In this document: piece after piece, positions 1 to 64,000 of the stretch
How positions within the stretch are numbered: position 1 is the first letter of the stretch
Layout: each line of letters opens with the position of its first letter
NCBI RefSeq assembly: GCF_028437565.1
Contig: NZ_JAMRYR010000004.1
Location: 310,001-374,000, forward strand
Source: Actinomyces sp. B33
Lineage (GTDB): Bacteria; Actinomycetota; Actinomycetes; Actinomycetales; Actinomycetaceae
Direction: 5' to 3'
Length of the DNA stretch: 64,000 bases
Position numbers and translations under genes: made by a program
The notes under the pieces: generated by a model
The model's input: only the letters and a program-made list of their open reading frames with translations
Database searches by the model: none
What the model was told of the DNA's origin: nothing

Positions 1-257
1 ACGAGGCGGGTCGCCTGTTCGAGTCCGTCCCGGGTGAAGATCATCGATCGGGCGAAGTCGCCGAATTTGGCCTCGGCGCGGTCGCGCAGGGCGAGTTGGC
101 CGAGGACGGCGGCGGCCGTCTCGGGGGAGACGCCGGAGCGGCGCAGGGCCCGTCCGAGGGCGAGGGGATCGGTGGAGGCGCGTTCGGGGCGCGACTCCCA
201 CGCCTGGAGGAGCTCCCACCCGGGGGAGGAGAGGATCGGTTCGAGGCAGGAGGGCAC
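1..257 (-). CDS. THUMP-like-domain class I SAM methyltransferase, N-terminal part (runs off left edge)
   Basis: About 85 N-terminal residues are visible before the window edge. The segment with AEAKFGDFARSMIFTRDGLEQATR is the characteristic N-terminal motif of the actinobacterial class I SAM-dependent methyltransferase that carries a C-terminal THUMP-like domain; the methyltransferase fold itself lies outside the window. The start is a GTG at 257, because an in-frame stop lies five codons upstream. No good Shine-Dalgarno is seen. In related genomes this gene sits beside tsaD and groES, which fits its position here, divergent from groES. The substrate of this family is not established. Confidence 0.72.
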   Translation of the reverse strand, partial: MPSCLEPILSSPGWELLQAWESRPERASTDPLALGRALRRSGVSPETAAAVLGQLALRDRAEAKFGDFARSMIFTRDGLEQATRL

Positions 258-544
258 GGGGGAATTGTGTCATGAGCGCATTCGTGTGGGGTTCCGGCCG
301 GTGGCGGATGGGCTTCCGCTGTCCGGTGGCGTCGCCGGTGCCGGAAGAGGGAGCCGGTGCGTCGGCGCGCGTGCGCGGGGACGGCGCCCACTCGCCGCGC
401 ATCGCTGCGACCATCCCGCGCGTCGGCGCGCGCGTGAGGGGGAGCCTGTCCGCGGGCGGGCGTGTTCGACGGGGCGCGGGACGGCGAGTGCCCGGCGGTG
501 GGGCCGATGAGGCCCCGGCGCGGCGCTCGGAGCATCCGGGAGGA
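258..544. other. Intergenic stretch without a recognised gene
   Basis: GC-rich spacer between the divergent methyltransferase and groES. Open frames exist on both strands, but their products are Arg/Pro/Ala-rich and low in complexity, and resemble no family. The functional part of the intergenic region is the CIRCE/promoter block that follows. Confidence 0.5.
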
Positions 545-579
545 CGTGTTGGCACTCGGCTTGCCGGAGTGCCAACACG
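545..579. promoter_or_regulatory. CIRCE element (HrcA operator)
   Basis: The sequence TTGGCACTC-N9-GAGTGCCAA (549-575) matches the CIRCE consensus with its exact 9-nt spacer, and the perfect inverted repeat extends to 13-bp arms (545-557 and 567-579). In other bacteria CIRCE is bound by the HrcA repressor and controls groES/groEL and dnaK. Here it lies about 113 nt before the groES start codon. Confidence 0.95.
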
Positions 580-589
580 AGCCTAGACT
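561..589 (+). promoter_or_regulatory. groES promoter overlapping CIRCE
   Basis: A -10 box TAGACT (584-589) lies 17 bp downstream of TTGCCG (561-566), which falls inside the CIRCE spacer. Bound HrcA would therefore cover the -35 region. The predicted transcript has a leader of about 95 nt before groES. Confidence 0.6.
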
Positions 590-691
590 CGACCCCGGAA
601 CGCGGCGAGGAGCCGCGGTCGTGTCCCGCGCCTGACCCCCGCGACGGCAGGGAAGGGACGGTATTCGTCATCTGTGAGAAAGGGAGTCGCC

Positions 692-988
692 ATGTCGATC
701 TCCATCAAGCCCCTCGAGGACCGCATCGTCATCCGTCAGGTCGAGGCCGAGCAGACCACCGCCTCGGGCCTGGTCATCCCGGACACCGCCAAGGAGAAGC
801 CCCAGGAGGGCGAGGTCATCGCCGTCGGCCCGGGCCGCATCGACGACAACGGCAACCGCGTGCCGGTCGACGTCTCCGTCGGCGATGTCGTGATCTACAG
901 CCGTTACGGCGGCACCGAGGTCAAGTACGAGGGCCAGGAGTACCAGATCCTCTCGGCCCGCGACGTCCTCGCGGTCGTCGAGCGCTGA
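692..988 (+). CDS. groES: Co-chaperonin GroES (Hsp10)
   Basis: A 98-residue protein starting [15 protein letters not shown] and ending in a typical GroES C-terminus ([15 protein letters not shown]). It caps the GroEL chaperonin ring in the cytoplasm; the mobile-loop segment [12 protein letters not shown] is present around residues 20-31. The ATG at 692 is preferred over the in-frame GTG at 674 because AAGGGAG lies 7 nt before it. The gene is heat-shock regulated through the CIRCE element upstream. No groEL follows: the next gene is convergent and unrelated, so groEL must be elsewhere in the genome. Confidence 0.97.
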
Positions 989-1017
989 TCGCTCACCCGG
1001 TCGGATCGGCCGGGAGG

Positions 1018-1047
1018 ACGGGCCTCACCCCTCGGGGTGGGGCCCGT
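1018..1047. terminator. Bidirectional terminator between groES and ccdA
   Basis: Inverted repeat with 14-bp arms (1018-1031 and 1034-1047, one mismatch) between the convergent groES and ccdA genes, overlapping the last codons of ccdA. There is no U tract, which is usual for high-GC actinobacterial terminators. Confidence 0.6.
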
Positions 1048-1870
1048 TCCGCGTCCGCTGGGGGCGCATCGCCCAGACGGCGGCGACCAGGAGCGCGACG
1101 GAGACGGCGATGAGCCACCACGGCATCCGGGCGCCGAGGTCGATGATCCGTTCCTCCCACGCGGCCAGGCGCTCGGAGCCGACGAGGGAGCCGAGGGGGT
1201 TCGTCGGCCCGACGACGAGCATCCCCAGGCCCAGCGCGACGAGGATCGCGCCGGACACGGCGTTCGTCCACGTCGTCGCCCGTCCCAGGAGGGTGAGCGG
1301 ACGCGGTCTGAGGAGGCGGCGGGTCCTGTCCCCGGCCGTCTGCCAGGCCAGGGCGAGGGCGCCGAGGGGCGCGGCCATCCCCGTCGCGTAGAGGGTCATG
1401 AGGAGGGCCCCTCGCGCCGGGTCGCCGCCCAGGCCGGCGGAGACGAGGACGGCGCCGAGGATCGGCCCGGCGCAGCCCACTCCCGCTAAGCCGTAGGCGG
1501 CTCCCAGGAGGAAGACCGCCAGGGGCTTCGAGGAGTCCCGGTCGGCTTGCGCTCGGGCGCGGGGCCGAGGCCACCGGGGGGTCTCGACGGCGAGGGCCTG
1601 GAGGATCCCCAGGACGATGACGATGGCCGCGCCGATGCGGGTGATGAGGCCCATATGGTCGCGCAGGACGGCGCCGAGGGTCGAGGCGGCCATCCCCAGG
1701 GGCAGGAGGACGGCGAGGAGCCCGAGCCAGAAGGTCGCGGTGCGGGCGATGAGGGTCGTCGGGGAGGCGAAGGCGTAGGCGAAGAAAGCCGGCAGGAGCA
1801 TCACCGAGCACGGGGCGACGAGGGTAAGAACGCCGCCCAGGAGCGCGGCGATGGGCGCGATGTCACTCAT
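1025..1870 (-). CDS. ccdA: CcdA/DsbD-type transmembrane thiol electron transporter
   Basis: A 281-residue, multi-spanning membrane protein of the DsbD/CcdA transmembrane family. The two conserved redox cysteines are visible as APCSV (Cys21, first helix) and GVGCAGP (Cys133, fourth helix). Family members carry reducing equivalents from cytoplasmic thioredoxin across the membrane to extracytoplasmic thioredoxin-like proteins. The start codon overlaps the end of the upstream dsbA-like gene by 8 bp, so the two are translated together and CcdA probably services that thioredoxin-fold partner. The exact substrate (cytochrome c maturation or general disulfide handling) cannot be read from the sequence. 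Confidence 0.88.
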   Translation of the reverse strand: MSDIAPIAALLGGVLTLVAPCSVMLLPAFFAYAFASPTTLIARTATFWLGLLAVLLPLGMAASTLGAVLRDHMGLITRIGAAIVIVLGILQALAVETPRWPRPRARAQADRDSSKPLAVFLLGAAYGLAGVGCAGPILGAVLVSAGLGGDPARGALLMTLYATGMAAPLGALALAWQTAGDRTRRLLRPRPLTLLGRATTWTNAVSGAILVALGLGMLVVGPTNPLGSLVGSERLAAWEERIIDLGARMPWWLIAVSVALLVAAVWAMRPQRTRNGPHPEG

Positions 1871-2669
1871 TCCCGGTCGATCGGGCCTGTTCGAGGACGG
1901 TCGTGCGGATGTAGTCGAGATCCTTGTAGCCCGAGATCACGGCGTCGCCGACGATCATGAAGGGCGTGCCGGTGATGCCGATCTCGTAGGCGTGCTGCTT
2001 GGCCCGGGCGACGGTGTCGACCGTGGCCTGGGCGGTCATGGTCTCGCGGAAGCGGTCGAGGTCGGCGACGCCGGCCTGCTGGGCGAAGGCGACGAGGGAG
2101 TCCTCGGTGTAGGACGGGTGGTCGTTGGGGTCGGCGGCGCCGTACACGGCGTCGTGGAACTGCCAGAACCTGCCCTGCTCCCCGGCGGCCAGGCCGGCTT
2201 GGGCGGCCAGGGGGGAGGTCTCGGTGATCTGCGCGAGGTCGCGCCATTCGATGCGCAGTGTGCCGTCGTCGATGAGATCGGCGAGGCCGGGCTGGATCTG
2301 CTGGGCGAAGAGCGTGCAGTAGGGGCAGGCGAAGTCGGAGTAGAGGACGAGGACCGTATCGGCGTCGACGTCGCCCTTGGCCTGGGGGTCCTCGGGATCG
2401 CGGTGGATCTGCTCGCGGATGAGGGCGAGGACCTGGGGGTCGGTCGTCGGGACGGCGGAGGCCGGGGGCTCGGCGCCGGCGCCGGCCTGTTGGGAGGACT
2501 GGGGCGCTAAGGCCCGGGCGGCGTCGAGGTCGTCGGAGAGTCGGGCCCGGTCGGCGATGAGGAGGGCGATGATGAGGACGAGGACGGCGATGACCGCCAG
2601 GAGGGCGCCGACGAGGGGGGAGCGGCGCCTGCGCGCGGGGGCGGGGGGCTCGGGGCTGGGTGAGGTCAT
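1863..2669 (-). CDS. Membrane-anchored DsbA-like thioredoxin-fold oxidoreductase
   Basis: 268 residues. A basic N-terminus (RRRR, residues 13-16) precedes one hydrophobic helix (about 19-40), an Ala/Pro-rich linker, then a thioredoxin fold of the DsbA/BdbD type. The active site is CPYC (Cys115, Cys118) within DFACPYC, and the cis-Pro loop is GTPFMIVGD. The topology puts the catalytic domain outside the cell. Known relatives introduce or isomerise disulfides in secreted proteins. It overlaps ccdA by 8 bp, and the pair looks like a redox relay. Assignment to one Dsb subtype is not attempted. Confidence 0.88.
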   Translation of the reverse strand: MTSPSPEPPAPARRRRSPLVGALLAVIAVLVLIIALLIADRARLSDDLDAARALAPQSSQQAGAGAEPPASAVPTTDPQVLALIREQIHRDPEDPQAKGDVDADTVLVLYSDFACPYCTLFAQQIQPGLADLIDDGTLRIEWRDLAQITETSPLAAQAGLAAGEQGRFWQFHDAVYGAADPNDHPSYTEDSLVAFAQQAGVADLDRFRETMTAQATVDTVARAKQHAYEIGITGTPFMIVGDAVISGYKDLDYIRTTVLEQARSTGNE

Positions 2670-2722
2670 GTTCCGATCCGGGGTCGATGGTGGGGCGGGT
2701 GCTCCAGTGTGCCACGGACGCG

Positions 2723-2751
2723 ACGACGGCGCCGCGATGCGGCGCCGTCGT
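2723..2751 (-). terminator. Terminator downstream of whiB3
   Basis: Perfect 13-bp inverted repeat (2723-2735 and 2739-2751, 3-nt loop) located just beyond the stop codon of whiB3 and before the dsbA-like gene. It would end whiB3 transcription; no U tract follows. Confidence 0.6.
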
Positions 2752-2771
2752 GCGGGCGGGGGGCGGGGCGC

Positions 2772-3071
2772 TCAGGAGGCTCGTCGCGCGGTTCTCTGGC
2801 GGGAGCGGACCTCTTCGCGGCGCTCCTCTTCGGTCATGCCGCCCCAGATGCCGTAGGGCTCCTGGGCGGACAGGGCGTATTCGCGGCACTGGTCGAGCAC
2901 GGGGCAGGCGGCGCAGATCGCCTTGGCGTTCGCGGCGCGGCGGCGGCGGGTAGATCCGCGCTCTCCCTCGGGGTGGAAGAAGAGCTCGGTGTCGAGCTCG
3001 CGGCAGGCTCCGTCGTATTGCCAGTCCCAGGCTTCCATCATGGGGCCGGGGAGTCGTGAGACGTCGGTCAT
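2772..3071 (-). CDS. whiB3: WhiB-family iron-sulfur transcription factor, WhiB3/WhiD type
   Basis: 99 residues with the four iron-sulfur cysteines (Cys23, Cys53, Cys56, Cys62), the GIWGG turn (74-78) and a basic C-terminal tail. The LPGPMMEAWDWQ N-terminus and FFHPEGERG segment are those of the WhiB3/WhiD subfamily rather than WhiB1 or WhiB2. Members bind a 4Fe-4S cluster, interact with the primary sigma factor and act in redox response and differentiation. The location in a groES...guaB block matches that of mycobacterial whiB3. A regulatory region with two dyads separates it from a divergent MerR-type gene. Confidence 0.9.
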   Translation of the reverse strand: MTDVSRLPGPMMEAWDWQYDGACRELDTELFFHPEGERGSTRRRRAANAKAICAACPVLDQCREYALSAQEPYGIWGGMTEEERREEVRSRQRTARRAS

Positions 3072-3126
3072 GGGGGCCTCTCATTCCGTGCTGGGCCGTG
3101 GGGAGTTCCCGGGGCCAACAGGATTC

Positions 3127-3156
3127 ACCATACGCAATTGCGCAATAGCTATTCAA
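3127..3156 (-). promoter_or_regulatory. whiB3 promoter with palindrome in the spacer
   Basis: On the minus strand TTGAAT (3151-3156) and TATGGT (3127-3132) are 18 bp apart. The perfect 10-bp palindrome CGCAATTGCG (3133-3142) lies between them. MerR-family regulators typically bind a dyad in an over-long spacer, and a MerR-type gene is divergent, so it is a plausible regulator of whiB3. This is inference. Confidence 0.45.
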
Positions 3157-3177
3157 GTAGCGCTCATAAATTACATT

Positions 3178-3204
3178 CATATGTTCACTTGTGGTGAACG
3201 TATG
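3178..3204. promoter_or_regulatory. Operator-like inverted repeat in the whiB3/MerR intergenic region
   Basis: 11-bp arms CATATGTTCAC (3178-3188) and GTGAACGTATG (3194-3204) with one mismatch and a 5-nt spacer, in an AT-rich stretch (about 3120-3260) that contrasts with the surrounding DNA. A -10-like TATACA (3221-3226) for the plus-strand gene lies just downstream. The bound protein is unknown. Confidence 0.5.
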
Positions 3205-3398
3205 AGTGAGTCCGGGTATCTATACAGTTGCGTATCGATTGACACATCCAGCGACCCGCGCAGATCCGCCACGGGACCATCATTCCGACCCCTCATCGGA
3301 TGATGGAGGAGTCCATTGCGGTGGCGCGTCCAGCCCGGGAGGGCCACAATCGGGCATCAGGAGATGCTCCAGGAATGAATACCTATGGGAGGGAAGCG

Positions 3399-5937
<2,539 letters not shown>

Positions 5938-5946
5938 ACCCCGTCG

Positions 5947-5996
5947 CGCCGGGCACGGTCCCGATCGTCCTCTGACGGTCGGGACCGTGCCCGGCG
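5947..5996 (+). terminator. Terminator of guaB
   Basis: Perfect 18-bp inverted repeat (5947-5964 and 5979-5996) with a 14-nt loop, starting about 10 nt after the guaB stop codon. No U tract. Confidence 0.75.
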
Positions 5997-5997
5997 G

Positions 5998-6335
5998 CGA
6001 TTCGGCGCCCGGAGAAGACGACCTCCCCGGCCCTCCATCGCGGATCCCGGTCGAAGGCGCGGCCCCTGCGGACCGATGCGACGGGTGCGCTGAGGAAAGA
6101 CGAGCTCTTCTCGTCGATGGAGGCCGGCAAGCCCGGGCCGCACATATCAGCGACCAGGACGCGAGCTTCCCTCGTCGGCGGAGACTGGGGTTTCGTCGAT
6201 GCGGTGGTGCTCTCGGGGCGTTGATCGTCCGGGGTCGTTCGTTGGTCGTGGCCGAAAGTCCATGCCGTTCGGCCCGGTGCGACGGGTACGCTGAGAACGA
6301 ACGACTTCCCATCGCCGTCCGAAAGGCCACTGCGC
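5998..6335 (+). other. Long leader/intergenic region with an 18-bp repeated element
   Basis: No convincing gene. The element TGCGACGGGTRCGCTGAG occurs twice in the same orientation, at 6077-6094 and 6278-6295 (one difference). The second copy ends about 40 nt before the transaldolase-family start. Each copy contains a weak -10-like core (TGCGCT or TACGCT). It may be a duplicated promoter or operator; the function is unknown. Confidence 0.45.
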
Positions 6336-7025
6336 ATGCTGATGCTCATCGACCACGCCAATGTCGAGGCCATCGAGAAGACCCTCGACTACCTGCCGAT
6401 CGACGGAGTGACGACGAATCCGACGATCCTCTACCGGGAGGGCAAGGAGCCCCTCGACCTCCTGCGGCGCATCCGCGACGTCCTGCCCGTCGGCTCCCAG
6501 ATCCACGTCCAGATCGTCTCCCAGCGCGCCGACGACATGGTCGCCGAGGCGAAGGCGCTGCGCTCGGCCCTCAGCGGGAACCTGTTCATCAAGCTCCCCG
6601 TCACCCGTGAGGGGTTCGCCGCGATCCCCCGCATTGTCAAGGAGGGCATGCAGGTCACGGCCACCGGTATCCACTCGTCGATGCAGGGCTTCATGGCCGC
6701 CAAGGCCGGGGCCCGCTACGTCGCCCCCTACGTCAACCGCATGGACAACTACGGCATCGACGGCGTACGAGTCGCCACCGAGATCCACAAGACCCTGCGC
6801 AGCTACGACATGCACGCCGACGTCCTGGCCGCCTCCTTCAAGAACTCCGAGCAGGTCCTCGAACTGGTCCGTCAGGGCGTCGGCGCCATCACCGCGGCCC
6901 CCGACGTCCTCGCGGCCCTTATCAAGAATCCGGCGACCGACGCGGCGATCGCCGATCAGAACCGCGACTTCGGATTCCTCATCGGGGAGAAGCGGACCTG
7001 GCTGGACCTGGTCAACGAGCGGTGA
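6336..7025 (+). CDS. Fructose-6-phosphate aldolase / small transaldolase family (FSA/TalC-like)
   Basis: 229 residues, the size of the decameric FSA/TalC subfamily rather than full-length transaldolase. The N-terminal LIDHANVEAIEK and DGVTTNPTI motifs and the Schiff-base lysine (Lys86 in NLFIKLPVTREG) are conserved, as is the phosphate-binding C-terminal region. Members cleave or form fructose 6-phosphate (to dihydroxyacetone plus glyceraldehyde 3-phosphate) or act as transaldolase; the sequence alone does not decide. A GAAAGG ribosome site lies about 10 nt before the ATG at 6336; an ATG six bases later is an alternative start. It converges with the exonuclease gene. Confidence 0.83.
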   Translation: MLMLIDHANVEAIEKTLDYLPIDGVTTNPTILYREGKEPLDLLRRIRDVLPVGSQIHVQIVSQRADDMVAEAKALRSALSGNLFIKLPVTREGFAAIPRIVKEGMQVTATGIHSSMQGFMAAKAGARYVAPYVNRMDNYGIDGVRVATEIHKTLRSYDMHADVLAASFKNSEQVLELVRQGVGAITAAPDVLAALIKNPATDAAIADQNRDFGFLIGEKRTWLDLVNER

Positions 7026-7055
7026 GGTCCGGCGCCCATCCGGTCGGGAGCCGCG

Positions 7056-7769
7056 TCAGCCGATCCACGGCCACCGCGGATCGATGACGGCGTCGCGCCC
7101 CTGGCGGCGCAGGTAGGACTGGAAGTCCTCGGCCCATTCGCGATGCCTCTCGACCTGGTAGGAGTGCAGGTCTGCGGCGCCCATCCCGGCGACCTCCGGG
7201 TAGCGGGCGGCGATCCCCGCGAGCACGTCGAGGGTCATCGCGACGTCGGCCTGGGCCGTGTGCGCGTCCGCCCGGGCCTCGATCCCGTAGAGCGGGGCCA
7301 TCGTCGTCAGCGTCCTCTTCCCTTTGCGGAAGCGGTCGAGGGCCCGATCCAGGACCAGCGGGTCGATGACCGGCGCCGGGTCGGACCCCAACCGCTCGGA
7401 CAGGGAGCCGAGGCCGTGACGGCGCAGTTCGCAGTCGACCAGGGTGATGTCGTACGAGGCGTTGAAGGCGACGACCGGGTAGCCGCGCCGCCAGTGCTCG
7501 ACGAGGGTGGCGGCCACCTCGTCGAGGACCTCCTCGATCGGGCGCCCGTGCTCGCGGGCGTGCTCGGTCGAGATCCCGTGGACCGCCGTCGCCTGAGCGG
7601 GGATCTCCACCCCCGGATCGGCCAGCCACGTCGCCACCTGGTCGTCGCCGTCGGGGCGGGAGCCCCCCAGGCGCAGGACGAGGGCCGCGGTCACCAGACG
7701 GTCCTCGCCGACGTCCACCCCCGTCGTCTCGGTGTCGAATCCCAGCCACGGCGCATCGGTCCAGCTCAT
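7056..7769 (-). CDS. DEDDh 3'-5' exonuclease (DNA polymerase III epsilon-like)
   Basis: 237 residues forming one exonuclease domain of the DnaQ/epsilon family. Exo I is GFDTETTG (Asp12, Glu14), a VHGIS segment follows, Exo II is VVAFNASYDITLV, and Exo III has the HTAQADVAMT His-x4-Asp pair, which marks the DEDDh subgroup. It should remove nucleotides from DNA or RNA 3' ends. It could be an accessory proofreading subunit, but these stand-alone exonucleases have varied roles. The ATG at 7769 follows a strong AAGGAGGAG site. It is divergent from guaB3. Confidence 0.85.
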   Translation of the reverse strand: MSWTDAPWLGFDTETTGVDVGEDRLVTAALVLRLGGSRPDGDDQVATWLADPGVEIPAQATAVHGISTEHAREHGRPIEEVLDEVAATLVEHWRRGYPVVAFNASYDITLVDCELRRHGLGSLSERLGSDPAPVIDPLVLDRALDRFRKGKRTLTTMAPLYGIEARADAHTAQADVAMTLDVLAGIAARYPEVAGMGAADLHSYQVERHREWAEDFQSYLRRQGRDAVIDPRWPWIG

Positions 7770-7997
7770 CCATCTCCTCCTTCGTCGCCACCAGTGTGCC
7801 TCCTCCCGCCCGCATCTGCGTCCCCGGGATCCTGGGAGGCTCGACGAGAGGGGCGTCCGCTCCCGAGCGGGGCCCCGGGCCCGGTGAATGAGGCGGCTGG
7901 CGGCGGTCCGGCGCGATCGCGCGCACCGCCCCCCGGAGGGGAGCGGTGACCGGGACGGTTCCCTCGGGTTCGGCGACGGGCATCCCCGATGCCTCGA

Positions 7998-8010
7998 TAG
8001 AATCTGGGCA
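7998..8010 (+). promoter_or_regulatory. Leaderless promoter of guaB3
   Basis: TAGAAT (7998-8003) ends 6 nt before the ATG at 8010, the same geometry as at guaB. No ribosome-binding site is seen. Confidence 0.65.
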
Positions 8011-9134
8011 TGAGCGACGAAGTGGAGATCGGACGCGGCAAACGGGGGCGACGCGCGTACAGCCTCGACGACATCGCCCTGGTGCCGGCCAGGCGCACCC
8101 GGGACCCCGAGGACGTCAACGTCGGATGGCAGATCGACGCCTACCACGTCGACATCCCCATCATGGCCGCCCCCATGGACTCGGTGATGAGCCCCGAGAC
8201 GGCGATCGCCTTCGGGCGACTCGGCGGCATCGGGGTCCTCGACCTCGACGGGCTGTGGACCCGCTACGAGGACCCCGAGCCGATCCTCGACGAGATCGCC
8301 CGCCTCGGCGGCGACGAGTCGATCGCCCGCCTCCAGCAGATCTACTCCGAGCCGATCAAGGCCTCCCTCATCACCGCCCGCCTCGCCCAACTGCGCGAGG
8401 CCGGCGTCGTCGTCGCCGGCAAGCTCTCCCCCCAGCGCACCCAGAAGTATTGGCGGGCCGTCGTCGACGCCGGCGTCGACCTCTTCGTCATCCGCGGCTC
8501 GGCGGTCTCCGCCGAGCACGTCTCCAGCCGCGCCGAGCCCCTCAACCTCAAGCGCTTCATCTACGAGCTCGACGTGCCCGTCATCGTCGGCGGCGTCTCC
8601 ACCGACACGGCGGCGCTCCACCTGATGCGCACGGGGGCAGCCGGGGTCCTCGTTGGCTTCGGAGGGGGAGCGGCCCACTCGACGCGGCGCTCGCTGGGCG
8701 TCCACGCCCCGATGGCGACCGCGATCGCCGACGTCGCCGCCGCTCGTCGGGACTACATGGACGAGTCCGGCGGCCGCTACGTCCACGTCATCGCCGACGG
8801 GGGGATCGGCAGATCGGGCGACCTCACGCGGGCGATCGCCTGCGGCGCCGACGCGGTCATGCTCGGCGCGGCGCTCGCCCGCGCCCAGGAGGCCCCCGGT
8901 CGCGGCTGGCACTGGGGGTCGGAGGCCACGCACCCGGACATGCCCCGCGGTCAGCGCGTCCACGTCGGGACCACGGGGAGCCTCGAGCAGATCCTCTACG
9001 GTCCGTCGACGCGGGCCGACGGGTCGCTGAACTTCGTCGGCGCCCTCAAGCGGACGATGGCCTCGACCGGGTTCTCCGAGGTCAAGGACCTGCAGAAGGT
9101 CCAGGTGGTCGTCAGCCCCTACTCGCCGAGCTGA
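8010..9134 (+). CDS. guaB3: GuaB3-family IMP dehydrogenase-related protein
   Basis: 374 residues. It has the IMPDH barrel but no CBS domains. The position of the catalytic GSICTTR loop is occupied by GGGAAHSTRRSLGV, with no cysteine, as is typical of the actinobacterial GuaB3 family. IAMMAAPMDSV-like substrate-site motifs (IMAAPMDSVMSPE) and the phosphate-site IADGGIGRSGDL are retained. Without the catalytic Cys it is not a standard IMPDH; some GuaB3 relatives have been linked to GMP reduction, but this is not shown here. In mycobacteria guaB3 is next to guaB2; here two genes intervene. Leaderless start at 8010. Confidence 0.93.
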   Translation: MSDEVEIGRGKRGRRAYSLDDIALVPARRTRDPEDVNVGWQIDAYHVDIPIMAAPMDSVMSPETAIAFGRLGGIGVLDLDGLWTRYEDPEPILDEIARLGGDESIARLQQIYSEPIKASLITARLAQLREAGVVVAGKLSPQRTQKYWRAVVDAGVDLFVIRGSAVSAEHVSSRAEPLNLKRFIYELDVPVIVGGVSTDTAALHLMRTGAAGVLVGFGGGAAHSTRRSLGVHAPMATAIADVAAARRDYMDESGGRYVHVIADGGIGRSGDLTRAIACGADAVMLGAALARAQEAPGRGWHWGSEATHPDMPRGQRVHVGTTGSLEQILYGPSTRADGSLNFVGALKRTMASTGFSEVKDLQKVQVVVSPYSPS

Positions 9135-9414
9135 GAGCCGTTCGAGAGCGCCTGGATCGCGCGCCGCCGGGCGCGTGATCGCGACGGGCTCGGATCGCCG
9201 TGCCCGAGTCGTCGCGCTCCGATGCCGGGCATAGGCGTCGAGCGCGGCCCGGGCGGTCCGGGCGCTCGTCCTTTCCCGTCGTGATGCGGGGGTGGTCTTC
9301 TCCTCCCACTGTTGGTACATTTGTCAAAACCTGAAGTGCCAAGAAGGAAACTTGTGGTACATCGGTACTCGCCCTCACGACGGTGTGGAGGGCGTACAAG
9401 AGAGGACACCCCTG

Positions 9415-12033
9415 GTGCAGACACAGACGATGCGGGCGGGTCTGGCCGCCCTCGCGGTCTGCGCGCTCGTCGCATTGCCGACGAGCGCCCACGCCGCAGA
9501 CGGAATCGACTCGCCCCCCGATGCGGCGCCGATCTCGACGGGCGAGGCCGCCCCCGCCGCCGCGGACGAGGCGGATCCGGGCGAAAGCGCCCCGACGCCA
9601 GTCCAGCCCGAGGACGGGGTCGACGAGCCGTCGGCCCCCGCGGCCCCGGCATCTACGGCCCCCGAGGAGACGGCGCCGACCGCGGAAGGGGTCGCCGAGG
9701 AGAAGCCGGCCGAGGAGGCCCCGGTCCCGGCTCCCGCCGCGATCCGAGCGGACGCGCAGACGATCCCGATCCGCGACATCCAGACGCCGGCGGAGGGCAG
9801 TGACGACTCGGCCCTCCTGAAGAAGAAGGTGACGACCGTCGGCATCGTGACGAGCGCCTACGCCCACGGCGAATCCGGTATGACGTCGACTTTCGACGGC
9901 TTCACGATCCAGACCCCGGGCACCGGCGGCGCCTTCGACCCCGCGCGGACCGCTTCCGACGGCCTCTTCGTCTACCTCGGTAAGCCGAAGGCGACGAATC
10001 CTCAGACCCTGCCGCAGATCGGCCAATGCGTCCAGGTCACCGGCACGGTCGCCGAGTACTCCGGTGAATCCAATAAGAAAAAGGACAAGCCCGAGCTGCT
10101 GAGCCTCACTCAGCTCACCTCCCCGAAGATCACCGTCGTCGACGAGGGGTGCGACCCCGTGACCCCGATCCCCCTGGGCGCCGTCCCGACCCCCGATCAG
10201 CTCGAGGCCCTCGAATCGATGCTCGTCATCCCCCAGGGCACGTGGACGATCACCGACAACTACTCGGCCGATCGCTATGGGAAGATCACCCTGACGCCGG
10301 GGACCGAGCCCCTGCGCGCGGCGACCGACGTCGTCGCCCCCGGCGACGAGGCCCGGAAGTACGAGGCCGACAACGCCGCCAAGGCGATCCCCCTCGACGA
10401 CGGGACGAACACCTACCTCCAGCCGAAGAAGGCGCTCACCGCGCCGCTCGCCTACGTGGCCAACGGGCAGCCCGCCCGCGTCGGCCACCACGCGACCTTC
10501 GGTCATCCGGTCCTCATCGACTCGCGCAACAAGGAGTTCGTCCTCCAGCCGACCGCGATGGTGGCCGCCCACCCGGACCGCTCCCCCGTGACCATCGCCG
10601 GGGAGCGCCCCGAGGCCCCGTCCGTCGACGGGGACGTCAAGGTCGCGACCTTCAACGTCCTCAACTACTTCACCGACCTGGGCGAGAACGACGGGAAGTG
10701 CAAGAGCGACGACTCCCAGAACAACACCGCCGGGCGCAAGAACTGCAAGGTCCGCGGCGCCTACTCGCGTCAGGCCTTCCTCAACCAGCAGGGCAAGATC
10801 GTCGAGGCGATCACCGCCCTCGACGCGGACGTCGTCGCCCTGGAGGAGATCGAGAACCCGGTCGGGGCCGGGGTCGGCGAGGACCGCGACTCCGCTCTGA
10901 AGGCCCTCGTCGACGCCCTGAACGCGAAGGAGGGGGAGGGGACGTGGAGGCATGTGCCGAGCCCGACGACCGTACCCGACAAAGAGGACGCGATCCGGAC
11001 GGCGTTCATCTACCGCCCGGCCAATGTCGAGCCGGTGGGGGAGTCGCAGATCCTCGACGACGCGGCTTTCACCTCCCTGGCCCGTCAGCCCCTCGCCCAG
11101 GAGTTCACTCCGGTGATCGGGCCCGACAAGGTCGCCGTCCCCTTCGTCGTCATCGCCAACCACTTCAAGTCGAAGGGGTCCGTGCCCAAGGGGCATGAGG
11201 AGGGGAACAAGGACTCCGGCGACGGGCAGGGCAACGCGAACGCGATCCGCGTCGCCCAGGCCACGGCCCTGGCCGCCTTCGCGGAGAAGTTCTCCGACAA
11301 GCCGACCCTCCTCGTCGGCGACTTCAACTCCTATTCGATGGAGGACCCGCTGAAAGTCCTCACCCAGGCAGGATGGGTCCACCGCGAACCCGTCGGACCG
11401 CCGTCCTACGTCTACGGCGGGCGCTCCGGCTCGCTCGATCACGTCTTCGCCAACAGCCTGGCGGATTCACGAATCGTCGGCGTCGCCTCGTGGGCGGTCA
11501 ACGCGCAGGAGGCCGTCGCCTTCGAGTACTCCCACGCCGGCTTCTCCGCGCTGGCATTCGAGGCGGACAACCCGTACCGCTCGTCGGACCACAACCCGGA
11601 GATCGTCGGGCTCAGGGTCATCGACAAGGAGCCGGGAACCGAACCGCAGCCGGAGCCGCAGCCTCAGCCGGAGCCGCAGCCTCAGCCGGAGCCCGAGCCT
11701 CAGCCCCAGCCCGAGCCTCAACCGGAGCCGCAGCCCCAGCCCCAGCCTCAGCCGGAGCCGCAACCGAAGCCGAAGCCTCAGCCCCAGCCGGAACCTCAGC
11801 CGCAACCTGAGCCGAAGCCGCAGCCGCAGCCGCAACCTCAGCCTCAGCCTCAGCCTCAGCCCCAGCCTGAGCCGGCGCCCGCTCCTGCGCCGACTCCCCG
11901 AACCGGTGAGAAGGCCCCGTCTCAGACGTCGCGGGTCCTGGCCGCCACCGGCGCCGAGGGAGCCTCGCAGATCATCGCCTGCGGATTCCTCGTCGGCGGA
12001 CTCGGCCTGCTGGCCCTACGGCGCCGCCGCTGA
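9415..12033 (+). CDS. Cell-wall-anchored extracellular endonuclease (ExeM/NucH family)
   Basis: About 872 residues. Signal peptide (to about residue 28, ending PTSAHA), an Ala/Pro/Glu-rich stretch, an OB-fold-like domain (about 115-330), then an endonuclease/exonuclease/phosphatase domain (about 405-735) with VATFNVLNY, ALEEIENP, NHFKSKG, VGDFNSY and SSDHNP metal and catalytic motifs. A Glu/Pro/Gln dipeptide stalk (about 743-822) leads to LAATG (842-846), a hydrophobic helix and RRRR: a LAXTG sorting signal. It should degrade extracellular DNA while bound to the wall. GTG 9415 is chosen (GAGAGGA upstream); ATG 9430 is an alternative. It heads the nucleotide-salvage region. Confidence 0.88.
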   Translation: MQTQTMRAGLAALAVCALVALPTSAHAADGIDSPPDAAPISTGEAAPAAADEADPGESAPTPVQPEDGVDEPSAPAAPASTAPEETAPTAEGVAEEKPAEEAPVPAPAAIRADAQTIPIRDIQTPAEGSDDSALLKKKVTTVGIVTSAYAHGESGMTSTFDGFTIQTPGTGGAFDPARTASDGLFVYLGKPKATNPQTLPQIGQCVQVTGTVAEYSGESNKKKDKPELLSLTQLTSPKITVVDEGCDPVTPIPLGAVPTPDQLEALESMLVIPQGTWTITDNYSADRYGKITLTPGTEPLRAATDVVAPGDEARKYEADNAAKAIPLDDGTNTYLQPKKALTAPLAYVANGQPARVGHHATFGHPVLIDSRNKEFVLQPTAMVAAHPDRSPVTIAGERPEAPSVDGDVKVATFNVLNYFTDLGENDGKCKSDDSQNNTAGRKNCKVRGAYSRQAFLNQQGKIVEAITALDADVVALEEIENPVGAGVGEDRDSALKALVDALNAKEGEGTWRHVPSPTTVPDKEDAIRTAFIYRPANVEPVGESQILDDAAFTSLARQPLAQEFTPVIGPDKVAVPFVVIANHFKSKGSVPKGHEEGNKDSGDGQGNANAIRVAQATALAAFAEKFSDKPTLLVGDFNSYSMEDPLKVLTQAGWVHREPVGPPSYVYGGRSGSLDHVFANSLADSRIVGVASWAVNAQEAVAFEYSHAGFSALAFEADNPYRSSDHNPEIVGLRVIDKEPGTEPQPEPQPQPEPQPQPEPEPQPQPEPQPEPQPQPQPQPEPQPKPKPQPQPEPQPQPEPKPQPQPQPQPQPQPQPQPEPAPAPAPTPRTGEKAPSQTSRVLAATGAEGASQIIACGFLVGGLGLLALRRRR

Positions 12034-12039
12034 CACACG

Positions 12040-12080
12040 GGCGGTGCCGGGCCGCTCTTTCCCCGCGACCCGGCACCGCC
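12040..12080 (+). terminator. Terminator after the nuclease gene
   Basis: 12-bp perfect arms (12040-12051 and 12069-12080) with a 17-nt loop, starting 7 nt after the stop codon and about 100 nt before the nucleotidase gene. Confidence 0.6.
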
Positions 12081-12178
12081 TATCATCCCGAGGGCCGGCA
12101 CCGTACCGCACCTGCGACGCCGACCCACAACCCCCGCTCCGGGCACTGCCGCTCGGAGCGCATCGAGAAGGACACCAT

Positions 12179-14587
12179 ATGAAGACACGGACACGACGGG
12201 CGGCCATCGCCGCCTGCGCAGCAGGTGCGCTGCTCGCCATGCCGATGAGCGCCCTCGCCGATCCGGCCGACGCAACGGCACCCGACGAGGCGACGAGCGT
12301 CGAAACGGCGACGAGCGCCGAGACGGCCGCAGGGGACTCCGAGGAGCCCGCCGAGGCCGCAGAGGAATCCCCGGAGGCGGTCGCCGCCCCGGAGGAGACC
12401 GGAGCCTCGGAGGCGGTCGCCGCCCCCGAGGCCGATGCGGCCCCCGCTCCAGCAGGCACCATCGTCACCCTCGACCTCTACAACCTCACCGACGTGCACG
12501 GGCACATCGAGCAGGTCAAGGACAAGAAGAAGGAGACCGTCGTCGAGGCCGGCCTGCCCGCGATGAACTGCTACCTCAAAAAGGCCCGGACCACTAACCC
12601 GAACTCCTCCTTCACCCTCCTGGGCGACAACATCGGAGCCTCGCCGTTCACCTCGGGCTCCCTCAAGGACAACCCGACGATCGCGGCTCTCAACACGCTT
12701 TCGCCGCTGGCCTCGACCATCGGCAACCACGAACTCGACATGGGGCAGGCCGTCTTCAAACAGCGAGTCGACGGCACCAACCCCGATGAATTCGTCCAGG
12801 TCGGATTCCCCTACCTCGGCGCGAACATCGAGGGCATGGGATCGTGGTCGAACGGGGGAGTGCAGACCCCCTACCTCGGCGACTACAAGGTGTGGGAGTC
12901 GCCCTCGGGCGTCAAGGTCGCCTTCATCGGCGCCATTGCCGAGGACGTGCCCTACAAGCTCAGCCCCGGGACGACCGAGGGATTGACCTTCTCCGATCCG
13001 CTGGCGAAGATCGACACCCTCGCCAAGAGCATCAAAGACTCCGGCGAAGCCCAGATCGTCATCGCCATGCTCGACGACGACGTCAAGAACAACTACCCGA
13101 AGGTCAGCGAGCACGTCGACGGCCTCATGGGCGGCGACACGCACGTGCCCTACGAATTCGACCACGTCGACTCCGCCGAGAAGCTCGACTCGAAGAACCC
13201 GCTGCTCGCGGGCGTCGCCTCGGGCTCCTACACGGACAACCTCGGCCTCATCCGCATCTCCTACGACACCGCGGCGAAGAAGGTCGTGTCGGCGGACACC
13301 CAGTTGATCCCGGCGGCGAAGGTCGCCGAATGCGGCACCGACCCGGCGACTCAAGCGGTCGTCGACAAGGCGGTCGCCGACTCGAAGGTCGCCGGCGAGA
13401 AGGTCATCGCCGAGGGGATCCCGTCCTCGTTCTACCGCGGCGTCTTCGAGACGGTCGACGGCAAGAAGGACGCGGGGTCGAACCGCGGCATCGAATCGAG
13501 CCTGGGCGACCTCATCGCCAACGCGATGAGGGACAAGGTGATGACCACCGCGGGCAAGCACGTCGACATCGGCATCATCAACGCCGGCGGCATCCGCGCC
13601 GACCTCACCCCCGGCGAGGACGGGAAGATCACCTACAAGATGTCCTACGACACGATGCCCTTCTCCAACGAGGTCGGCTACGTCACCCTCACGGGGGCGG
13701 ACTTCAAGCAGGCGCTCGAGGAGCAGTGGAAGACGAACCTGTCCTCCCAGAACTCCCGTCCCCTCCTCAAGCTCGGGATCTCCGACAACGTCCGCTACAC
13801 CTACGACGCGACGAAGCCCGCGGGCTCGCGGATCACGTCCGTGACGGTCGACGGCAAGCCCCTCGACCCCGCCGCCTCCTACACCGTCGGATCGGTGACC
13901 TTCCTCCTCGACGGCGGGGACTCCTTCGAGTCGCTGACGAAGGGCGGCAAGCCGGTGACCCTGGGGCGTCTCGACCGCGAGATGTTCAACGAGTACCTCG
14001 CTGAGCACCCCGGGGTCGCCCCTCGCGCCCTCAAGTCCTCGATCGGCATCACCCTCCCGAAGGGCCCGGTCAAGGACGGGGAGGCCGTCACGGTGGCGCT
14101 GCGCGGTCTGTCGTTCTCCGAGGGGCCGTCGATCACGAAGAAGGTCGGTGTGACGATCGGCGGCGAGCGGGCCCAGGCCGAGGTCGACAACTCGCTCGTC
14201 GAGGCCCACGCCTCCGATGAGGCCTCGGTCATCACGACCGATGGCGCGGGCAGGGCCGAGGCCTCCGTCGTCGTCTCCGGCTCCTGCAAGGACAAGGCCG
14301 CCGGGGAGGTCGTCGCGGTGCCCGTCGTCGTCGAGACCGACTTCGGCACGGTCGTCGAGGCGTCCCAGGGACTGAGCATCGACGTCCAGTGCGCCGGAAC
14401 CGCTGCGGATCCGCAGGCTCCGGCGGGGCCTGCTGCTCCGGCGCAGGACCAGCCCCAGAAGAAGGGGCAGAAGGGGCCCGGGGCGAAGGCCCTGGCTAAG
14501 ACCGGCGCCTCGGTCGATGCCGCGGCCCTTCTCGCGCTCGTCCTCGTCGGCGGCGCGGCCACGGCGCTCGGGATCCGGAAGAACTGA
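12179..14587 (+). CDS. Cell-wall-anchored 5'-nucleotidase / 2',3'-cyclic phosphodiesterase family
   Basis: 802 residues. Signal peptide (about 1-27), an acidic Ala/Glu-rich linker, then a calcineurin-like metallophosphatase domain with DVHGH, LGDN, GNHE and GGDTH metal ligands. The 5'-nucleotidase C-terminal domain follows (NAGGIRADL, and FLLDGGDSF for nucleoside recognition). LAKTG (772-776), a hydrophobic helix and RKN end the protein as a LAXTG sorting signal. It should release nucleosides from nucleotides at the cell surface, acting after the neighbouring nuclease and supplying the nucleoside importer downstream. ATG 12179 follows AAGGA by about 8 nt. Confidence 0.92.
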   Translation: MKTRTRRAAIAACAAGALLAMPMSALADPADATAPDEATSVETATSAETAAGDSEEPAEAAEESPEAVAAPEETGASEAVAAPEADAAPAPAGTIVTLDLYNLTDVHGHIEQVKDKKKETVVEAGLPAMNCYLKKARTTNPNSSFTLLGDNIGASPFTSGSLKDNPTIAALNTLSPLASTIGNHELDMGQAVFKQRVDGTNPDEFVQVGFPYLGANIEGMGSWSNGGVQTPYLGDYKVWESPSGVKVAFIGAIAEDVPYKLSPGTTEGLTFSDPLAKIDTLAKSIKDSGEAQIVIAMLDDDVKNNYPKVSEHVDGLMGGDTHVPYEFDHVDSAEKLDSKNPLLAGVASGSYTDNLGLIRISYDTAAKKVVSADTQLIPAAKVAECGTDPATQAVVDKAVADSKVAGEKVIAEGIPSSFYRGVFETVDGKKDAGSNRGIESSLGDLIANAMRDKVMTTAGKHVDIGIINAGGIRADLTPGEDGKITYKMSYDTMPFSNEVGYVTLTGADFKQALEEQWKTNLSSQNSRPLLKLGISDNVRYTYDATKPAGSRITSVTVDGKPLDPAASYTVGSVTFLLDGGDSFESLTKGGKPVTLGRLDREMFNEYLAEHPGVAPRALKSSIGITLPKGPVKDGEAVTVALRGLSFSEGPSITKKVGVTIGGERAQAEVDNSLVEAHASDEASVITTDGAGRAEASVVVSGSCKDKAAGEVVAVPVVVETDFGTVVEASQGLSIDVQCAGTAADPQAPAGPAAPAQDQPQKKGQKGPGAKALAKTGASVDAAALLALVLVGGAATALGIRKN

Positions 14588-14600
14588 TCCGATCGGCGAT

Positions 14601-14637
14601 CGGTGGAGGCCGGCGCTCAGGGCGCCGGCCTCCACCG
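14601..14637 (+). terminator. Terminator after the 5'-nucleotidase gene
   Basis: Perfect 16-bp inverted repeat (14601-14616 and 14622-14637) with a 5-nt loop, 13 nt after the stop codon. It separates the nucleotidase gene from the next small membrane-protein gene. Confidence 0.75.
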
Positions 14638-14669
14638 TCGTCCGGTCGTGGATCGACGCGGGAGGAAAC

Positions 14670-15290
14670 ATGCCCTGGTGGGAGATCATCGGTTGGACCG
14701 GGTCGATCCTGGTCGTCGTCTCGCTCATCGTCCCCAGCGTGAGGAGGTTCCGGCTGCTCAACCTGTCGGGCAGCCTGATCGCGACGCTGTACAACGTGGT
14801 CTTCGGGATCTGGCCCTATGCCGCGATGAACGCGGTGATCTCGGTGATCGACGTGTACTGGCTGGTGCGCCTGAGCGCGAGGTCGAGGAGCTTCGATGTC
14901 GTGCGGACGCGGATCGACTCCGATCTGGTCGGCCGCTTCGTCGAGCGGCACCGCGAGGAGATCGAACGGGCGTACCCGTCGTTCTCCTTCGACGCCTCGT
15001 CGTCGGTTCGAGCGCTGCTCACGCTGTGCGATGAGGAGGTCGTCGGCCTGTTCGTCTACTCGGTCGAGGACGGTCGAGGCGTCATCCATCTCGATTTCGT
15101 TACGGAGCGGTTCAGGGACCTGCAGCCCGGCAAGGCCCTCTACTCTGATCTTGCAGTACTTGATCCGCGGATCCGCGAAGTGACGATCACTCGCTCGAAC
15201 ACGGCTGATCCGGGGTATTTCGAGGCCCAGGGATTCGCGCGCGACGGGGAGCAGATGGTGCTCGTTCTGGCCTCTGAGCAGGAGGGTTGA
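14670..15290 (+). CDS. YgjV-like membrane domain fused to a GNAT-like domain
   Basis: 206 residues. The first ~70 residues form about three membrane helices with an EIIGWTGSILVVVSL start and NLSGSLIATLYNVVFGIWP core, resembling the YgjV inner-membrane family. The rest (about 75-206) is soluble and looks like a GNAT N-acetyltransferase fold (LDFVTERFRDLQPGKALY and ADPGYFEAQGFARDGEQMVLVL resemble acetyl-CoA-site and C-terminal strands). No biochemical role is known to me. It lies inside the nucleic acid scavenging region, but no sequence feature ties it to that pathway. GGAGGA precedes the ATG at 14670. Confidence 0.6.
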   Translation: MPWWEIIGWTGSILVVVSLIVPSVRRFRLLNLSGSLIATLYNVVFGIWPYAAMNAVISVIDVYWLVRLSARSRSFDVVRTRIDSDLVGRFVERHREEIERAYPSFSFDASSSVRALLTLCDEEVVGLFVYSVEDGRGVIHLDFVTERFRDLQPGKALYSDLAVLDPRIREVTITRSNTADPGYFEAQGFARDGEQMVLVLASEQEG

Positions 15291-15316
15291 CAAGGAACTC
15301 TGCAGCCGCCACAATA
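15288..15316 (+). promoter_or_regulatory. Promoter of the nucleoside transporter operon
   Basis: TTGACA (15288-15293) and CACAAT (15311-15316) are 17 bp apart in an AT-rich gap before bmpA, leaving a leader of about 120 nt. The -35 overlaps the end of the upstream gene. A DeoR-type regulator is encoded downstream, but no operator can be assigned with confidence. Confidence 0.45.
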
Positions 15317-15442
15317 TGACTAATCGTCAAGTCTAAGTTTTACAAAAGTTCACCAGCGATGATGAACCACTTCACGACCAGCGATCGCCGCCGGCGCAGA
15401 GCCGCGACCCCGGAGGCGAACAACCCTACTGGAGGAAAACCC

Positions 15443-16543
15443 ATGAAGCACCTCTCGAAGTACCTCGCGATCGCGGGGGCCTCCGCTCTCGCCCTGAGCG
15501 CCTGCTCCGGCGGCGCCGCCTCCAACCAGTCCGGCTCGGCCTCGGACCAGGGCGGGGCAGCAGCCTCCTTCAAGGCCTGCGCCGTCTCCGACGCCGGCGG
15601 CTGGGACGACAAGTCCTTCAACGAGTCGGCCTACCAGGGCCTCGAAGCCGCGAAGAAGAACCTCGGCGTCGCGATCAACACCGCCGAGTCCTCCTCGGAC
15701 GCGGACTTCGTGCCCAACGTCGAGGCCATGGTCGACGACGGCTGCAGCCTCGTCATCGGCGTCGGCTTCAAGATCGAGAAGGCCCTCCACGACTCGGCCG
15801 TCGCCAACACCGACATCAAGTACGCGCTCGTCGACTCCAGCTTCTCCGACGCCGACTTCAACACCGTCGTCGTCGACAACGGCCGCCCGCTCCTCTTCAA
15901 CACCGCCGACGCCGCCTTCCTCGCCGGATACGTCGCCGCCGGCATGACCAAGACCGGGAAGGTCGCCACCTTCGGCGGCATCCAGATCCCCTCGGTCTCG
16001 ATCTTCATGGACGGCTTCGCCGACGGCGTCGACGCCTACAACGCCGCCAAGGGCACCAGCGTCCAGCTCCTGGGCTGGGACAAGGCCGCCCAGAACGGCT
16101 CCTTCACGCAGTCCTTCGACGACCAGGCCCTCGGCAAGCAGCAGGCCCAGCAGTTCATCGACCAGGGCGCCGACATCATCATGCCGGTCGCCGGCCCCGT
16201 CGGCCTCGGCGCAGCAGCCGCCGCCAAGGAGAACGGCTCCACCCTCATCATCGGAGTCGACTCCGACTGGTACGAGGCCAACCCCGACTACTCCTCGATC
16301 ATCCTCACCTCGGTGATGAAGGAGATCGGCGCGTCCGTCGAGCAGGTCATCAAGGACTCCGTCGACGGCAAGTTCTCCGCCGAGCCCTACGTCGGCTCCC
16401 TCGCCAACGGCGGCGTCTCCATCGCCCCGTTCCACGACTTCGACTCGCAGGTCCCCCAGGAGCTCAAGGACGAGGTCGAGAAGCTCAGCGAGCAGATCAA
16501 GAACGGCGAGCTCACGATCGAATCGCAGAACTCCCCGAAGTGA
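15443..16543 (+). CDS. bmpA: Nucleoside-binding lipoprotein of BMP family (ABC importer)
   Basis: 366 residues. A lipoprotein signal ends in LALSAC (lipid-modified Cys21), followed by a Ser/Gly linker and a BMP/PnrA-type periplasmic-binding fold (GGWDDKSFNESAYQG, FNTADAAFLAGYVAAGM, VATFGGIQIPSV). Characterised members bind purine and pyrimidine nucleosides outside the membrane and hand them to a BmpA-NupABC-type ABC importer. The two permeases and ATPase follow directly, and nucleoside-degrading enzymes come after. GGAGG lies 7 nt before the ATG at 15443. A strong hairpin separates it from the ATPase gene. Confidence 0.92.
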   Translation: MKHLSKYLAIAGASALALSACSGGAASNQSGSASDQGGAAASFKACAVSDAGGWDDKSFNESAYQGLEAAKKNLGVAINTAESSSDADFVPNVEAMVDDGCSLVIGVGFKIEKALHDSAVANTDIKYALVDSSFSDADFNTVVVDNGRPLLFNTADAAFLAGYVAAGMTKTGKVATFGGIQIPSVSIFMDGFADGVDAYNAAKGTSVQLLGWDKAAQNGSFTQSFDDQALGKQQAQQFIDQGADIIMPVAGPVGLGAAAAAKENGSTLIIGVDSDWYEANPDYSSIILTSVMKEIGASVEQVIKDSVDGKFSAEPYVGSLANGGVSIAPFHDFDSQVPQELKDEVEKLSEQIKNGELTIESQNSPK

Positions 16544-16548
16544 TCGCG

Positions 16549-16588
16549 CACGAGGGCGCGGCGGAACAGCCACCGCCGCGCCCTCGTG
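16549..16588 (+). terminator. Intercistronic hairpin between bmpA and nupA
   Basis: Perfect 16-bp inverted repeat (16549-16564 and 16573-16588), 8-nt loop, 5 nt after bmpA. Placed inside an operon, it probably acts as a partial terminator or 3'-end stabiliser giving more binding protein than transporter. Confidence 0.6.
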
Positions 16589-16637
16589 GCGTCTCCCCCA
16601 CTCAACCCACTCGTCGAAGAATGAAGGACGGCACCCA

Positions 16638-18182
16638 GTGAAACTGGAACTTCGGGGCATCACCAAACGCTTCGGCCCCCTCGTCGCGAACGACGCCATC
16701 GACCTGACGATCGAGGAAGGCCGGATCCACGCGCTCCTCGGCGAGAACGGCGCGGGTAAGTCCACGTTGATGAACGTTCTCTACGGCCTCCACCAGCCGG
16801 ACGAGGGCGAGATCCTCATCGACGGCGCGCCCACCGTCTTCAAGGGCCCGGGCGACGCGGTCGCCGCCGGAATCGGCATGGTCCACCAGCACTTCATGCT
16901 GATCCCCGTGTTCACCGTCGCCGAATCCATCGCCCTGGGAGACGAGCCCACGCGCAAGGCCGGGCTCATCGACATCGCGAAGGCCCGTCAGATCGTCCGA
17001 GACGTCTCCGCGCGCTTCGGCTTCGACCTCGACCCGGACGCGAAGATCGCCGACCTGCCCGTCGGCGCCCAGCAGCGCGTCGAGATCGTCAAGGCCCTGT
17101 CCCGCGAGGCGAAAGTCCTCATCCTCGACGAGCCGACCGCGGTCCTCACCCCGCAGGAGACCGACGAGCTCATGGCGATCATGCGCCAGCTCGCCGACGC
17201 GGGCACCTCGATCGTCTTCATCACCCACAAGCTCCGCGAAGTCCGCGCGGTCTCCGACGACATCACCGTCATCCGCCGCGGCGCCGTCGTCGGCACGGCC
17301 TCCCCCCAGGACTCCGAGAGCGAACTCGCGAACAAGATGGTCGGACGAGCGGTGATGATGAAGGTCGAGAAGGAGCCCGCGAAACCCCAGAACGGCGGCC
17401 TTGTCTTCGACAACGTCTCGCTGCTCGCGCGGTCGGGCAACGCGATCCTCGACCACGTGTCCTTCCGAGTCGAGCGCGGCGAGATCGTCGCGATCGCCGG
17501 CGTCCAGGGCAACGGCCAGACCGAGCTCGCCGAGGCGATCCTCGGCCTCGTCACCCCCGACTCCGGGACGATCAGCCTCGAGGGCGTCGACATCACCCAC
17601 GCGGCCCCCCGCAAATCCCTCGAAGCCGGAATCGGCTTCGTCCCCGAGGACCGCTCGAAGGACGGCATCATCGCCTCCTTCTCCATCGCCGAGAACCTCG
17701 TCCTCGACCAGTACAACCGCGCTCCCTTCTCCGCCGGCCCCATGCTCAAGCTCGGCGTCATCGAGAAGAACGCGCAGGACCTGCGCGACGAGTACGACAT
17801 CCGGCTCACCCGCATCGAGGACCCCGTCTCCTCGTTGTCGGGCGGCAACCAGCAGAAGGTCGTCGTCGCCCGAGAGATGTCGAAGGACCTCAAGCTCCTC
17901 GTCGTCAACCAGCCGACGCGCGGCGTCGACGTCGGCTCCATCGAATTCATCCACAAGCAGATCGTCGGAGTGAGGGACAAGGGCACGCCCGTCCTCCTCA
18001 TCTCCTCCGAGCTCGACGAGGTCGTCGCCCTCGCGGATCGGATCGCCGTCATGTACCGCGGCCGGATCATGGGCATCGTGCCCGCTGACACGTCGCGAGA
18101 GGTCCTCGGCCTGATGATGGCCGGAGTCCCGCTCGACGAGGCAATCGGCTCCGGCTCCCACGCTCACAAGGAGGAGCGATGA
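16638..18182 (+). CDS. nupA: Nucleoside ABC importer, double ATPase subunit
   Basis: 514 residues with two ABC domains, as in sugar/nucleoside importers of the RbsA/NupA type. The N-terminal domain has Walker A GENGAGKST and Walker B LILDEPTAVL but an atypical signature (LPVGAQQRVEI). The C-terminal domain has a degenerate Walker A (GVQGNGQTE), a canonical LSGGNQQK signature and NQPTRGVD. This asymmetry is usual for the family and leaves composite ATP sites. It powers uptake of nucleosides bound by BmpA. The GTG start at 16638 fits the family N-terminus (LELRGITKRFG). It overlaps the next gene by 4 bp (ATGA). Confidence 0.92.
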   Translation: MKLELRGITKRFGPLVANDAIDLTIEEGRIHALLGENGAGKSTLMNVLYGLHQPDEGEILIDGAPTVFKGPGDAVAAGIGMVHQHFMLIPVFTVAESIALGDEPTRKAGLIDIAKARQIVRDVSARFGFDLDPDAKIADLPVGAQQRVEIVKALSREAKVLILDEPTAVLTPQETDELMAIMRQLADAGTSIVFITHKLREVRAVSDDITVIRRGAVVGTASPQDSESELANKMVGRAVMMKVEKEPAKPQNGGLVFDNVSLLARSGNAILDHVSFRVERGEIVAIAGVQGNGQTELAEAILGLVTPDSGTISLEGVDITHAAPRKSLEAGIGFVPEDRSKDGIIASFSIAENLVLDQYNRAPFSAGPMLKLGVIEKNAQDLRDEYDIRLTRIEDPVSSLSGGNQQKVVVAREMSKDLKLLVVNQPTRGVDVGSIEFIHKQIVGVRDKGTPVLLISSELDEVVALADRIAVMYRGRIMGIVPADTSREVLGLMMAGVPLDEAIGSGSHAHKEER

Positions 18183-19435
18183 CGAAGAAATCACCGTCCA
18201 CGGCGGGAATCGTTCTCCGCCACGCCCTGGGATCGAAATGGTTCGTCTCGATCCTCGCCGTCCTCGTCGCATTCGCCATCGGCGCGATCCTCATCCTCAT
18301 GGCCGGGGCCTCCGTCACCGAGGCCTACTACGCGATGTTCCGCGGAGCGATCTTCGACCCGGAGGCGGCGACCCTCCAGCGCCAGATCAAGCCGATCACG
18401 AACTCCTTCTTCTACGCGATCCCGTTGATCATCGGCGGACTGGGCCTCGGCTTCGGATTCCGCGCCGGACTGTTCAACATCGGCGGCCAGGGCCAGGTCA
18501 TCTTCGGCGCCCTCGCCGCGGTGTGGGTCGGCTTCCATATGAGCCTCCCGCCGGTCGTCCACACGCTCGTCGCCATCTGCGCGGGCGTCCTCGCGGGAGC
18601 CCTGTACGCCGGCATCGCCGGCATCCTCAAGGCCCGCACCGGCGCCAACGAGGTGATCGTCACGATCATGCTCAACTCGATCGCGGCCCTCGCCCTCGGA
18701 TACGTCCTCGCGCAGAAAGCGTGGCAGGTGCCCGGCTCGAACCAGCCGCAGACCCCGGTCGTCGCGGACTCCGCGGCTTTCCCGCCGCTCCTGCCGGCGC
18801 CCTTCAAACTGCACGCGGGCCTGCTCGTCGCGATCCTCGCCGTCCTCGTCTTCTGGTGGGTCCTCGACCGGTCGACCCTCGGCTTCGAGGTGAGGGCCGT
18901 CGGAGCGAACCCCGACGCGGCCCGCACCGCGGGAGTCTCCGTCGGGAGGATCACGACCATCACGATGATGATCTCCGGGGCGTTCATGGGCCTGGCCGGG
19001 GCGAACGAGGCCCTGGGCACCATCGGCTACGTGTCGCGCGACGTCGCCGGATCCATCGGCTTCGACGCGATCACCGTCGCCCTCCTCGGGCGCAACAAGC
19101 CGATCGGCACCTTCTTCGCCGGCCTCCTCTTCGGGGCCTTCAAGGCCGGCGGCTACGTCATGCAGCCGAAGGGCGTTCCGATCGACATGATCCTCATCCT
19201 CCAATCCGTCATCGTGCTGCTCATCGCGGCCCCCGCCCTCGTCCGCTGGCTCTTCCGCCTCCCCAAGGCGGGGGAGAGGCCCTTGCGCGCCCAGCTCGCC
19301 GGCCTGAGCGAGGCCCCCGTCCCCGTCGGCGCGCCCGCAGCCGCCACGACCGCCGCCCCGCGCGCCGATCGGGCTGAAACAGGTGATGCCGCCATGGACA
19401 CGACCGCCCCCGGCACGGAAGGAGACGCACGGTGA
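18179..19435 (+). CDS. nupB: Nucleoside ABC importer permease 1
   Basis: 418 residues, a multi-helix permease of the BPD_transp_2 (RbsC/BmpA-linked) family. The core segment GFRAGLFNIGGQGQVIFGA and the cytoplasmic coupling region TGANEVIVTIMLN are typical. An Ala/Thr-rich hydrophilic tail of about 45 residues at the C-terminus is unusual in composition but probably only a tail. It overlaps the ATPase gene by ATGA and the second permease gene by GTGA, so the three are translationally coupled. Confidence 0.9.
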   Translation: MTKKSPSTAGIVLRHALGSKWFVSILAVLVAFAIGAILILMAGASVTEAYYAMFRGAIFDPEAATLQRQIKPITNSFFYAIPLIIGGLGLGFGFRAGLFNIGGQGQVIFGALAAVWVGFHMSLPPVVHTLVAICAGVLAGALYAGIAGILKARTGANEVIVTIMLNSIAALALGYVLAQKAWQVPGSNQPQTPVVADSAAFPPLLPAPFKLHAGLLVAILAVLVFWWVLDRSTLGFEVRAVGANPDAARTAGVSVGRITTITMMISGAFMGLAGANEALGTIGYVSRDVAGSIGFDAITVALLGRNKPIGTFFAGLLFGAFKAGGYVMQPKGVPIDMILILQSVIVLLIAAPALVRWLFRLPKAGERPLRAQLAGLSEAPVPVGAPAAATTAAPRADRAETGDAAMDTTAPGTEGDAR

Positions 19436-20715
19436 ACTCCGACAAGATCCTCGCCGAGCAGACCGATGTACAGGTCAAGCGCACATGGAAGATGCCCGTC
19501 GCCTACTCGCTGGCGGCCCTCCTCCTCGCGTTCTTCGGAGCCACGGCCTCCGGTGACGTCACCCTCCGCCTGAACGACAAGTCCCAGGCGTTCTCCATCG
19601 ACGACATCTCGGCCCCGGGCGCGCCGATACTGTGGGGCCTCTTCGTCCTCGTCGCCGCCGTCGCCGCATGGTCGATCCTCTGCACGGCGACGAGGCGGGC
19701 CCCGAGCCGCTGGCTCTCCGCGCTCCTGATGGCCCTGGCCGGGATCGGGACGGTGTTCGGCTTCCTCGTCTACGCGGGCTCCGGCTCCTCCGGCGTCGTC
19801 ACCCTCACCTCCCTCCTCGTCTCGACGATCGCCATCTCGACGCCGCTGATCTTCGGCTCCCTGTCGGGCGTCGTCTCCGAGCACGTGGGCGTCGTCAACA
19901 TCGCGATCGAGGGCGACCTCCTCGTCGGCGCGTTCGCCGGCGTCATGGCCGCCTCCTTCTTCCAGACGCCCTACGCGGGGGTCATCGCCGCACCCCTGGC
20001 GGGCGCGCTCCTGGGGTCCCTCCTCGCCCTCTTCTCGGTGAGGTACGGGGTCGATCAGATCATCGTCGGCGTGGTCCTCAACGTCCTCGCCCTGGGCCTG
20101 ACGACCTTCTTCTACGGGACCCTCATGAAGGTCTCCCCGCAGGCCCTCAACACGAACCAGTTCTCGCTGACCCCGATCAAGATCCCGCTCCTCGCGGAGA
20201 TCCCGGTGATCGGCCCGATGCTGTTCAACCAGACGCTCCTCGTGTACCTCATGTACCTCGCGGTCGCCTTCCTCACCGTGTTCCTCTACCGCTCGCGCTG
20301 GGGCCTGCGCCTGCGCGCCTGCGGCGAGCACCCGAAGGCCGCCGACACCGTCGGCATCAACGTCAACCGCACGAGGAGCCGGAACGCGATCCTCGCCTCG
20401 GCGTTCGCCGGGCTGGGAGGCGCCTTCTTCACGATCGGCTCGGGGCTGGCGTTCACCGACAACATCTCGGCGGGCAACGGCTACATCGCGCTGGCCGCGA
20501 TGATCCTCGGCAAGTGGCACCCGGTCGGCGCGACCGCCGCCGCCGTGATGTTCGGCTTCGCCCAGGCGGTCGCCCGGATGCTCCCGAATGTCGCGCCCGC
20601 GATCCCCTCCGACCTCGTGTCGATGATCCCGTACCTCGTGACGATCGTCGCGGTCGCCGGGTTCGTCGGCCAGTCGAAGGCGCCGGCCGCCGAGAACATC
20701 CCCTACGTCAAGTGA
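19432..20715 (+). CDS. nupC: Nucleoside ABC importer permease 2
   Basis: 427 residues, the second BPD_transp_2 permease. The diagnostic loop SGVVSEHVGVVNIAIEGDLLVGAF and the coupling motif RYGVDQIIVGVVLNVLA correspond to the YufQ/NupC type. An N-terminal extension of about 130 residues adds further hydrophobic helices before the core. The GTG start overlaps the end of permease 1 by 4 bp. With permease 1 it forms the membrane channel of the importer. Confidence 0.9.
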   Translation: MNSDKILAEQTDVQVKRTWKMPVAYSLAALLLAFFGATASGDVTLRLNDKSQAFSIDDISAPGAPILWGLFVLVAAVAAWSILCTATRRAPSRWLSALLMALAGIGTVFGFLVYAGSGSSGVVTLTSLLVSTIAISTPLIFGSLSGVVSEHVGVVNIAIEGDLLVGAFAGVMAASFFQTPYAGVIAAPLAGALLGSLLALFSVRYGVDQIIVGVVLNVLALGLTTFFYGTLMKVSPQALNTNQFSLTPIKIPLLAEIPVIGPMLFNQTLLVYLMYLAVAFLTVFLYRSRWGLRLRACGEHPKAADTVGINVNRTRSRNAILASAFAGLGGAFFTIGSGLAFTDNISAGNGYIALAAMILGKWHPVGATAAAVMFGFAQAVARMLPNVAPAIPSDLVSMIPYLVTIVAVAGFVGQSKAPAAENIPYVK

Positions 20716-20737
20716 TCCGAGCCCGCAGGAGCATCAC

Positions 20738-21157
20738 ATGAGCATCGACTGGGACGAGTTGACCGCCCGAGCCATCGAGGCGATGGAGCAGGCGTACTGC
20801 CCCTACAGCCGGTTCCCCGTCGGGGCGGCGGGCCTGACCGCGGATGGGAGGATCGTCTCGGGCTCGAACGTCGAGAACGCCTCCTACGGGTGCGGCCTGT
20901 GCGCCGAGTGCTCGATGGTCTCCGACCTCGTGCGCACCGGCGGGGGCAGGCTCGTGGCCGTCGCCTGCGTCGACTCCTCCCGCACCCCGGTGGCGCCGTG
21001 CGGGCGGTGCCGCCAGGTGATCTACGAGCACGGGGGCGACGACTGCGTCGTCCTCATGCCCGCCGGCCTCATGCCGATGAGCAAGGTCCTGCCGGGGGCG
21101 TTCGGCCCCGACGACCTCGATCGATCGACGCTCCCGGCGCCCCCCACTCGGGGCTGA
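20738..21157 (+). CDS. cdd: Cytidine deaminase
   Basis: 139 residues, the size of the homotetrameric zinc cytidine deaminases. The zinc and catalytic motifs are CAEC (with the proton-shuttle Glu) and PCGRCRQ; AYCPYSRFPVGAA and GSNVENASYG contact the substrate. It deaminates cytidine and deoxycytidine to uridine and deoxyuridine, feeding the pyrimidine phosphorylase encoded next. AGGAG precedes the ATG by 7 nt. It follows the permease gene by 22 nt, in the same operon. Confidence 0.96.
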   Translation: MSIDWDELTARAIEAMEQAYCPYSRFPVGAAGLTADGRIVSGSNVENASYGCGLCAECSMVSDLVRTGGGRLVAVACVDSSRTPVAPCGRCRQVIYEHGGDDCVVLMPAGLMPMSKVLPGAFGPDDLDRSTLPAPPTRG

Positions 21158-21186
21158 CGCCCCACCACGGACAGAAAGGCACGACA

Positions 21187-22482
21187 ATGACGGCATTCGA
21201 CGCGGTCGACGTCATCCGCACGAAGCGCGACGGGGGGACCCTGTCGCGCGAGCAGATCGACTGGGTGATCGACGCCTACACGCGCGGGAGCGTCGGCGAC
21301 GAGCAGATGGCGGCCCTCGCGATGGCGGTCTTCCTGCGGGGGATGACCCGCACCGAGATCGTCCAGTGGACCGATGCGATGATCCGCTCCGGCGAGCGCA
21401 TGGACTTCGGGTCCATCGGCCGGCCCACCGCCGACAAGCACTCGACCGGCGGGGTGGGCGACAAGATCACCCTGCCCCTGGCCCCCCTCGTCGCCAGTTT
21501 CGGCGTCGCCGTCCCGCAACTGTCGGGCCGGGGGCTCGGGCACACCGGCGGCACCCTCGACAAGCTCGAGTCGATCCCCGGGTGGAGGGCCGATCTGACG
21601 AACGAGGAGATCCTCTCCCAGCTCGGCTCGGGCTGCGGGGCGGTGATCTGCGCGGCGGGGGCCGGCCTGGCGCCCGCCGACAAGAAGCTCTACGCGCTGC
21701 GCGACATTACCTCGACCGTCGACTGCATCCCGCTCATCGCCTCGTCGATCATGTCGAAGAAGATCGCCGAGGGGACCGGTTCCCTCGTCCTGGACGTCAA
21801 GGTCGGCTCGGGGGCGTTCATGAAGGACGTGGACTCGGCGCGCGAGCTGGCCCGGGCGATGGTCGACCTGGGCGCGGACGCGGGGGTCGAGACCGTCGCG
21901 CTCCTCACCGACATGTCGACCCCCCTGGGCCTGACGGTCGGCAACGCGCTGGAGGTCGCCGAGTCCGTCGAGGTCCTCGCCGGCGGGGGCCCGGCGGACG
22001 TCGTCGAGCTGACGGTCGCGCTGGCCCGCAAGATGCTCGAGATGGCCGGGCGGCCCGATGCCGACGTGGAGGAGGCCCTCAAGGACGGCCGGGCGATGGA
22101 CGTGTGGAGGGAGATGATCCGCCAGCAGGGCGGTGATCCGGACGCTCCGCTGCCGACGTCCGCCCTGACCCATACGGTCGTCGCCGAGGGCGATGGCGTG
22201 CTGCGCACGCTCGACGCGCTCGCCGTGGGCGTCGCTTCGTGGCGCCTGGGCGCCGGGAGGGCCGTCAAGTCCGATCCGGTCCAGGCCGGCGCGGGCATCG
22301 AGATCCATGCGAAGCCGGGCGACGCGGTGCGTCGCGGGCAGCCGCTGCTCACCCTGCACACCGACGACGAGTGGCGCATCCCCCGGGCGCTGGAGGCGCT
22401 GGCCGGGGGGATCGAGATCGGCGCCGAGGCGGTGGCCGCGCGCGGGGTGGTCCTCGACGAGGTCGTCGCCGACCGGGGCTGA
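21187..22482 (+). CDS. deoA: Thymidine / pyrimidine-nucleoside phosphorylase
   Basis: 431 residues, full length for the family. The phosphate-binding motif KHSTGGVGDK, LSGRGLGHTGGTLDKLE and the S-x-I-M-S-K-K segment (SSIMSKKIAEG) are conserved. It cleaves thymidine or (deoxy)uridine with phosphate to base and (deoxy)ribose 1-phosphate, the sugar then entering the mutase/DeoC route encoded downstream. It lies 29 nt after cdd with an AAAGG ribosome site. Whether it prefers thymidine or uridine as well cannot be decided from the sequence. Confidence 0.95.
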   Translation: MTAFDAVDVIRTKRDGGTLSREQIDWVIDAYTRGSVGDEQMAALAMAVFLRGMTRTEIVQWTDAMIRSGERMDFGSIGRPTADKHSTGGVGDKITLPLAPLVASFGVAVPQLSGRGLGHTGGTLDKLESIPGWRADLTNEEILSQLGSGCGAVICAAGAGLAPADKKLYALRDITSTVDCIPLIASSIMSKKIAEGTGSLVLDVKVGSGAFMKDVDSARELARAMVDLGADAGVETVALLTDMSTPLGLTVGNALEVAESVEVLAGGGPADVVELTVALARKMLEMAGRPDADVEEALKDGRAMDVWREMIRQQGGDPDAPLPTSALTHTVVAEGDGVLRTLDALAVGVASWRLGAGRAVKSDPVQAGAGIEIHAKPGDAVRRGQPLLTLHTDDEWRIPRALEALAGGIEIGAEAVAARGVVLDEVVADRG

Positions 22483-22516
22483 TCCCGGTCGATCGGCGGG
22501 ATCGAGCGCTGGATCG

Positions 22517-22522
22517 TATACT
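22517..22522 (+). promoter_or_regulatory. Candidate -10 element of deoR
   Basis: TATACT (22517-22522) matches the -10 consensus closely; the -35 region is weak. The predicted leader runs through a hairpin before the deoR ribosome site. Confidence 0.45.
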
Positions 22523-22532
22523 TCGGATTTGG

Positions 22533-22559
22533 CGCCCCGGGATCGCACCGCCCGGGGCG
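22533..22559 (+). terminator. Hairpin between deoA and deoR (leader of deoR)
   Basis: 9-bp perfect arms CGCCCCGGG (22533-22541) and CCCGGGGCG (22551-22559). It lies after the TATACT element and 27 nt before the deoR start, so it may terminate read-through from deoA or attenuate deoR. Confidence 0.45.
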
Positions 22560-22586
22560 TGTTCGACTGATCGGCAGGAGGCCGCG

Positions 22587-23534
22587 GTGGACAGGCGAGA
22601 TGAACAGGCCGTAACCGCTGTCAAACTGTATTTCGAGCGGGGGCTCAGTCAGGCCGAGGTCGCCGCCGAGATGGGGCTGTCGCGCCCGACGGTCGCCAAG
22701 CTGATCCAGCGCGGCAAGGACGCGGGCTATGTCACCGTCGAGATCCACGACCCCCGGGAGACCTCGTCGCAGTTGGCCGATCGGCTCGTCGAGCGGTTCG
22801 GCCTGGCGGAGGCGCGGGTCGTCCACATGCTCGTGTCGAACGATCATGAGCTCCTCGACGAGTTGGGGCGCGCGGGGGCGGATCTGGTGACCGGCCAGGT
22901 GCGCGACGGGATGAGGGTGGGCGTGTCGTGGGGGCGGACGATGAACGCCCTGGCGTCGCATCTGCCTCACACCGCTCGACACGACGTCGAAATCGTCCAG
23001 CTCAAGGGCGGCTCGTCCTACTCCGATCATGCGACGAACGACTTCGAGGTCATGAGGGCCTTCTGCGCGGCCTTCAACGCGACGGCGTGCTACTTGCCGT
23101 TGCCGGTGATCTTCCAGGACGTGCGGACTCTGCGGATCGTCGAGAGGGATCCGCATATCGAGCAGATCCTGCGGGCCGGCCGACAGGCGGACGTCGTCGT
23201 CTTCACGGTCGGGGCGATGGGGCGCGAGAGCCTGCTGATGAATCTCGGTCATCTGGGGGAGGAGGATATCGAGATGCTCCTGGCGCGCTCCGTGGGCGAC
23301 GCCTGCTCGCGGTTCTTCACCTCGGATGGGCGGATCGCCGTTCCGCAGATCGACGAGAGGACCGCGGGGATCTCGCTGGCGGATCTGGCGTCGAGGCCGG
23401 TGCGGATCCTCATCGCCGGCGGGCAGCGCAAGACGGCGGCCCTGCGCACGGCCCTGAGGATCGGGTTGGCGACGCATCTCGTCGTCGATGAGAAGACGGC
23501 GCTGTCCCTCCTGACGGGGGCGTCCGGCGACTGA
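22587..23534 (+). CDS. deoR: DeoR/SorC-family transcriptional regulator of deoxynucleoside catabolism
   Basis: 315 residues. The N-terminal helix-turn-helix (YFERGLSQAEVAAEMGLSRPTVAKLIQRG, about residues 16-44) is followed by a sugar-phosphate-binding domain of the SorC/DeoR type (about 55-310; VGVSWGRTMNALASHLP binds the effector in relatives). Bacillus DeoR of this family is induced by deoxyribose 5-phosphate. It is encoded between deoA and deoD, so regulation of both flanking operons is likely. GTG 22587 follows AGGAGG with good spacing. Confidence 0.85.
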   Translation: MDRRDEQAVTAVKLYFERGLSQAEVAAEMGLSRPTVAKLIQRGKDAGYVTVEIHDPRETSSQLADRLVERFGLAEARVVHMLVSNDHELLDELGRAGADLVTGQVRDGMRVGVSWGRTMNALASHLPHTARHDVEIVQLKGGSSYSDHATNDFEVMRAFCAAFNATACYLPLPVIFQDVRTLRIVERDPHIEQILRAGRQADVVVFTVGAMGRESLLMNLGHLGEEDIEMLLARSVGDACSRFFTSDGRIAVPQIDERTAGISLADLASRPVRILIAGGQRKTAALRTALRIGLATHLVVDEKTALSLLTGASGD

Positions 23535-23568
23535 TGGGAGAGCCGGAGGGAGGGATCCACCGGCGAGA

Positions 23569-23617
23569 ACATTTGACAATTTAATGATTGACATTTGATC
23601 CATTAGTGGGATAGCCT
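23569..23617 (+). promoter_or_regulatory. deoD promoter region with repeated TTGACA
   Basis: AT-rich block. TTGACA (23588-23593) and TAGCCT (23612-23617 region) are about 18 bp apart, and a second TTGACA lies 15 bp upstream (23573-23578). The 11-mer ACATTTGACAA (23569-23579) also occurs, with one change, before the nuclease gene (9317-9327). It may be an operator of DeoR. Confidence 0.45.
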
Positions 23618-23676
23618 GGGGCGCAAGGGGCGACGGAGCCCCCGATCCGACTACGCCCGTAATCAGTGGAGCAGAT

Positions 23677-24384
23677 ATGAAGACAACGCCTCACATCGAC
23701 CCCCAGGCCCCCATCGCCCCGACGATCCTCCTGCCCGGCGACCCCCTGCGCGCCCAGTTCATCGCCGAGACCTACCTCGACGACGCCCAGCAGTTCAACT
23801 CCGTGCGCAACATGCTCGGCTTCACCGGCACCTACCAGGGGACCCCCGTCTCCGTCATGGGATCGGGCATGGGCATCCCCTCGATCTCCCTGTACGCGTG
23901 GGAGCTCATCCACGTCTTCGGATGCACCAAGCTCATCCGCATCGGCACCTGCGGCGCCATGCAGGAGGGTATCAACCTCTACGACGTCGTCATCGCCCAG
24001 GCCGCCTGCTCGAACTCGGCGTTCATGGACCAGTACGACCTGCCCGGCACCTACGCGCCCATCGGCTCCTACCGCCTCATCGAGGCCGTCCGCGAGCGCG
24101 CCAAGGCCGCCGGCGTCACCACCCACGTCGGCAACATCCTGTCCTCCGACACCTTCTACAACGCCATCCCCGACTTCAACGAGCGCTGGCAGAAGATGGG
24201 GATCATGGCCGTCGAGATGGAATCCGCCGGCCTGTACGCCACCGCCGCCCACGCCGGGGTCGAGGCCCTCGGCATGTTCACCGTCTCCGACTCCCTCGTC
24301 ACCGGGGAGGCCACCACCGCCGCGGAGCGCCAGACGGCCTTCACCCAGATGATGGAACTCGCCCTGCCCCTCGCTCAGATCTAA
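23677..24384 (+). CDS. deoD: Purine-nucleoside phosphorylase, DeoD type
   Basis: 235 residues, the size of the hexameric DeoD enzymes. ILLPGDPLRAQFIAETYL, IRIGTCGAM and the C-terminal VEMESAGLYA and SDSL(V)TGE motifs are all present, including the catalytic Asp in VSDS. It phosphorolyses purine (deoxy)nucleosides to base plus (deoxy)ribose 1-phosphate. It begins the second half of the salvage region with deoC and the mutase, 10 nt and 1 nt apart respectively. Confidence 0.96.
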   Translation: MKTTPHIDPQAPIAPTILLPGDPLRAQFIAETYLDDAQQFNSVRNMLGFTGTYQGTPVSVMGSGMGIPSISLYAWELIHVFGCTKLIRIGTCGAMQEGINLYDVVIAQAACSNSAFMDQYDLPGTYAPIGSYRLIEAVRERAKAAGVTTHVGNILSSDTFYNAIPDFNERWQKMGIMAVEMESAGLYATAAHAGVEALGMFTVSDSLVTGEATTAAERQTAFTQMMELALPLAQI

Positions 24385-24393
24385 GGAGCCAGA

Positions 24394-25047
24394 ATGAACC
24401 GAACCGATGTCGCCCGCATGATCGACTACACCCTCCTCAAGCCCGAGGCCACGAGCGCCGACGTCGCCGCTCTCGTCGCCCAGGGCGCCGAACTGGGCAC
24501 CTACTCCGTGTGCGTCTCCCCGTCGATGCTCCCCCTCGACGCGCCCGAGGCTCTCAAGGTCGCCTGCGTCGTCGGATTCCCCTCCGGCGCCGTCAAGCCC
24601 GAGATCAAGGCCGCCGAGGCCGCTCGCGCCGTCGCCGACGGCGCCGACGAGATCGACATGGTCATCGACCTCGCCCTCGTCAAGGAGGGGCGTGTCGACG
24701 ACCTCGAAGCCGAGATCCGCGCCGTCCGCGACGCGGTGCCCGCCCCGCGGGTCCTCAAGGTCATCATCGAGTCCGCCGCGCTCACCGACGACGAGATCGT
24801 CGCGGCCTGCCGCGCCTCGCAGGCCGCCGGTGCCGACTTCGTCAAGACCTCCACCGGATTCCACCCCGCCGGCGGCGCCAGCGCCCACGCCGTCGCCCTC
24901 ATGCGCGCGACCGTCGGACCCGACATGGGGGTCAAGGCCTCCGGCGGCATCCGCGACGCCCAGGCGGCCGTCGCGATGATCGAGGCCGGGGCCTCCCGTC
25001 TCGGCGTCTCCGCCACCGTCGCCATCCTCGACGGGCTGGAGGACTGA
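24394..25047 (+). CDS. deoC: Deoxyribose-phosphate aldolase
   Basis: 217 residues, standard length. The class I aldolase signature with Schiff-base lysine is in [20 protein letters not shown] and [17 protein letters not shown] are typical. It splits 2-deoxyribose 5-phosphate into acetaldehyde and glyceraldehyde 3-phosphate, joining deoxynucleoside breakdown to glycolysis. AAGGAG lies before the ATG. The stop codon shares a base with the following mutase start (TGATG). Confidence 0.97.
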
Positions 25048-26726
25048 TGACCGACGAACTCCTCGATCGCGCCCAGCACTGGGCCGACCACGACCCCGAC
25101 GAGCGCACCCGAGCTGCCCTGACCGCCTCCATCGAGGCCGCCCGCGCCGGCGATTCCGGCGCCCTCGACGAGATCCGGGCCGCGATGGCCGGCCCCCTCG
25201 AATTCGGCACCGCCGGCCTGCGCGGGAGGATCGGCCCCGGGGAGTCGCGGATGAACCTCGCCGTCGTCATCCGGGCGACCGCGGGACTGTGCGCCTTCCT
25301 CGCGAAGGCGACCGACCGCGCCCCGCGCGTCGTCATCGGCTGCGACGCCCGTCACGGCTCCGTTGACTTCGCGCGCGCCGCCGCCCGCGTCGTCTCCGCC
25401 GCCGGCGGCACCGCCCTCGTCCTGCCCGAGCGCAACCCGACGCCGCTGACCGCGTTCGCCGTGCGCCGCTTCGACGCGGACGCGGGCATTATGGTCACCG
25501 CCTCGCACAACCCCGCCCAGGACAACGGCTACAAGGTCTACCTCGGCGGCACCGTCGTCACCGACGCCGGCCAGGGCGCCCAGATCGTCCCGCCCTACGA
25601 CGCCGACATCGCCACGGCCATCGCCGCCGCGCCCCCCGCCGACCAGGTCCCCCAGGACTCGGCCCATATCGAGCGGATCGACCCGCGCGACGACTACGTT
25701 GCCGCGGCCGCCGCCCTCGCCCCCGACGCCCCCGCGAAAGCCGATCTGGCGATCACCTTCACCGCCATGCACGGCGTCGGCGCGACCCTGCTCGAGCGCG
25801 CCCTGCGGGAGGCCGGGTTCACCCGCATCCACTCCGTCGCCGAGCAGGCCGAGCCCGACCCGGACTTCCCGACCGTCTCCTTCCCGAACCCGGAGGAGCC
25901 CGGCGCCCTCGACCTGGCGATGGCCCAGGCCGGCGCCAACGGGTCCGACCTCATCATCGCCGTCGACCCCGACGCCGACCGCTGCGCCCTCGCCGTCCCC
26001 GACGCCTCGGCGGACACCGGCTGGCGCCAGCTCTCCGGCGACGAGATCGGCTCGCTCCTGGGCGAGTACCTCGCGGCCGACGCCCCCGACGGCTCCGTCC
26101 TGGCCAACTCCATCGTCTCGAGCCGGCTCCTCGAGCGGATCGCCCGCGGGCACGGCCTCGACTACCGCCACACCCTCACCGGCTTCAAGTGGATCGCCCG
26201 CACCCCGGGCCTGCGCTTCGGCTACGAGGAGGCCATCGGCTTCTGCCCGGACCCGGCGTGCGTGCGCGACAAGGACGGGATCGCCACCGCGGTCGTCGCC
26301 GCCTCCCTCTTCGCCGGCCTCAAGGCCGAGGGCCGCACCGGCCTCGACGAGCTCGAGCGGATCGCCCGCGCCTACGGGCTCTACATGACGGCTCCGCTGA
26401 CCTTCCGGGTCGACAGCCTCGACCTCATCGCCGAGGGCATGGAGCGCCTGCGCAACAATCCGCCCCAGTCGCTCGCCGGCTCGCCGGTCGCCTCCGTCAC
26501 CGACCTGTCGAACGGCTGGGACGGCCTGCCCGGCACCGACGCGATCATGGTCGTCACCGAGGCCGACGACCGAGTCATCGCCCGGCCGTCCGGCACCGAG
26601 CCGAAGCTCAAGTGCTACCTCGAGGTCGTCCTGCCCGTCGAGGACGGCGCCCCCGTCCCGTGGGACGAGGCTCGCGCCCGCCTCGACGCCATCGCAGCGG
26701 AGTTCGGACCGGCGATCGGCATCTGA
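25047..26726 (+). CDS. Phosphosugar mutase (phosphomannomutase/phosphopentomutase-like)
   Basis: 559 residues of the alpha-D-phosphohexomutase superfamily. The catalytic phosphoserine loop is TASHNPAQDNGYKVY, the metal loop is DPDADRC, and the sugar-binding loop GYEEAIGF and the phosphate site RPSGTEPKLK are present. The usual annotation is phosphomannomutase, but its position after deoA-deoD-deoC, coupled to deoC by TGATG, suggests that it interconverts deoxyribose or ribose 1- and 5-phosphate, a step otherwise missing from this locus. That role is inference from context. Confidence 0.85.
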   Translation: MTDELLDRAQHWADHDPDERTRAALTASIEAARAGDSGALDEIRAAMAGPLEFGTAGLRGRIGPGESRMNLAVVIRATAGLCAFLAKATDRAPRVVIGCDARHGSVDFARAAARVVSAAGGTALVLPERNPTPLTAFAVRRFDADAGIMVTASHNPAQDNGYKVYLGGTVVTDAGQGAQIVPPYDADIATAIAAAPPADQVPQDSAHIERIDPRDDYVAAAAALAPDAPAKADLAITFTAMHGVGATLLERALREAGFTRIHSVAEQAEPDPDFPTVSFPNPEEPGALDLAMAQAGANGSDLIIAVDPDADRCALAVPDASADTGWRQLSGDEIGSLLGEYLAADAPDGSVLANSIVSSRLLERIARGHGLDYRHTLTGFKWIARTPGLRFGYEEAIGFCPDPACVRDKDGIATAVVAASLFAGLKAEGRTGLDELERIARAYGLYMTAPLTFRVDSLDLIAEGMERLRNNPPQSLAGSPVASVTDLSNGWDGLPGTDAIMVVTEADDRVIARPSGTEPKLKCYLEVVLPVEDGAPVPWDEARARLDAIAAEFGPAIGI

Positions 26727-26794
26727 CCCCTGCGCGAGACCGTGATCGCGGCGCCACCGGTGCTCACACATCGGCGACCGCGATCGCCACGAAT

Positions 26795-26837
26795 GCGGCC
26801 CGTATCAGCGGAATCACCCTCCGCCGATACGGGCCGC
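26795..26837 (+). terminator. Terminator of the deoD-deoC-mutase operon
   Basis: 12-bp perfect outer arms (26795-26806 and 26826-26837) continued by a 4-bp inner stem after a one-base mismatch. It lies about 70 nt downstream of the mutase gene. Confidence 0.65.
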
Positions 26838-27071
26838 GGCCTTCGCGGGAAGGCCACGGCCCCATCGACGAGGCGCCGACGGGGCGGCGCCGCGAGGGCC
26901 GGCGGGTCGGGGCCCACGCGACTGGACTCGGCCCGGCGGGGACGCGCGCCGCAGGAGAGCCCCGACCGGGAACCGCCCCGAGGACGAGCCGGCCGGGACG
27001 ACCCCGTCCTGACGGGAGCGTCTCGCCCACGTAGGATGATCGAGCGCAGAACCCACCCCCGCGGAGGCGCC
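26838..27071. other. Intergenic stretch without a recognised gene
   Basis: GC-rich spacer. A -10-like TAGGAT (27032-27037) near its right end could start transcription toward the small open frame and the cupin gene. No conserved protein was recognised in any frame. Confidence 0.4.
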
Positions 27072-27191
27072 GTGACCCCCGACCTCGCACGCAGAGCCGC
27101 CCGAACCGATCGGGCGCGCCCGTCCTCCTCCGCGCCGATGGCGCGCCGCGCCTCGTCCCCGAGCTCCCCGCTCCCGCCGTCATCACGGTGA
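27072..27191 (+). CDS. Possible small ORF or leader peptide (39 codons) before the cupin gene
   Basis: A GTG preceded by GGAGG at about 5 nt and by the TAGGAT element at 27032-27037 opens a frame of 39 codons rich in Arg, Ser, Pro and Ala. It resembles no known protein. Another frame over the second half reads more like ordinary protein, so this could be a frameshifted remnant, a leader peptide, or non-coding. Support is limited to the upstream signals. Confidence 0.2.
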   Translation: MTPDLARRAARTDRARPSSSAPMARRASSPSSPLPPSSR

Positions 27192-27231
27192 CTCGCGCAC
27201 CGGCGACCTCGCCCCTAGGAAAGGAAAACCC

Positions 27232-27603
27232 ATGTCCCCGTCGACCGACTCCCAGGCCGGCGCGCCCGCGCCCGTCATGACCGACCTCGCCGATCTGGCC
27301 TCGATGGTCCAGATCAACGACCGGGCCACCGTCTCGACCACCGTCATGCGCGCCGAGGGCGTGCGCCTCGTCCTCTTCAGCTTCGACACCGACGAGCTCT
27401 TGAGCGAGCACACCGCCGCCATGCCCGTCATCCTCCAGGCCCTCGAAGGGGCCCTGGAGATCACCGCCGACGGGCGCACCGTCGTCCTGCGCCCCGGCGA
27501 CGTCATCCACTTCGGGACGCGCCTGCCGCACGCCGTGCGCGCCCTGGAGCCCTCCAAGCTCGCCCTGTACATGCTCGACCGGCGCGAGAAGCCCGTCGGC
27601 TGA
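27232..27603 (+). CDS. Small cupin-domain protein
   Basis: 123 residues forming a single conserved beta-barrel cupin (GALEITADGRTVVLRPGDVIHFGTRLPHAVRALE). The usual first-motif histidines are partly replaced: LSEHTAAMPVILQALEG keeps one His and a Glu. Whether it binds metal is uncertain. Relatives are used as small-molecule or redox sensors or have no known role. AAAGGA precedes the ATG. Its stop overlaps the next start by one base, so it is coupled to the DUF456 membrane protein. Confidence 0.75.
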   Translation: MSPSTDSQAGAPAPVMTDLADLASMVQINDRATVSTTVMRAEGVRLVLFSFDTDELLSEHTAAMPVILQALEGALEITADGRTVVLRPGDVIHFGTRLPHAVRALEPSKLALYMLDRREKPVG

Positions 27604-28085
27604 TGGGAACGACCGGAACGGTCCTCGTCGGCCTGGCGATCCTCGTCGGCGTCGTCGGCGCCGTCGTCCAGGTGATCCCCTCGGCGATCATCATCATCGG
27701 CGCCCTCCTCGTCTGGGCGATCGCGTGGAACACCGCGACCGCGTGGATCATCTTCACCCTCGCCGCCCTCGTCCTCGTCCTCGCGGCCGTCGTCAAGTAC
27801 CTCGTGCCGGCCAAAAAGCTCAGCGGCTCCGACATCCCCCGCTCGACCCTCGTCGCGGGCGTCGCCGGGGGCGTCGTCGGTTGGTTCGTCGGGCTGCCCG
27901 TCGGACTGGTCCTCGGCTTCATCGCGACGATCTACGTCCTCGAATGGCGCCGCCTGCGCGCCGCCGACGCCGCCTGGGCGTCGACCCTCGCGGCCCTGCG
28001 GGCCGTCGGCCTGTCGATCCTCATCGAGGTCGTCGCCGCCCTGACCGCCGCGACGATCTGGGGCGTCGGACTCCTCCTCGTCTGA
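27603..28085 (+). CDS. DUF456 family membrane protein
   Basis: 160 residues, almost entirely hydrophobic, with four or five membrane helices and repeated small-residue glycine zippers (GVAGGVVGWFVGLPVGLVLGF). The length and pattern fit DUF456, a bacterial membrane family without an assigned function. It is translationally coupled to the upstream cupin gene (TGATG). Confidence 0.75.
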   Translation: MGTTGTVLVGLAILVGVVGAVVQVIPSAIIIIGALLVWAIAWNTATAWIIFTLAALVLVLAAVVKYLVPAKKLSGSDIPRSTLVAGVAGGVVGWFVGLPVGLVLGFIATIYVLEWRRLRAADAAWASTLAALRAVGLSILIEVVAALTAATIWGVGLLLV

Positions 28086-28121
28086 CCGGCCGACGCCCCC
28101 GCGGGGCGGATCGGCCGGGTC
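28084..28121. terminator. Bidirectional terminator between DUF456 and SdpI-family genes
   Basis: Long inverted repeat over 28084-28121 (outer GACCGGCCGA paired with TCGGCCGGGTC and inner CGCCCC paired with GGGGCG) filling the 34-bp gap between two convergent genes. Confidence 0.6.
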
Positions 28122-28487
28122 AGCGCCCCCGTCGGCGCACGGCCGACACCGCGGCCGCCGAGGCGACCAGGCGCAGGGCCACCGTCACGACGAGCCCGGC
28201 GACGGCGATCACCCGGAGGAATGAGTGCCCCTCCTGAACCCCCATCGTCAGCCCCGCGGCGAGGGCGCCGATGCCGTGGACGGCCGCGACCCCGGCCGCC
28301 ATCGCGAGGAGGGGCCATGCGGCCCGATGCCCATCGCGCCACGCGCCCTCGGAGGCCAGGAGCTCGGCCCGTCGAATCCCCGTGCGCGCTCCCGTCTTCA
28401 GGGCACCGGAGCGCGCACGGGCGGCCGTCGACCCCAGGACGATGGCGAGGACGGCGAAGACCAGGGCGACGACGACGGCGAACGCGT

Positions 28488-28491
<4 letters not shown>
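28120..28491 (-). CDS. SdpI-family membrane protein
   Basis: 123 residues with three or four membrane helices. The segment GARTGIRRAELLASEGAWRDGHR matches the conserved loop of the SdpI/YhfL family (GIRT..., a Trp and a His before the next helix). Bacillus SdpI gives immunity to the toxin SdpC; most members, like this one, lack a toxin neighbour and have unknown roles. Its ATG overlaps the nadE stop by 4 bp (ATGA), an odd pairing with NAD synthesis that implies co-translation only. Confidence 0.72.
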
Positions 28492-30602
<2,111 letters not shown>

Positions 30603-30657
30603 CGGTCCTCCTGGGATCGGCGGTTGGGGCCCTTGTGCCCGGCGGGCGGGGGATGCG

Positions 30658-30692
30658 CAGCGCCCGACCGGCACGGGACCGGTCGGGCGCTG
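30658..30692 (-). terminator. Terminator of ackA
   Basis: Perfect 14-bp inverted repeat (30658-30671 and 30679-30692, 7-nt loop) directly downstream of ackA on the minus strand and upstream of nadE. It separates the two transcription units. Confidence 0.75.
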
Positions 30693-30710
30693 GACGCGAC
30701 GGGACCGGGG

Positions 30711-31904
30711 TCAGACGAGGGTGAGGGCCTGTCGGGCGATGGCGAGCTCCTCGTTCGTGGGGACGACCATCACCCGGACGGTGGAGTCGTCGGTCGAGAT
30801 CGTCCGGGCCTCGTCCGAGCGGGCGGCGTTCGCGTCGGCGTCGATGGAGACGCCGAAGGGGGCAAGGCGCTCGCACACCTCGCGGCGCAGGTCGGCGTCG
30901 TTCTCCCCGATGCCCGCGGTGAAGGTCAGGACGTCCAGGCCGCCGAGCTCGGCCGTGTACGAGCCGATGTACTTGACGATGCGGGTGACGACGATGTCGA
31001 GGGCGAGGCGGGCGCGGTCGCGCTCGGCGCCCTTGGGGCCCTCGGCCATCAGGCGCACGGCCCGCATGTCGTTGTTCCCGGTCAGGCCCTTGAGCCCGGA
31101 CTTCTTGTTGAAGAGGTCGTCGAGCTCGTCGACGAGCATTCCGCCCTGGCGGCGCAGGTGGAAGACGACGGCCGGATCGATGTCGCCCGTGCGGGTGCCC
31201 ATGACGAGTCCTTCGAGGGGCGTCAGACCCATCGAGGTGTCGATCGCGCGGCCCGCGTCGACGGCGGACACGGAGGCGCCGTTGCCGAGGTGGAGGACGA
31301 TCTGACGCAGGTCGGAACGGCCGAGGAGCTCGCCGACGCGGGTCGAGACGAACTGGTGGGAGGTGCCGTGGGCGCCGTAGCGGCGCACGGAGAACTTCTC
31401 CGCGGTCGCGCGGTCGAGCGCGTAGGTCGCGGTCGCCTCGGGCAGCTGGCGGAAGAACGCGGTGTCGAAGACGGCGACGTGGGGGATGTCGCTCATGAGC
31501 TCGCGGGCGACGTCGATGCCCTTGAGGTGGGCGGGGTTGTGCAGGGGGGCGAGGGCGCACAGCTCCTGGATGAGGCCCCGGACCTCGTCGGTGATGAGCG
31601 CGGGCCCGTCGAAGTACTTGCCCCCCTGGACGATGCGGTGGCCGACGGCGACGACGTGGGATTCGGCCAGGTTCGGGCCGACCTCGTCGAAGAGGCGCAG
31701 GACCTCGCGCATCCCGGCCTCGTGATCGGCGACCGGCTCGTGGAGGTCGACGATCGCGTCGCCGTACTTGTGCTGGATGTGCCCCTCGGACTCCCCGATC
31801 TTCTCGACGAGGCCCTTGGCGATGCCGTCGCCGGTGGCCGGGTCGATGAGCTGGTACTTGATGGAGGAGGAGCCGGAGTTGATGACGAGGACGGTCTGGG
31901 ACAC
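30711..31904 (-). CDS. ackA: Acetate kinase
   Basis: 397 residues, standard length. The acetokinase signatures VLVINSGSSSIKYQL and the FDTAFF / HGTSH segments are present. It makes ATP and acetate from acetyl phosphate in fermentative metabolism. A GTG start at 31904 is preceded by AAAGG. It lies 76 nt after pta with a hairpin in between, the common pta-ackA arrangement. Confidence 0.97.
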   Translation of the reverse strand: MSQTVLVINSGSSSIKYQLIDPATGDGIAKGLVEKIGESEGHIQHKYGDAIVDLHEPVADHEAGMREVLRLFDEVGPNLAESHVVAVGHRIVQGGKYFDGPALITDEVRGLIQELCALAPLHNPAHLKGIDVARELMSDIPHVAVFDTAFFRQLPEATATYALDRATAEKFSVRRYGAHGTSHQFVSTRVGELLGRSDLRQIVLHLGNGASVSAVDAGRAIDTSMGLTPLEGLVMGTRTGDIDPAVVFHLRRQGGMLVDELDDLFNKKSGLKGLTGNNDMRAVRLMAEGPKGAERDRARLALDIVVTRIVKYIGSYTAELGGLDVLTFTAGIGENDADLRREVCERLAPFGVSIDADANAARSDEARTISTDDSTVRVMVVPTNEELAIARQALTLV

Positions 31905-31949
31905 GGGGATCGGCCTTTCGGGGTCGTATCTGGGGGAAGGGGCGAGGGC

Positions 31950-31974
31950 GGGCCGGGGCGCGCGACCCCGGCCC
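31950..31974 (-). terminator. Hairpin between pta and ackA
   Basis: 9-bp perfect arms (31950-31958 and 31966-31974). As pta and ackA are usually co-transcribed, this may be a processing or attenuation element rather than a full stop. Confidence 0.4.
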
Positions 31975-31980
31975 CGGCCC

Positions 31981-33480
31981 TCAGCCCTGGGCCTGGACGG
32001 CGGTCAGGGCGACGGTGTTGACGATGTCCTCGACGAGGGCGCCGCGGGACAGGTCGTTGACGGGCTTGTTGAGGCCCTGGAGGACGGGGCCGACGGCGAC
32101 GGCGCCGGAGGAGCGCTGAACCGCCTTGTAGCCGATGTTGCCGGCTTCGAGCGAGGGGAAGACGAAGACGGTGGCCTGACCGGCGACGGGCGAGTCCGGG
32201 AGCTTGGTGGCGGCGACCGACGGGTCGACGGCGGCGTCGAACTGGATCGGGCCCTCGACGGCCAGGTCGGGCGCCTTCTCGCGCAGGATCCTCGTGGCCT
32301 CGACGACGGCGTCGACGTCGGGGCCGGAGCCGGACGAGCCGGTCGAGTAGGAGAGCATGGCGACCTTCGGGTCGACGCCGAAGCGGGCGGCGGTGGCCGC
32401 CGAGGAGATCGCGATGTCGGCGAGCTGCTCGGGGGTCGGGTTCGGGTTGACGGCGCAATCGCCGAAGGCCCACACCCGGTCCTTCATCAGCATGAGGAAG
32501 ATCGACGAGACGATGGACACGCCGGGAGCGGTCTTGATGATCTGGAAGGAGGGGACGATCGTGTGGGCGGTCGTGTGGGCGGCGCCCGAGACCATGCCGT
32601 CGGCGTCCCCCATGTGGACCATCATCGTGCCGAAGTAGGACACGTCGGCGACGGTGTCGCGCGCCTGCTCGAGGGTGACGCCCTTCTTCTCGCGCAGGCG
32701 GGCGAACTCGGCGGCGTACTTCTCGCGCAGCTCGGGGTCGTCGACGGAGACGACGCGGGCGGCCGACACGTCGACGCCGAGCTCGGCGGCGCGAGCCGCG
32801 ATCCGGGACTCGTCGCCGACGAGGATGACATCGGCGATCCGCCGGGCGATGACCTCGGCGGCGGCCAGGAGGACGCGGTCGTCCTCGGGCTCGGGAAGGA
32901 CGATGCGCTTGCGGTCGGCGCGCGCCCGGTCGATGAGGTCGGCCTGGAAGGACTCCGGGGTGACGGCGGCGGGGGCGGGGGAGTCGACGAGGGCGTCGAC
33001 GGCGGCCCCGTCCAGGGGCAGGGGCAGGACGAGGGCGTCGCCCGCGATCGCCGAGGCGTGGGCGGCGGGCAGGACGACGGCGCAGATCTCGGCCTGGTGG
33101 GCGGCGGCGCGCGTGCGGGCGACGAGGACCTCCTCGGCGAGGAGCTCGGCGTCGACCCCGTCGGCGTCGAGGACGAGGACGACGCCGGCGCGGGCGCTCG
33201 CGGCGAGATCGAGGTCCCAGCCCAGGGCGTCGAAGGTGCGCGCGTCGGCCTCGTCGACCCCGTCGACGAGCACGTAGTCCGCGTCCTCGGCGCGCACGGC
33301 CTCGAGGGCCGCGGCGAGGGCGCCCGTCGGATTCGCGGCGGCGGCCTGGGGGGTCGTTCCGGCGAAGGCGCCGAGGCGGGCCAGGGAGCCGCGAGAGGCC
33401 AGGGCCTCGGCGAGGGCGTCGCGGACCGCGGCGGCGGTGTCGGACGATCCGGGTCCTACGACGATGTAGCGGGAAGTCAC
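31981..33480 (-). CDS. pta: Phosphate acetyltransferase
   Basis: 499 residues. The C-terminal ~330 residues are the PTA_PTB catalytic domain (KRIVLPEPEDDRVLLAA, MVSGAAHTTAHTIVPSFQIIKT, GPVLQGLNKPVNDLSRGA). The N-terminal ~165 residues resemble the BioD-like region of long Pta proteins but lack a P-loop and the DRTGG module, so this is a shortened form of the ~700-residue actinobacterial type. It converts acetyl-CoA to acetyl phosphate for AckA. GTG 33480 is selected by AAGGAG 5 nt upstream. Confidence 0.93.
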   Translation of the reverse strand: MTSRYIVVGPGSSDTAAAVRDALAEALASRGSLARLGAFAGTTPQAAAANPTGALAAALEAVRAEDADYVLVDGVDEADARTFDALGWDLDLAASARAGVVLVLDADGVDAELLAEEVLVARTRAAAHQAEICAVVLPAAHASAIAGDALVLPLPLDGAAVDALVDSPAPAAVTPESFQADLIDRARADRKRIVLPEPEDDRVLLAAAEVIARRIADVILVGDESRIAARAAELGVDVSAARVVSVDDPELREKYAAEFARLREKKGVTLEQARDTVADVSYFGTMMVHMGDADGMVSGAAHTTAHTIVPSFQIIKTAPGVSIVSSIFLMLMKDRVWAFGDCAVNPNPTPEQLADIAISSAATAARFGVDPKVAMLSYSTGSSGSGPDVDAVVEATRILREKAPDLAVEGPIQFDAAVDPSVAATKLPDSPVAGQATVFVFPSLEAGNIGYKAVQRSSGAVAVGPVLQGLNKPVNDLSRGALVEDIVNTVALTAVQAQG

Positions 33481-33593
33481 AAGAGCTCCTTCGTTCAGGT
33501 CCGTGCGGCCCGCGTCGAACCGCGTGCACATCCTATCGCCGTTCGGCTCGGTCCCGGCCCGCGCGGAGGCGGTGGCCGGGTGTGCGATCGCGC

Positions 33594-33607
33594 TAGTCTG
33601 AGTGACG
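33594..33607 (+). promoter_or_regulatory. Leaderless promoter of the DUF3017 gene
   Basis: TAGTCT (33594-33599) ends 7 nt before the GTG at 33607. No ribosome-binding site is visible. Confidence 0.5.
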
Positions 33608-33900
33608 TGCTCCACCCAGACGACCCCTCGGCCCGCGGCCGCGCCGCCGGCCTCGTCGCGCTCGCGGCCGCCCTGGGCGGCCTGGGAGTCCTCGTCGGCC
33701 TCATCGCGACGGATCATCCCCACCGGGCCGTCCACGTCCTCGTCGCGGTCCTCGCGCTTTTGGCGCTCCTGCGCCTGTGGATCCCCGGCAGGCCGTGGTT
33801 CTCCTCCCGGAACCGGTGGGCCGATGCTGCGGTTCTGGGCGGCGTCGCGCTGGCGATCTGGTACTTGGCGCCGTTCACCGCGACCGTCGGGATCGGCTGA
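33607..33900 (+). CDS. DUF3017 small membrane protein
   Basis: 97 residues with three hydrophobic helices. The motif [16 protein letters not shown] is the hallmark of DUF3017, an actinobacteria-restricted family of unknown function. In other actinomycetes this gene is often near folD or malate/isocitrate dehydrogenase genes; here it is just upstream of the isocitrate dehydrogenase gene. The GTG start is supported by a leaderless -10 element. Confidence 0.8.
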
Positions 33901-34013
33901 GACCCGCCCTCGTGCGGGAACAGCCCACCGAAGTATCTCGATGTCGAGTAATCTGGGGGGCAGGGGAGGCCCGGGCGCACGGCCCGGACCCGCTACGGCC
34001 CGCGGGAGGGGAT

Positions 34014-35231
34014 ATGGCGCTGATTTCAGTGAAAGGACCCGTCGTCGAACTCGATGGGGACGAGATGACGCGGATCATCTGGCAGTTCATCAAGGAGCGG
34101 TTGATCCACCCGTACCTCGACGTCGACCTGCGCTACTACGACCTGTCGGTGACCCACCGGGACGCCACCGACGACCAGGTGACCATCGATGCCGCGCATG
34201 CGATCAAGGAGCACGGCGTCGGCATCAAATGCGCGACCATCACCCCCGATGAGGCTCGCGTCGAGGAGTTCGGGCTCAAGAAGATGTGGAAGAGCCCCAA
34301 CGGGACCATCCGCAACATCCTCGGCGGCGTGATCTTCCGCGAGCCGATCATCATCTCGAACATCCCCCGCCTCGTCCCCGGGTGGACCAAGCCCATCGTC
34401 GTCGGCCGCCACGCCTTCGGCGACCAGTACCGCGCGACCGACTTCGCCGTGCCCGGGCCGGGGACCATCACCCTGACCTACACGCCCGACGACGGGTCGG
34501 CCCCCATCGAGCACGAGGTCGTGCGCATCCCCGAGGGCGGGGGAGTGGCCATGGGCATGTACAACTTCACCCAGTCGATCATCGACTTCGCCCGCGCCTC
34601 GTTCTCCTACGGGCTCTCGCGCGGCTACCCCGTCTACCTGTCGACGAAGAACACGATCCTCAAGGCCTACGACGGCGCCTTCAAGGACATCTTCCAGGAC
34701 GTCTACGACCGCGAGTTCAAAGCGGACTTCGAGGCCGCGGGGTTGACCTACGAGCACCGCCTCATCGACGACATGGTCGCCTCCTCCCTCAAGTGGGAGG
34801 GCGGCTACGTGTGGGCCTGCAAGAACTACGACGGCGACGTCCAGTCCGACACCGTCGCCCAGGGCTTCGGGTCCCTCGGGCTGATGACCTCCGTCCTCGT
34901 CACCCCCGACGGGCGGACGATGGAGGCGGAGGCCGCCCACGGCACCGTCACCCGCCACTACCGGCGCCACCAGGCGGGGGAGCCGACCTCGACGAACCCC
35001 ATCGCGTCGATCTTCGCGTGGACCAGGGGACTGGCCCACCGCGGCGCCCTCGACTCGACCCCCGAGGTCGTCGGCTTCGCGCGCGCCCTCGAGGACACGG
35101 TGATCCGCACCGTCGAATCCGGCCGGATGACGAAGGACCTCGCGCGCCTGGTCGGCCCCGACCAGGAGTGGCTGACGACCGAGCAGTTCCTCGCCGCCCT
35201 CGACGAGAACCTCGCCCGGGCCCTCGCCTGA
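34014..35231 (+). CDS. icd: NADP-dependent isocitrate dehydrogenase (homodimeric IDH1/2-like type)
   Basis: 405 residues. The start [19 protein letters not shown] and the segments [18 protein letters not shown] and [14 protein letters not shown] belong to the eukaryotic-type (type II) homodimeric isocitrate dehydrogenases, which are also common in actinobacteria. It converts isocitrate to 2-oxoglutarate and CO2. GGGAGG precedes the ATG at 34014, and a TAATCT -10 element lies about 60 nt upstream. A 13-bp hairpin follows the gene. Confidence 0.94.
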
Positions 35232-35242
35232 GACGAACGGGA

Positions 35243-35272
35243 GGGGGCGGCGGGGGAGGCCCCGCCGCCCCC
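35243..35272 (+). terminator. Terminator of icd
   Basis: Perfect 13-bp inverted repeat (35243-35255 and 35260-35272, 4-nt loop) 11 nt after the stop codon. Confidence 0.75.
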
Positions 35273-35405
35273 GATTCCTGCGTCTGCCCCCTCGAATAAC
35301 AGCGGGCGAACGGCGGTATTCCGCCATGTGGGAGGAGATGCGGACGGGTCCTCCCGTGGGGCACTCTGTCCGCGTTCTACCGGCCCCAGTCAGCAAGGCA
35401 GGCAT

Positions 35406-36737
35406 ATGCGCACGTTCCTCCGCAACTCCGGCATCCTCGTATGGGTCCTCACGGCGATCGTCCTCGCCCTCGTCCTCGGGTCCATCACCATCGGCGGGAA
35501 CCACCTGATCCCCGTCGGAGTCGGGCGCGTCTTCGCGACCTTCTCCGACCTGTTCAGCCAGTTCCTCTCCTTCTCGATCCCCCTGATCATCATCGGCCTG
35601 GTCACTCCGGCCATCGCCGACCTCGGACGGGGCGCGGGCCGCTGGCTGGCGATCACCGCGGCCATCGCCTACGGATCGACCCTCTTCGCCGGATTCCTCA
35701 CCTACGCGGTGTGCGCCGCCGTATTCCCCCGGATCCTCGACGCCTCCTCCCTCAGCGACGTCGCCGAGCCCGGGTCGGCGCTGACCTCCTACTTCAGCGT
35801 CGAGATGCCCGCGGCCGTCCCCGTGATGACCGCGCTCCTCCTCTCCTTCGTCATCGGCATCGGCCTGTCGATGGTGCCCCGCGGCGTCCTGCGCAAGGGC
35901 TCCATCGAGTTCCGCGCGATCATCACGCGCCTCATCGAGACGATCATCATCCCGCTCCTGCCCCTGCACATCTTCGGCATCTTCCTCAACCTCACCTACA
36001 CCGGCGAGGCTTGGTCGATCATGCACACCCTCGTGCGCGTCGTCGTCGTTGTCCTCCTCCTCGAGGTCGTCATCCTCGGCGCCCAATACCTCCTGGCCGG
36101 CGCCGTCGCCGGCGTCAACCCCCTCACCGCCATCGCGACGATGATGCCCGCCTACCTCACCGCCCTGGGCACCTCCTCGTCGGCCGCGACGATCCCCGTC
36201 ACCCTGCGCCAGGCGAAGAAGAACGGCGTGTCCGACGCCGTCGCCTCCTTCACCGTCCCCCTGTGCGCGACGATCCATCTGGCCGGGTCCACCTCGAAGA
36301 TCTTCGCCTTCGCCTTCGCGATCGTCCTCACCCAGGGGATCCCGGTCGGCCCGATCCAGTGGGTCGGCTTCATCTTCATGCTCGGCATCACCATGGTCGC
36401 CGCCCCGGGAGTCCCCGGCGGGGCGATCGTCGCCGCCACCGGCATCCTGTCGTCGATGCTCGGCTTCGACGACGCCCAGGTCGCCCTGATGATCGCGACC
36501 TACATCGCCCTCGACTCCTTCGGCACCGCCACCAACGTCACCGGCGACGGCGCGATCGCGCTCATCGTCGACCGGATGACCGGGGGCCGCCTCGGCGACG
36601 AGGGGGACCCCCGCAACGCCCAGGAGCTGTCCTTCGACGGGATGAAGTACCTCGACCGCGTCTCGGTCGAGGGCGTCGTCAGCCCCGAGGAGCTCGCCGA
36701 GTCCGCGGCGCGCAACGGCGCCGACGCCTCCGCCTGA
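35406..36737 (+). CDS. Dicarboxylate/amino acid:cation symporter (DAACS family)
   Basis: 443 residues with about eight membrane helices and two re-entrant hairpins. HP1 is marked by ALGTSSSAATIPVTL, HP2 by APGVPGGAI, and the ion-binding helix reads DSFGTATNVTGDGA in place of the usual NMDGT-type motif. Relatives import glutamate, aspartate, serine/threonine or C4-dicarboxylates with sodium or protons; the altered helix-7/8 signature leaves the substrate open. A GGCAGG site precedes the ATG at 35406. Confidence 0.87.
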   Translation: MRTFLRNSGILVWVLTAIVLALVLGSITIGGNHLIPVGVGRVFATFSDLFSQFLSFSIPLIIIGLVTPAIADLGRGAGRWLAITAAIAYGSTLFAGFLTYAVCAAVFPRILDASSLSDVAEPGSALTSYFSVEMPAAVPVMTALLLSFVIGIGLSMVPRGVLRKGSIEFRAIITRLIETIIIPLLPLHIFGIFLNLTYTGEAWSIMHTLVRVVVVVLLLEVVILGAQYLLAGAVAGVNPLTAIATMMPAYLTALGTSSSAATIPVTLRQAKKNGVSDAVASFTVPLCATIHLAGSTSKIFAFAFAIVLTQGIPVGPIQWVGFIFMLGITMVAAPGVPGGAIVAATGILSSMLGFDDAQVALMIATYIALDSFGTATNVTGDGAIALIVDRMTGGRLGDEGDPRNAQELSFDGMKYLDRVSVEGVVSPEELAESAARNGADASA

Positions 36738-36830
36738 TCCCGGGGGCCGCCTCCTCGCGGGCCCGGGGCGCCTGCCCGTCGGGGCCGTCGCCGGACGGCG
36801 CCCCGGCCCCCGGCCCGCCCCCGCCCGTCC

Positions 36831-36836
36831 TAGACT
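36831..36836 (+). promoter_or_regulatory. -10 element of pfkA
   Basis: TAGACT at 36831-36836, about 55 nt before the phosphofructokinase ATG; GGAG at about 9 nt from the ATG serves as ribosome site. The region before it forms a GC-rich hairpin that may terminate the symporter gene. Confidence 0.45.
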
Positions 36837-36890
36837 GGACGCGACTCGCGCGCCCGCGAGCCGCACCCGAGGGAAACGGAGCAATCCGGC

Positions 36891-39167
36891 ATGGAAACCG
36901 CTGAGCAGACCGCCGTCGACCTGCGCCTGGGCGTCCTCACCTCCGGGGGAGACGCCCAGGGGATGAACGCCGCCGTCCGAGCCGTCGTGCGCACCGCCCT
37001 GGCGATGGGGGCCCAGCCCTACGCGATCCTCGAGGGATGGGCCGGGGCGGTCAGCGGCGGCGACGCCATCAAGCGGATGGGCTGGTCGGACGTCTCGAGC
37101 ATCCTCGCCGAGGGCGGCACCGTCATCGGAACCGCCCGGTGCCCCGAGTTCCGCGACTACGAGGGCCGCCACGCCGCCGCCCTCCACCTCGTCGAGCGCG
37201 GCATCGACCGCCTCGTCGTCATCGGCGGCGACGGATCCCTGTCGGGCACCGACGAGTTCCGCGGCGAATGGGCCCAGCACATCGCCGAGCTCGTCGACGA
37301 GGGCGCCATCTCCCCCGAGACGGCCGCCGCCCACCCCGACCTCGTCGTCGTCGGCCTCGTCGGCTCCATCGACAACGACATGGTCGGCACCGACATGACG
37401 ATCGGCGCCGACACCGCCCTCCACCGCATCGTCGACGCCATCGACCAGCTGACGAGCACCGCGGCCTCCCACCAGAGGACCTTCGTCGTCGAGGTCATGG
37501 GCCGCCACTGCGGCTACCTCCCCCTCATGGCGGCCGTCGCCGGCGGCGCCGACTACGTCTTCACCCCCGAGGACCCCGCCGGGCCCGACTGGCCCGACGA
37601 CCTCGCCGAGCACCTGCGCCTCGGGCGCGAGGCGGGGCGGCGCGAGTCGATCGTCCTCGTCGCCGAGGGGGCCACCGACCGCGACGGCACTCTCCTGACG
37701 ACCCAGCTCATCGCCGACACCATCAAGGAACGCACCGGCGAGGACGCCCGCGTGACGATCCTCGGCCACGTCCAGCGCGGCGGCGCCCCCTCCGCCTACG
37801 ACCGCTGGATGTCGACGATCCTCGGCTTCGCCGCCGCCCAGGAGGTCCTCACCCGCACCGGCGACGACGCCCCGTGCATCCTCGGCGTCCGGCACAACCG
37901 GATCACCCGCATCCCCCTGATGACGGCCGTCCGGAACACCCGCGCCGTCAAGGACCTCGTCGCCGCCGGCGACTACGCCGCCGCCCAGGCCTCGCGCGGG
38001 CGCTCCTTCACGATGATGGTCGGCATCAACGAGATCCTCTCGACTCCTCCCCAACTGGCCCCCGACCCGACGGGCTCCCCCCGCAGGATCGCCGTCCTCC
38101 ACGCCGGCGGGCTCGCCCCCGGGATGAACACCGCAGCCAGGGCCGCCGTCCGCCTGGGCATCGCCCGGGGCTGGACGATGCTCGGCGTCGACGGCTCCTG
38201 GAAGGGCCTGGCCGACAGCGCGGTCCGCGAGCTCACCTGGGCCGACGTCGAGGGGTGGGCGTTCAAGGGCGGCGCCGAGCTCGGCACTCGCAGGGACATT
38301 CCCGAGGTCGAGGAGTTCTACGCGCTGGGCAGGGCCATCGAGCGCAACTCCATCGACGCGCTCCTCGTCATCGGCGGGCTCAACGCCTACCTCGCGGTCA
38401 AGGCGATGATGACCGAGCGGGACCGCTACCCCGCGTTCCGCATCCCCATCGTCCTCGTCCCCGCGAGCATCGACAACAACCTGCCCGGATCGGAGCTGGC
38501 GATCGGCGCCGACACCGCCCTGAACAACGCCGTCTGGGCGCTCGACCGGATCAAGGAGTCGGCCGCCGCCACCCGCCGGTGCTTCGTCGCCGAGGTCATG
38601 GGCCGGCGCTGCGGCTACCTCACGCTGATGTCGGCCCTCGCCTCGGGCGCCGAGTACGCCTACCTCAACGAGGACGACATCGACCTGGAGGATATCGTGC
38701 GCGACACGCGGACGATGTCGACGAGCTTCGACCGGGGGCGCCGCCTCTTCCTCGTCCTCGTCAACGAGGCCGTCTCGAAATTCTACGACCGGGGGTTCCT
38801 CGCCTCGGTCTTCGAGGCCGAGGCCGACGGCAAGTACGACGTGCGCCACTCCGCCCTCGGCCACCTCCAGCAGGGCGGGGCTCCCAGCCCCTTCGACCGG
38901 CTGCTCGCCACGCGCCTGGCCAATCGGGCCCTCGAGCACATCCAGAACCAGTTCACCCGCGGCGAGTCCGAGGGTGTCTACATCGGGCAGGTCGGCAACC
39001 GGATCGAGGCCCGGCTCGTCAAGAACATGTTCGAGGACCTCGACATCCGCAACCGGCGCCCCTTCTCCCAGTGGTGGCACGAGCTGACCCCGATCCACCG
39101 GGTCGTGTCGATCCAGGGCGAAGAGCCGGTGACCGCCCGCATCCGAATCGCGGACGCCCAGGCGTGA
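36891..39167 (+). CDS. pfkA: Double-domain 6-phosphofructokinase of eukaryotic PFK-1 architecture
   Basis: 758 residues: two PfkA domains in tandem, against about 320-340 residues for usual bacterial PfkA. The N-half (about 1-385) keeps a complete ATP-type active site: LTSGGDAQGMNAAVRAVVR, GGDGS, catalytic GSIDND, GTDMTIGADTALHRI, MGRHCGYL. In the C-half (about 395-758) GGDGS is GGLNA and the catalytic segment is ASIDNN, as in the regulatory half of animal and fungal PFK-1; LGHLQQGGAPSPFDR and QWWHELTPI are also shared. It phosphorylates fructose 6-phosphate, and the C-half is probably an allosteric domain. pgi follows 39 nt later. Confidence 0.93.
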   Translation: METAEQTAVDLRLGVLTSGGDAQGMNAAVRAVVRTALAMGAQPYAILEGWAGAVSGGDAIKRMGWSDVSSILAEGGTVIGTARCPEFRDYEGRHAAALHLVERGIDRLVVIGGDGSLSGTDEFRGEWAQHIAELVDEGAISPETAAAHPDLVVVGLVGSIDNDMVGTDMTIGADTALHRIVDAIDQLTSTAASHQRTFVVEVMGRHCGYLPLMAAVAGGADYVFTPEDPAGPDWPDDLAEHLRLGREAGRRESIVLVAEGATDRDGTLLTTQLIADTIKERTGEDARVTILGHVQRGGAPSAYDRWMSTILGFAAAQEVLTRTGDDAPCILGVRHNRITRIPLMTAVRNTRAVKDLVAAGDYAAAQASRGRSFTMMVGINEILSTPPQLAPDPTGSPRRIAVLHAGGLAPGMNTAARAAVRLGIARGWTMLGVDGSWKGLADSAVRELTWADVEGWAFKGGAELGTRRDIPEVEEFYALGRAIERNSIDALLVIGGLNAYLAVKAMMTERDRYPAFRIPIVLVPASIDNNLPGSELAIGADTALNNAVWALDRIKESAAATRRCFVAEVMGRRCGYLTLMSALASGAEYAYLNEDDIDLEDIVRDTRTMSTSFDRGRRLFLVLVNEAVSKFYDRGFLASVFEAEADGKYDVRHSALGHLQQGGAPSPFDRLLATRLANRALEHIQNQFTRGESEGVYIGQVGNRIEARLVKNMFEDLDIRNRRPFSQWWHELTPIHRVVSIQGEEPVTARIRIADAQA

Positions 39168-39171
39168 CGGG

Positions 39172-39177
39172 TAGTCT
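39172..39177 (+). promoter_or_regulatory. Possible internal -10 element before pgi
   Basis: TAGTCT (39172-39177) five bases after the pfkA stop codon could give pgi its own transcript with a leader of about 25 nt. Confidence 0.35.
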
Positions 39178-39206
39178 GCAGGCCGTTGACGACGACAGGA
39201 GATGAC

Positions 39207-40883
39207 ATGACCGACATCGTGGTGACCGACCCGACGAAGACCCCCGCGTGGGAGGCCCTCGACGCGCGCGCCGAGGACTTCGACCCCGATCTGCGCGCCT
39301 GGTTCGCCCAGGACCCGGGCCGCGCCGACGCCTGGACGCGTCGGGCCGCCGACCTGCACGTCGACCTGTCGAAGAACCTCGTCGATGCGGCGGTCCTCGA
39401 CGACCTCCTCGCCCTCGCCGAGCAGACCGGCGTCCTCGATCTGCGCGATCGGATGTACGCCGGCGAGCGCATCAACGTCACCGAGGACCGCTCGGTCCTC
39501 CACACCGCCCTGCGCCGACCGGCCTCCGACAGCCTCGTCGTCGACGGGAGGGACGCGGTGGCCGACGTCCACGCCGAGCTGACGCGCCTGTACGACTTCG
39601 CCGAGCGCGTGAGGTCGGGGGAGTGGACCGGCGTCACCGGCAAGCCCGTGCGCACGATCGTCAACATCGGCATCGGCGGCTCCGACCTCGGGCCCGTCAT
39701 GGCCTACGAGGCCCTGGCCCCCTTCGTCGCCGACGGCCTCGAGTGCCGCTTCATCTCGAACATCGACCCGACCGACGCGGGAGAGACGACGAAGGGCCTG
39801 GATCCGGAGACGACCCTCGTCATCGTCGCCTCCAAGACCTTCACGACCCTGGAGACGATCACGAACGCCACGGTCGTGCGCGAGTGGTTCCTCTCGGCGC
39901 TGCGCGAGCGCGGGCTGGCCGGCGACGAGGCCTCCACCCGGGAGGCGATCGCCAAGCACTTCGTCGCCGTGTCGACGGCCCTCGACCGGGTCGCCGAGTT
40001 CGGCATCGACCCGGCCAACGCCTTCGGGTTCTGGAACTGGGTCGGCGGGCGCTACTCGGTGGACTCCGCGGTGGGCGCGGCCCTGGCCATCGCCATCGGC
40101 CCCGATGGATTCTCCGACTTCCTCGGCGGGTTCCACGCGATGGACCGCCATTTCGCCGAGGCCGCCCCCGCCGAGAACGTCCCCCTGATCATGGGCCTCC
40201 TCAACGTCTGGTACTCGAACTTCCTGGGGGCGGACACGCACGCGGTCCTGCCGTACTCCCAGTACCTCCACCGCTTCCCCGCCTACCTCCAGCAGTTGAC
40301 GATGGAGTCGAACGGCAAGTCGGTGCGCCGCGACGGCGCCCCGGTGACCTACGAGACGGGGGAGATCTTCTGGGGCGAGCCGGGGACCAATGGCCAGCAC
40401 GCGTTCTACCAGCTCATCCATCAGGGGACGCGCATGGTCCCGGCGGACTTCATCGCCTTCGCGAATCCGGCGTGGCCGTTGGCCGACGGGGAGTCGGACA
40501 TGCACGAGCTGTTCCTGTCGAACTTCTTCGCCCAGACGAAGGCCCTGGCGTTCGGCAAGACCTCCGACGAGGTCCGGGCCGAGGGCACGGACGAGGCGAT
40601 CGTGCCGGCGCGGGTGTTCACGGGCAATCGCCCGACGACGTCGATCATGGCGCCGTCGTTGACGCCGAGGGTGCTCGGCGAGCTCATCGCCCTGTACGAG
40701 CACATCACTTTCGTCCAGGGCGCCGTGTGGGGCATCGATTCCTTCGACCAGTGGGGCGTGGAGCTGGGCAAGGTCCTCGCCAAGCAGATCCTCCCGGCGA
40801 TCGAGGGGGATGAGGAGGCGCTGGCCTCGCAGGATGCGTCGACTCGTGGGCTCATCGAGTACTACCGGGCGAATCGGGTGTGA
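39207..40883 (+). CDS. pgi: Glucose-6-phosphate isomerase
   Basis: 558 residues. [32 protein letters not shown] and [10 protein letters not shown] (sugar-phosphate and active-site segments) mark phosphoglucose isomerase. It interconverts glucose 6-phosphate and fructose 6-phosphate, the substrate of the kinase encoded just upstream. AGGAG lies 6 nt before the ATG at 39207, which is preferred over an upstream in-frame TTG. Convergent with lacI-type regulator, with a hairpin between. Confidence 0.96.
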
Positions 40884-40904
40884 TCGTCGCGCGGATCGCG
40901 CGCG

Positions 40905-40930
40905 GGGGCCGCTCCTTCGGGGGCGGCCCC
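40905..40930. terminator. Bidirectional terminator between pgi and the LacI-type gene
   Basis: GGGGCCGC (40905-40912) pairs with GCGGCCCC (40923-40930), with a few extra pairs in the loop, in the gap between convergent genes. Confidence 0.55.
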
Positions 40931-40952
40931 TCGTCGTCGGGCGGGCGGGGGC

Positions 40953-41987
40953 TCAGCGGGAGGGCGCGGGGCCGGTGGAGTCGCGCACGACGAGGGAGGC
41001 GGGGACGATCCGGCGTTCGAGGGAGGGGGCGGGCGAGCCGATCCGCGAGAGGAGGAGGTCGACGAGGCCGGCGCCGATGGCGGGGAAGTCGAGGTGGGCG
41101 GTCGTCAGCGGGGGGGAGCAGAACTCGGAGAGGGGGATGCCGTCGAAGCCGGTGACGGAGACGTCGTCGGGGACGCGGCGGTGGCGCTCGTGGAGGGCGC
41201 GGATGGCGCCGAAGGCGCTCTCGTCGTTGGCGCAGAGGACGGCGGTGGCGCCGGGGTGCTCGTCGACGAGGCGCAGGCCGGCTCGGTAGCCGGAGTGGGC
41301 GCTCCAGTCGCCGGGCAGGAGGGGCCCCTCGGGCAGGCCGGCCTCGTGGAGGCAGGACCTCCAGGCGGCGGCGCGCTGGAGGGCGGAGCGGGAGTCGTCG
41401 GGGCCGGCGATGTGGGCGATGGAGCGGTGCCCGAGGGAGATCAGGTGGGCCATGACGTCGCGCACGCCCCGGTCCTGGTCGGCGACGACGGAGGGGTAGT
41501 CGTTGATGAGGCGGGAGTCGGAGACGACGACGGGCAGGCTCGTGGGCAGGAGGAGGGAGCCGCGGTCGGCTCCCCCGGCCTGGACGATGATGAGGCCGTC
41601 GATGGTCTGCTGGCCCAGGCGGACGCCGGCTTCTTGGAGGTCGCCGGTCTCCGGGTGGCTGACGCGCATGAGGGCGACGGAGTATCCGCGGGACTCGGCG
41701 GCCGAGGCGATGCCGGCGGTGATGAGGTTCTCGCCCGTGCGCTCGGGGTTCTGGGTGATGACGCCGATGGTGCGGAAGGTTCCCGAGCGCAGGGCGCGGG
41801 CCGCGCGGTTGGGGGCGTATCCGAGTTGGTTCATCGCGTCGAGGACGCGTTGGCGGGTGGTCGGGCGGACGTTGGGGGCGTCCCGGGATACGCGTGAGAC
41901 CGTCTGGGCGGAGACCCCGGCCAGACGGGCGACGTCCTCGATCGACGGGGCGGGGGCGATGCGCCCGCGCGGTGCGGAGGGGGTCAT
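40953..41987 (-). CDS. LacI-family transcriptional repressor
   Basis: 344 residues. The N-terminal LacI helix-turn-helix and hinge (SIEDVARLAGVSAQTVSRV, then YAPNRAARALRSG) are followed by a periplasmic-binding-type sugar sensor domain (about 75-340; VVVSDSR, HRSIAHIAGP, VTGFDGIPLSE). It is divergent from a sugar ABC importer and a beta-galactosidase gene and very likely represses them until a galactoside or related sugar binds. ATG 41987 is preferred: a minus-strand -10 element TACGAT (41995-42000) ends 7 nt before it, suggesting a leaderless transcript. Confidence 0.9.
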   Translation of the reverse strand: MTPSAPRGRIAPAPSIEDVARLAGVSAQTVSRVSRDAPNVRPTTRQRVLDAMNQLGYAPNRAARALRSGTFRTIGVITQNPERTGENLITAGIASAAESRGYSVALMRVSHPETGDLQEAGVRLGQQTIDGLIIVQAGGADRGSLLLPTSLPVVVSDSRLINDYPSVVADQDRGVRDVMAHLISLGHRSIAHIAGPDDSRSALQRAAAWRSCLHEAGLPEGPLLPGDWSAHSGYRAGLRLVDEHPGATAVLCANDESAFGAIRALHERHRRVPDDVSVTGFDGIPLSEFCSPPLTTAHLDFPAIGAGLVDLLLSRIGSPAPSLERRIVPASLVVRDSTGPAPSR

Positions 41988-42022
41988 ACCGGGGATCGTA
42001 TCAGAGGCCAAGCGCCGATATA

Positions 42023-42190
42023 TTGATAACGTCAACAATTAGAAAGTGGATGGAGTCGTTCTCAGCACGTACTCAAGTATTTGCTGGAATATCAACAAAT
42101 AAAGACCCATATGTTATGGAATCGTGATCTGTTTCCTTGTGAATCAAGACGTGATGATCCTACTATTGGCGACGTCAACATCTGCTTGTT
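42023..42190. promoter_or_regulatory. AT-rich divergent control region with repeated operator-like sites
   Basis: An AT-rich block between the LacI-type gene and the importer operon. TTGATAACGTCAAC (42023-42036) and TTGGCGACGTCAAC (42166-42179) share TTG-N3-ACGTCAAC, and an inverted TATTTG/CAAATA pair lies around 42074-42097. Two similar sites about 143 bp apart around a divergent promoter would suit a LacI-family tetramer and looping. The assignment is inference. Confidence 0.45.
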
Positions 42191-42260
42191 CCCGACGTTC
42201 GCCGACGAGCGGCCAGCCCCTCGGCGCCCCGGGAGCGCGACACGACGAAGGAGCTCAACG

Positions 42261-43559
42261 ATGAGTGCTACGACCCGGATGATCGCCGCCGCGACGATCG
42301 CCCCCCTGTGCCTGGCGATGACCGCCTGCTCGGGGGCCGGCCAGGCCCCGGCCGCCGATCCCGCGCAGGACCAGACCCTGACCGTGTGGGCCTGGGACCC
42401 GAACTTCAACATCTACGCCCTCACGGAGGCCGAGAAGATCTACCGGGAGACCCACCCCGACTTCCGCCTCGACATCGTCGAGACCCCGTGGGACGACCTC
42501 CAGCCCAAGCTGACGACGATCGCCCAGGCGGGCCAGACCGACCAGCTCCCCGACATCTTCCTCATGCAGAACTACTCCTTCGAGAAGAACGTCGTGAACT
42601 ACCCCGACATCTTCTCGCCCATCGACGGCGCGGCCCTCGACTTCGACGAGTTCCCCGCCTCCGTCGTCGCCAGCTCGACCGTCGACGGCGCCCACTACGG
42701 CGTCCCCTTCGACTCGGGCACCGCCATCACTGCCCTGCGCACCGACGTCCTCGCCCAGGCCGGCTACACCATCGACGACTTCACCGACATCACCTGGGAG
42801 GACTTCATCGCCAAGGGCAAGGACGTGCTCGCCGCCACCGGCATGCCGCTCCTGTCGACCACCTCGGGCAACTCCGACCTCGTCATGATGATCATGGGCA
42901 GCGCCGGCGCCGGACTCTTCGACGCGCAGGGCGCGCCGACCATCGCCGGCAACGACACCCTCCTCGACGTCGCCGCCATCTACAAGGAGCTCATCGACTC
43001 CGGGGTCCTCGTCATCGTCAACTCCTGGGACGAGTACATCGGCAGCTTCGTCAACGGCTCCGTCGCCGGCACGATGAACGGCGTGTGGATCGCCGCGAGC
43101 ATCCAGACCGCGCAGGACCAGGCCGGCCAGTGGGCCATCACCAACGTCCCCCGCCTCGACTCGGCGCCCGCAGCCACCAACTACACCTCCAACGGAGGAT
43201 CCTCCTGGGCCATCAGCGCCAACGCCAACGTCGATCTGGCCACCGACTTCCTCGCCTCGACCTTCGCCGGATCCGTCGACTTCTACAACACGATCCTCCC
43301 CAAGTCCGGCGCCATCGCCAACTGGACGCCCGCCGCGGGCGCCCCCGCCTACACCGAGCCGCAGGAGTTCTTCGGCGGGCAGGCCATCTACGCCCAGGTC
43401 GTCGACTACGGCGGGAAGGTCCCCACCGCCCCCACCGGCGTCTACCACACCGAGGGCCGCGACGCCGTCAACACCGCGCTGACGAAGATCGCCGACGGCG
43501 GCGACCCCGTGCAGGCCTTCGCCGAGGCCCAGGCCACCGTCGAATTCGCCATGAAGTGA
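42261..43559 (+). CDS. Sugar-binding lipoprotein of carbohydrate ABC importer
   Basis: 432 residues. A lipoprotein signal ends LAMTAC (Cys23), and the rest is a family 1 extracellular solute-binding fold (TLTVWAWDPNFNIYAL, DIFLMQNYSF, GVPFDSGTAITALR). It captures a sugar or oligosaccharide for the two permeases encoded next. With a GH2 galactosidase in the operon, a beta-galactoside is the likely ligand. AAGGAG lies 8-9 nt before the ATG at 42261. A strong hairpin separates it from the permease genes. Confidence 0.9.
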   Translation: MSATTRMIAAATIAPLCLAMTACSGAGQAPAADPAQDQTLTVWAWDPNFNIYALTEAEKIYRETHPDFRLDIVETPWDDLQPKLTTIAQAGQTDQLPDIFLMQNYSFEKNVVNYPDIFSPIDGAALDFDEFPASVVASSTVDGAHYGVPFDSGTAITALRTDVLAQAGYTIDDFTDITWEDFIAKGKDVLAATGMPLLSTTSGNSDLVMMIMGSAGAGLFDAQGAPTIAGNDTLLDVAAIYKELIDSGVLVIVNSWDEYIGSFVNGSVAGTMNGVWIAASIQTAQDQAGQWAITNVPRLDSAPAATNYTSNGGSSWAISANANVDLATDFLASTFAGSVDFYNTILPKSGAIANWTPAAGAPAYTEPQEFFGGQAIYAQVVDYGGKVPTAPTGVYHTEGRDAVNTALTKIADGGDPVQAFAEAQATVEFAMK

Positions 43560-43566
43560 CCCCGTC

Positions 43567-43594
43567 GGGGCCGGCGGCGCGAGCCGCCGGCCCC
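43567..43594 (+). terminator. Intercistronic hairpin between binding protein and permease genes
   Basis: Perfect 12-bp inverted repeat (43567-43578 and 43583-43594, 4-nt loop), 7 nt after the binding-protein stop codon. Like the bmpA-nupA hairpin it probably reduces permease expression relative to binding protein. Confidence 0.6.
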
Positions 43595-43615
43595 GCGGAC
43601 GAAAGGACCCGCACC

Positions 43616-44557
43616 ATGACGCCGATCCCGGCCCCGACGGCCCCCGAACGCCCGGGGGTCGACACCCGACGGCGCTGGACGACCTCGCGCCGTCGCAGCC
43701 TGACCGGCTGGGCCTTCCTCATCCCCGCCTCCCTGCTCATCGCCGTCATGAGCTTCTGGCCGATGATCGAGGCCCTGATCCTGTCCTTCAAGACCGGGCG
43801 CGGAACGCGGCTGTCCTTCGCCGAGCCCCTCTGGTCGAACTACGAGCGGCTCCTCCACGACGACGTCTTCCTCATGACCCTCAAGACCACCGTCGTCTAC
43901 CTCGTCGTCCAGGTCCCCCTCATGCTCCTGGCCGCCCTCGTCCTCGCGGTGATCCTCAACCAGCCGGGCCTGCGATTCACAGCCTTCTGGCGCACCTCGA
44001 TCTTCCTGCCGTGCGCCGTCTCCCTCGTCTCCTACTCCCTCGTCTTCCGCACCCTCTTCGCCACCGATGGATTCGTCAACGACGTCCTCGTCTCCTGGCA
44101 CCTCATCGACGGGCCCATCAACTGGCTCGGACAGCCCTCCACCGCCCGCATGGTCATCATCCTCGGACTGCTGTGGCGCTGGACCGGGTACAACATGGTC
44201 TTCTTCCTCGCCGGGCTGCAGAACGTCGACCCCGCGACCATCGAGGCCGCCCGCATCGACGGCGCCGGCCCCATCGCCACCTTCTGGTACGTCATCGTCC
44301 CCCAGCTCAAGCCCATGATCCTCCTGACCGCCATCATGTCGACCAACGGGACCCTCCAGCTCTTCGACGAATCGTGGAACCTCACGCGCGGGGGCCCCGC
44401 CTACGCCTCCATGACGATGTCCCACTACCTCTACGAGCTGTCCTTCCAGAAGAACCCCAACTTCGGCTACGCCGCGGCCCTGTCCTACGTGATCCTCCTG
44501 CTCGTCGCCGTCCTCGCCCTGATCCAGATGAAGGTCGGTGACCGCCGTGATGACTAA
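43616..44557 (+). CDS. Sugar ABC importer permease (MalF/UgpA-type)
   Basis: 313 residues with six membrane helices after a basic, Pro-rich N-terminus. The coupling (EAA) loop is EAARIDGAGPIATFWYVIVPQLKP. It forms the membrane channel with the next gene product. GAAAGG precedes the ATG at 43616. No ATPase gene is present in this operon, so a shared MsmK/MalK-type ATPase from another locus must energise it. Confidence 0.92.
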   Translation: MTPIPAPTAPERPGVDTRRRWTTSRRRSLTGWAFLIPASLLIAVMSFWPMIEALILSFKTGRGTRLSFAEPLWSNYERLLHDDVFLMTLKTTVVYLVVQVPLMLLAALVLAVILNQPGLRFTAFWRTSIFLPCAVSLVSYSLVFRTLFATDGFVNDVLVSWHLIDGPINWLGQPSTARMVIILGLLWRWTGYNMVFFLAGLQNVDPATIEAARIDGAGPIATFWYVIVPQLKPMILLTAIMSTNGTLQLFDESWNLTRGGPAYASMTMSHYLYELSFQKNPNFGYAAALSYVILLLVAVLALIQMKVGDRRDD

Positions 44558-45356
44558 ACTGCGCCGAGCCCCCCAGTACCTCGTCCTCTCCCTCGCCTCC
44601 GCCTTCTCCCTCTTCCCCCTGTACTTCATGGCGGTCTCGGCGACGAACACCAGCCAGGACGTCCTATCGACCCGGCTCCTGCCCGGCACCCACCTCCTGC
44701 GCAACCTCGACGACCTCCTCGCCGTCCAGGACCTGCCCGCCGCCCTGTGGCACTCGAGCCTCAACGCGGTCGCCACCACCGTCGCCGCCCTCCTCGTGTG
44801 CTCGATCGCCGGCTACGGGTTCGAGATCTTCCACTCGCGGGCCAAGGACCGGCTGATGAGCGTCCTCCTCCTGGCGATGATGATCCCCTTCGCGGCGACG
44901 ATGATCCCCCTGTTCCGCATGTTCGCCACCGCCGGCCTCGTCAACTCCACCCTCGCGGTCATCCTCCCGGCCGTATCCACCCCGTTCCTCATCCTCCTCT
45001 TCCGCCAGTCCTCGCGCTCCTTCCCCCACGAGGTGCTCGAGGCCGCCCGCATCGACGGGCTCAGCGAGATCGCGATCTTCCTGCGCATCTACGTCCCCAC
45101 GATGCGCGCCACCTACGCGGCCGCCGCCGTCATCACCTTCATGACCGCCTGGAACAACTTCCTGTGGCCCAAGGTCATCCTCGTCGACAACGCCTACCAG
45201 ACCATGCCGATGCTCGTGTCCAACCTGTCGGCCGGGTACGTGACGAACTACGGCGTCCTCATGCTCGCCGTCCTCATCGCCTCCCTGCCGGCGATGATCG
45301 TCTTCCTCGTCCTCCAACGGTCCTTCGCCAACGGCATCACGGGAGCGATCAAATGA
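44550..45356 (+). CDS. Sugar ABC importer permease (MalG/UgpE-type)
   Basis: 268 residues with six membrane helices. The EAA loop is EAARIDGLSEIAIFLRIYVPTMRA, and the C-terminal region ends typically (FANGITGAIK). The ATG at 44550 overlaps the first permease stop by 8 bp and has GGTGA about 9 nt upstream; a GTG at 44538 would add four residues and is an alternative. The stop codon overlaps the beta-galactosidase start (ATGA). Confidence 0.9.
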   Translation: MTKLRRAPQYLVLSLASAFSLFPLYFMAVSATNTSQDVLSTRLLPGTHLLRNLDDLLAVQDLPAALWHSSLNAVATTVAALLVCSIAGYGFEIFHSRAKDRLMSVLLLAMMIPFAATMIPLFRMFATAGLVNSTLAVILPAVSTPFLILLFRQSSRSFPHEVLEAARIDGLSEIAIFLRIYVPTMRATYAAAAVITFMTAWNNFLWPKVILVDNAYQTMPMLVSNLSAGYVTNYGVLMLAVLIASLPAMIVFLVLQRSFANGITGAIK

Positions 45357-48300
45357 CCCGACGCGCACGCGAATTCTCCCCCGACTGGATCGACGACCCC
45401 ACGGTCGTCGCCGTCAACCGGCTCGCCCCCCATTCCGACCACCGGTGGTACGCCACCGACGCCGAGGCCGCCGCGCGCGACTCCTCGTACGAGACCGTCC
45501 TCGACGGCACCTGGCGCTACCGGCACGCCGATGCCCCCGGCCTCGTCCCCGACGGCCTGGAGGCCGCCGACTGCGACCTGTCCGACTGGGACGAGATCCC
45601 CGTCCCCGCCCACGTCCAACTCCACGGCTACGACCGCCCCCAGTACGTCAACGTCCAGTACCCCTGGGACGGGCGCGAGGACGTCGACCCGCCGCGCGCC
45701 CCCGCCCGCTACAACCCCGTGTCCACCTACGCCACCGACGTCGACCTCGACGCCCCCGCCGACGGCCAGGGCCTGCGCCTCGTCATCGACGGCGCCGAAT
45801 CCGCCTGCGCCCTGTGGGTCAACGGGCGCTTCATCGGCTACTCCACCGACTCCTTCACCCCCGCCGAATTCGACATCACCGGGGCCGCCGAGCCCGGGCG
45901 CAACCGCATCGTCATCCGAGTGTGGAAGTGGTGCGCCGGATCATGGCTCGAGGACCAGGACTTCTTCCGCTTCTCCGGGATCTTCCGCTCCGTGCGCCTC
46001 CTGCGCACCCCCCGCGCCCACGTCGAGGACCTCCACGTCGTCGCCGACGTCCACGACGACCCGGCCCGCGCCGTCCTCACCGTCGAGGCCCGCCTCGACG
46101 GCCCCGGCGCCCCCCGGTGCCGCGTCGACTGCGACCTCGCCGGCGTCGGCCCCCTCGCCCCCGACGGCCCCGGACGATGGCGCCTCGAGATCGACCGCCC
46201 CCGCCTGTGGAGCGACGAGGACCCCCACCTGTACGACCTGGCCGTGCGGGTGAGCGACGAGGACGGCCGGCTCCTCGAGCACATCCCCGTGGACGTCGGC
46301 CTGCGCCGCTTCGGCATCGAGGACGGGCTGCTGCGGATCAACGGCAGGAGAGCCGTCCTCAAAGGGATCAACCGCCACGAGTTCGGCCTCGACGGCCGGG
46401 TCGTCGACCGCGCCCGCACCGACGCCGACCTGCGCGCCCTCAAAGCCCTGGGGGTCAACGCGATCCGCACGAGCCACTACCCGAACTCGACGGACCTCTA
46501 CGAGCTGTGCGACCGCTACGGCCTCTACGTCATCGACGAGGCCAACCTCGAGACCCACGGGACGTGGGACCCCATCGTCCGCGGGCGCCGCCCGATCGAC
46601 GACGCCGTGCCCGGGGACCGGCCCGAATGGTCCGGCGCCGTCGTCGACCGGGCCGAGTCGATGATCCTCAGGGACCGCAACCACCCGTGCGTCGTCATGT
46701 GGTCGCTGGGCAACGAGTCCTTCGGCGGCACCGTCCTGCGCGACCTCGCCGACCACGTCAGGGCCCTCGACGACCGGCCCGTCCACTACCAGGGCATCGA
46801 GGAGGACGGACGCCACCCCCAGACCTCCGACGTCGCCTCCCTCATGTACCCGAGCGCCCGCGCAGTCGCCGACCACCTGCGCGAGCACCGCGACAAGCCG
46901 CTGATCCTGTGCGAGTACGCGCACGCGATGGGGCACTCCCTGGGGGCCGTCGACGACTACCTCGAACTCATGCGCTCCGACGCGCTCTTCCAGGGCGCCT
47001 TCGTCTGGGACTTCGCCGATCAGGCGCTGCCCCTCGGCGACGACGCGGGGCGCCTGGGCTACGGCGGGGACTTCGGCGACGCCCCCCACGACGCGGACTT
47101 CTGCGGCAACGGGGTCTTCTTCGCCGACCACACCCCCACGCCCAAGGCCCGAGAGCTCGCCCACCTGTACCGGCCGATCCGCATGACGATCGGAGCGGGG
47201 GGCATCGAGGTCGTCAACGACTACGCGTTCACCGGGGCCTCGGAGCTGACCTGCGCGCTCGAACTGGCCCGATGGGGGCGGCCCATCGACTCGCGGACCG
47301 TCGACTTGACCGCCGGGCCCGGGCAGTCCGAGCGCATCGAGCCCCCCTTCGAGATCCCCGACGACGGCGCCGAGTACACGATCACCGCCGTCGTCCGACG
47401 CAGGGGGGCGACCGCCTGGGCCCCCGCGGGCCAGGTCGTCGCCTGGGACCAGGGCGTCGTCTCCGCGAGCCCGTCGGCCGTCCGCCGCGCCCGCGCCGTC
47501 GGCCCCCTCGAGCTCATCGAGGGCCGCCACAACATCGGCGTGCGCGGCGACGGGTTCTCCGTCCTCTTCTCCCGGCTCGCCGGCGGCCTCCAGTCCTACC
47601 GCCTCGAGGGCGGCAGCGGGCCCGGGCGCGAGCTCCTGCGCCGCGTCCCCGCCGTGAACTTCTGGCACGCGCCGACCGCGAACGAGCGCGGGTGGGGGGC
47701 TCCCGCCGAGGACGGGCAGTGGCTCCTCGCCTCCCGCTACGCCTTCCCCGAGCGCGGGTTCGACGCCCTGGGCGCCGTGCGCCTGGACGACCGGGTCCGC
47801 GTCGAGTGGGGGCTCGTCCTGCCGAGCGCCCCCGCCGGGTCCGCGTCGATCCGCGCCGACGTGTTCGCCGACGGCCGGGTCGACACGACGGTCGTCGTCG
47901 ATCCGGGGCCCGGACTGCCGCCGCCCCCGGAGTTCGGCGTCCTCTTCGCGCTCGACCCGGCCCTGGGCCGTCTGCGCTGGTACGGCGACGGGCCGGAGGA
48001 GACGAGCGCCGACCGCAGGTCGGGGGCCCTCCTGGGCCTGCACGAGGCGCGGGTCGTCGACCAGCTGACCCCGTATCTGCGCCCTCAGGAGTCCGGGGGC
48101 CATACCGGGGTGCGGTGGGCGTCGGTGACGGACGACGCCGGGGAGGGGATCGCCTTCGAGGCGGGTGGCGCGCCGATGGAGTTCTCCGCTCTGGCGTGGA
48201 GCCTGTTCGAGGTCGAGAACGCCGCCCACCCGCAGGATCTGCCGGTCCAGACGGCGACGTGGGTCCGTGCGATGGCGATGCGCCGGGGCGCCGCCGGCGA

Positions 48301-48415
48301 CGACTCGTGGGGGGCCCGCCCCCATCCCCGCTACGAGCTGCCCGAGGGGCGACTGGAGTTCTCGTTCTCCTTCCGGGGGATCGGGCCGACTCGCGAAACC
48401 GGGGGTTTTTCCTGA
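45353..48415 (+). CDS. lacZ: Glycoside hydrolase family 2 beta-galactosidase (LacZ type)
   Basis: 1020 residues, close to E. coli LacZ length and layout: sugar-binding jelly roll, immunoglobulin-like domain, TIM barrel, second immunoglobulin-like domain and C-terminal Bgal_small_N domain. The acid/base Glu455 is in WSLGNES and the nucleophile Glu521 in ILCEYAHAMGHS (His where MGNS is usual). No signal peptide, so it acts in the cytoplasm on imported galactosides such as lactose. It is translationally coupled to the permease gene and under probable control of the divergent LacI-type repressor. Confidence 0.93.
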   Translation: MTRRAREFSPDWIDDPTVVAVNRLAPHSDHRWYATDAEAAARDSSYETVLDGTWRYRHADAPGLVPDGLEAADCDLSDWDEIPVPAHVQLHGYDRPQYVNVQYPWDGREDVDPPRAPARYNPVSTYATDVDLDAPADGQGLRLVIDGAESACALWVNGRFIGYSTDSFTPAEFDITGAAEPGRNRIVIRVWKWCAGSWLEDQDFFRFSGIFRSVRLLRTPRAHVEDLHVVADVHDDPARAVLTVEARLDGPGAPRCRVDCDLAGVGPLAPDGPGRWRLEIDRPRLWSDEDPHLYDLAVRVSDEDGRLLEHIPVDVGLRRFGIEDGLLRINGRRAVLKGINRHEFGLDGRVVDRARTDADLRALKALGVNAIRTSHYPNSTDLYELCDRYGLYVIDEANLETHGTWDPIVRGRRPIDDAVPGDRPEWSGAVVDRAESMILRDRNHPCVVMWSLGNESFGGTVLRDLADHVRALDDRPVHYQGIEEDGRHPQTSDVASLMYPSARAVADHLREHRDKPLILCEYAHAMGHSLGAVDDYLELMRSDALFQGAFVWDFADQALPLGDDAGRLGYGGDFGDAPHDADFCGNGVFFADHTPTPKARELAHLYRPIRMTIGAGGIEVVNDYAFTGASELTCALELARWGRPIDSRTVDLTAGPGQSERIEPPFEIPDDGAEYTITAVVRRRGATAWAPAGQVVAWDQGVVSASPSAVRRARAVGPLELIEGRHNIGVRGDGFSVLFSRLAGGLQSYRLEGGSGPGRELLRRVPAVNFWHAPTANERGWGAPAEDGQWLLASRYAFPERGFDALGAVRLDDRVRVEWGLVLPSAPAGSASIRADVFADGRVDTTVVVDPGPGLPPPPEFGVLFALDPALGRLRWYGDGPEETSADRRSGALLGLHEARVVDQLTPYLRPQESGGHTGVRWASVTDDAGEGIAFEAGGAPMEFSALAWSLFEVENAAHPQDLPVQTATWVRAMAMRRGAAGDDSWGARPHPRYELPEGRLEFSFSFRGIGPTRETGGFS

Positions 48416-48466
48416 CAAATCCGTCACGACCGGGGCCGGGGGCGTGTCGGGCCGGACGGGGCCCGT

Positions 48467-48472
48467 AGCCTG
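48467..48472 (+). promoter_or_regulatory. -10 element of the ECF transporter operon
   Basis: TAGCCT about 33 nt before the ATG at 48506, with AGGAGG as ribosome site. It suggests that the ECF genes form their own operon rather than extending the lac-type operon. Confidence 0.4.
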
Positions 48473-48505
48473 CTGGGCGGACAGAACCGACACCCAGGAG
48501 GACCC

Positions 48506-49117
48506 ATGCCCCCCAGCCCCGCCCCCGCACCGACCGGACGCGGCCCCTCCGTCACGGACCTCGTCGTCATCGGCGCCCTCGCCGCCGTCTACTTCGTCGT
48601 CCTCGGCGCCTCGACGATGCTCACCCTCATCTCCCCGGCCTTCCACCTCGTCGGCATCACCCTGTCGACGTTCCTCAACGCCTTCGTCGTCATGGCGCTC
48701 CTGGCGCGCAGCCCCCGCATGGGGACGCTGACCATCTTCGGCTCCGTCGTCACCGCCGTCATGGTCCTCCTCGGGCAGTTCTGGGGCTCCATCGTCCTCG
48801 GCGCCGCCTGCGGCCTGGCCGCCGACCTCGTGCGCCGGGCGCTGGGGGAGACGACCCGCCGGGGAGCCGTCTGGTCCTACGGGGTCCTCCAACTGTGGCT
48901 CATCGGGCCGCTCCTGCCGGTGATCCTCACCCCCGAGGCCTTCTTCGGCAGGATCGCGGTGCGCAGGGGCGCCGACTACGTCGCCGCCATGGAGGCCCTG
49001 TTCACGCCGACGAACCTCGTGATCTTCCACGTCCTCAACGCCCTGGCCGGCGTCGCCTTCGCCGCCCTGGCCGCCCGGGCGCTGCACCGCCACTTCGAGC
49101 GCTCCCAGGTCCTGTGA
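48506..49117 (+). CDS. MptD-family ECF transporter S component
   Basis: 203 residues with five or six membrane helices. The N-terminal VTDLVVIGALAAVYFVV and central LLGQFWGSIVLGAACGLAADLVRR segments match the MptD/Trep_Strep family of substrate-binding (S) components. Its T and A components follow with GTGA overlaps, so the transporter has a dedicated energy-coupling module. The substrate of this S family is not established; vitamins and related small molecules are the usual cargo of ECF systems. Confidence 0.82.
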   Translation: MPPSPAPAPTGRGPSVTDLVVIGALAAVYFVVLGASTMLTLISPAFHLVGITLSTFLNAFVVMALLARSPRMGTLTIFGSVVTAVMVLLGQFWGSIVLGAACGLAADLVRRALGETTRRGAVWSYGVLQLWLIGPLLPVILTPEAFFGRIAVRRGADYVAAMEALFTPTNLVIFHVLNALAGVAFAALAARALHRHFERSQVL

Positions 49118-49857
49118 GCGCCCTGCGGGCGCTCAGCGCGCCCGGAGCGGCGAAGGGCCTGGGCCCCGCCCTCGACACGAGGACCAGGCTCGCCGTCCTC
49201 CTGTGCGTCAACGCCGTCGCCCTGGGACGGTCCTCCCTCCTGTGCGCCTTCGTGTGCGCCGGACTCGTCTCCGCCATGCTCGCCTCGATCCACCGCGCCC
49301 TGGCCGCCGGAGCGGTCCTCGCCGTCGCCGCCGCCGGAGCGGCGCTCCACGAGCTCCTCCCCCCGCACGCCCCCGGGGCGGCCTCCGCGGTCCTCGCGGG
49401 ACTGGGATTCTGGGCGATGCGATTCGCCGTCTGCGCGGGCACCGCCCTCTGGCTGCTCGCGACGACCCGCGTCGGGGCCCTGGCCGCCGCCCTCGACCGC
49501 CTGAGGGTCCCGCGGGCCGTCGTCATCCCCCTGACCGTCATGCTCCGCTTCCTCCCGGTCGTCGTCGACGAGGCCCGGGCCGTCGTCGACGCGATGCGCC
49601 TGCGCGGCGTCGTCCCCGGGGCCGGGTCCTGGGCCCGCCACCCGGTGCGCGTCGCCGAGTACGTGATGATGCCCCTCCTGGCGGCGACCATGCGCGTGTG
49701 CGACGACCTGGCGGCCTCGGCGATCCTGCGGGGCCTGGGCGGCCCCGCGCGACGCACGAGCATCGTCGCCATGGGATTCGGGGCGACCGACGCGGCGGCC
49801 GCACTGGTCCTCGTCGGCCTGGTCGCCCTACGGTTGAGCGCGTGGGGCGGGCTGTGA
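49114..49857 (+). CDS. ECF transporter T component (EcfT)
   Basis: 247 residues. A hydrophobic N-terminal half and the coupling-helix region with DEARAVVDAMRLRGV (the A-R-G type EcfT motif) identify the energy-coupling transmembrane protein; a second ILRGLGG motif lies near the C-terminus. The GTG start overlaps the S-component stop by 4 bp. Confidence 0.87.
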   Translation: MSALRALSAPGAAKGLGPALDTRTRLAVLLCVNAVALGRSSLLCAFVCAGLVSAMLASIHRALAAGAVLAVAAAGAALHELLPPHAPGAASAVLAGLGFWAMRFAVCAGTALWLLATTRVGALAAALDRLRVPRAVVIPLTVMLRFLPVVVDEARAVVDAMRLRGVVPGAGSWARHPVRVAEYVMMPLLAATMRVCDDLAASAILRGLGGPARRTSIVAMGFGATDAAAALVLVGLVALRLSAWGGL

Positions 49858-51401
49858 GCGCCCTCCTCCTCGACGGCGCCGGATTCGCCTACGGCGCCCG
49901 GGGCGCGCGCCAGTCGTGGCTCGGCGGCGAGCGCCCATCCCCGACGGATCGGGCCGTGTCCGGCGTCGACCTCGACCTGTCCGCGGGGCGCGTCCTCCTC
50001 GTGTGCGGGCCATCGGGATGCGGCAAGTCGACGCTTGTGCGGATGGTCAACGGGCTGGCCCCCGAATTCCACCCCGGCGCCCTGACCGGGCGCATCGAGG
50101 TCGCCGGCGTCGACGTCGTCGCCGGCGGGCTGAGAGCCGCCGGGGCGCTGACGACGACGGTCTTCCAGAACCCGAGGACCCAGTTCTTCACCGCCGACGT
50201 CCTGTCCGAGCTGGCCTTCCGAGGCGAGAACCTCGGGGAGGACCCGGCAGGCCTCGTCGAGCGTGCGCGCGCGGCCCTGGGGGCGCTCGGCGTCGTCGAC
50301 CTGGAGGACCGGCTCCTCGCCGACCTGTCCGGCGGCCAGCTCCAACGCGTCGCCTGCGCCCAGGCGATCGTCGCCGACACCCCGGTCGTCCTCCTGGACG
50401 AGCCGACGTCGAACCTGTCGCCGGCGGGGATCGGCGCCCTGGCGGAGGCGATCGGCACGCTCAAGGACCGGGGGGCGGCCGTCGTCATAGCCGAGCACCG
50501 CCTCCACTTCCTGCGCGGGATCGCCGACGAGGTCCTCCTCATGGACCGGGGGAGGCCGGTCCGGCGCTTCGACGCCGACGACTTCTACTCCCTCGACGAC
50601 GACGCTCGGCGTGGACTCGGGCTGCGCAGCCTCGTCGAGGTCCCGCTGGCCGCGGCGCCGAACGGTCCGCGCCTCGGACCGGGGGAGGCCGCCGACGCCC
50701 TCGGGGACCCCGGCGGATCGGTCGCGGGGAGACCGGGTGGCGGCGGATCGCGGGAGGCGGGGGAGTCCGGCGTGCGCATCGAGGGGGTCGGCTTCTCCTA
50801 CGGGAGGACGCCGGTCCTCGACGACCTCGACATCGACCTGCCCTCCGGGACGATCAGCGCGATCGTCGGTCCCAACGGCGCCGGGAAGACGACTCTCGCC
50901 AGACTCCTGTGCGGCCTGGCCTCTCCGCAGAGGGGGAGGATCCTCCTCGACGGGCGGCCGGTCCGGCGCCGCCGACTCCTCGGCGAATCCGCCCTCGTCA
51001 TGCAGGACGTCACCCGCCAGCTCTTCGCCGAATCCGTGCGCGCCGACGTGCGCCTGGGCGTCGACCCGTCGGCGCTGAGCGACGAGGACGTCATGCGGAT
51101 CCTCGAATCCGTCGACCTCGCCGACGTCGCCGACCGTCATCCATCGACGCTGTCGGGGGGCCAGAAACAGCGGGCCGCCATCGCCTGCTCCCTCGCTCGC
51201 CGCGCCCGCATCCACGTCTTCGACGAGCCGACCTCGGGAGTCGATCTCGCCCACCTCGAATCCATCGCGCGGCTCCTGCGGCGGTTGGCCGACGACGGCG
51301 CGGTCGTCGTCGTCATCACGCACGACGCCGAGCTCGTCGAGGCGTGCGCCGACCGCGTGATCCGCCTCGACGCGGTCGAGTCGGCGGGTCTGCGGCCGTA
51401 G
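49854..51401 (+). CDS. ECF transporter double ATPase (fused EcfA domains)
   Basis: 515 residues with two fused ABC domains. The first has CGPSGCGKST, LSGGQLQR and VVLLDEPTSNLS; the second has VGPNGAGKTT, LSGGQKQR and IHVFDEPTSGVD. Both sites look catalytically complete, unlike the nucleoside ATPase. A Gly/Pro-rich linker (about residues 268-300) joins them. In many bacteria the two ATPases are separate proteins. GTG start, overlapping the EcfT gene by 4 bp. Confidence 0.9.
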   Translation: MSALLLDGAGFAYGARGARQSWLGGERPSPTDRAVSGVDLDLSAGRVLLVCGPSGCGKSTLVRMVNGLAPEFHPGALTGRIEVAGVDVVAGGLRAAGALTTTVFQNPRTQFFTADVLSELAFRGENLGEDPAGLVERARAALGALGVVDLEDRLLADLSGGQLQRVACAQAIVADTPVVLLDEPTSNLSPAGIGALAEAIGTLKDRGAAVVIAEHRLHFLRGIADEVLLMDRGRPVRRFDADDFYSLDDDARRGLGLRSLVEVPLAAAPNGPRLGPGEAADALGDPGGSVAGRPGGGGSREAGESGVRIEGVGFSYGRTPVLDDLDIDLPSGTISAIVGPNGAGKTTLARLLCGLASPQRGRILLDGRPVRRRRLLGESALVMQDVTRQLFAESVRADVRLGVDPSALSDEDVMRILESVDLADVADRHPSTLSGGQKQRAAIACSLARRARIHVFDEPTSGVDLAHLESIARLLRRLADDGAVVVVITHDAELVEACADRVIRLDAVESAGLRP

Positions 51402-51447
51402 AGGGGCTGCCGACGAGCGCCCGGGGCCGGTCCGGGTCCCACGGCGC

Positions 51448-51492
51448 AGGCGCGGCGCGCCCCCGATCCATCGTCGAGGGCGCGCCGCGCCT
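51448..51492 (+). terminator. Terminator of the ECF operon
   Basis: Perfect 15-bp inverted repeat (51448-51462 and 51478-51492) with a 15-nt loop, about 45 nt after the ATPase gene. Confidence 0.65.
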
Positions 51493-51588
51493 CCCATGGC
51501 CGCTCGCCTCCTCGCTCGTCCGCGCCCGAGGGCGGGTTCGGGCCCGGACCCGCGTCCCGGTCTCGTGAGGACCCGGCCGGGGACAAGG

Positions 51589-51618
51589 GAGGCCCCCCGC
51601 CGACTGGCGGAGGGCCTC
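51589..51618 (-). terminator. Terminator of the secreted hydrolase gene
   Basis: 13-bp arms (51589-51601 and 51606-51618, one mismatch, 4-nt loop), just beyond the stop codon of the minus-strand hydrolase. Confidence 0.65.
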
Positions 51619-51632
51619 ATCCGATGAGCGGG

Positions 51633-53255
51633 TCACGCCGCGGGATCGGGGGAGCACGTCGCGCCCGCGTCGGGCACGACCCCGTCGACGAGGTACTTGC
51701 TCGCAGCCGCGTCGGCGCACGACGACTTGCCGGAGAACGTCGCGCCATGGCCGGTGCCCTCCAGCGTCAGGAGGACGGCGTTGCCCAACTGCTCGGTGAG
51801 CGTCTGGGCGTGGGGGTACGCGGTCGCGTGGTCGCCGGTGATCCCGACGACGACGATCGGCGTCGTCACACGGGAGGCGTCGAAGGAGGTCGTGATGTCC
51901 TGGCCGAACTCGGGCAGGACCGAGCACGACAGGTCGGCGAGATCCTTGAGGAGATCCTCCGTGGACTGGGCGTCGTCCTTGAACAGGCCCGGCAGCTCGG
52001 TCGCCTCGACCTCGTCGGCGAGGGCCTGGATGTCGGGGGTGCGGGGGAACGAGTGGCAGGCGACGATCTCACCGGCGATATCGACCTCGGCCTTCGACTC
52101 CGCGGCCTTGGCGATGAGGGCGTCCACCGTCTCCTGGCCGGCCGAGGTCGCCTGCGACAGGAGCGTGAGGGAGTCGGCGCGGTCGGCGGGCGAGCCGTAG
52201 AGGGAGCCGGCGATGAACTCGACGAGGCTCTGGCCGTTGAACTCGGTGCCGTCGCTGCCCGTCAGCGGGGAGCCGTCGAGCGTCTTCTTCAGCTCGACGA
52301 TCCCCGACTCGTCGGTGAAGGGGCACGAGGCGGGAGCTCCGTCGGAGGTGACGAGCTCGGGGCAGGAGGCCGCCATCTCGGCGGCCGCGCGGCCGACGGC
52401 GACCTGCTGGCCGAAGCTGTGGGAGAGCGAGGCCCACTGGGCGTCCTCGGCGGAGTCGAGGATCATCCGCCCGGTGTTCCCGGGGAAGAGCGTGGCGTAG
52501 GTCGCGCCGAGCATCGTCCCGTAGGAGTAGCCGAGGTAGTTCAAGCGATCGGCGCCCGACAGGGCGCGCAGCATCTCCATGTCGCGGGCGACCTGCGAGG
52601 TCCCCATGTAGTGGGCGATCGGGTTCGCCTCGATGCACTCGGCGAGCTTGACGGCCCTGACCTCCGTGTCGGATTCGCAGGAGAGGGGGGTGGAGGCCCC
52701 GATCCCGCGGGGGTCGAATCCCCACAGGTCGTAGGAGGCGAGGATGTCGGAGAATCCCGGGTTCAGGGGCAGGCCCAGCGTGTACTCGACGCCGGAGACG
52801 CCCGGCCCCCCGGGGTTGCCGAAGAGGGGCGTGGACTTCTCGGGGTCTCCGGTCGAGGGGATGCGGATGATCGCCAGATCGACGGTCCGCTCATCGGCGG
52901 GATCGGCCCAGTTCATCGCGGCCTTGACGGTCGCGCATTCGATGCGCTGAGGGTCGACGCCGACCTGGGACAGCGCGTCCGTGTACTCCTCGGGGAAGCC
53001 GTCGCCGCCCCCGCAGGTCGCCCAGTCGATCTGCTGGCCGTACAGGCCGGCGAAGTGCTCGGCCTGCCATGCGGCGTCGAGGCCGGTGTCGGAGGCGACG
53101 CGGGCGACCGCCGTCGAGTCCTGCTCGGCGGAGGACTGCGCTCCGGCGGTCGGGGCGGGGGAGCAGGCCGCGAGGACGAGGGCGCCCGAGGCGAGGGCCG
53201 CGAGGCGTGGGAGGCGGGGGGAACGGGTGCGGAGTCCGGGCATGGCTGATGCCAC
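51633..53255 (-). CDS. Secreted lipoprotein alpha/beta hydrolase (tripeptidyl aminopeptidase-like, S33)
   Basis: 540 residues. A lipoprotein signal ends LVLAAC (Cys31). The alpha/beta-hydrolase fold has the oxyanion segment FGNPGGPGVSG, the nucleophile Ser in YLGYSYGTMLG, and C-terminal Asp (GITGDHATAY) and His (EGTGHGAT), with the TAP-like C-terminal domain typical of Streptomyces tripeptidyl aminopeptidases and SlpD/SlpE. It probably trims peptides outside the cell. A GTG start at 53255 follows GGAGGA; ATG 53243 is an alternative. Confidence 0.87.
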   Translation of the reverse strand: MASAMPGLRTRSPRLPRLAALASGALVLAACSPAPTAGAQSSAEQDSTAVARVASDTGLDAAWQAEHFAGLYGQQIDWATCGGGDGFPEEYTDALSQVGVDPQRIECATVKAAMNWADPADERTVDLAIIRIPSTGDPEKSTPLFGNPGGPGVSGVEYTLGLPLNPGFSDILASYDLWGFDPRGIGASTPLSCESDTEVRAVKLAECIEANPIAHYMGTSQVARDMEMLRALSGADRLNYLGYSYGTMLGATYATLFPGNTGRMILDSAEDAQWASLSHSFGQQVAVGRAAAEMAASCPELVTSDGAPASCPFTDESGIVELKKTLDGSPLTGSDGTEFNGQSLVEFIAGSLYGSPADRADSLTLLSQATSAGQETVDALIAKAAESKAEVDIAGEIVACHSFPRTPDIQALADEVEATELPGLFKDDAQSTEDLLKDLADLSCSVLPEFGQDITTSFDASRVTTPIVVVGITGDHATAYPHAQTLTEQLGNAVLLTLEGTGHGATFSGKSSCADAAASKYLVDGVVPDAGATCSPDPAA

Positions 53256-54660
<1,405 letters not shown>

Positions 54661-54693
54661 GCCCGACCGGAGCCGATCCGGCTCCACATCGAC

Positions 54694-54727
54694 CGGGGCC
54701 GCGCATCCATTCGGGTGCGCGGCCCCG
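54694..54727 (+). terminator. Terminator of mdh
   Basis: Perfect 12-bp arms (54694-54705 and 54716-54727), 10-nt loop, about 33 nt after the stop codon. Confidence 0.7.
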
Positions 54728-54910
54728 CCGTGTTTGCGCGGGGGTGTGCACCGGCGTGCGTCTCGACGAGGTTTACCGCCGGATCGCGGCCATTCATGAC
54801 GCCGAGATGCATCCCGGTGCACAAGGTCACCGGTGAACGAGCCTCGGGCGAGCATCTTTTCGGCTCGTCGCGACCTCGAACGCGACTCTGTTCACATCGG
54901 CGCCCCCGGG

Positions 54911-54956
54911 GTTGACTTCGGGCGCAGGAAAAATATTGTTGAATTTGTAACAACAA
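54911..54956 (+). promoter_or_regulatory. ahpC promoter with operator-like dyad
   Basis: TTGACT (54912-54917) and TATTGT (54934-54939) are 16 bp apart. The inverted repeat TTGTTG-N9-CAACAA (54936-54956) starts within the -10 and covers the transcription start. A peroxide- or redox-responsive repressor is plausible but the protein is not identified. Confidence 0.5.
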
Positions 54957-54999
54957 GCCGATGAGCCGGTCCACCGCCGGCAGGACGAAGGAGGCACGC

Positions 55000-55563
55000 A
55001 TGTCACTCATCAATACCCGGGCCGCCGAATGGTCGGGCACCGCCTACTGCGACGGCGACTTCATCGAGGTCTCGAGCGAGGACCATCGCGGCCAGTGGGC
55101 GATCCTCTTCTTCTACCCGGCCGACTTCACCTTCGTGTGCCCCACGGAGCTCGAGGACATGGCCGACCACTATGACGAGTTCCAGCAGCTCGGAGTCAAG
55201 GTCTACGCGTTCTCAACGGACAAGCACTTCTCGCACAAGGCCTGGCACGACACCTCCGAGCGGATCGGGAAGATCCGATTCCCCATGGTCGGGGACCCGA
55301 CCTGCCGGACGGCCGCCGCCTTCGACGCCCTGCGCGAGGACGAGGGCGCCGCCGATCGCTCGACGATCCTCATCGACCCCGACGGGGTGATCCAGTACGT
55401 CGAGACGACGTCGGAGGGCGTGGGCCGCAACGCCGCCGAACTCGTCCGCAAGGTGAGGGCCGCGCAGTACGTCCACGCCCACCCCGGAGAGGTCTGCCCC
55501 GCGAAGTGGGAAGAGGGCGAGGAGACGCTGGCCCCCTCCTTCGATCTCGCGGGCAAGCTCTGA
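55000..55563 (+). CDS. ahpC: Alkyl hydroperoxide reductase subunit C (2-Cys peroxiredoxin)
   Basis: 187 residues. The peroxidatic Cys47 is in DFTFVCPTELED and the resolving Cys166 in GEVCPAKW, as in bacterial AhpC. It reduces hydrogen peroxide and organic hydroperoxides and is re-reduced by AhpF, encoded next with a TGATG overlap. AAGGAGG lies 5 nt before the ATG at 55000, preferred over an upstream in-frame ATG. Confidence 0.97.
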   Translation: MSLINTRAAEWSGTAYCDGDFIEVSSEDHRGQWAILFFYPADFTFVCPTELEDMADHYDEFQQLGVKVYAFSTDKHFSHKAWHDTSERIGKIRFPMVGDPTCRTAAAFDALREDEGAADRSTILIDPDGVIQYVETTSEGVGRNAAELVRKVRAAQYVHAHPGEVCPAKWEEGEETLAPSFDLAGKL

Positions 55564-57107
55564 TGGTCCTCGACGACAAGACGATCGACCAGCTCACGGG
55601 CCTCATCGGCCACGTCGTCGTCCCGGTCCGCTTCGAGGCCTCGCTCGACGACTCGCCCCGATCGCGCCAGGTCCGAGAGATGCTCGACCAGGTCGCGGCC
55701 CTCTCCCCGCTCATCGACGTCGTCGAGGCGCCCGACGAGCGCACCCCGTCATTCGCGATCCGCAGAGTCGACTCCGACGTCTCCGTGCGGATCGCCGGAC
55801 TGCCGATGGGGGAGGAGTTCTCCAGTTTCGTCCTCGCCCTCGTCCAGGTCGGCGGGCATCCCGTGCGCGCCGACGAGGACGTGATCGAGGCGATCAAGGC
55901 CCTCGACGAGCCCCACGAGTTCGTCACCTACATGTCGTTGACGTGCCAGAACTGCCCGACCGTCGTCCAGGCCCTCAACTCCATCTCGATCCTCAACCCG
56001 CTGATCCGGCACACGGCGGTCGAGGGAGGGGCCTTCCAGGACGAGATCTCCTCCCGGGGCATTCAAGCCGTCCCGACCGTCTTCATGGACGGGGAGGTCT
56101 TCGGACAGGGGCGGATGGGGCTAGCCGAGATCCTCGCCAAGCTCGACGCCGGGTCGGGCGCCAGGCGGGCTGAGCGGCTCAACGCCGCCGAGCCCTTCGA
56201 CATGCTCATCGTCGGCGGCGGCCCCGCCGGCGCGTCGGCGGCCGTCTACGCGGCCCGCAAGGGCCTGCGCGTGGGCGTCGCCACCGAGAACATCGGCGGG
56301 CAGGTCCTCGACACGGCGCTCATCGAGAACCTCACGGTCGTCGATCGGATCGCAGGTCCCGCCCTGGGTGCGGAGCTCGGGCGCTCGATGGACTCCTACG
56401 GCGTCGAGGTGATGAGCGGCCTGCGCGCCATCGGGCTGCACGAGAAGGACCAGTCGGGGCTCGTGTCCGTCGATTTCGACGGGGGCGCGACTCTGCGAGC
56501 CAGGGCCGTCGTCATCGCGACCGGCGCGCGCTTCCGAACCACCGGGGTCCCCGGCGAGGCCGAGTACCGCAACAGGGGCGTGAGCTTCTGCCCGCATTGC
56601 GACGGCCCGCTCTTCAAGGGCAAGCCCGTCGCGGTCATCGGGGGCGGGAACTCGGCGATCGAAGCGGCCATCGATCTGGCGGGCGTCGCCTCGCGCGTCA
56701 CGGTCATCGAGGTGATGCCCCGGCTCAATGCCGATGACATCCTCTTGAGGAAGCTCGACTCGCTGGGCAACGTCGACGTCATCACCTCGGCCGAGCTTCA
56801 ATCGGTCGAGGGCGACGAGTCCGCGATGACGGCGGTGACCTATCGGGATGAGGCCGGCCAGGAGCGCTCCGTCGCGGTCAACGGGATGTTCGTGCAGATC
56901 GGCCTGGTGCCGAACGCCGAGTGGGTCGACGGGGCGCTCGCCCTCGACCGCGGGGCGATCGCGGTCGACGACCGCAATGCGACGTCGATGCCGGGCGTCT
57001 TCGCCGCCGGCGACGTGACGAGCATCCCGTACAAGCAGGTGCTGATCTCGCTGGGGGCGGGGGCCAACGCCGCGCTGAGCGCATTCGACCACCTGATCCG
57101 CCAATGA
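55563..57107 (+). CDS. ahpF: Alkyl hydroperoxide reductase subunit F
   Basis: 514 residues. The N-terminal tandem thioredoxin domain has the CQNC redox centre (Cys128, Cys131; CHNC in E. coli). The C-terminal part is a thioredoxin-reductase-like flavoprotein with the FAD loop IVGGGPAGASAAVYAARKG, the disulfide CPHC (Cys343, Cys346), the NAD loop VIGGGNSAIEAA and the FAAGDVTSIPYKQ flavin motif. It passes electrons from NADH through FAD to AhpC. Directly coupled to ahpC by TGATG. Confidence 0.96.
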   Translation: MVLDDKTIDQLTGLIGHVVVPVRFEASLDDSPRSRQVREMLDQVAALSPLIDVVEAPDERTPSFAIRRVDSDVSVRIAGLPMGEEFSSFVLALVQVGGHPVRADEDVIEAIKALDEPHEFVTYMSLTCQNCPTVVQALNSISILNPLIRHTAVEGGAFQDEISSRGIQAVPTVFMDGEVFGQGRMGLAEILAKLDAGSGARRAERLNAAEPFDMLIVGGGPAGASAAVYAARKGLRVGVATENIGGQVLDTALIENLTVVDRIAGPALGAELGRSMDSYGVEVMSGLRAIGLHEKDQSGLVSVDFDGGATLRARAVVIATGARFRTTGVPGEAEYRNRGVSFCPHCDGPLFKGKPVAVIGGGNSAIEAAIDLAGVASRVTVIEVMPRLNADDILLRKLDSLGNVDVITSAELQSVEGDESAMTAVTYRDEAGQERSVAVNGMFVQIGLVPNAEWVDGALALDRGAIAVDDRNATSMPGVFAAGDVTSIPYKQVLISLGAGANAALSAFDHLIRQ

Positions 57108-57111
57108 AACC

Positions 57112-57139
57112 GGTCGCGGGCCCCGCGGGGCCCGCGACC
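57112..57139 (+). terminator. Terminator of ahpC-ahpF
   Basis: 13-bp perfect arms (57112-57124 and 57127-57139) five nt after the ahpF stop codon; the innermost pairs must open to form the loop. Confidence 0.65.
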
Positions 57140-57304
57140 CCCGGCGCGAAGCCCGGGCGCCCTCGGCCCGCGGCGGCCGCCATGAGCCGCGATCCGCGGA
57201 GGGCGGTGCGCCGCCCGCAGCCCTCCGTCGAGGCGGCCATCCCCCGGGGAGGGGCCGCCCGCCCGGGCGCGCGGACGTCGAGGGGGAGGGGCGCCGGGGC
57301 CCGC

Positions 57305-57317
57305 TACCCTGGGGGCA
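57305..57317 (+). promoter_or_regulatory. Leaderless promoter of purU
   Basis: TACCCT (57305-57310) ends 6 nt before the ATG at 57317, and no Shine-Dalgarno is present. Confidence 0.55.
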
Positions 57318-58183
57318 TGAACGACTCCGCCTCGCAGCCCGTCAAACTCGTCATCACCCTGTCGTGCCCGGATCAGCCGGGGATCGTCCACGCCGTCACC
57401 GGCGTCATCGGCGGCGTCGGCGGCAACGTCATCCAGTCCCAGCAGTTCGGGGACCCCGATTCGGGGCTGTTCTTCATGCGCGTCGAGGTCGACTCGCCCG
57501 TGGGCCGCGGGCCCGTCGAGACCGGCCTCGCGGAGGTCGCCGAGCGATTCGGGGCGACCTGGAGCATCGATCTGCTCGGCCGCCCCCTGCGAACGGTCAT
57601 CATGGTGTCGCGCGAAGGGCACTGCCTGACCGATCTCCTGTACCGCCAGCGCACCCAGGGCCTGCCGATCGAGGTCGTCGCCGTCGTGGGCAACCACCCC
57701 GATCTCGCCCCCGTCGCCCAGTTCTACTCCGTTCCCTTCCTCAACATCCCGGTGACGGCCGCGACGAAGGAGCGGGCCGAGGCCGAGCTCCTCGACCTCG
57801 TGCGCACCGAGCGGATCGAGCTCGTCGTCCTCGCGCGCTACATGCAGATCCTCTCGGAGAAGGTCTGCGAGGAGATGAAGGGCCGGGTCATCAACATCCA
57901 CCACTCCTTCCTCCCCTCCTTCAAGGGGGCGCGCCCCTACGCCCAGGCCCACGACCGTGGCGTCAAGCTCATCGGCGCGACCGCGCACTACGTGACGGCG
58001 GACCTCGACGAGGGGCCGATCATCGAGCAGGACGTCACCCGCGTCACCCACGCGGATTCGACGCCGGACATGGTGGCCCTGGGCCAGGACGTCGAACGGC
58101 GGGTCCTCGCCCAGGCGGTCCGCTGGCACGCCGAGCGCCGGGTCCTCATGGACGGATCGAAGACCGTCGTCTTCTCGAAGTGA
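57317..58183 (+). CDS. purU: Formyltetrahydrofolate deformylase
   Basis: 288 residues. An N-terminal ACT domain (about 8-85; LSCPDQPGIVHAVTGVI) precedes the formyltransferase-type hydrolase domain with RVINIHHSFLPSFKGARPY and TADLDEGPIIEQD, containing the catalytic Asn-His-Asp set. It releases formate from 10-formyltetrahydrofolate and balances the one-carbon pool. It stands before a ZTP riboswitch and glyA-folD, all of the same pathway, but has its own promoter. Confidence 0.96.
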   Translation: MNDSASQPVKLVITLSCPDQPGIVHAVTGVIGGVGGNVIQSQQFGDPDSGLFFMRVEVDSPVGRGPVETGLAEVAERFGATWSIDLLGRPLRTVIMVSREGHCLTDLLYRQRTQGLPIEVVAVVGNHPDLAPVAQFYSVPFLNIPVTAATKERAEAELLDLVRTERIELVVLARYMQILSEKVCEEMKGRVINIHHSFLPSFKGARPYAQAHDRGVKLIGATAHYVTADLDEGPIIEQDVTRVTHADSTPDMVALGQDVERRVLAQAVRWHAERRVLMDGSKTVVFSK

Positions 58184-58231
58184 GGCCCACCCGCGCGCAC
58201 GGCCGGCGGCCGGGTCCGTGGGGCGACGAGA

Positions 58232-58237
58232 TACACT
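58232..58237 (+). promoter_or_regulatory. -10 element of the glyA-folD transcript
   Basis: TACACT at 58232-58237; the predicted start (about 58244) falls right at the 5' edge of the ZTP riboswitch. Confidence 0.55.
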
Positions 58238-58242
58238 CGCCG

Positions 58243-58316
58243 TGTCGTGACTGGCGAACAGGTGGGCGACCACCGGGGAGCGACGAAACGGCATCATCGG
58301 CCGCCCGCCTGGGTCG
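58243..58316 (+). ncRNA. ZTP riboswitch (pfl motif)
   Basis: The RNA has the conserved pfl/ZTP segments in order: CGTGACTGGCG (58246-58256 region), a GTGGG/CCAC hairpin (58262-58274), CCACCGGGGAGCGACG (58270-58285), a short linker, and CCGCCTGGGT (58305-58314), which pairs into the pseudoknot. This class senses ZTP/ZMP, a sign of low 10-formyltetrahydrofolate, and turns on folate and one-carbon genes. Here it controls glyA-folD. No obvious terminator follows, so it probably works on translation or a nearby hairpin close to the GTG start. Confidence 0.93.
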
Positions 58317-58360
58317 ATGCGCCAGCCGCATGCGGTGAGTCCCAAACCCAAGGAGAACCC

Positions 58361-59650
58361 GTGGATTCCCTCAATGACATGACACTGGCCGAGCTGGATC
58401 CGCAGATCCGCGCCGTCCTCGACGACGAGCTCGAGCGCCAGCGCACCACACTGGAGATGATCGCCTCGGAGAACTTCGTCCCCCGGGCAGTCCTCGAGGC
58501 GCAGGGGTCGGTCCTGACGAACAAGTACGCCGAGGGCTACCCCGGTCGGCGCTACTACGGGGGCTGCGAGGCCGTCGACGTCGCCGAGTCCCTGGCGATC
58601 TCGCGCGCCAAGGAGGTGTTCGGCGCCGACTACGCCAATGTCCAGCCCCACGCCGGCGCCCAGGCCAACGCGGCGGCCCTCATGGCGATGGCGGACGTCG
58701 GGGACACGATCCTCGGCCTGTCTCTGGCCCACGGCGGGCACCTGACCCACGGCATGAAGATCAATTTCTCCGGCAAGCACTACAACGCCGTCGCCTACGA
58801 GGTGAGCCGCGAGACCATGCGGATCGAGCCCGAGCAGGTGCGCGAGGCCGCTCTGCGCGAGCGTCCCCGGGTCATCATCGCCGGATGGTCCGCCTACCCC
58901 CGCCATCTCGACTTCCAGGCGTTCCGGCAGATCGCCGACGAGGTGGGAGCGGCCCTGTGGGTCGACATGGCGCACTTCGCGGGCCTCGTCGCCGCGGGGC
59001 TCCACCCCAGTCCCGTCCCCTACGCCGATGTCGTGACGACCACCGTCCACAAGACCCTCGGCGGGCCGCGCTCGGGCATGATCCTGTCGTCGCGCGGCGA
59101 GCAGTGGGGCAGGAGGATCAACTCCGCCGTGTTCCCCGGCCAGCAGGGCGGCCCCCTGATGCACGCGATCGCCGCCAAGGCCATCGCGATGAGGGTCGCC
59201 CAGACCGAGGAGTTCAAGGATCGTCAGCGTCGCACCCTCGAGGGCGCCCGGCTCCTCGCCGAGCGCCTGGGCGCCGAGGACGCCCGGAAGGCGGGGATCA
59301 GGCTCGTCACCGGGGGGACCGACGTCCACCTCGTCCTCGTCGACCTCGTCGATTCGAGCCTCGACGGCAAGCAGGCCGAGGATCTCCTCCACGAGGTCGG
59401 CATCACCGTCAACCGCAACGCCGTCCCCTTCGACCCGCGCCCGCCGGCCGTCACCTCCGGCCTGCGGATCGGCACCCCGGCGCTGGCCACGCGCGGCTTC
59501 GCCGCCGACGACTTCGCGGAGGTCGCGGACATCATCGCGACGGCCCTGGTCCAGGGGGCCTCGGGCGGCGCGGTCGACGTCGACGGCCTGCGCCGTCGCG
59601 TCGCGGCCCTGACCGACGCCCACCCGCTCTACGCCGGGCTCGGCCGGTGA
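58361..59650 (+). CDS. glyA: Serine hydroxymethyltransferase
   Basis: 429 residues. [36 protein letters not shown] is present at the N-terminus in the usual place, and the PLP lysine is Lys231 in [14 protein letters not shown]. It makes glycine and 5,10-methylenetetrahydrofolate from serine. The GTG start at 58361 follows AAGGAG by about 6 nt, 45 nt after the ZTP riboswitch core. It overlaps folD by GTGA. Confidence 0.97.
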
Positions 59651-60549
59651 GGGCGCCCTGGGCGGGCCCCGCCCGCGTCCTCGACGGCGCCGCGTGCGCC
59701 GCGGCCGTCAAGGCCGAGCTCGCCGAGCGGGTGAGGGCCCTGCGGGCGCTCGGCGTGGTCCCGGGGCTCGGCACCGTCCTCGTCGGCGACGACCCGGGGT
59801 CGCGCACGTACGTGGCGGGCAAGCACCGCGATTGCGCGGAGGTCGGGATCGAGTCGATCCGGGTGGATCTGCCCGCCGACGCCTCGCAGGAGGAGATCGA
59901 GGCGGCGATCGATCGGCTCAACGCGGATCCGGCGTGCACGGGGTACATCGTCCAGCTGCCCCTGCCGTGGGGCGTCGATCAGAACGCGGTCCTGGAGAGG
60001 ATCGACCCGGACAAGGACGCCGATGGCCTCCATCCGATGAATCTCGGGCGCCTCGTTCTGCGCGGCTCGGGCGCGATCGACTCGCCGCTGCCGTGCACGC
60101 CGCGCGCCGTCATCGAGCTCGTGGGGCGCCACGGGATCGACCTGGCGGGGGCGGACGTGTGCGTCGTCGGGCGAGGGGTGACCGTGGGCCGGTCGATCGG
60201 GCTCCTGCTGACCCGGCGCGAGGTCAACGCGACCGTCGACGTGTGCCATACCGGGACCGTCGATCTGGCCGATCATGTGCGCCGCGCCGATGTCGTCGTG
60301 GCGGCCGCCGGTTCGGCGGGGCTGATTACTCCGGGCATGGTCAAGCCGGGCGCCGTCGTCCTGGACGTCGGGGTGTCCCGGGTGGCGGGCGAGGACGGTC
60401 GTGCGCGCTTGGCGGGGGATGTGGCCGACGGCGTGGACGAGGTGGCGTCGTGGATATCGCCGAATCCGGGCGGGGTGGGCCCGATGACGAGGGCGCTGCT
60501 GGTGGCCAATGTCGTCGAGGCGGCGGAGAGAGCGGCGGGCGGACGATAG
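59647..60549 (+). CDS. folD: Methylenetetrahydrofolate dehydrogenase / methenyltetrahydrofolate cyclohydrolase
   Basis: 300 residues, standard FolD. The catalytic S-x-x-Y-x-x-x-K set is SRTYVAGK (Tyr55, Lys59); [22 protein letters not shown] and the NADP loop [16 protein letters not shown] follow. It interconverts methylene-, methenyl- and 10-formyltetrahydrofolate. The GTG start overlaps the glyA stop by 4 bp, so both genes answer to the riboswitch. A terminator lies 21 nt after the stop codon. Confidence 0.96.
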
Positions 60550-60570
60550 ATAGCGCGCATCGCCGTGGAG

Positions 60571-60599
60571 ACGTGGCGGGGCCTTGGGCCCCGCCACGT
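60571..60599 (+). terminator. Terminator of glyA-folD
   Basis: Perfect 13-bp arms (60571-60583 and 60587-60599) with a 3-nt loop. Confidence 0.75.
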
Positions 60600-60834
60600 C
60601 GGTTGTTGGGGGCGGTGGGAGCGGGCGCCCGGGAGGGGCGGGAGGCGCATTTGTCGCCTGCGGTTCGGGCTGCGTCGCGCAAGTGGTGGTGGGGGCTCGG
60701 GTTCGAGGACTCCCATGGGAGGCGGCGTCGCGCGTGGGGTGGGGGCGCTGCATGGTCCGCCGGCGGGCGTAGACGACAAGGTCGATGACGGTACGAATGT
60801 CAATAGGAAAAAAGTCCTAGATTTTAATGTAAAA
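60600..60834. other. Intergenic stretch before the arc operon, no gene recognised
   Basis: The first ~170 bp are G-rich on the plus strand and carry no convincing reading frame. From about 60780 the composition turns AT-rich, the start of the arc control region. Confidence 0.45.
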
Positions 60835-60848
60835 AGTACGTTTGTACT
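60835..60848. promoter_or_regulatory. Upstream half-operator of the arc operon
   Basis: AGTAC-GTTT-GTACT forms a short palindrome, and its core GTACGTTTGT is repeated exactly at 60904-60913 within the large arc palindrome. It is probably a second binding site for the same regulator. Confidence 0.45.
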
Positions 60849-60881
60849 ACCTGAGAAATAGCTGAAATTGCTCAACCCTCT

Positions 60882-60920
60882 TGTTGGCACAAGCGTACTG
60901 CTAGTACGTTTGTGCCAACA
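60882..60920. promoter_or_regulatory. Large palindromic operator upstream of arcA
   Basis: 17-bp arms (60882-60898 and 60904-60920) with one mismatch around a 5-nt spacer, ending 47 nt before the arcA ATG, in an AT-rich island. The size and symmetry point to a dimeric or tetrameric DNA-binding protein. ArgR, an Arc-type Crp/Fnr regulator or another repressor are candidates; none is encoded nearby. As RNA it could also fold into a long hairpin. Confidence 0.65.
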
Positions 60921-60967
60921 CGACGACGTGTGATCCCTCTAACGAAATGACACAGGAGGACAGGGCG

Positions 60968-62191
60968 ATGAAACCCCGAGTCTCATCCGAGGTCGGCTCC
61001 CTCAAACAAGTGATGCTCCACCGGCCCGGCAAGGAAATGCTCCGGCTGACGCCGTCCAACAAGGACGACCTCCTCTTCGACGACGTCCTCTGGCTCGAGA
61101 AGGCCCAGGAGGAGCACGACGCCTTCGCCCAGTCGCTCACCGAGCGCGGCGTCGACGTCCTCTACTTCCAGGAGCTGCTCGGGCAGGCCCTCGACAACCC
61201 CGCCGCCCGCCTTGAGGCCCTCAACGCCGTCTTCACCGAGGAGACCTGCGGAACCGGCGCCGTCGACGTCATCGCCACCTACGCCGAGCAGCTCGACGCC
61301 CCCGACCTCGCCGAGCTCCTCATCGCCGGCATCACGAAGAAAGAGCTCTTCGACCGGATCGCCTACACGCGCTCGGTCTCCCTCGAGGCCATCGACAACG
61401 ACGACTTCGTCCTCGCCCCCCTGCCCAACCACCTCTTCACGCGCGACACCTCGTGCTGGATCTACGACGGCGTCTCCATCAACTCGATGCGCAAGGAGGC
61501 CCGGCGCCGCGAGACCATCAACGCCCAGATCGTCTACCGCTACCACCCGCGCTTCACCGCGGACGGCCCCCTCATCCACTCCAACGGCGTCGAGGCCGGA
61601 CCGGCGACCGTCGAGGGCGGCGACGTCCTCGTCATCGGCAACGGCGCGGTCCTCATCGGCATGAGCGAGCGGACGTGCCCCCAGGGCGTCGAGCGCCTCG
61701 CCGCCCGCCTCTTCTCCGCGGGCGAGGTCACCAGCGTCATCGCCCTCGAAATGCCCAAGTCGCGCGCCCAGATGCACCTCGACACCGTGATGACGATGGC
61801 CGACCGCGACACCTTCGTCAAATACCCCGGCCTGGGGATGCTCCGCTCCCAGACGATCCGCCCCGGCGACACCCCCAAGGAGCTCGACGTCACCGTCAAC
61901 GCCCCCGAGGCCATGCACGACGTCATCGCCGACGCCCTCGGCCTCGACTCCCTACGGATCCTCGAACCCCCCTTCGACTCCCTGACCTCCGAGCGCGAGC
62001 AGTGGAACGACGGATCGAACGTCCTGGCCATCGCGCCCGGCGTCGTCTCCACCTACGAGCGCAACACGGCGACCAATGAATTCCTCGAGGGCAACGGCAT
62101 CGAGGTCGTCGCCATCCCCGGCAACGAACTGGGCCGGGGCCGCGGAGGCCCCCGCTGCATGAGCTGCCCCATCGTCCGCGAAGACGCGTGA
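60968..62191 (+). CDS. arcA: Arginine deiminase
   Basis: 407 residues, standard length. [55 protein letters not shown] and the C-terminal [16 protein letters not shown] (catalytic Cys397) identify the enzyme. It hydrolyses arginine to citrulline and ammonia, the first step of the ATP-yielding and acid-neutralising arginine deiminase pathway. AGGAGG lies 7 nt before the ATG at 60968, which is preferred over an in-frame ATG at 60947. arcB and arcC follow. Confidence 0.97.
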
Positions 62192-62225
62192 CGCAACCAC
62201 CCCCACCGAGAAAGGAACGCCCACC

Positions 62226-63227
62226 ATGGCACACGCACTCCAAGGCCGTCATTTCCTCAAGGAGATTGATTTCACTCCGAAGGAGTGGAAGTCGCTTCTT
62301 GATTTGTCCGCGTATTTGAAGGCGGCGAAGCGTGAGGGGAGGGAGGCGCAGTATTTGCGGGGTCGGAATATTGCGTTGTTGTTTGAGAAGACGTCGACTC
62401 GTACGCGGTGTTCGTTTGAGGTGGCGGCGTATGACCAGGGTGCTCGGGTGACGTATTTGGATCCGTCGGGGTCGCAGATGGGTCATAAGGAGTCGGTTGC
62501 TGATACGGCTCGTGTGTTGGGTCGGATGTTTGATGGTATTGAGTTCCGTGGTGCCAAGCAGGAGCATGTTGAGGTTTTGGCGCAGTTGTCGGGTGTTCCG
62601 GTGTGGAATGGGTTGACTGATGATTGGCATCCGACTCAGATGCTTGCTGATCAGTTGACGATGATCGAGCACGGTGGTGGTCGTGATTTGTCTGAGTTGT
62701 CGATCGCGTATGTGGGTGATGCGCGTAATAACGTGGGTAATTCGATTCTTGTGTCGTGCGCGATGATGGGCATGGATGTGCGGATGGTGGCGCCTGCGGC
62801 TCTTCAGAATGATGAGGCTGTGGTGGCTAAGGCGCGTGAGTTGGCTCAGGCGTCTGGTGGCAGTGTTCTGATGACGGATTGTGTTGATGAGGGTGTTGCT
62901 GGGGTTGATTTTGTGTACACCGATATTTGGGTGTCGATGGGTGAGCCCAAGGAGGTGTGGGATGAGCGGATTGGGTTGTTGCGTGGGTATCAGGTGAATG
63001 CGGGGTTGATGGCGAAGGCTGGTGCTGGTGCGAAGTTCTTGCATTGTTTGCCGTCGTTCCATGATCGCAAGACGAGTGTGGGTGAGGAGATTTTCCAGCG
63101 GACGGGTTTGGATGGGCTGGAGGTCACCGATGAGGTGTTCGAGTCTGAGGCGTCGATCGTGTTCGATCAGGCCGAGAACCGGATGCACACGATCAAGGCC
63201 GTCATGGTCGCCACACTAGGAGACTGA
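62226..63227 (+). CDS. arcB: Catabolic ornithine carbamoyltransferase
   Basis: 333 residues. The carbamoyl-phosphate motif STRTR (57-61), [11 protein letters not shown], and the ornithine-site HCLPSFHD are intact. In the arc operon it phosphorolyses citrulline to ornithine and carbamoyl phosphate, used by ArcC. The codon use is strikingly unlike every neighbour: from about 62260 to 63120 it prefers TTG, GGT, GAT, TAT, TTT and GTG/GTT, while the first few and last ~35 codons return to the C-ending codons of the rest of the window. This suggests replacement of the gene body by DNA from a lower-GC relative. Confidence 0.95.
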
Positions 63228-63228
63228 G

Positions 63229-64000
63229 ATGCGGATCGTCGTCGCACTGGGGGGCAACGCCCTCCTGCGCCGGGGGGATGTCCCCGACGCCACCACCCAG
63301 ATCGCCCACGTCCAGCACGCCGCCCAGGAGCTCGCCAAGCTCGCCGAGCAGCACGAGCTCATCGTCACCCACGGCAACGGCCCGCAGGTCGGCGTCCTCG
63401 CCCTCGAGAGCGCCCAGGACGAGCGCCTCAGCGAGTGCTACCCCTTCGACACCCTCGGCGCCGAGACCCAGGGCATGATCGGCTACTGGCTCCTCCAGGC
63501 CCTCCAGAACGCCCTCCCCGGACGCCACGTCGCCTCGCTCGTCAACCAGACCCTCGTCCTGGCCGGAGACCCCGCCTTCGCCAACCCGACGAAGTTCATC
63601 GGGGAGGTCTACACGAAGGAGCAGGCCGAGGCCCTCGCCGCCGAGAAGGGATGGGTCGTCAAGCCGGACGGCGAGCACTACCGCCGCGTCATCGGCTCCC
63701 CCAAGCCCCAGCGGATCATCGAGACGCGGATGCTCCACGTCCTCGTCAACGCCGGCGCCGTCGTCGTGTGCGCCGGCGGCGGCGGGATCCCCGTGATCCG
63801 CAACGAGAAGGGCAAGCTCCAGGGCGTCGAGGCCGTCATCGACAAGGACCGCACCGCCTCGGTCCTCGCCGAATCCCTCGACGCCGACGCCCTCCTGATC
63901 CTCACGGACGTCGACGGCGTCCAGGAGGGCTACGGGACCCCCCAGGCCCGCACGATCCGACGGGCGACCCCCGCCCAACTGCGCGGCATGGGACTGCCCG
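63229..64000 (+). CDS. arcC: Carbamate kinase, partial (runs off right edge)
   Basis: About 257 of an expected ~310 residues are present. RIVVALGGNALLRRGD, LIVTHGNGPQVGVLALE, GAVVVCAGGGGIPVIR and ILTDVDGVQEGYGTPQ are typical of carbamate kinase. It makes ATP from carbamoyl phosphate, the energy-yielding step of the arginine deiminase pathway. AGGAG overlapping the arcB end serves as ribosome site, one base after the arcB stop codon. Codon use is again of the high-GC, C-ending type, unlike arcB. Confidence 0.95.
   Translation, partial: MRIVVALGGNALLRRGDVPDATTQIAHVQHAAQELAKLAEQHELIVTHGNGPQVGVLALESAQDERLSECYPFDTLGAETQGMIGYWLLQALQNALPGRHVASLVNQTLVLAGDPAFANPTKFIGEVYTKEQAEALAAEKGWVVKPDGEHYRRVIGSPKPQRIIETRMLHVLVNAGAVVVCAGGGGIPVIRNEKGKLQGVEAVIDKDRTASVLAESLDADALLILTDVDGVQEGYGTPQARTIRRATPAQLRGMGLP

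Follow-up and report, generated by a model that had tools for sequence, protein, structure and literature searches.

The arcB gene of Actinomyces sp. B33 (genome label G000) and a second ornithine carbamoyltransferase (OTC) gene of the same genome share a body made identical by recombination, and we consider it fairly likely that this exchange involves strand-polar, keto-biased gene conversion whose bias comes from the mismatch endonuclease NucS/EndoMS. The window, meaning the whole stretch of 64,000 nt analyzed here, ends within the arc operon, which contains the following features (window positions):

60947–62191, forward strand: arcA, arginine deiminase (Pfam ADI), the flanking control, with native codon usage at third positions
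62226–63227, forward strand: arcB, OTC copy 1 (Pfam OTCace and OTCace_N), whose body is G/T-coded by composition
62226–62246, forward strand: first codons of arcB, native-like, with G/T at none of the six third positions of codons 2–7
62247–62318, forward strand: arcB codons 8–31, with 83% G/T at third positions, not common to copy 2
62319–63227, forward strand: arcB tract of 909 bp, equal to copy 2 (contig C6:378877–379785) except for one base at 63123
63156–63227, forward strand: 3′ end of arcB, codons 311–333, with 39% G/T, near native yet within the identical tract
63229–64000, forward strand: arcC, presumably carbamate kinase (Pfam AA_kinase), with native codon usage, continuing past the window end
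61923–63188, reverse strand: open reading frame of 421 aa, antisense across arcB

The product name of arcC is our assumption from the operon context; Pfam gives the amino-acid kinase family. The initial annotation had singled out arcB as oddly coded within its operon, and the third positions confirm this: arcB has A.02, C.11, G.52 and T.34 (86% G/T), compared with A.05, C.69, G.26 and T.005 (26% G/T) in arcA and A.03, C.67, G.29 and T.004 in the part of arcC inside the window. Its description of native-like gene ends with a sharp change also holds, as codons 2–7 have 0/6 and codons 311–333 39% G/T around a body of 83–93% (93% in codons 32–310). The GC content of arcB is 0.552 versus 0.681 in arcA and 0.715 in arcC, in a window of 0.70; since A-ending codons still make up 2%, the shift is a strand asymmetry, from C to T and G, and not simply a lower GC. 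The long antisense frame is most simply a by-product of the G/T coding, which leaves few TTA, CTA and TCA words in the sense strand, and we claim no gene there. In a scan for extreme third positions (177 loci and the window, 1.94 Mb, ORFs of at least 150 aa, sources below 50% GC skipped), the ORFs past the thresholds were the OTC and arcC copies of G000, G187 and G083, all two-copy genomes, together with frames shadowing arcC on the opposite strand; a further ORF, in locus L100, was taken as spurious. The composition of arcB is accordingly no chance result. Upstream of arcA, an AT-rich region holds a near-perfect inverted repeat, TGTTGGCACAAGCGTAC...GTACGTTTGTGCCAACA (60882–60923), possibly an operator or hairpin.

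A search of the arcB DNA against its own genome (2.28 Mb, 11 contigs) located a second OTC gene on the same strand (C6:378784–379785), which starts 5.5 kb past the end of arcB and lies directly before argB. Downstream of codon 31 a single base, the one at 63123, separates the two genes all the way to the stop, and 33 differences precede codon 32. Codons 2–31 of copy 2 show native usage (27% G/T at third positions), and its N-terminus (MTHPL..., ...AELKAAK) resembles those of second-OTC orthologues such as G020b in a comparison of eight sequences by eye. The relatives Schaalia vaccimaxillae (G004) and S. suimastitidis (G030) also have two OTC genes nearby, with starts 6.5 and 7.8 kb apart and a DNA identity of 69%. 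In the protein tree, both G000 copies stand beside arcB of S. vaccimaxillae (G004a) and away from the second-OTC clade. Since the body of copy 2 is that of arcB, its N-terminus is a second-OTC remnant and both copies take the arcB position in the tree, arcB sequence has replaced the body of the second OTC gene by gene conversion. The locus shows the marks of conversion between paralogues: the copies are more alike than either is to its orthologues, the tract edge is abrupt, and a remnant of the original paralogue persists outside the tract. Homologous recombination with an intragenic breakpoint, as initially proposed, is therefore real; it took place with the other OTC gene of this genome and not with a foreign donor, and it is in copy 2, outside the window, that a sharp break falls between codons 31 and 32.

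If the arcB body had come from a foreign donor that uses codons differently and had later been copied to the second gene, the abrupt composition change within one operon would be accounted for, and recombination at the locus is genuine. However, the protein and the tree group arcB with its own relatives. Its identity to S. vaccimaxillae and S. suimastitidis (89% and 86%) is as close as that of arcA (85% and 81%), so that the odd spelling most likely arose in place. No phylogenetic conflict between the arcB body and its flanking genes was found, going by the OTC tree for arcB and by identity comparison alone for arcA, whose nearest match among eight named loci is the same species as that of arcB by tree, S. 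vaccimaxillae. The combination of 2% A-ending and 11% C-ending codons was absent among the relatives' OTC genes examined, and the 2% is unlike the lower-GC relatives, with.11–.21 in arcB of S. vaccimaxillae and S. suimastitidis. Furthermore, a comparable asymmetry appears again on other, separate branches, in many cases graded along the gene (see below). The lower-GC actinobacterial donor of the initial annotation is thus unsupported by protein closeness, by the OTC tree and by the composition of the relatives' OTC genes, and we regard import as extremely improbable. Phage and plasmid origins were also rejected: a DNA search of phages gave only 9 records and 387 plasmid records matched, all at 60–80% identity, and no viral contigs matching arcB peptide patterns were found. 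Four phage-collection records (OR845269.1, OR850958.1, AGRM01000005.1 and AFYI01000007.1) contain sequence ~66% identical to arcB; the two annotated as ornithine carbamoyltransferase are 501-kb pieces named Salmonella and are probably host sequence.

Substitutions were counted against close relatives, with the single-copy sister G186 as the ancestral state for G187. Synonymous changes from A/C to G/T versus the reverse numbered 128:5 in arcB (C>T 59, C>G 43, A>G 23, A>T 3), 94:10 in G187 and 93:21 in G083, where the excess was concentrated in codons 1–111 (54:3) and gone in codons 223–333 (9:12), while the synonymous controls gave 43:23, 16:52 and 31:38. Directional substitution is present in the converting sequence and missing in the controls, and conversion is its probable cause. 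The bias is not of the GC type, as arcB loses C and its GC drops to 0.55 in a 0.70 window. If recombination left single-stranded 3′ tails open to strand-specific damage, mainly deamination of cytosine, the polarity would fit and C>T would be the commonest change, as observed. Deamination of C yields neither C>G nor A>G, however, and this explanation is weakened by C>G being nearly as common as C>T in arcB, by the excess of A>G there and by 29 C>G versus 56 C>T in G083; we judge it quite unlikely. Selection on the codons or mRNA of arcB, acting on translation speed, mRNA structure or through transcription-associated asymmetry, would agree with changes that are mostly synonymous and with the missing non-synonymous bias in G083 (11:11) and G187 (3:7). 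In arcB, by contrast, non-synonymous changes are biased 18:1 (control 18:18), which counters codon selection for that gene only, as the bias is confined to it.

The asymmetry of arcB recurs in related genomes, and it goes with near-identical OTC pairs. We compared OTC pairs in 24 two-copy Actinomycetaceae genomes (G153, G212, G213 and G135, several OTC matches, are among those outside this set). Sixteen pairs are divergent (nucleotide identity at most 0.83), with third positions like those of neighbor genes, and eight are near-identical (at least 0.966); a 25th pair, in G095, is 83% identical, divergent and of ordinary composition. The 66 comparison OTC genes without a near-identical partner, which include the G095 pair and, from G083 and G067, a divergent third copy each, have on average a flat G/T profile per codon bin near.43, which speaks against codon selection. 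In all eight near-identical genomes the most extreme bin deviates by |z| of 3.6–7.0 (larger copy counted), versus at most 3.5 in the 66 others (Mann-Whitney p = 2e-6 with kinship ignored; p = 0.001 for whole-gene G/T), although G067 clears the other genes narrowly (3.6 versus 3.5) and chiefly in its first bin. The homogenised label needs four changes on the OTC tree, and the simplest reading would be four separate origins of the homogenised state, with gains and losses unseparated; G061, whose only copy lies where a contig begins and falls from.92 to.42, belongs to neither profile class and yet is labelled homogenised in this tree.

Six of the eight near-identical genomes show a graded profile, with a G/T-rich 5′ end and an ordinary or A/C-rich 3′ end. 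In G075 the OTC bins run.97.70.48.39.24.24.07, and in G083.83.92.84.55.54.48.28, followed by.02–.11 at the end of the co-converted arcC. G/T falls from ~.9 to the ordinary level of ~.4 in G062 (.97 to.42), G070 and G071, and from.80 to.28 in G067. A true sign flip along the tract is clear in G075 and G083 and slight in G067. A gene with G/T on the left and A/C on the right is its own reverse complement in composition, each strand being rich in G/T over its 5′ half, and recombination from both sides would give such a pattern. The sign flip inside one G083 operon, with OTC G/T-coded and arcC A/C-coded, is a further point against codon selection. The profile of arcB in G000 is of a uniform G/T type, as opposed to a gradient. 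In G187 a 1976-bp tract of OTC and arcC is present in both copies, with ~.8 G/T across OTC and most of arcC next to an ordinary arcA. Whole-gene G+T as the sole statistic misses G075 and G067, in which the gradients cancel, and per-bin deviations were therefore added; total keto islands in 400-bp windows proved less specific than third positions.

Several observations lie at the margins of this comparison. The arcC gene of G075 (L169:1637–2602) is strongly A/C-coded, with third-position G/T of.07–.24; no second close arcC was found in G075, where the only other arcC-like match is 37% identical, so that the asymmetry of this genome reaches beyond the present homogenised tract. The most G/T-shifted OTC genes for which no near-identical partner was found are L120 (G131) and L008 (G001), both at z 3.5; these are draft genomes, and a second copy could have collapsed in assembly or been lost recently. 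A search beyond Actinomycetaceae (396 genomes of the order and 394 of the class, E of 1e-120 or better) gave few two-copy genomes. One of them, G771 of another actinobacterial family, has an OTC pair of 92% identity with no skew; its two arc operons (L178 and L179), 92% identical over arcA-arcB, are possibly a young duplicate suited to timing the bias.

In Actinomycetaceae, the non-coding rRNA spacers carry the same sign of asymmetry as the OTC tracts. In the G000 rRNA operon (contig C9, 5955 bp), G/T amounts to 86% in the 256 bp upstream of 16S and 81% in the 16S–23S spacer, then 46% in the 23S–5S spacer and 34% in the 300 bp past 5S; we class G000 as multi-copy because its operon lies on a short separate contig and its relatives carry three copies. 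Across 16 Actinomycetaceae genomes (20 loci), the leader has 59–86% G/T and the 16S–23S spacer 72–84%, with less than 50% in the 23S–5S spacer at 17 loci and in the post-5S stretch at 16. The first fifth of 16S has a mean of 63% G/T in Actinomycetaceae versus 52% in single-copy genomes of other classes, with mycobacteria at 57–59%, and G/T drops from 63% to 53% along the Actinomycetaceae 23S. In the rest of the phylum, the 16S–23S spacer has 42–57% G/T in ten single-copy genomes (a status that, for five drafts, follows from contigs running through the operon) and 60–70% in eight multi-copy genomes out of nine; G950, the exception, has 48% and one E. coli operon 49%. L226, which has no 23S adjoining its 16S, was dropped. 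In five of those eight multi-copy genomes the right side is not A/C-rich (23S–5S spacer 49–67%) and the leader shows little or no excess (47–56%).

The spacer G/T of seven single-copy mycobacteria is 57–62%, compared with 62–68% in two-copy mycobacteria (10 loci, 9 genomes; p = 4e-4); G619 and G575, of the same genus and outside that test, have 63–64%, and two mycobacteria with differently scoring 16S copies 64–65%. Since single-copy mycobacteria are still asymmetric, part of the rRNA signal may reflect an RNA-processing constraint or inheritance, and their residual asymmetry may come from rRNA processing stems or a two-copy ancestor. The processing stem forces complementarity across 23S. Together with the partial polarity outside Actinomycetaceae, these points led us to reject rRNA as clean proof, and we treat it as supporting and not decisive. 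The rrn leader and spacer are transcribed, which selection related to transcription could invoke, but the asymmetry is shared by non-coding DNA. The unusual codon selection offered as an alternative in the initial annotation is thus opposed by the within-operon sign flip, the rRNA spacers and the non-synonymous bias of arcB, and selection on codons or mRNA is in our estimation very unlikely.

The variable loops of the G000 16S (L191:257–1821) look G/T-rich, and its Rfam score of 1478 bits is below those of most of 30 genomes, with G083, G003, G073, G082 and G085 lower still; 16S trees of Actinomycetaceae may be distorted. Further keto/amino islands of G000 lie at L187:1–467, L184:1–487, L188:738–1678, L190:19176–19999 and L194:9740–10414, some at contig starts; some of these islands could border rRNA operons or encode Pro/Thr-rich linkers.

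Conversion between the OTC copies, the compositional pattern, its recurrence and the directed spectrum of substitutions are direct observations, and we propose the following mechanism for them. Recombination of arcB with the second OTC gene 5.5 kb away has made both bodies identical. Inside such homogenised tracts G or T takes the place of A or C along one strand, beginning at the left, as seen in all eight near-identical OTC pairs; the complementary replacement enters from the right in some tracts, clearly in G075 and G083, slightly in G067 and also in the rRNA flanks of Actinomycetaceae. The probable cause is that the conversion itself is biased and strand-polar. The source of the bias would be NucS/EndoMS, the actinobacterial mismatch endonuclease that acts without MutS. 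Once a 3′ tail from either copy has invaded its partner, a G or T in the tail would form a keto:keto mismatch (G:G, G:T or T:T) on which NucS is active, and an A or C an amino:amino mismatch (A:C, C:C or A:A) on which it is poor. A keto:keto mismatch arises only if the tail has G/T and the other copy A/C, and NucS specificity thus sorts sites into the observed classes, strand by strand. If NucS-active sites were resolved for the invading strand, or the exchange rejected, G/T would become absorbing on each 3′ tail; breaks spread over the tract would then give a G/T-to-A/C gradient, and breaks mainly at one end a uniform G/T profile such as that of arcB.

Nearly all Actinobacteria are reported to have NucS in place of MutS/MutL, and NucS cuts recombination between 90%-identical sequences tenfold (PMC5290159); the mismatches that it prefers are G-T, G-G and T-T, and others, A-C in particular, are acted on weakly or not at all (PMC8228993). 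In M. smegmatis, oligonucleotide editing through a dG-dT mismatch left orders of magnitude fewer survivors than through dA-dC (PMC11551744), and M. smegmatis NucS alone is described as cleaving no mismatched substrate in vitro (PMC5290159). A 2026 paper on archaeal skews states that NucS repair a priori cannot act strand-specifically (PMC12999951); the present pattern suggests that during recombination it can. We found NucS (PF01939) in G000 (C4:311531–311893), in 31 of 38 genomes searched, including all eight with homogenised OTC, and in 7 of 14 control genomes, E. coli not being among the seven. The spacer G/T was 60–83% in multi-copy genomes with NucS (21 genomes), 48–49% in multi-copy genomes without it (G950 and E. 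coli, few and confounded with lineage), 46–57% in single-copy genomes with NucS (four, one with a weak match) and 42–55% in single-copy genomes without it (six); G073, G081, G082 and G085 have rRNA data but fell outside the NucS search and hence outside this table. The link to NucS is probable and rests on this correlation.

The same strand-polar conversion could instead be biased by the recombinase or by end processing, if G/T-rich (Chi-like, TGG-rich) 3′ tails formed better RecA filaments and G/T variants on the tail spread in consequence. RecA favors TGG/GT-rich single strands (PMC3763553), a preference that we assume to apply to the E. coli protein, and the polarity and the keto/amino classes would equal those observed, which makes this preference the main rival to NucS. 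Against it, the E. coli tuf pair and the single E. coli rrn operon examined show no asymmetry, nor does G950, the only known multi-copy genome without NucS among the 38 searched. We consider the RecA explanation unlikely, and conversion biased by NucS remains our preferred reading.

In a toy model of two copies in which keto:keto sites are resolved in favor of the invading strand, evenly placed breaks gave bins of.93.78.58.45.32.18.05, and breaks at one end a flat high profile. A donor-wins rule gave the mirror-image gradient; under pure rejection only two of six settings kept the copies alike, and the gradient was then weak, though its sign was the one observed. The sign of the predicted gradient hangs on the assumed invader-wins rule, and this rule, like the role of NucS as the bias source, is what we infer. 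Counter to the proposal, arcB codons 8–31 are G/T-coded though not common to copy 2 today, arcC of G075 is A/C-coded with no second close copy, and the G771 pair is unskewed at 92% identity.

The pattern resembles several known processes and departs from each. As in the concerted evolution of tuf genes and rRNA operons, copies within one genome are made identical by recombination within a shared body, but E. coli tufA/tufB and one E. coli rrn operon lack a strand-polar composition gradient. GC-biased gene conversion can pass for selection: it is a bias in fixation tied to recombination, and it alters synonymous composition. The bias proposed for the OTC tracts would do likewise, but it is one of keto versus amino, is strand-specific, reverses its sign along some tracts and lowers the GC of arcB. 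Replication and transcription asymmetry produces an excess of G and T on the leading strand, the same bases as in the OTC tracts, whereas the OTC signal is largely confined to the shared tract of 1–2 kb, is far stronger and, in G083, flips its sign within one operon on one strand. NucS/EndoMS repair shares the preference for keto:keto mismatches and restrains homeologous recombination (PMC8228993, PMC5290159); a long-term compositional footprint of NucS was not found in the literature covered. Concerted evolution and GC-biased conversion are already known; for a keto bias that follows strand polarity and changes sign within the tract, no report was found in the literature covered, which takes in few subscription papers.

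If the proposal is true, it would describe a new type of biased gene conversion, keto/amino, strand-specific and reversing along some tracts, and would let recombination polarity and NucS activity be read from genomes as they evolve in nature, making the role of NucS in recombination testable from sequence. More tentatively, every lasting homologous exchange between repeats in NucS-bearing bacteria may be subject to a drive towards keto bases that is strand-polar and dictated by mismatch chemistry, and its sign and slope would log the positions of double-strand breaks in each repeat. The composition of rRNA operons and duplicate genes would then be a fossil map of recombination polarity, and the drive would distort 16S sequences, codon usage and calls of horizontal transfer across Actinobacteria. 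For the Actinomycetaceae, the proposal would help explain the G/T-rich rRNA spacers and the raised G/T content of 16S and 23S. ‘Foreign’ codon usage in duplicated actinobacterial genes could be home-made, and composition-based detection of horizontal gene transfer and 16S-based trees would be open to misleading signal.
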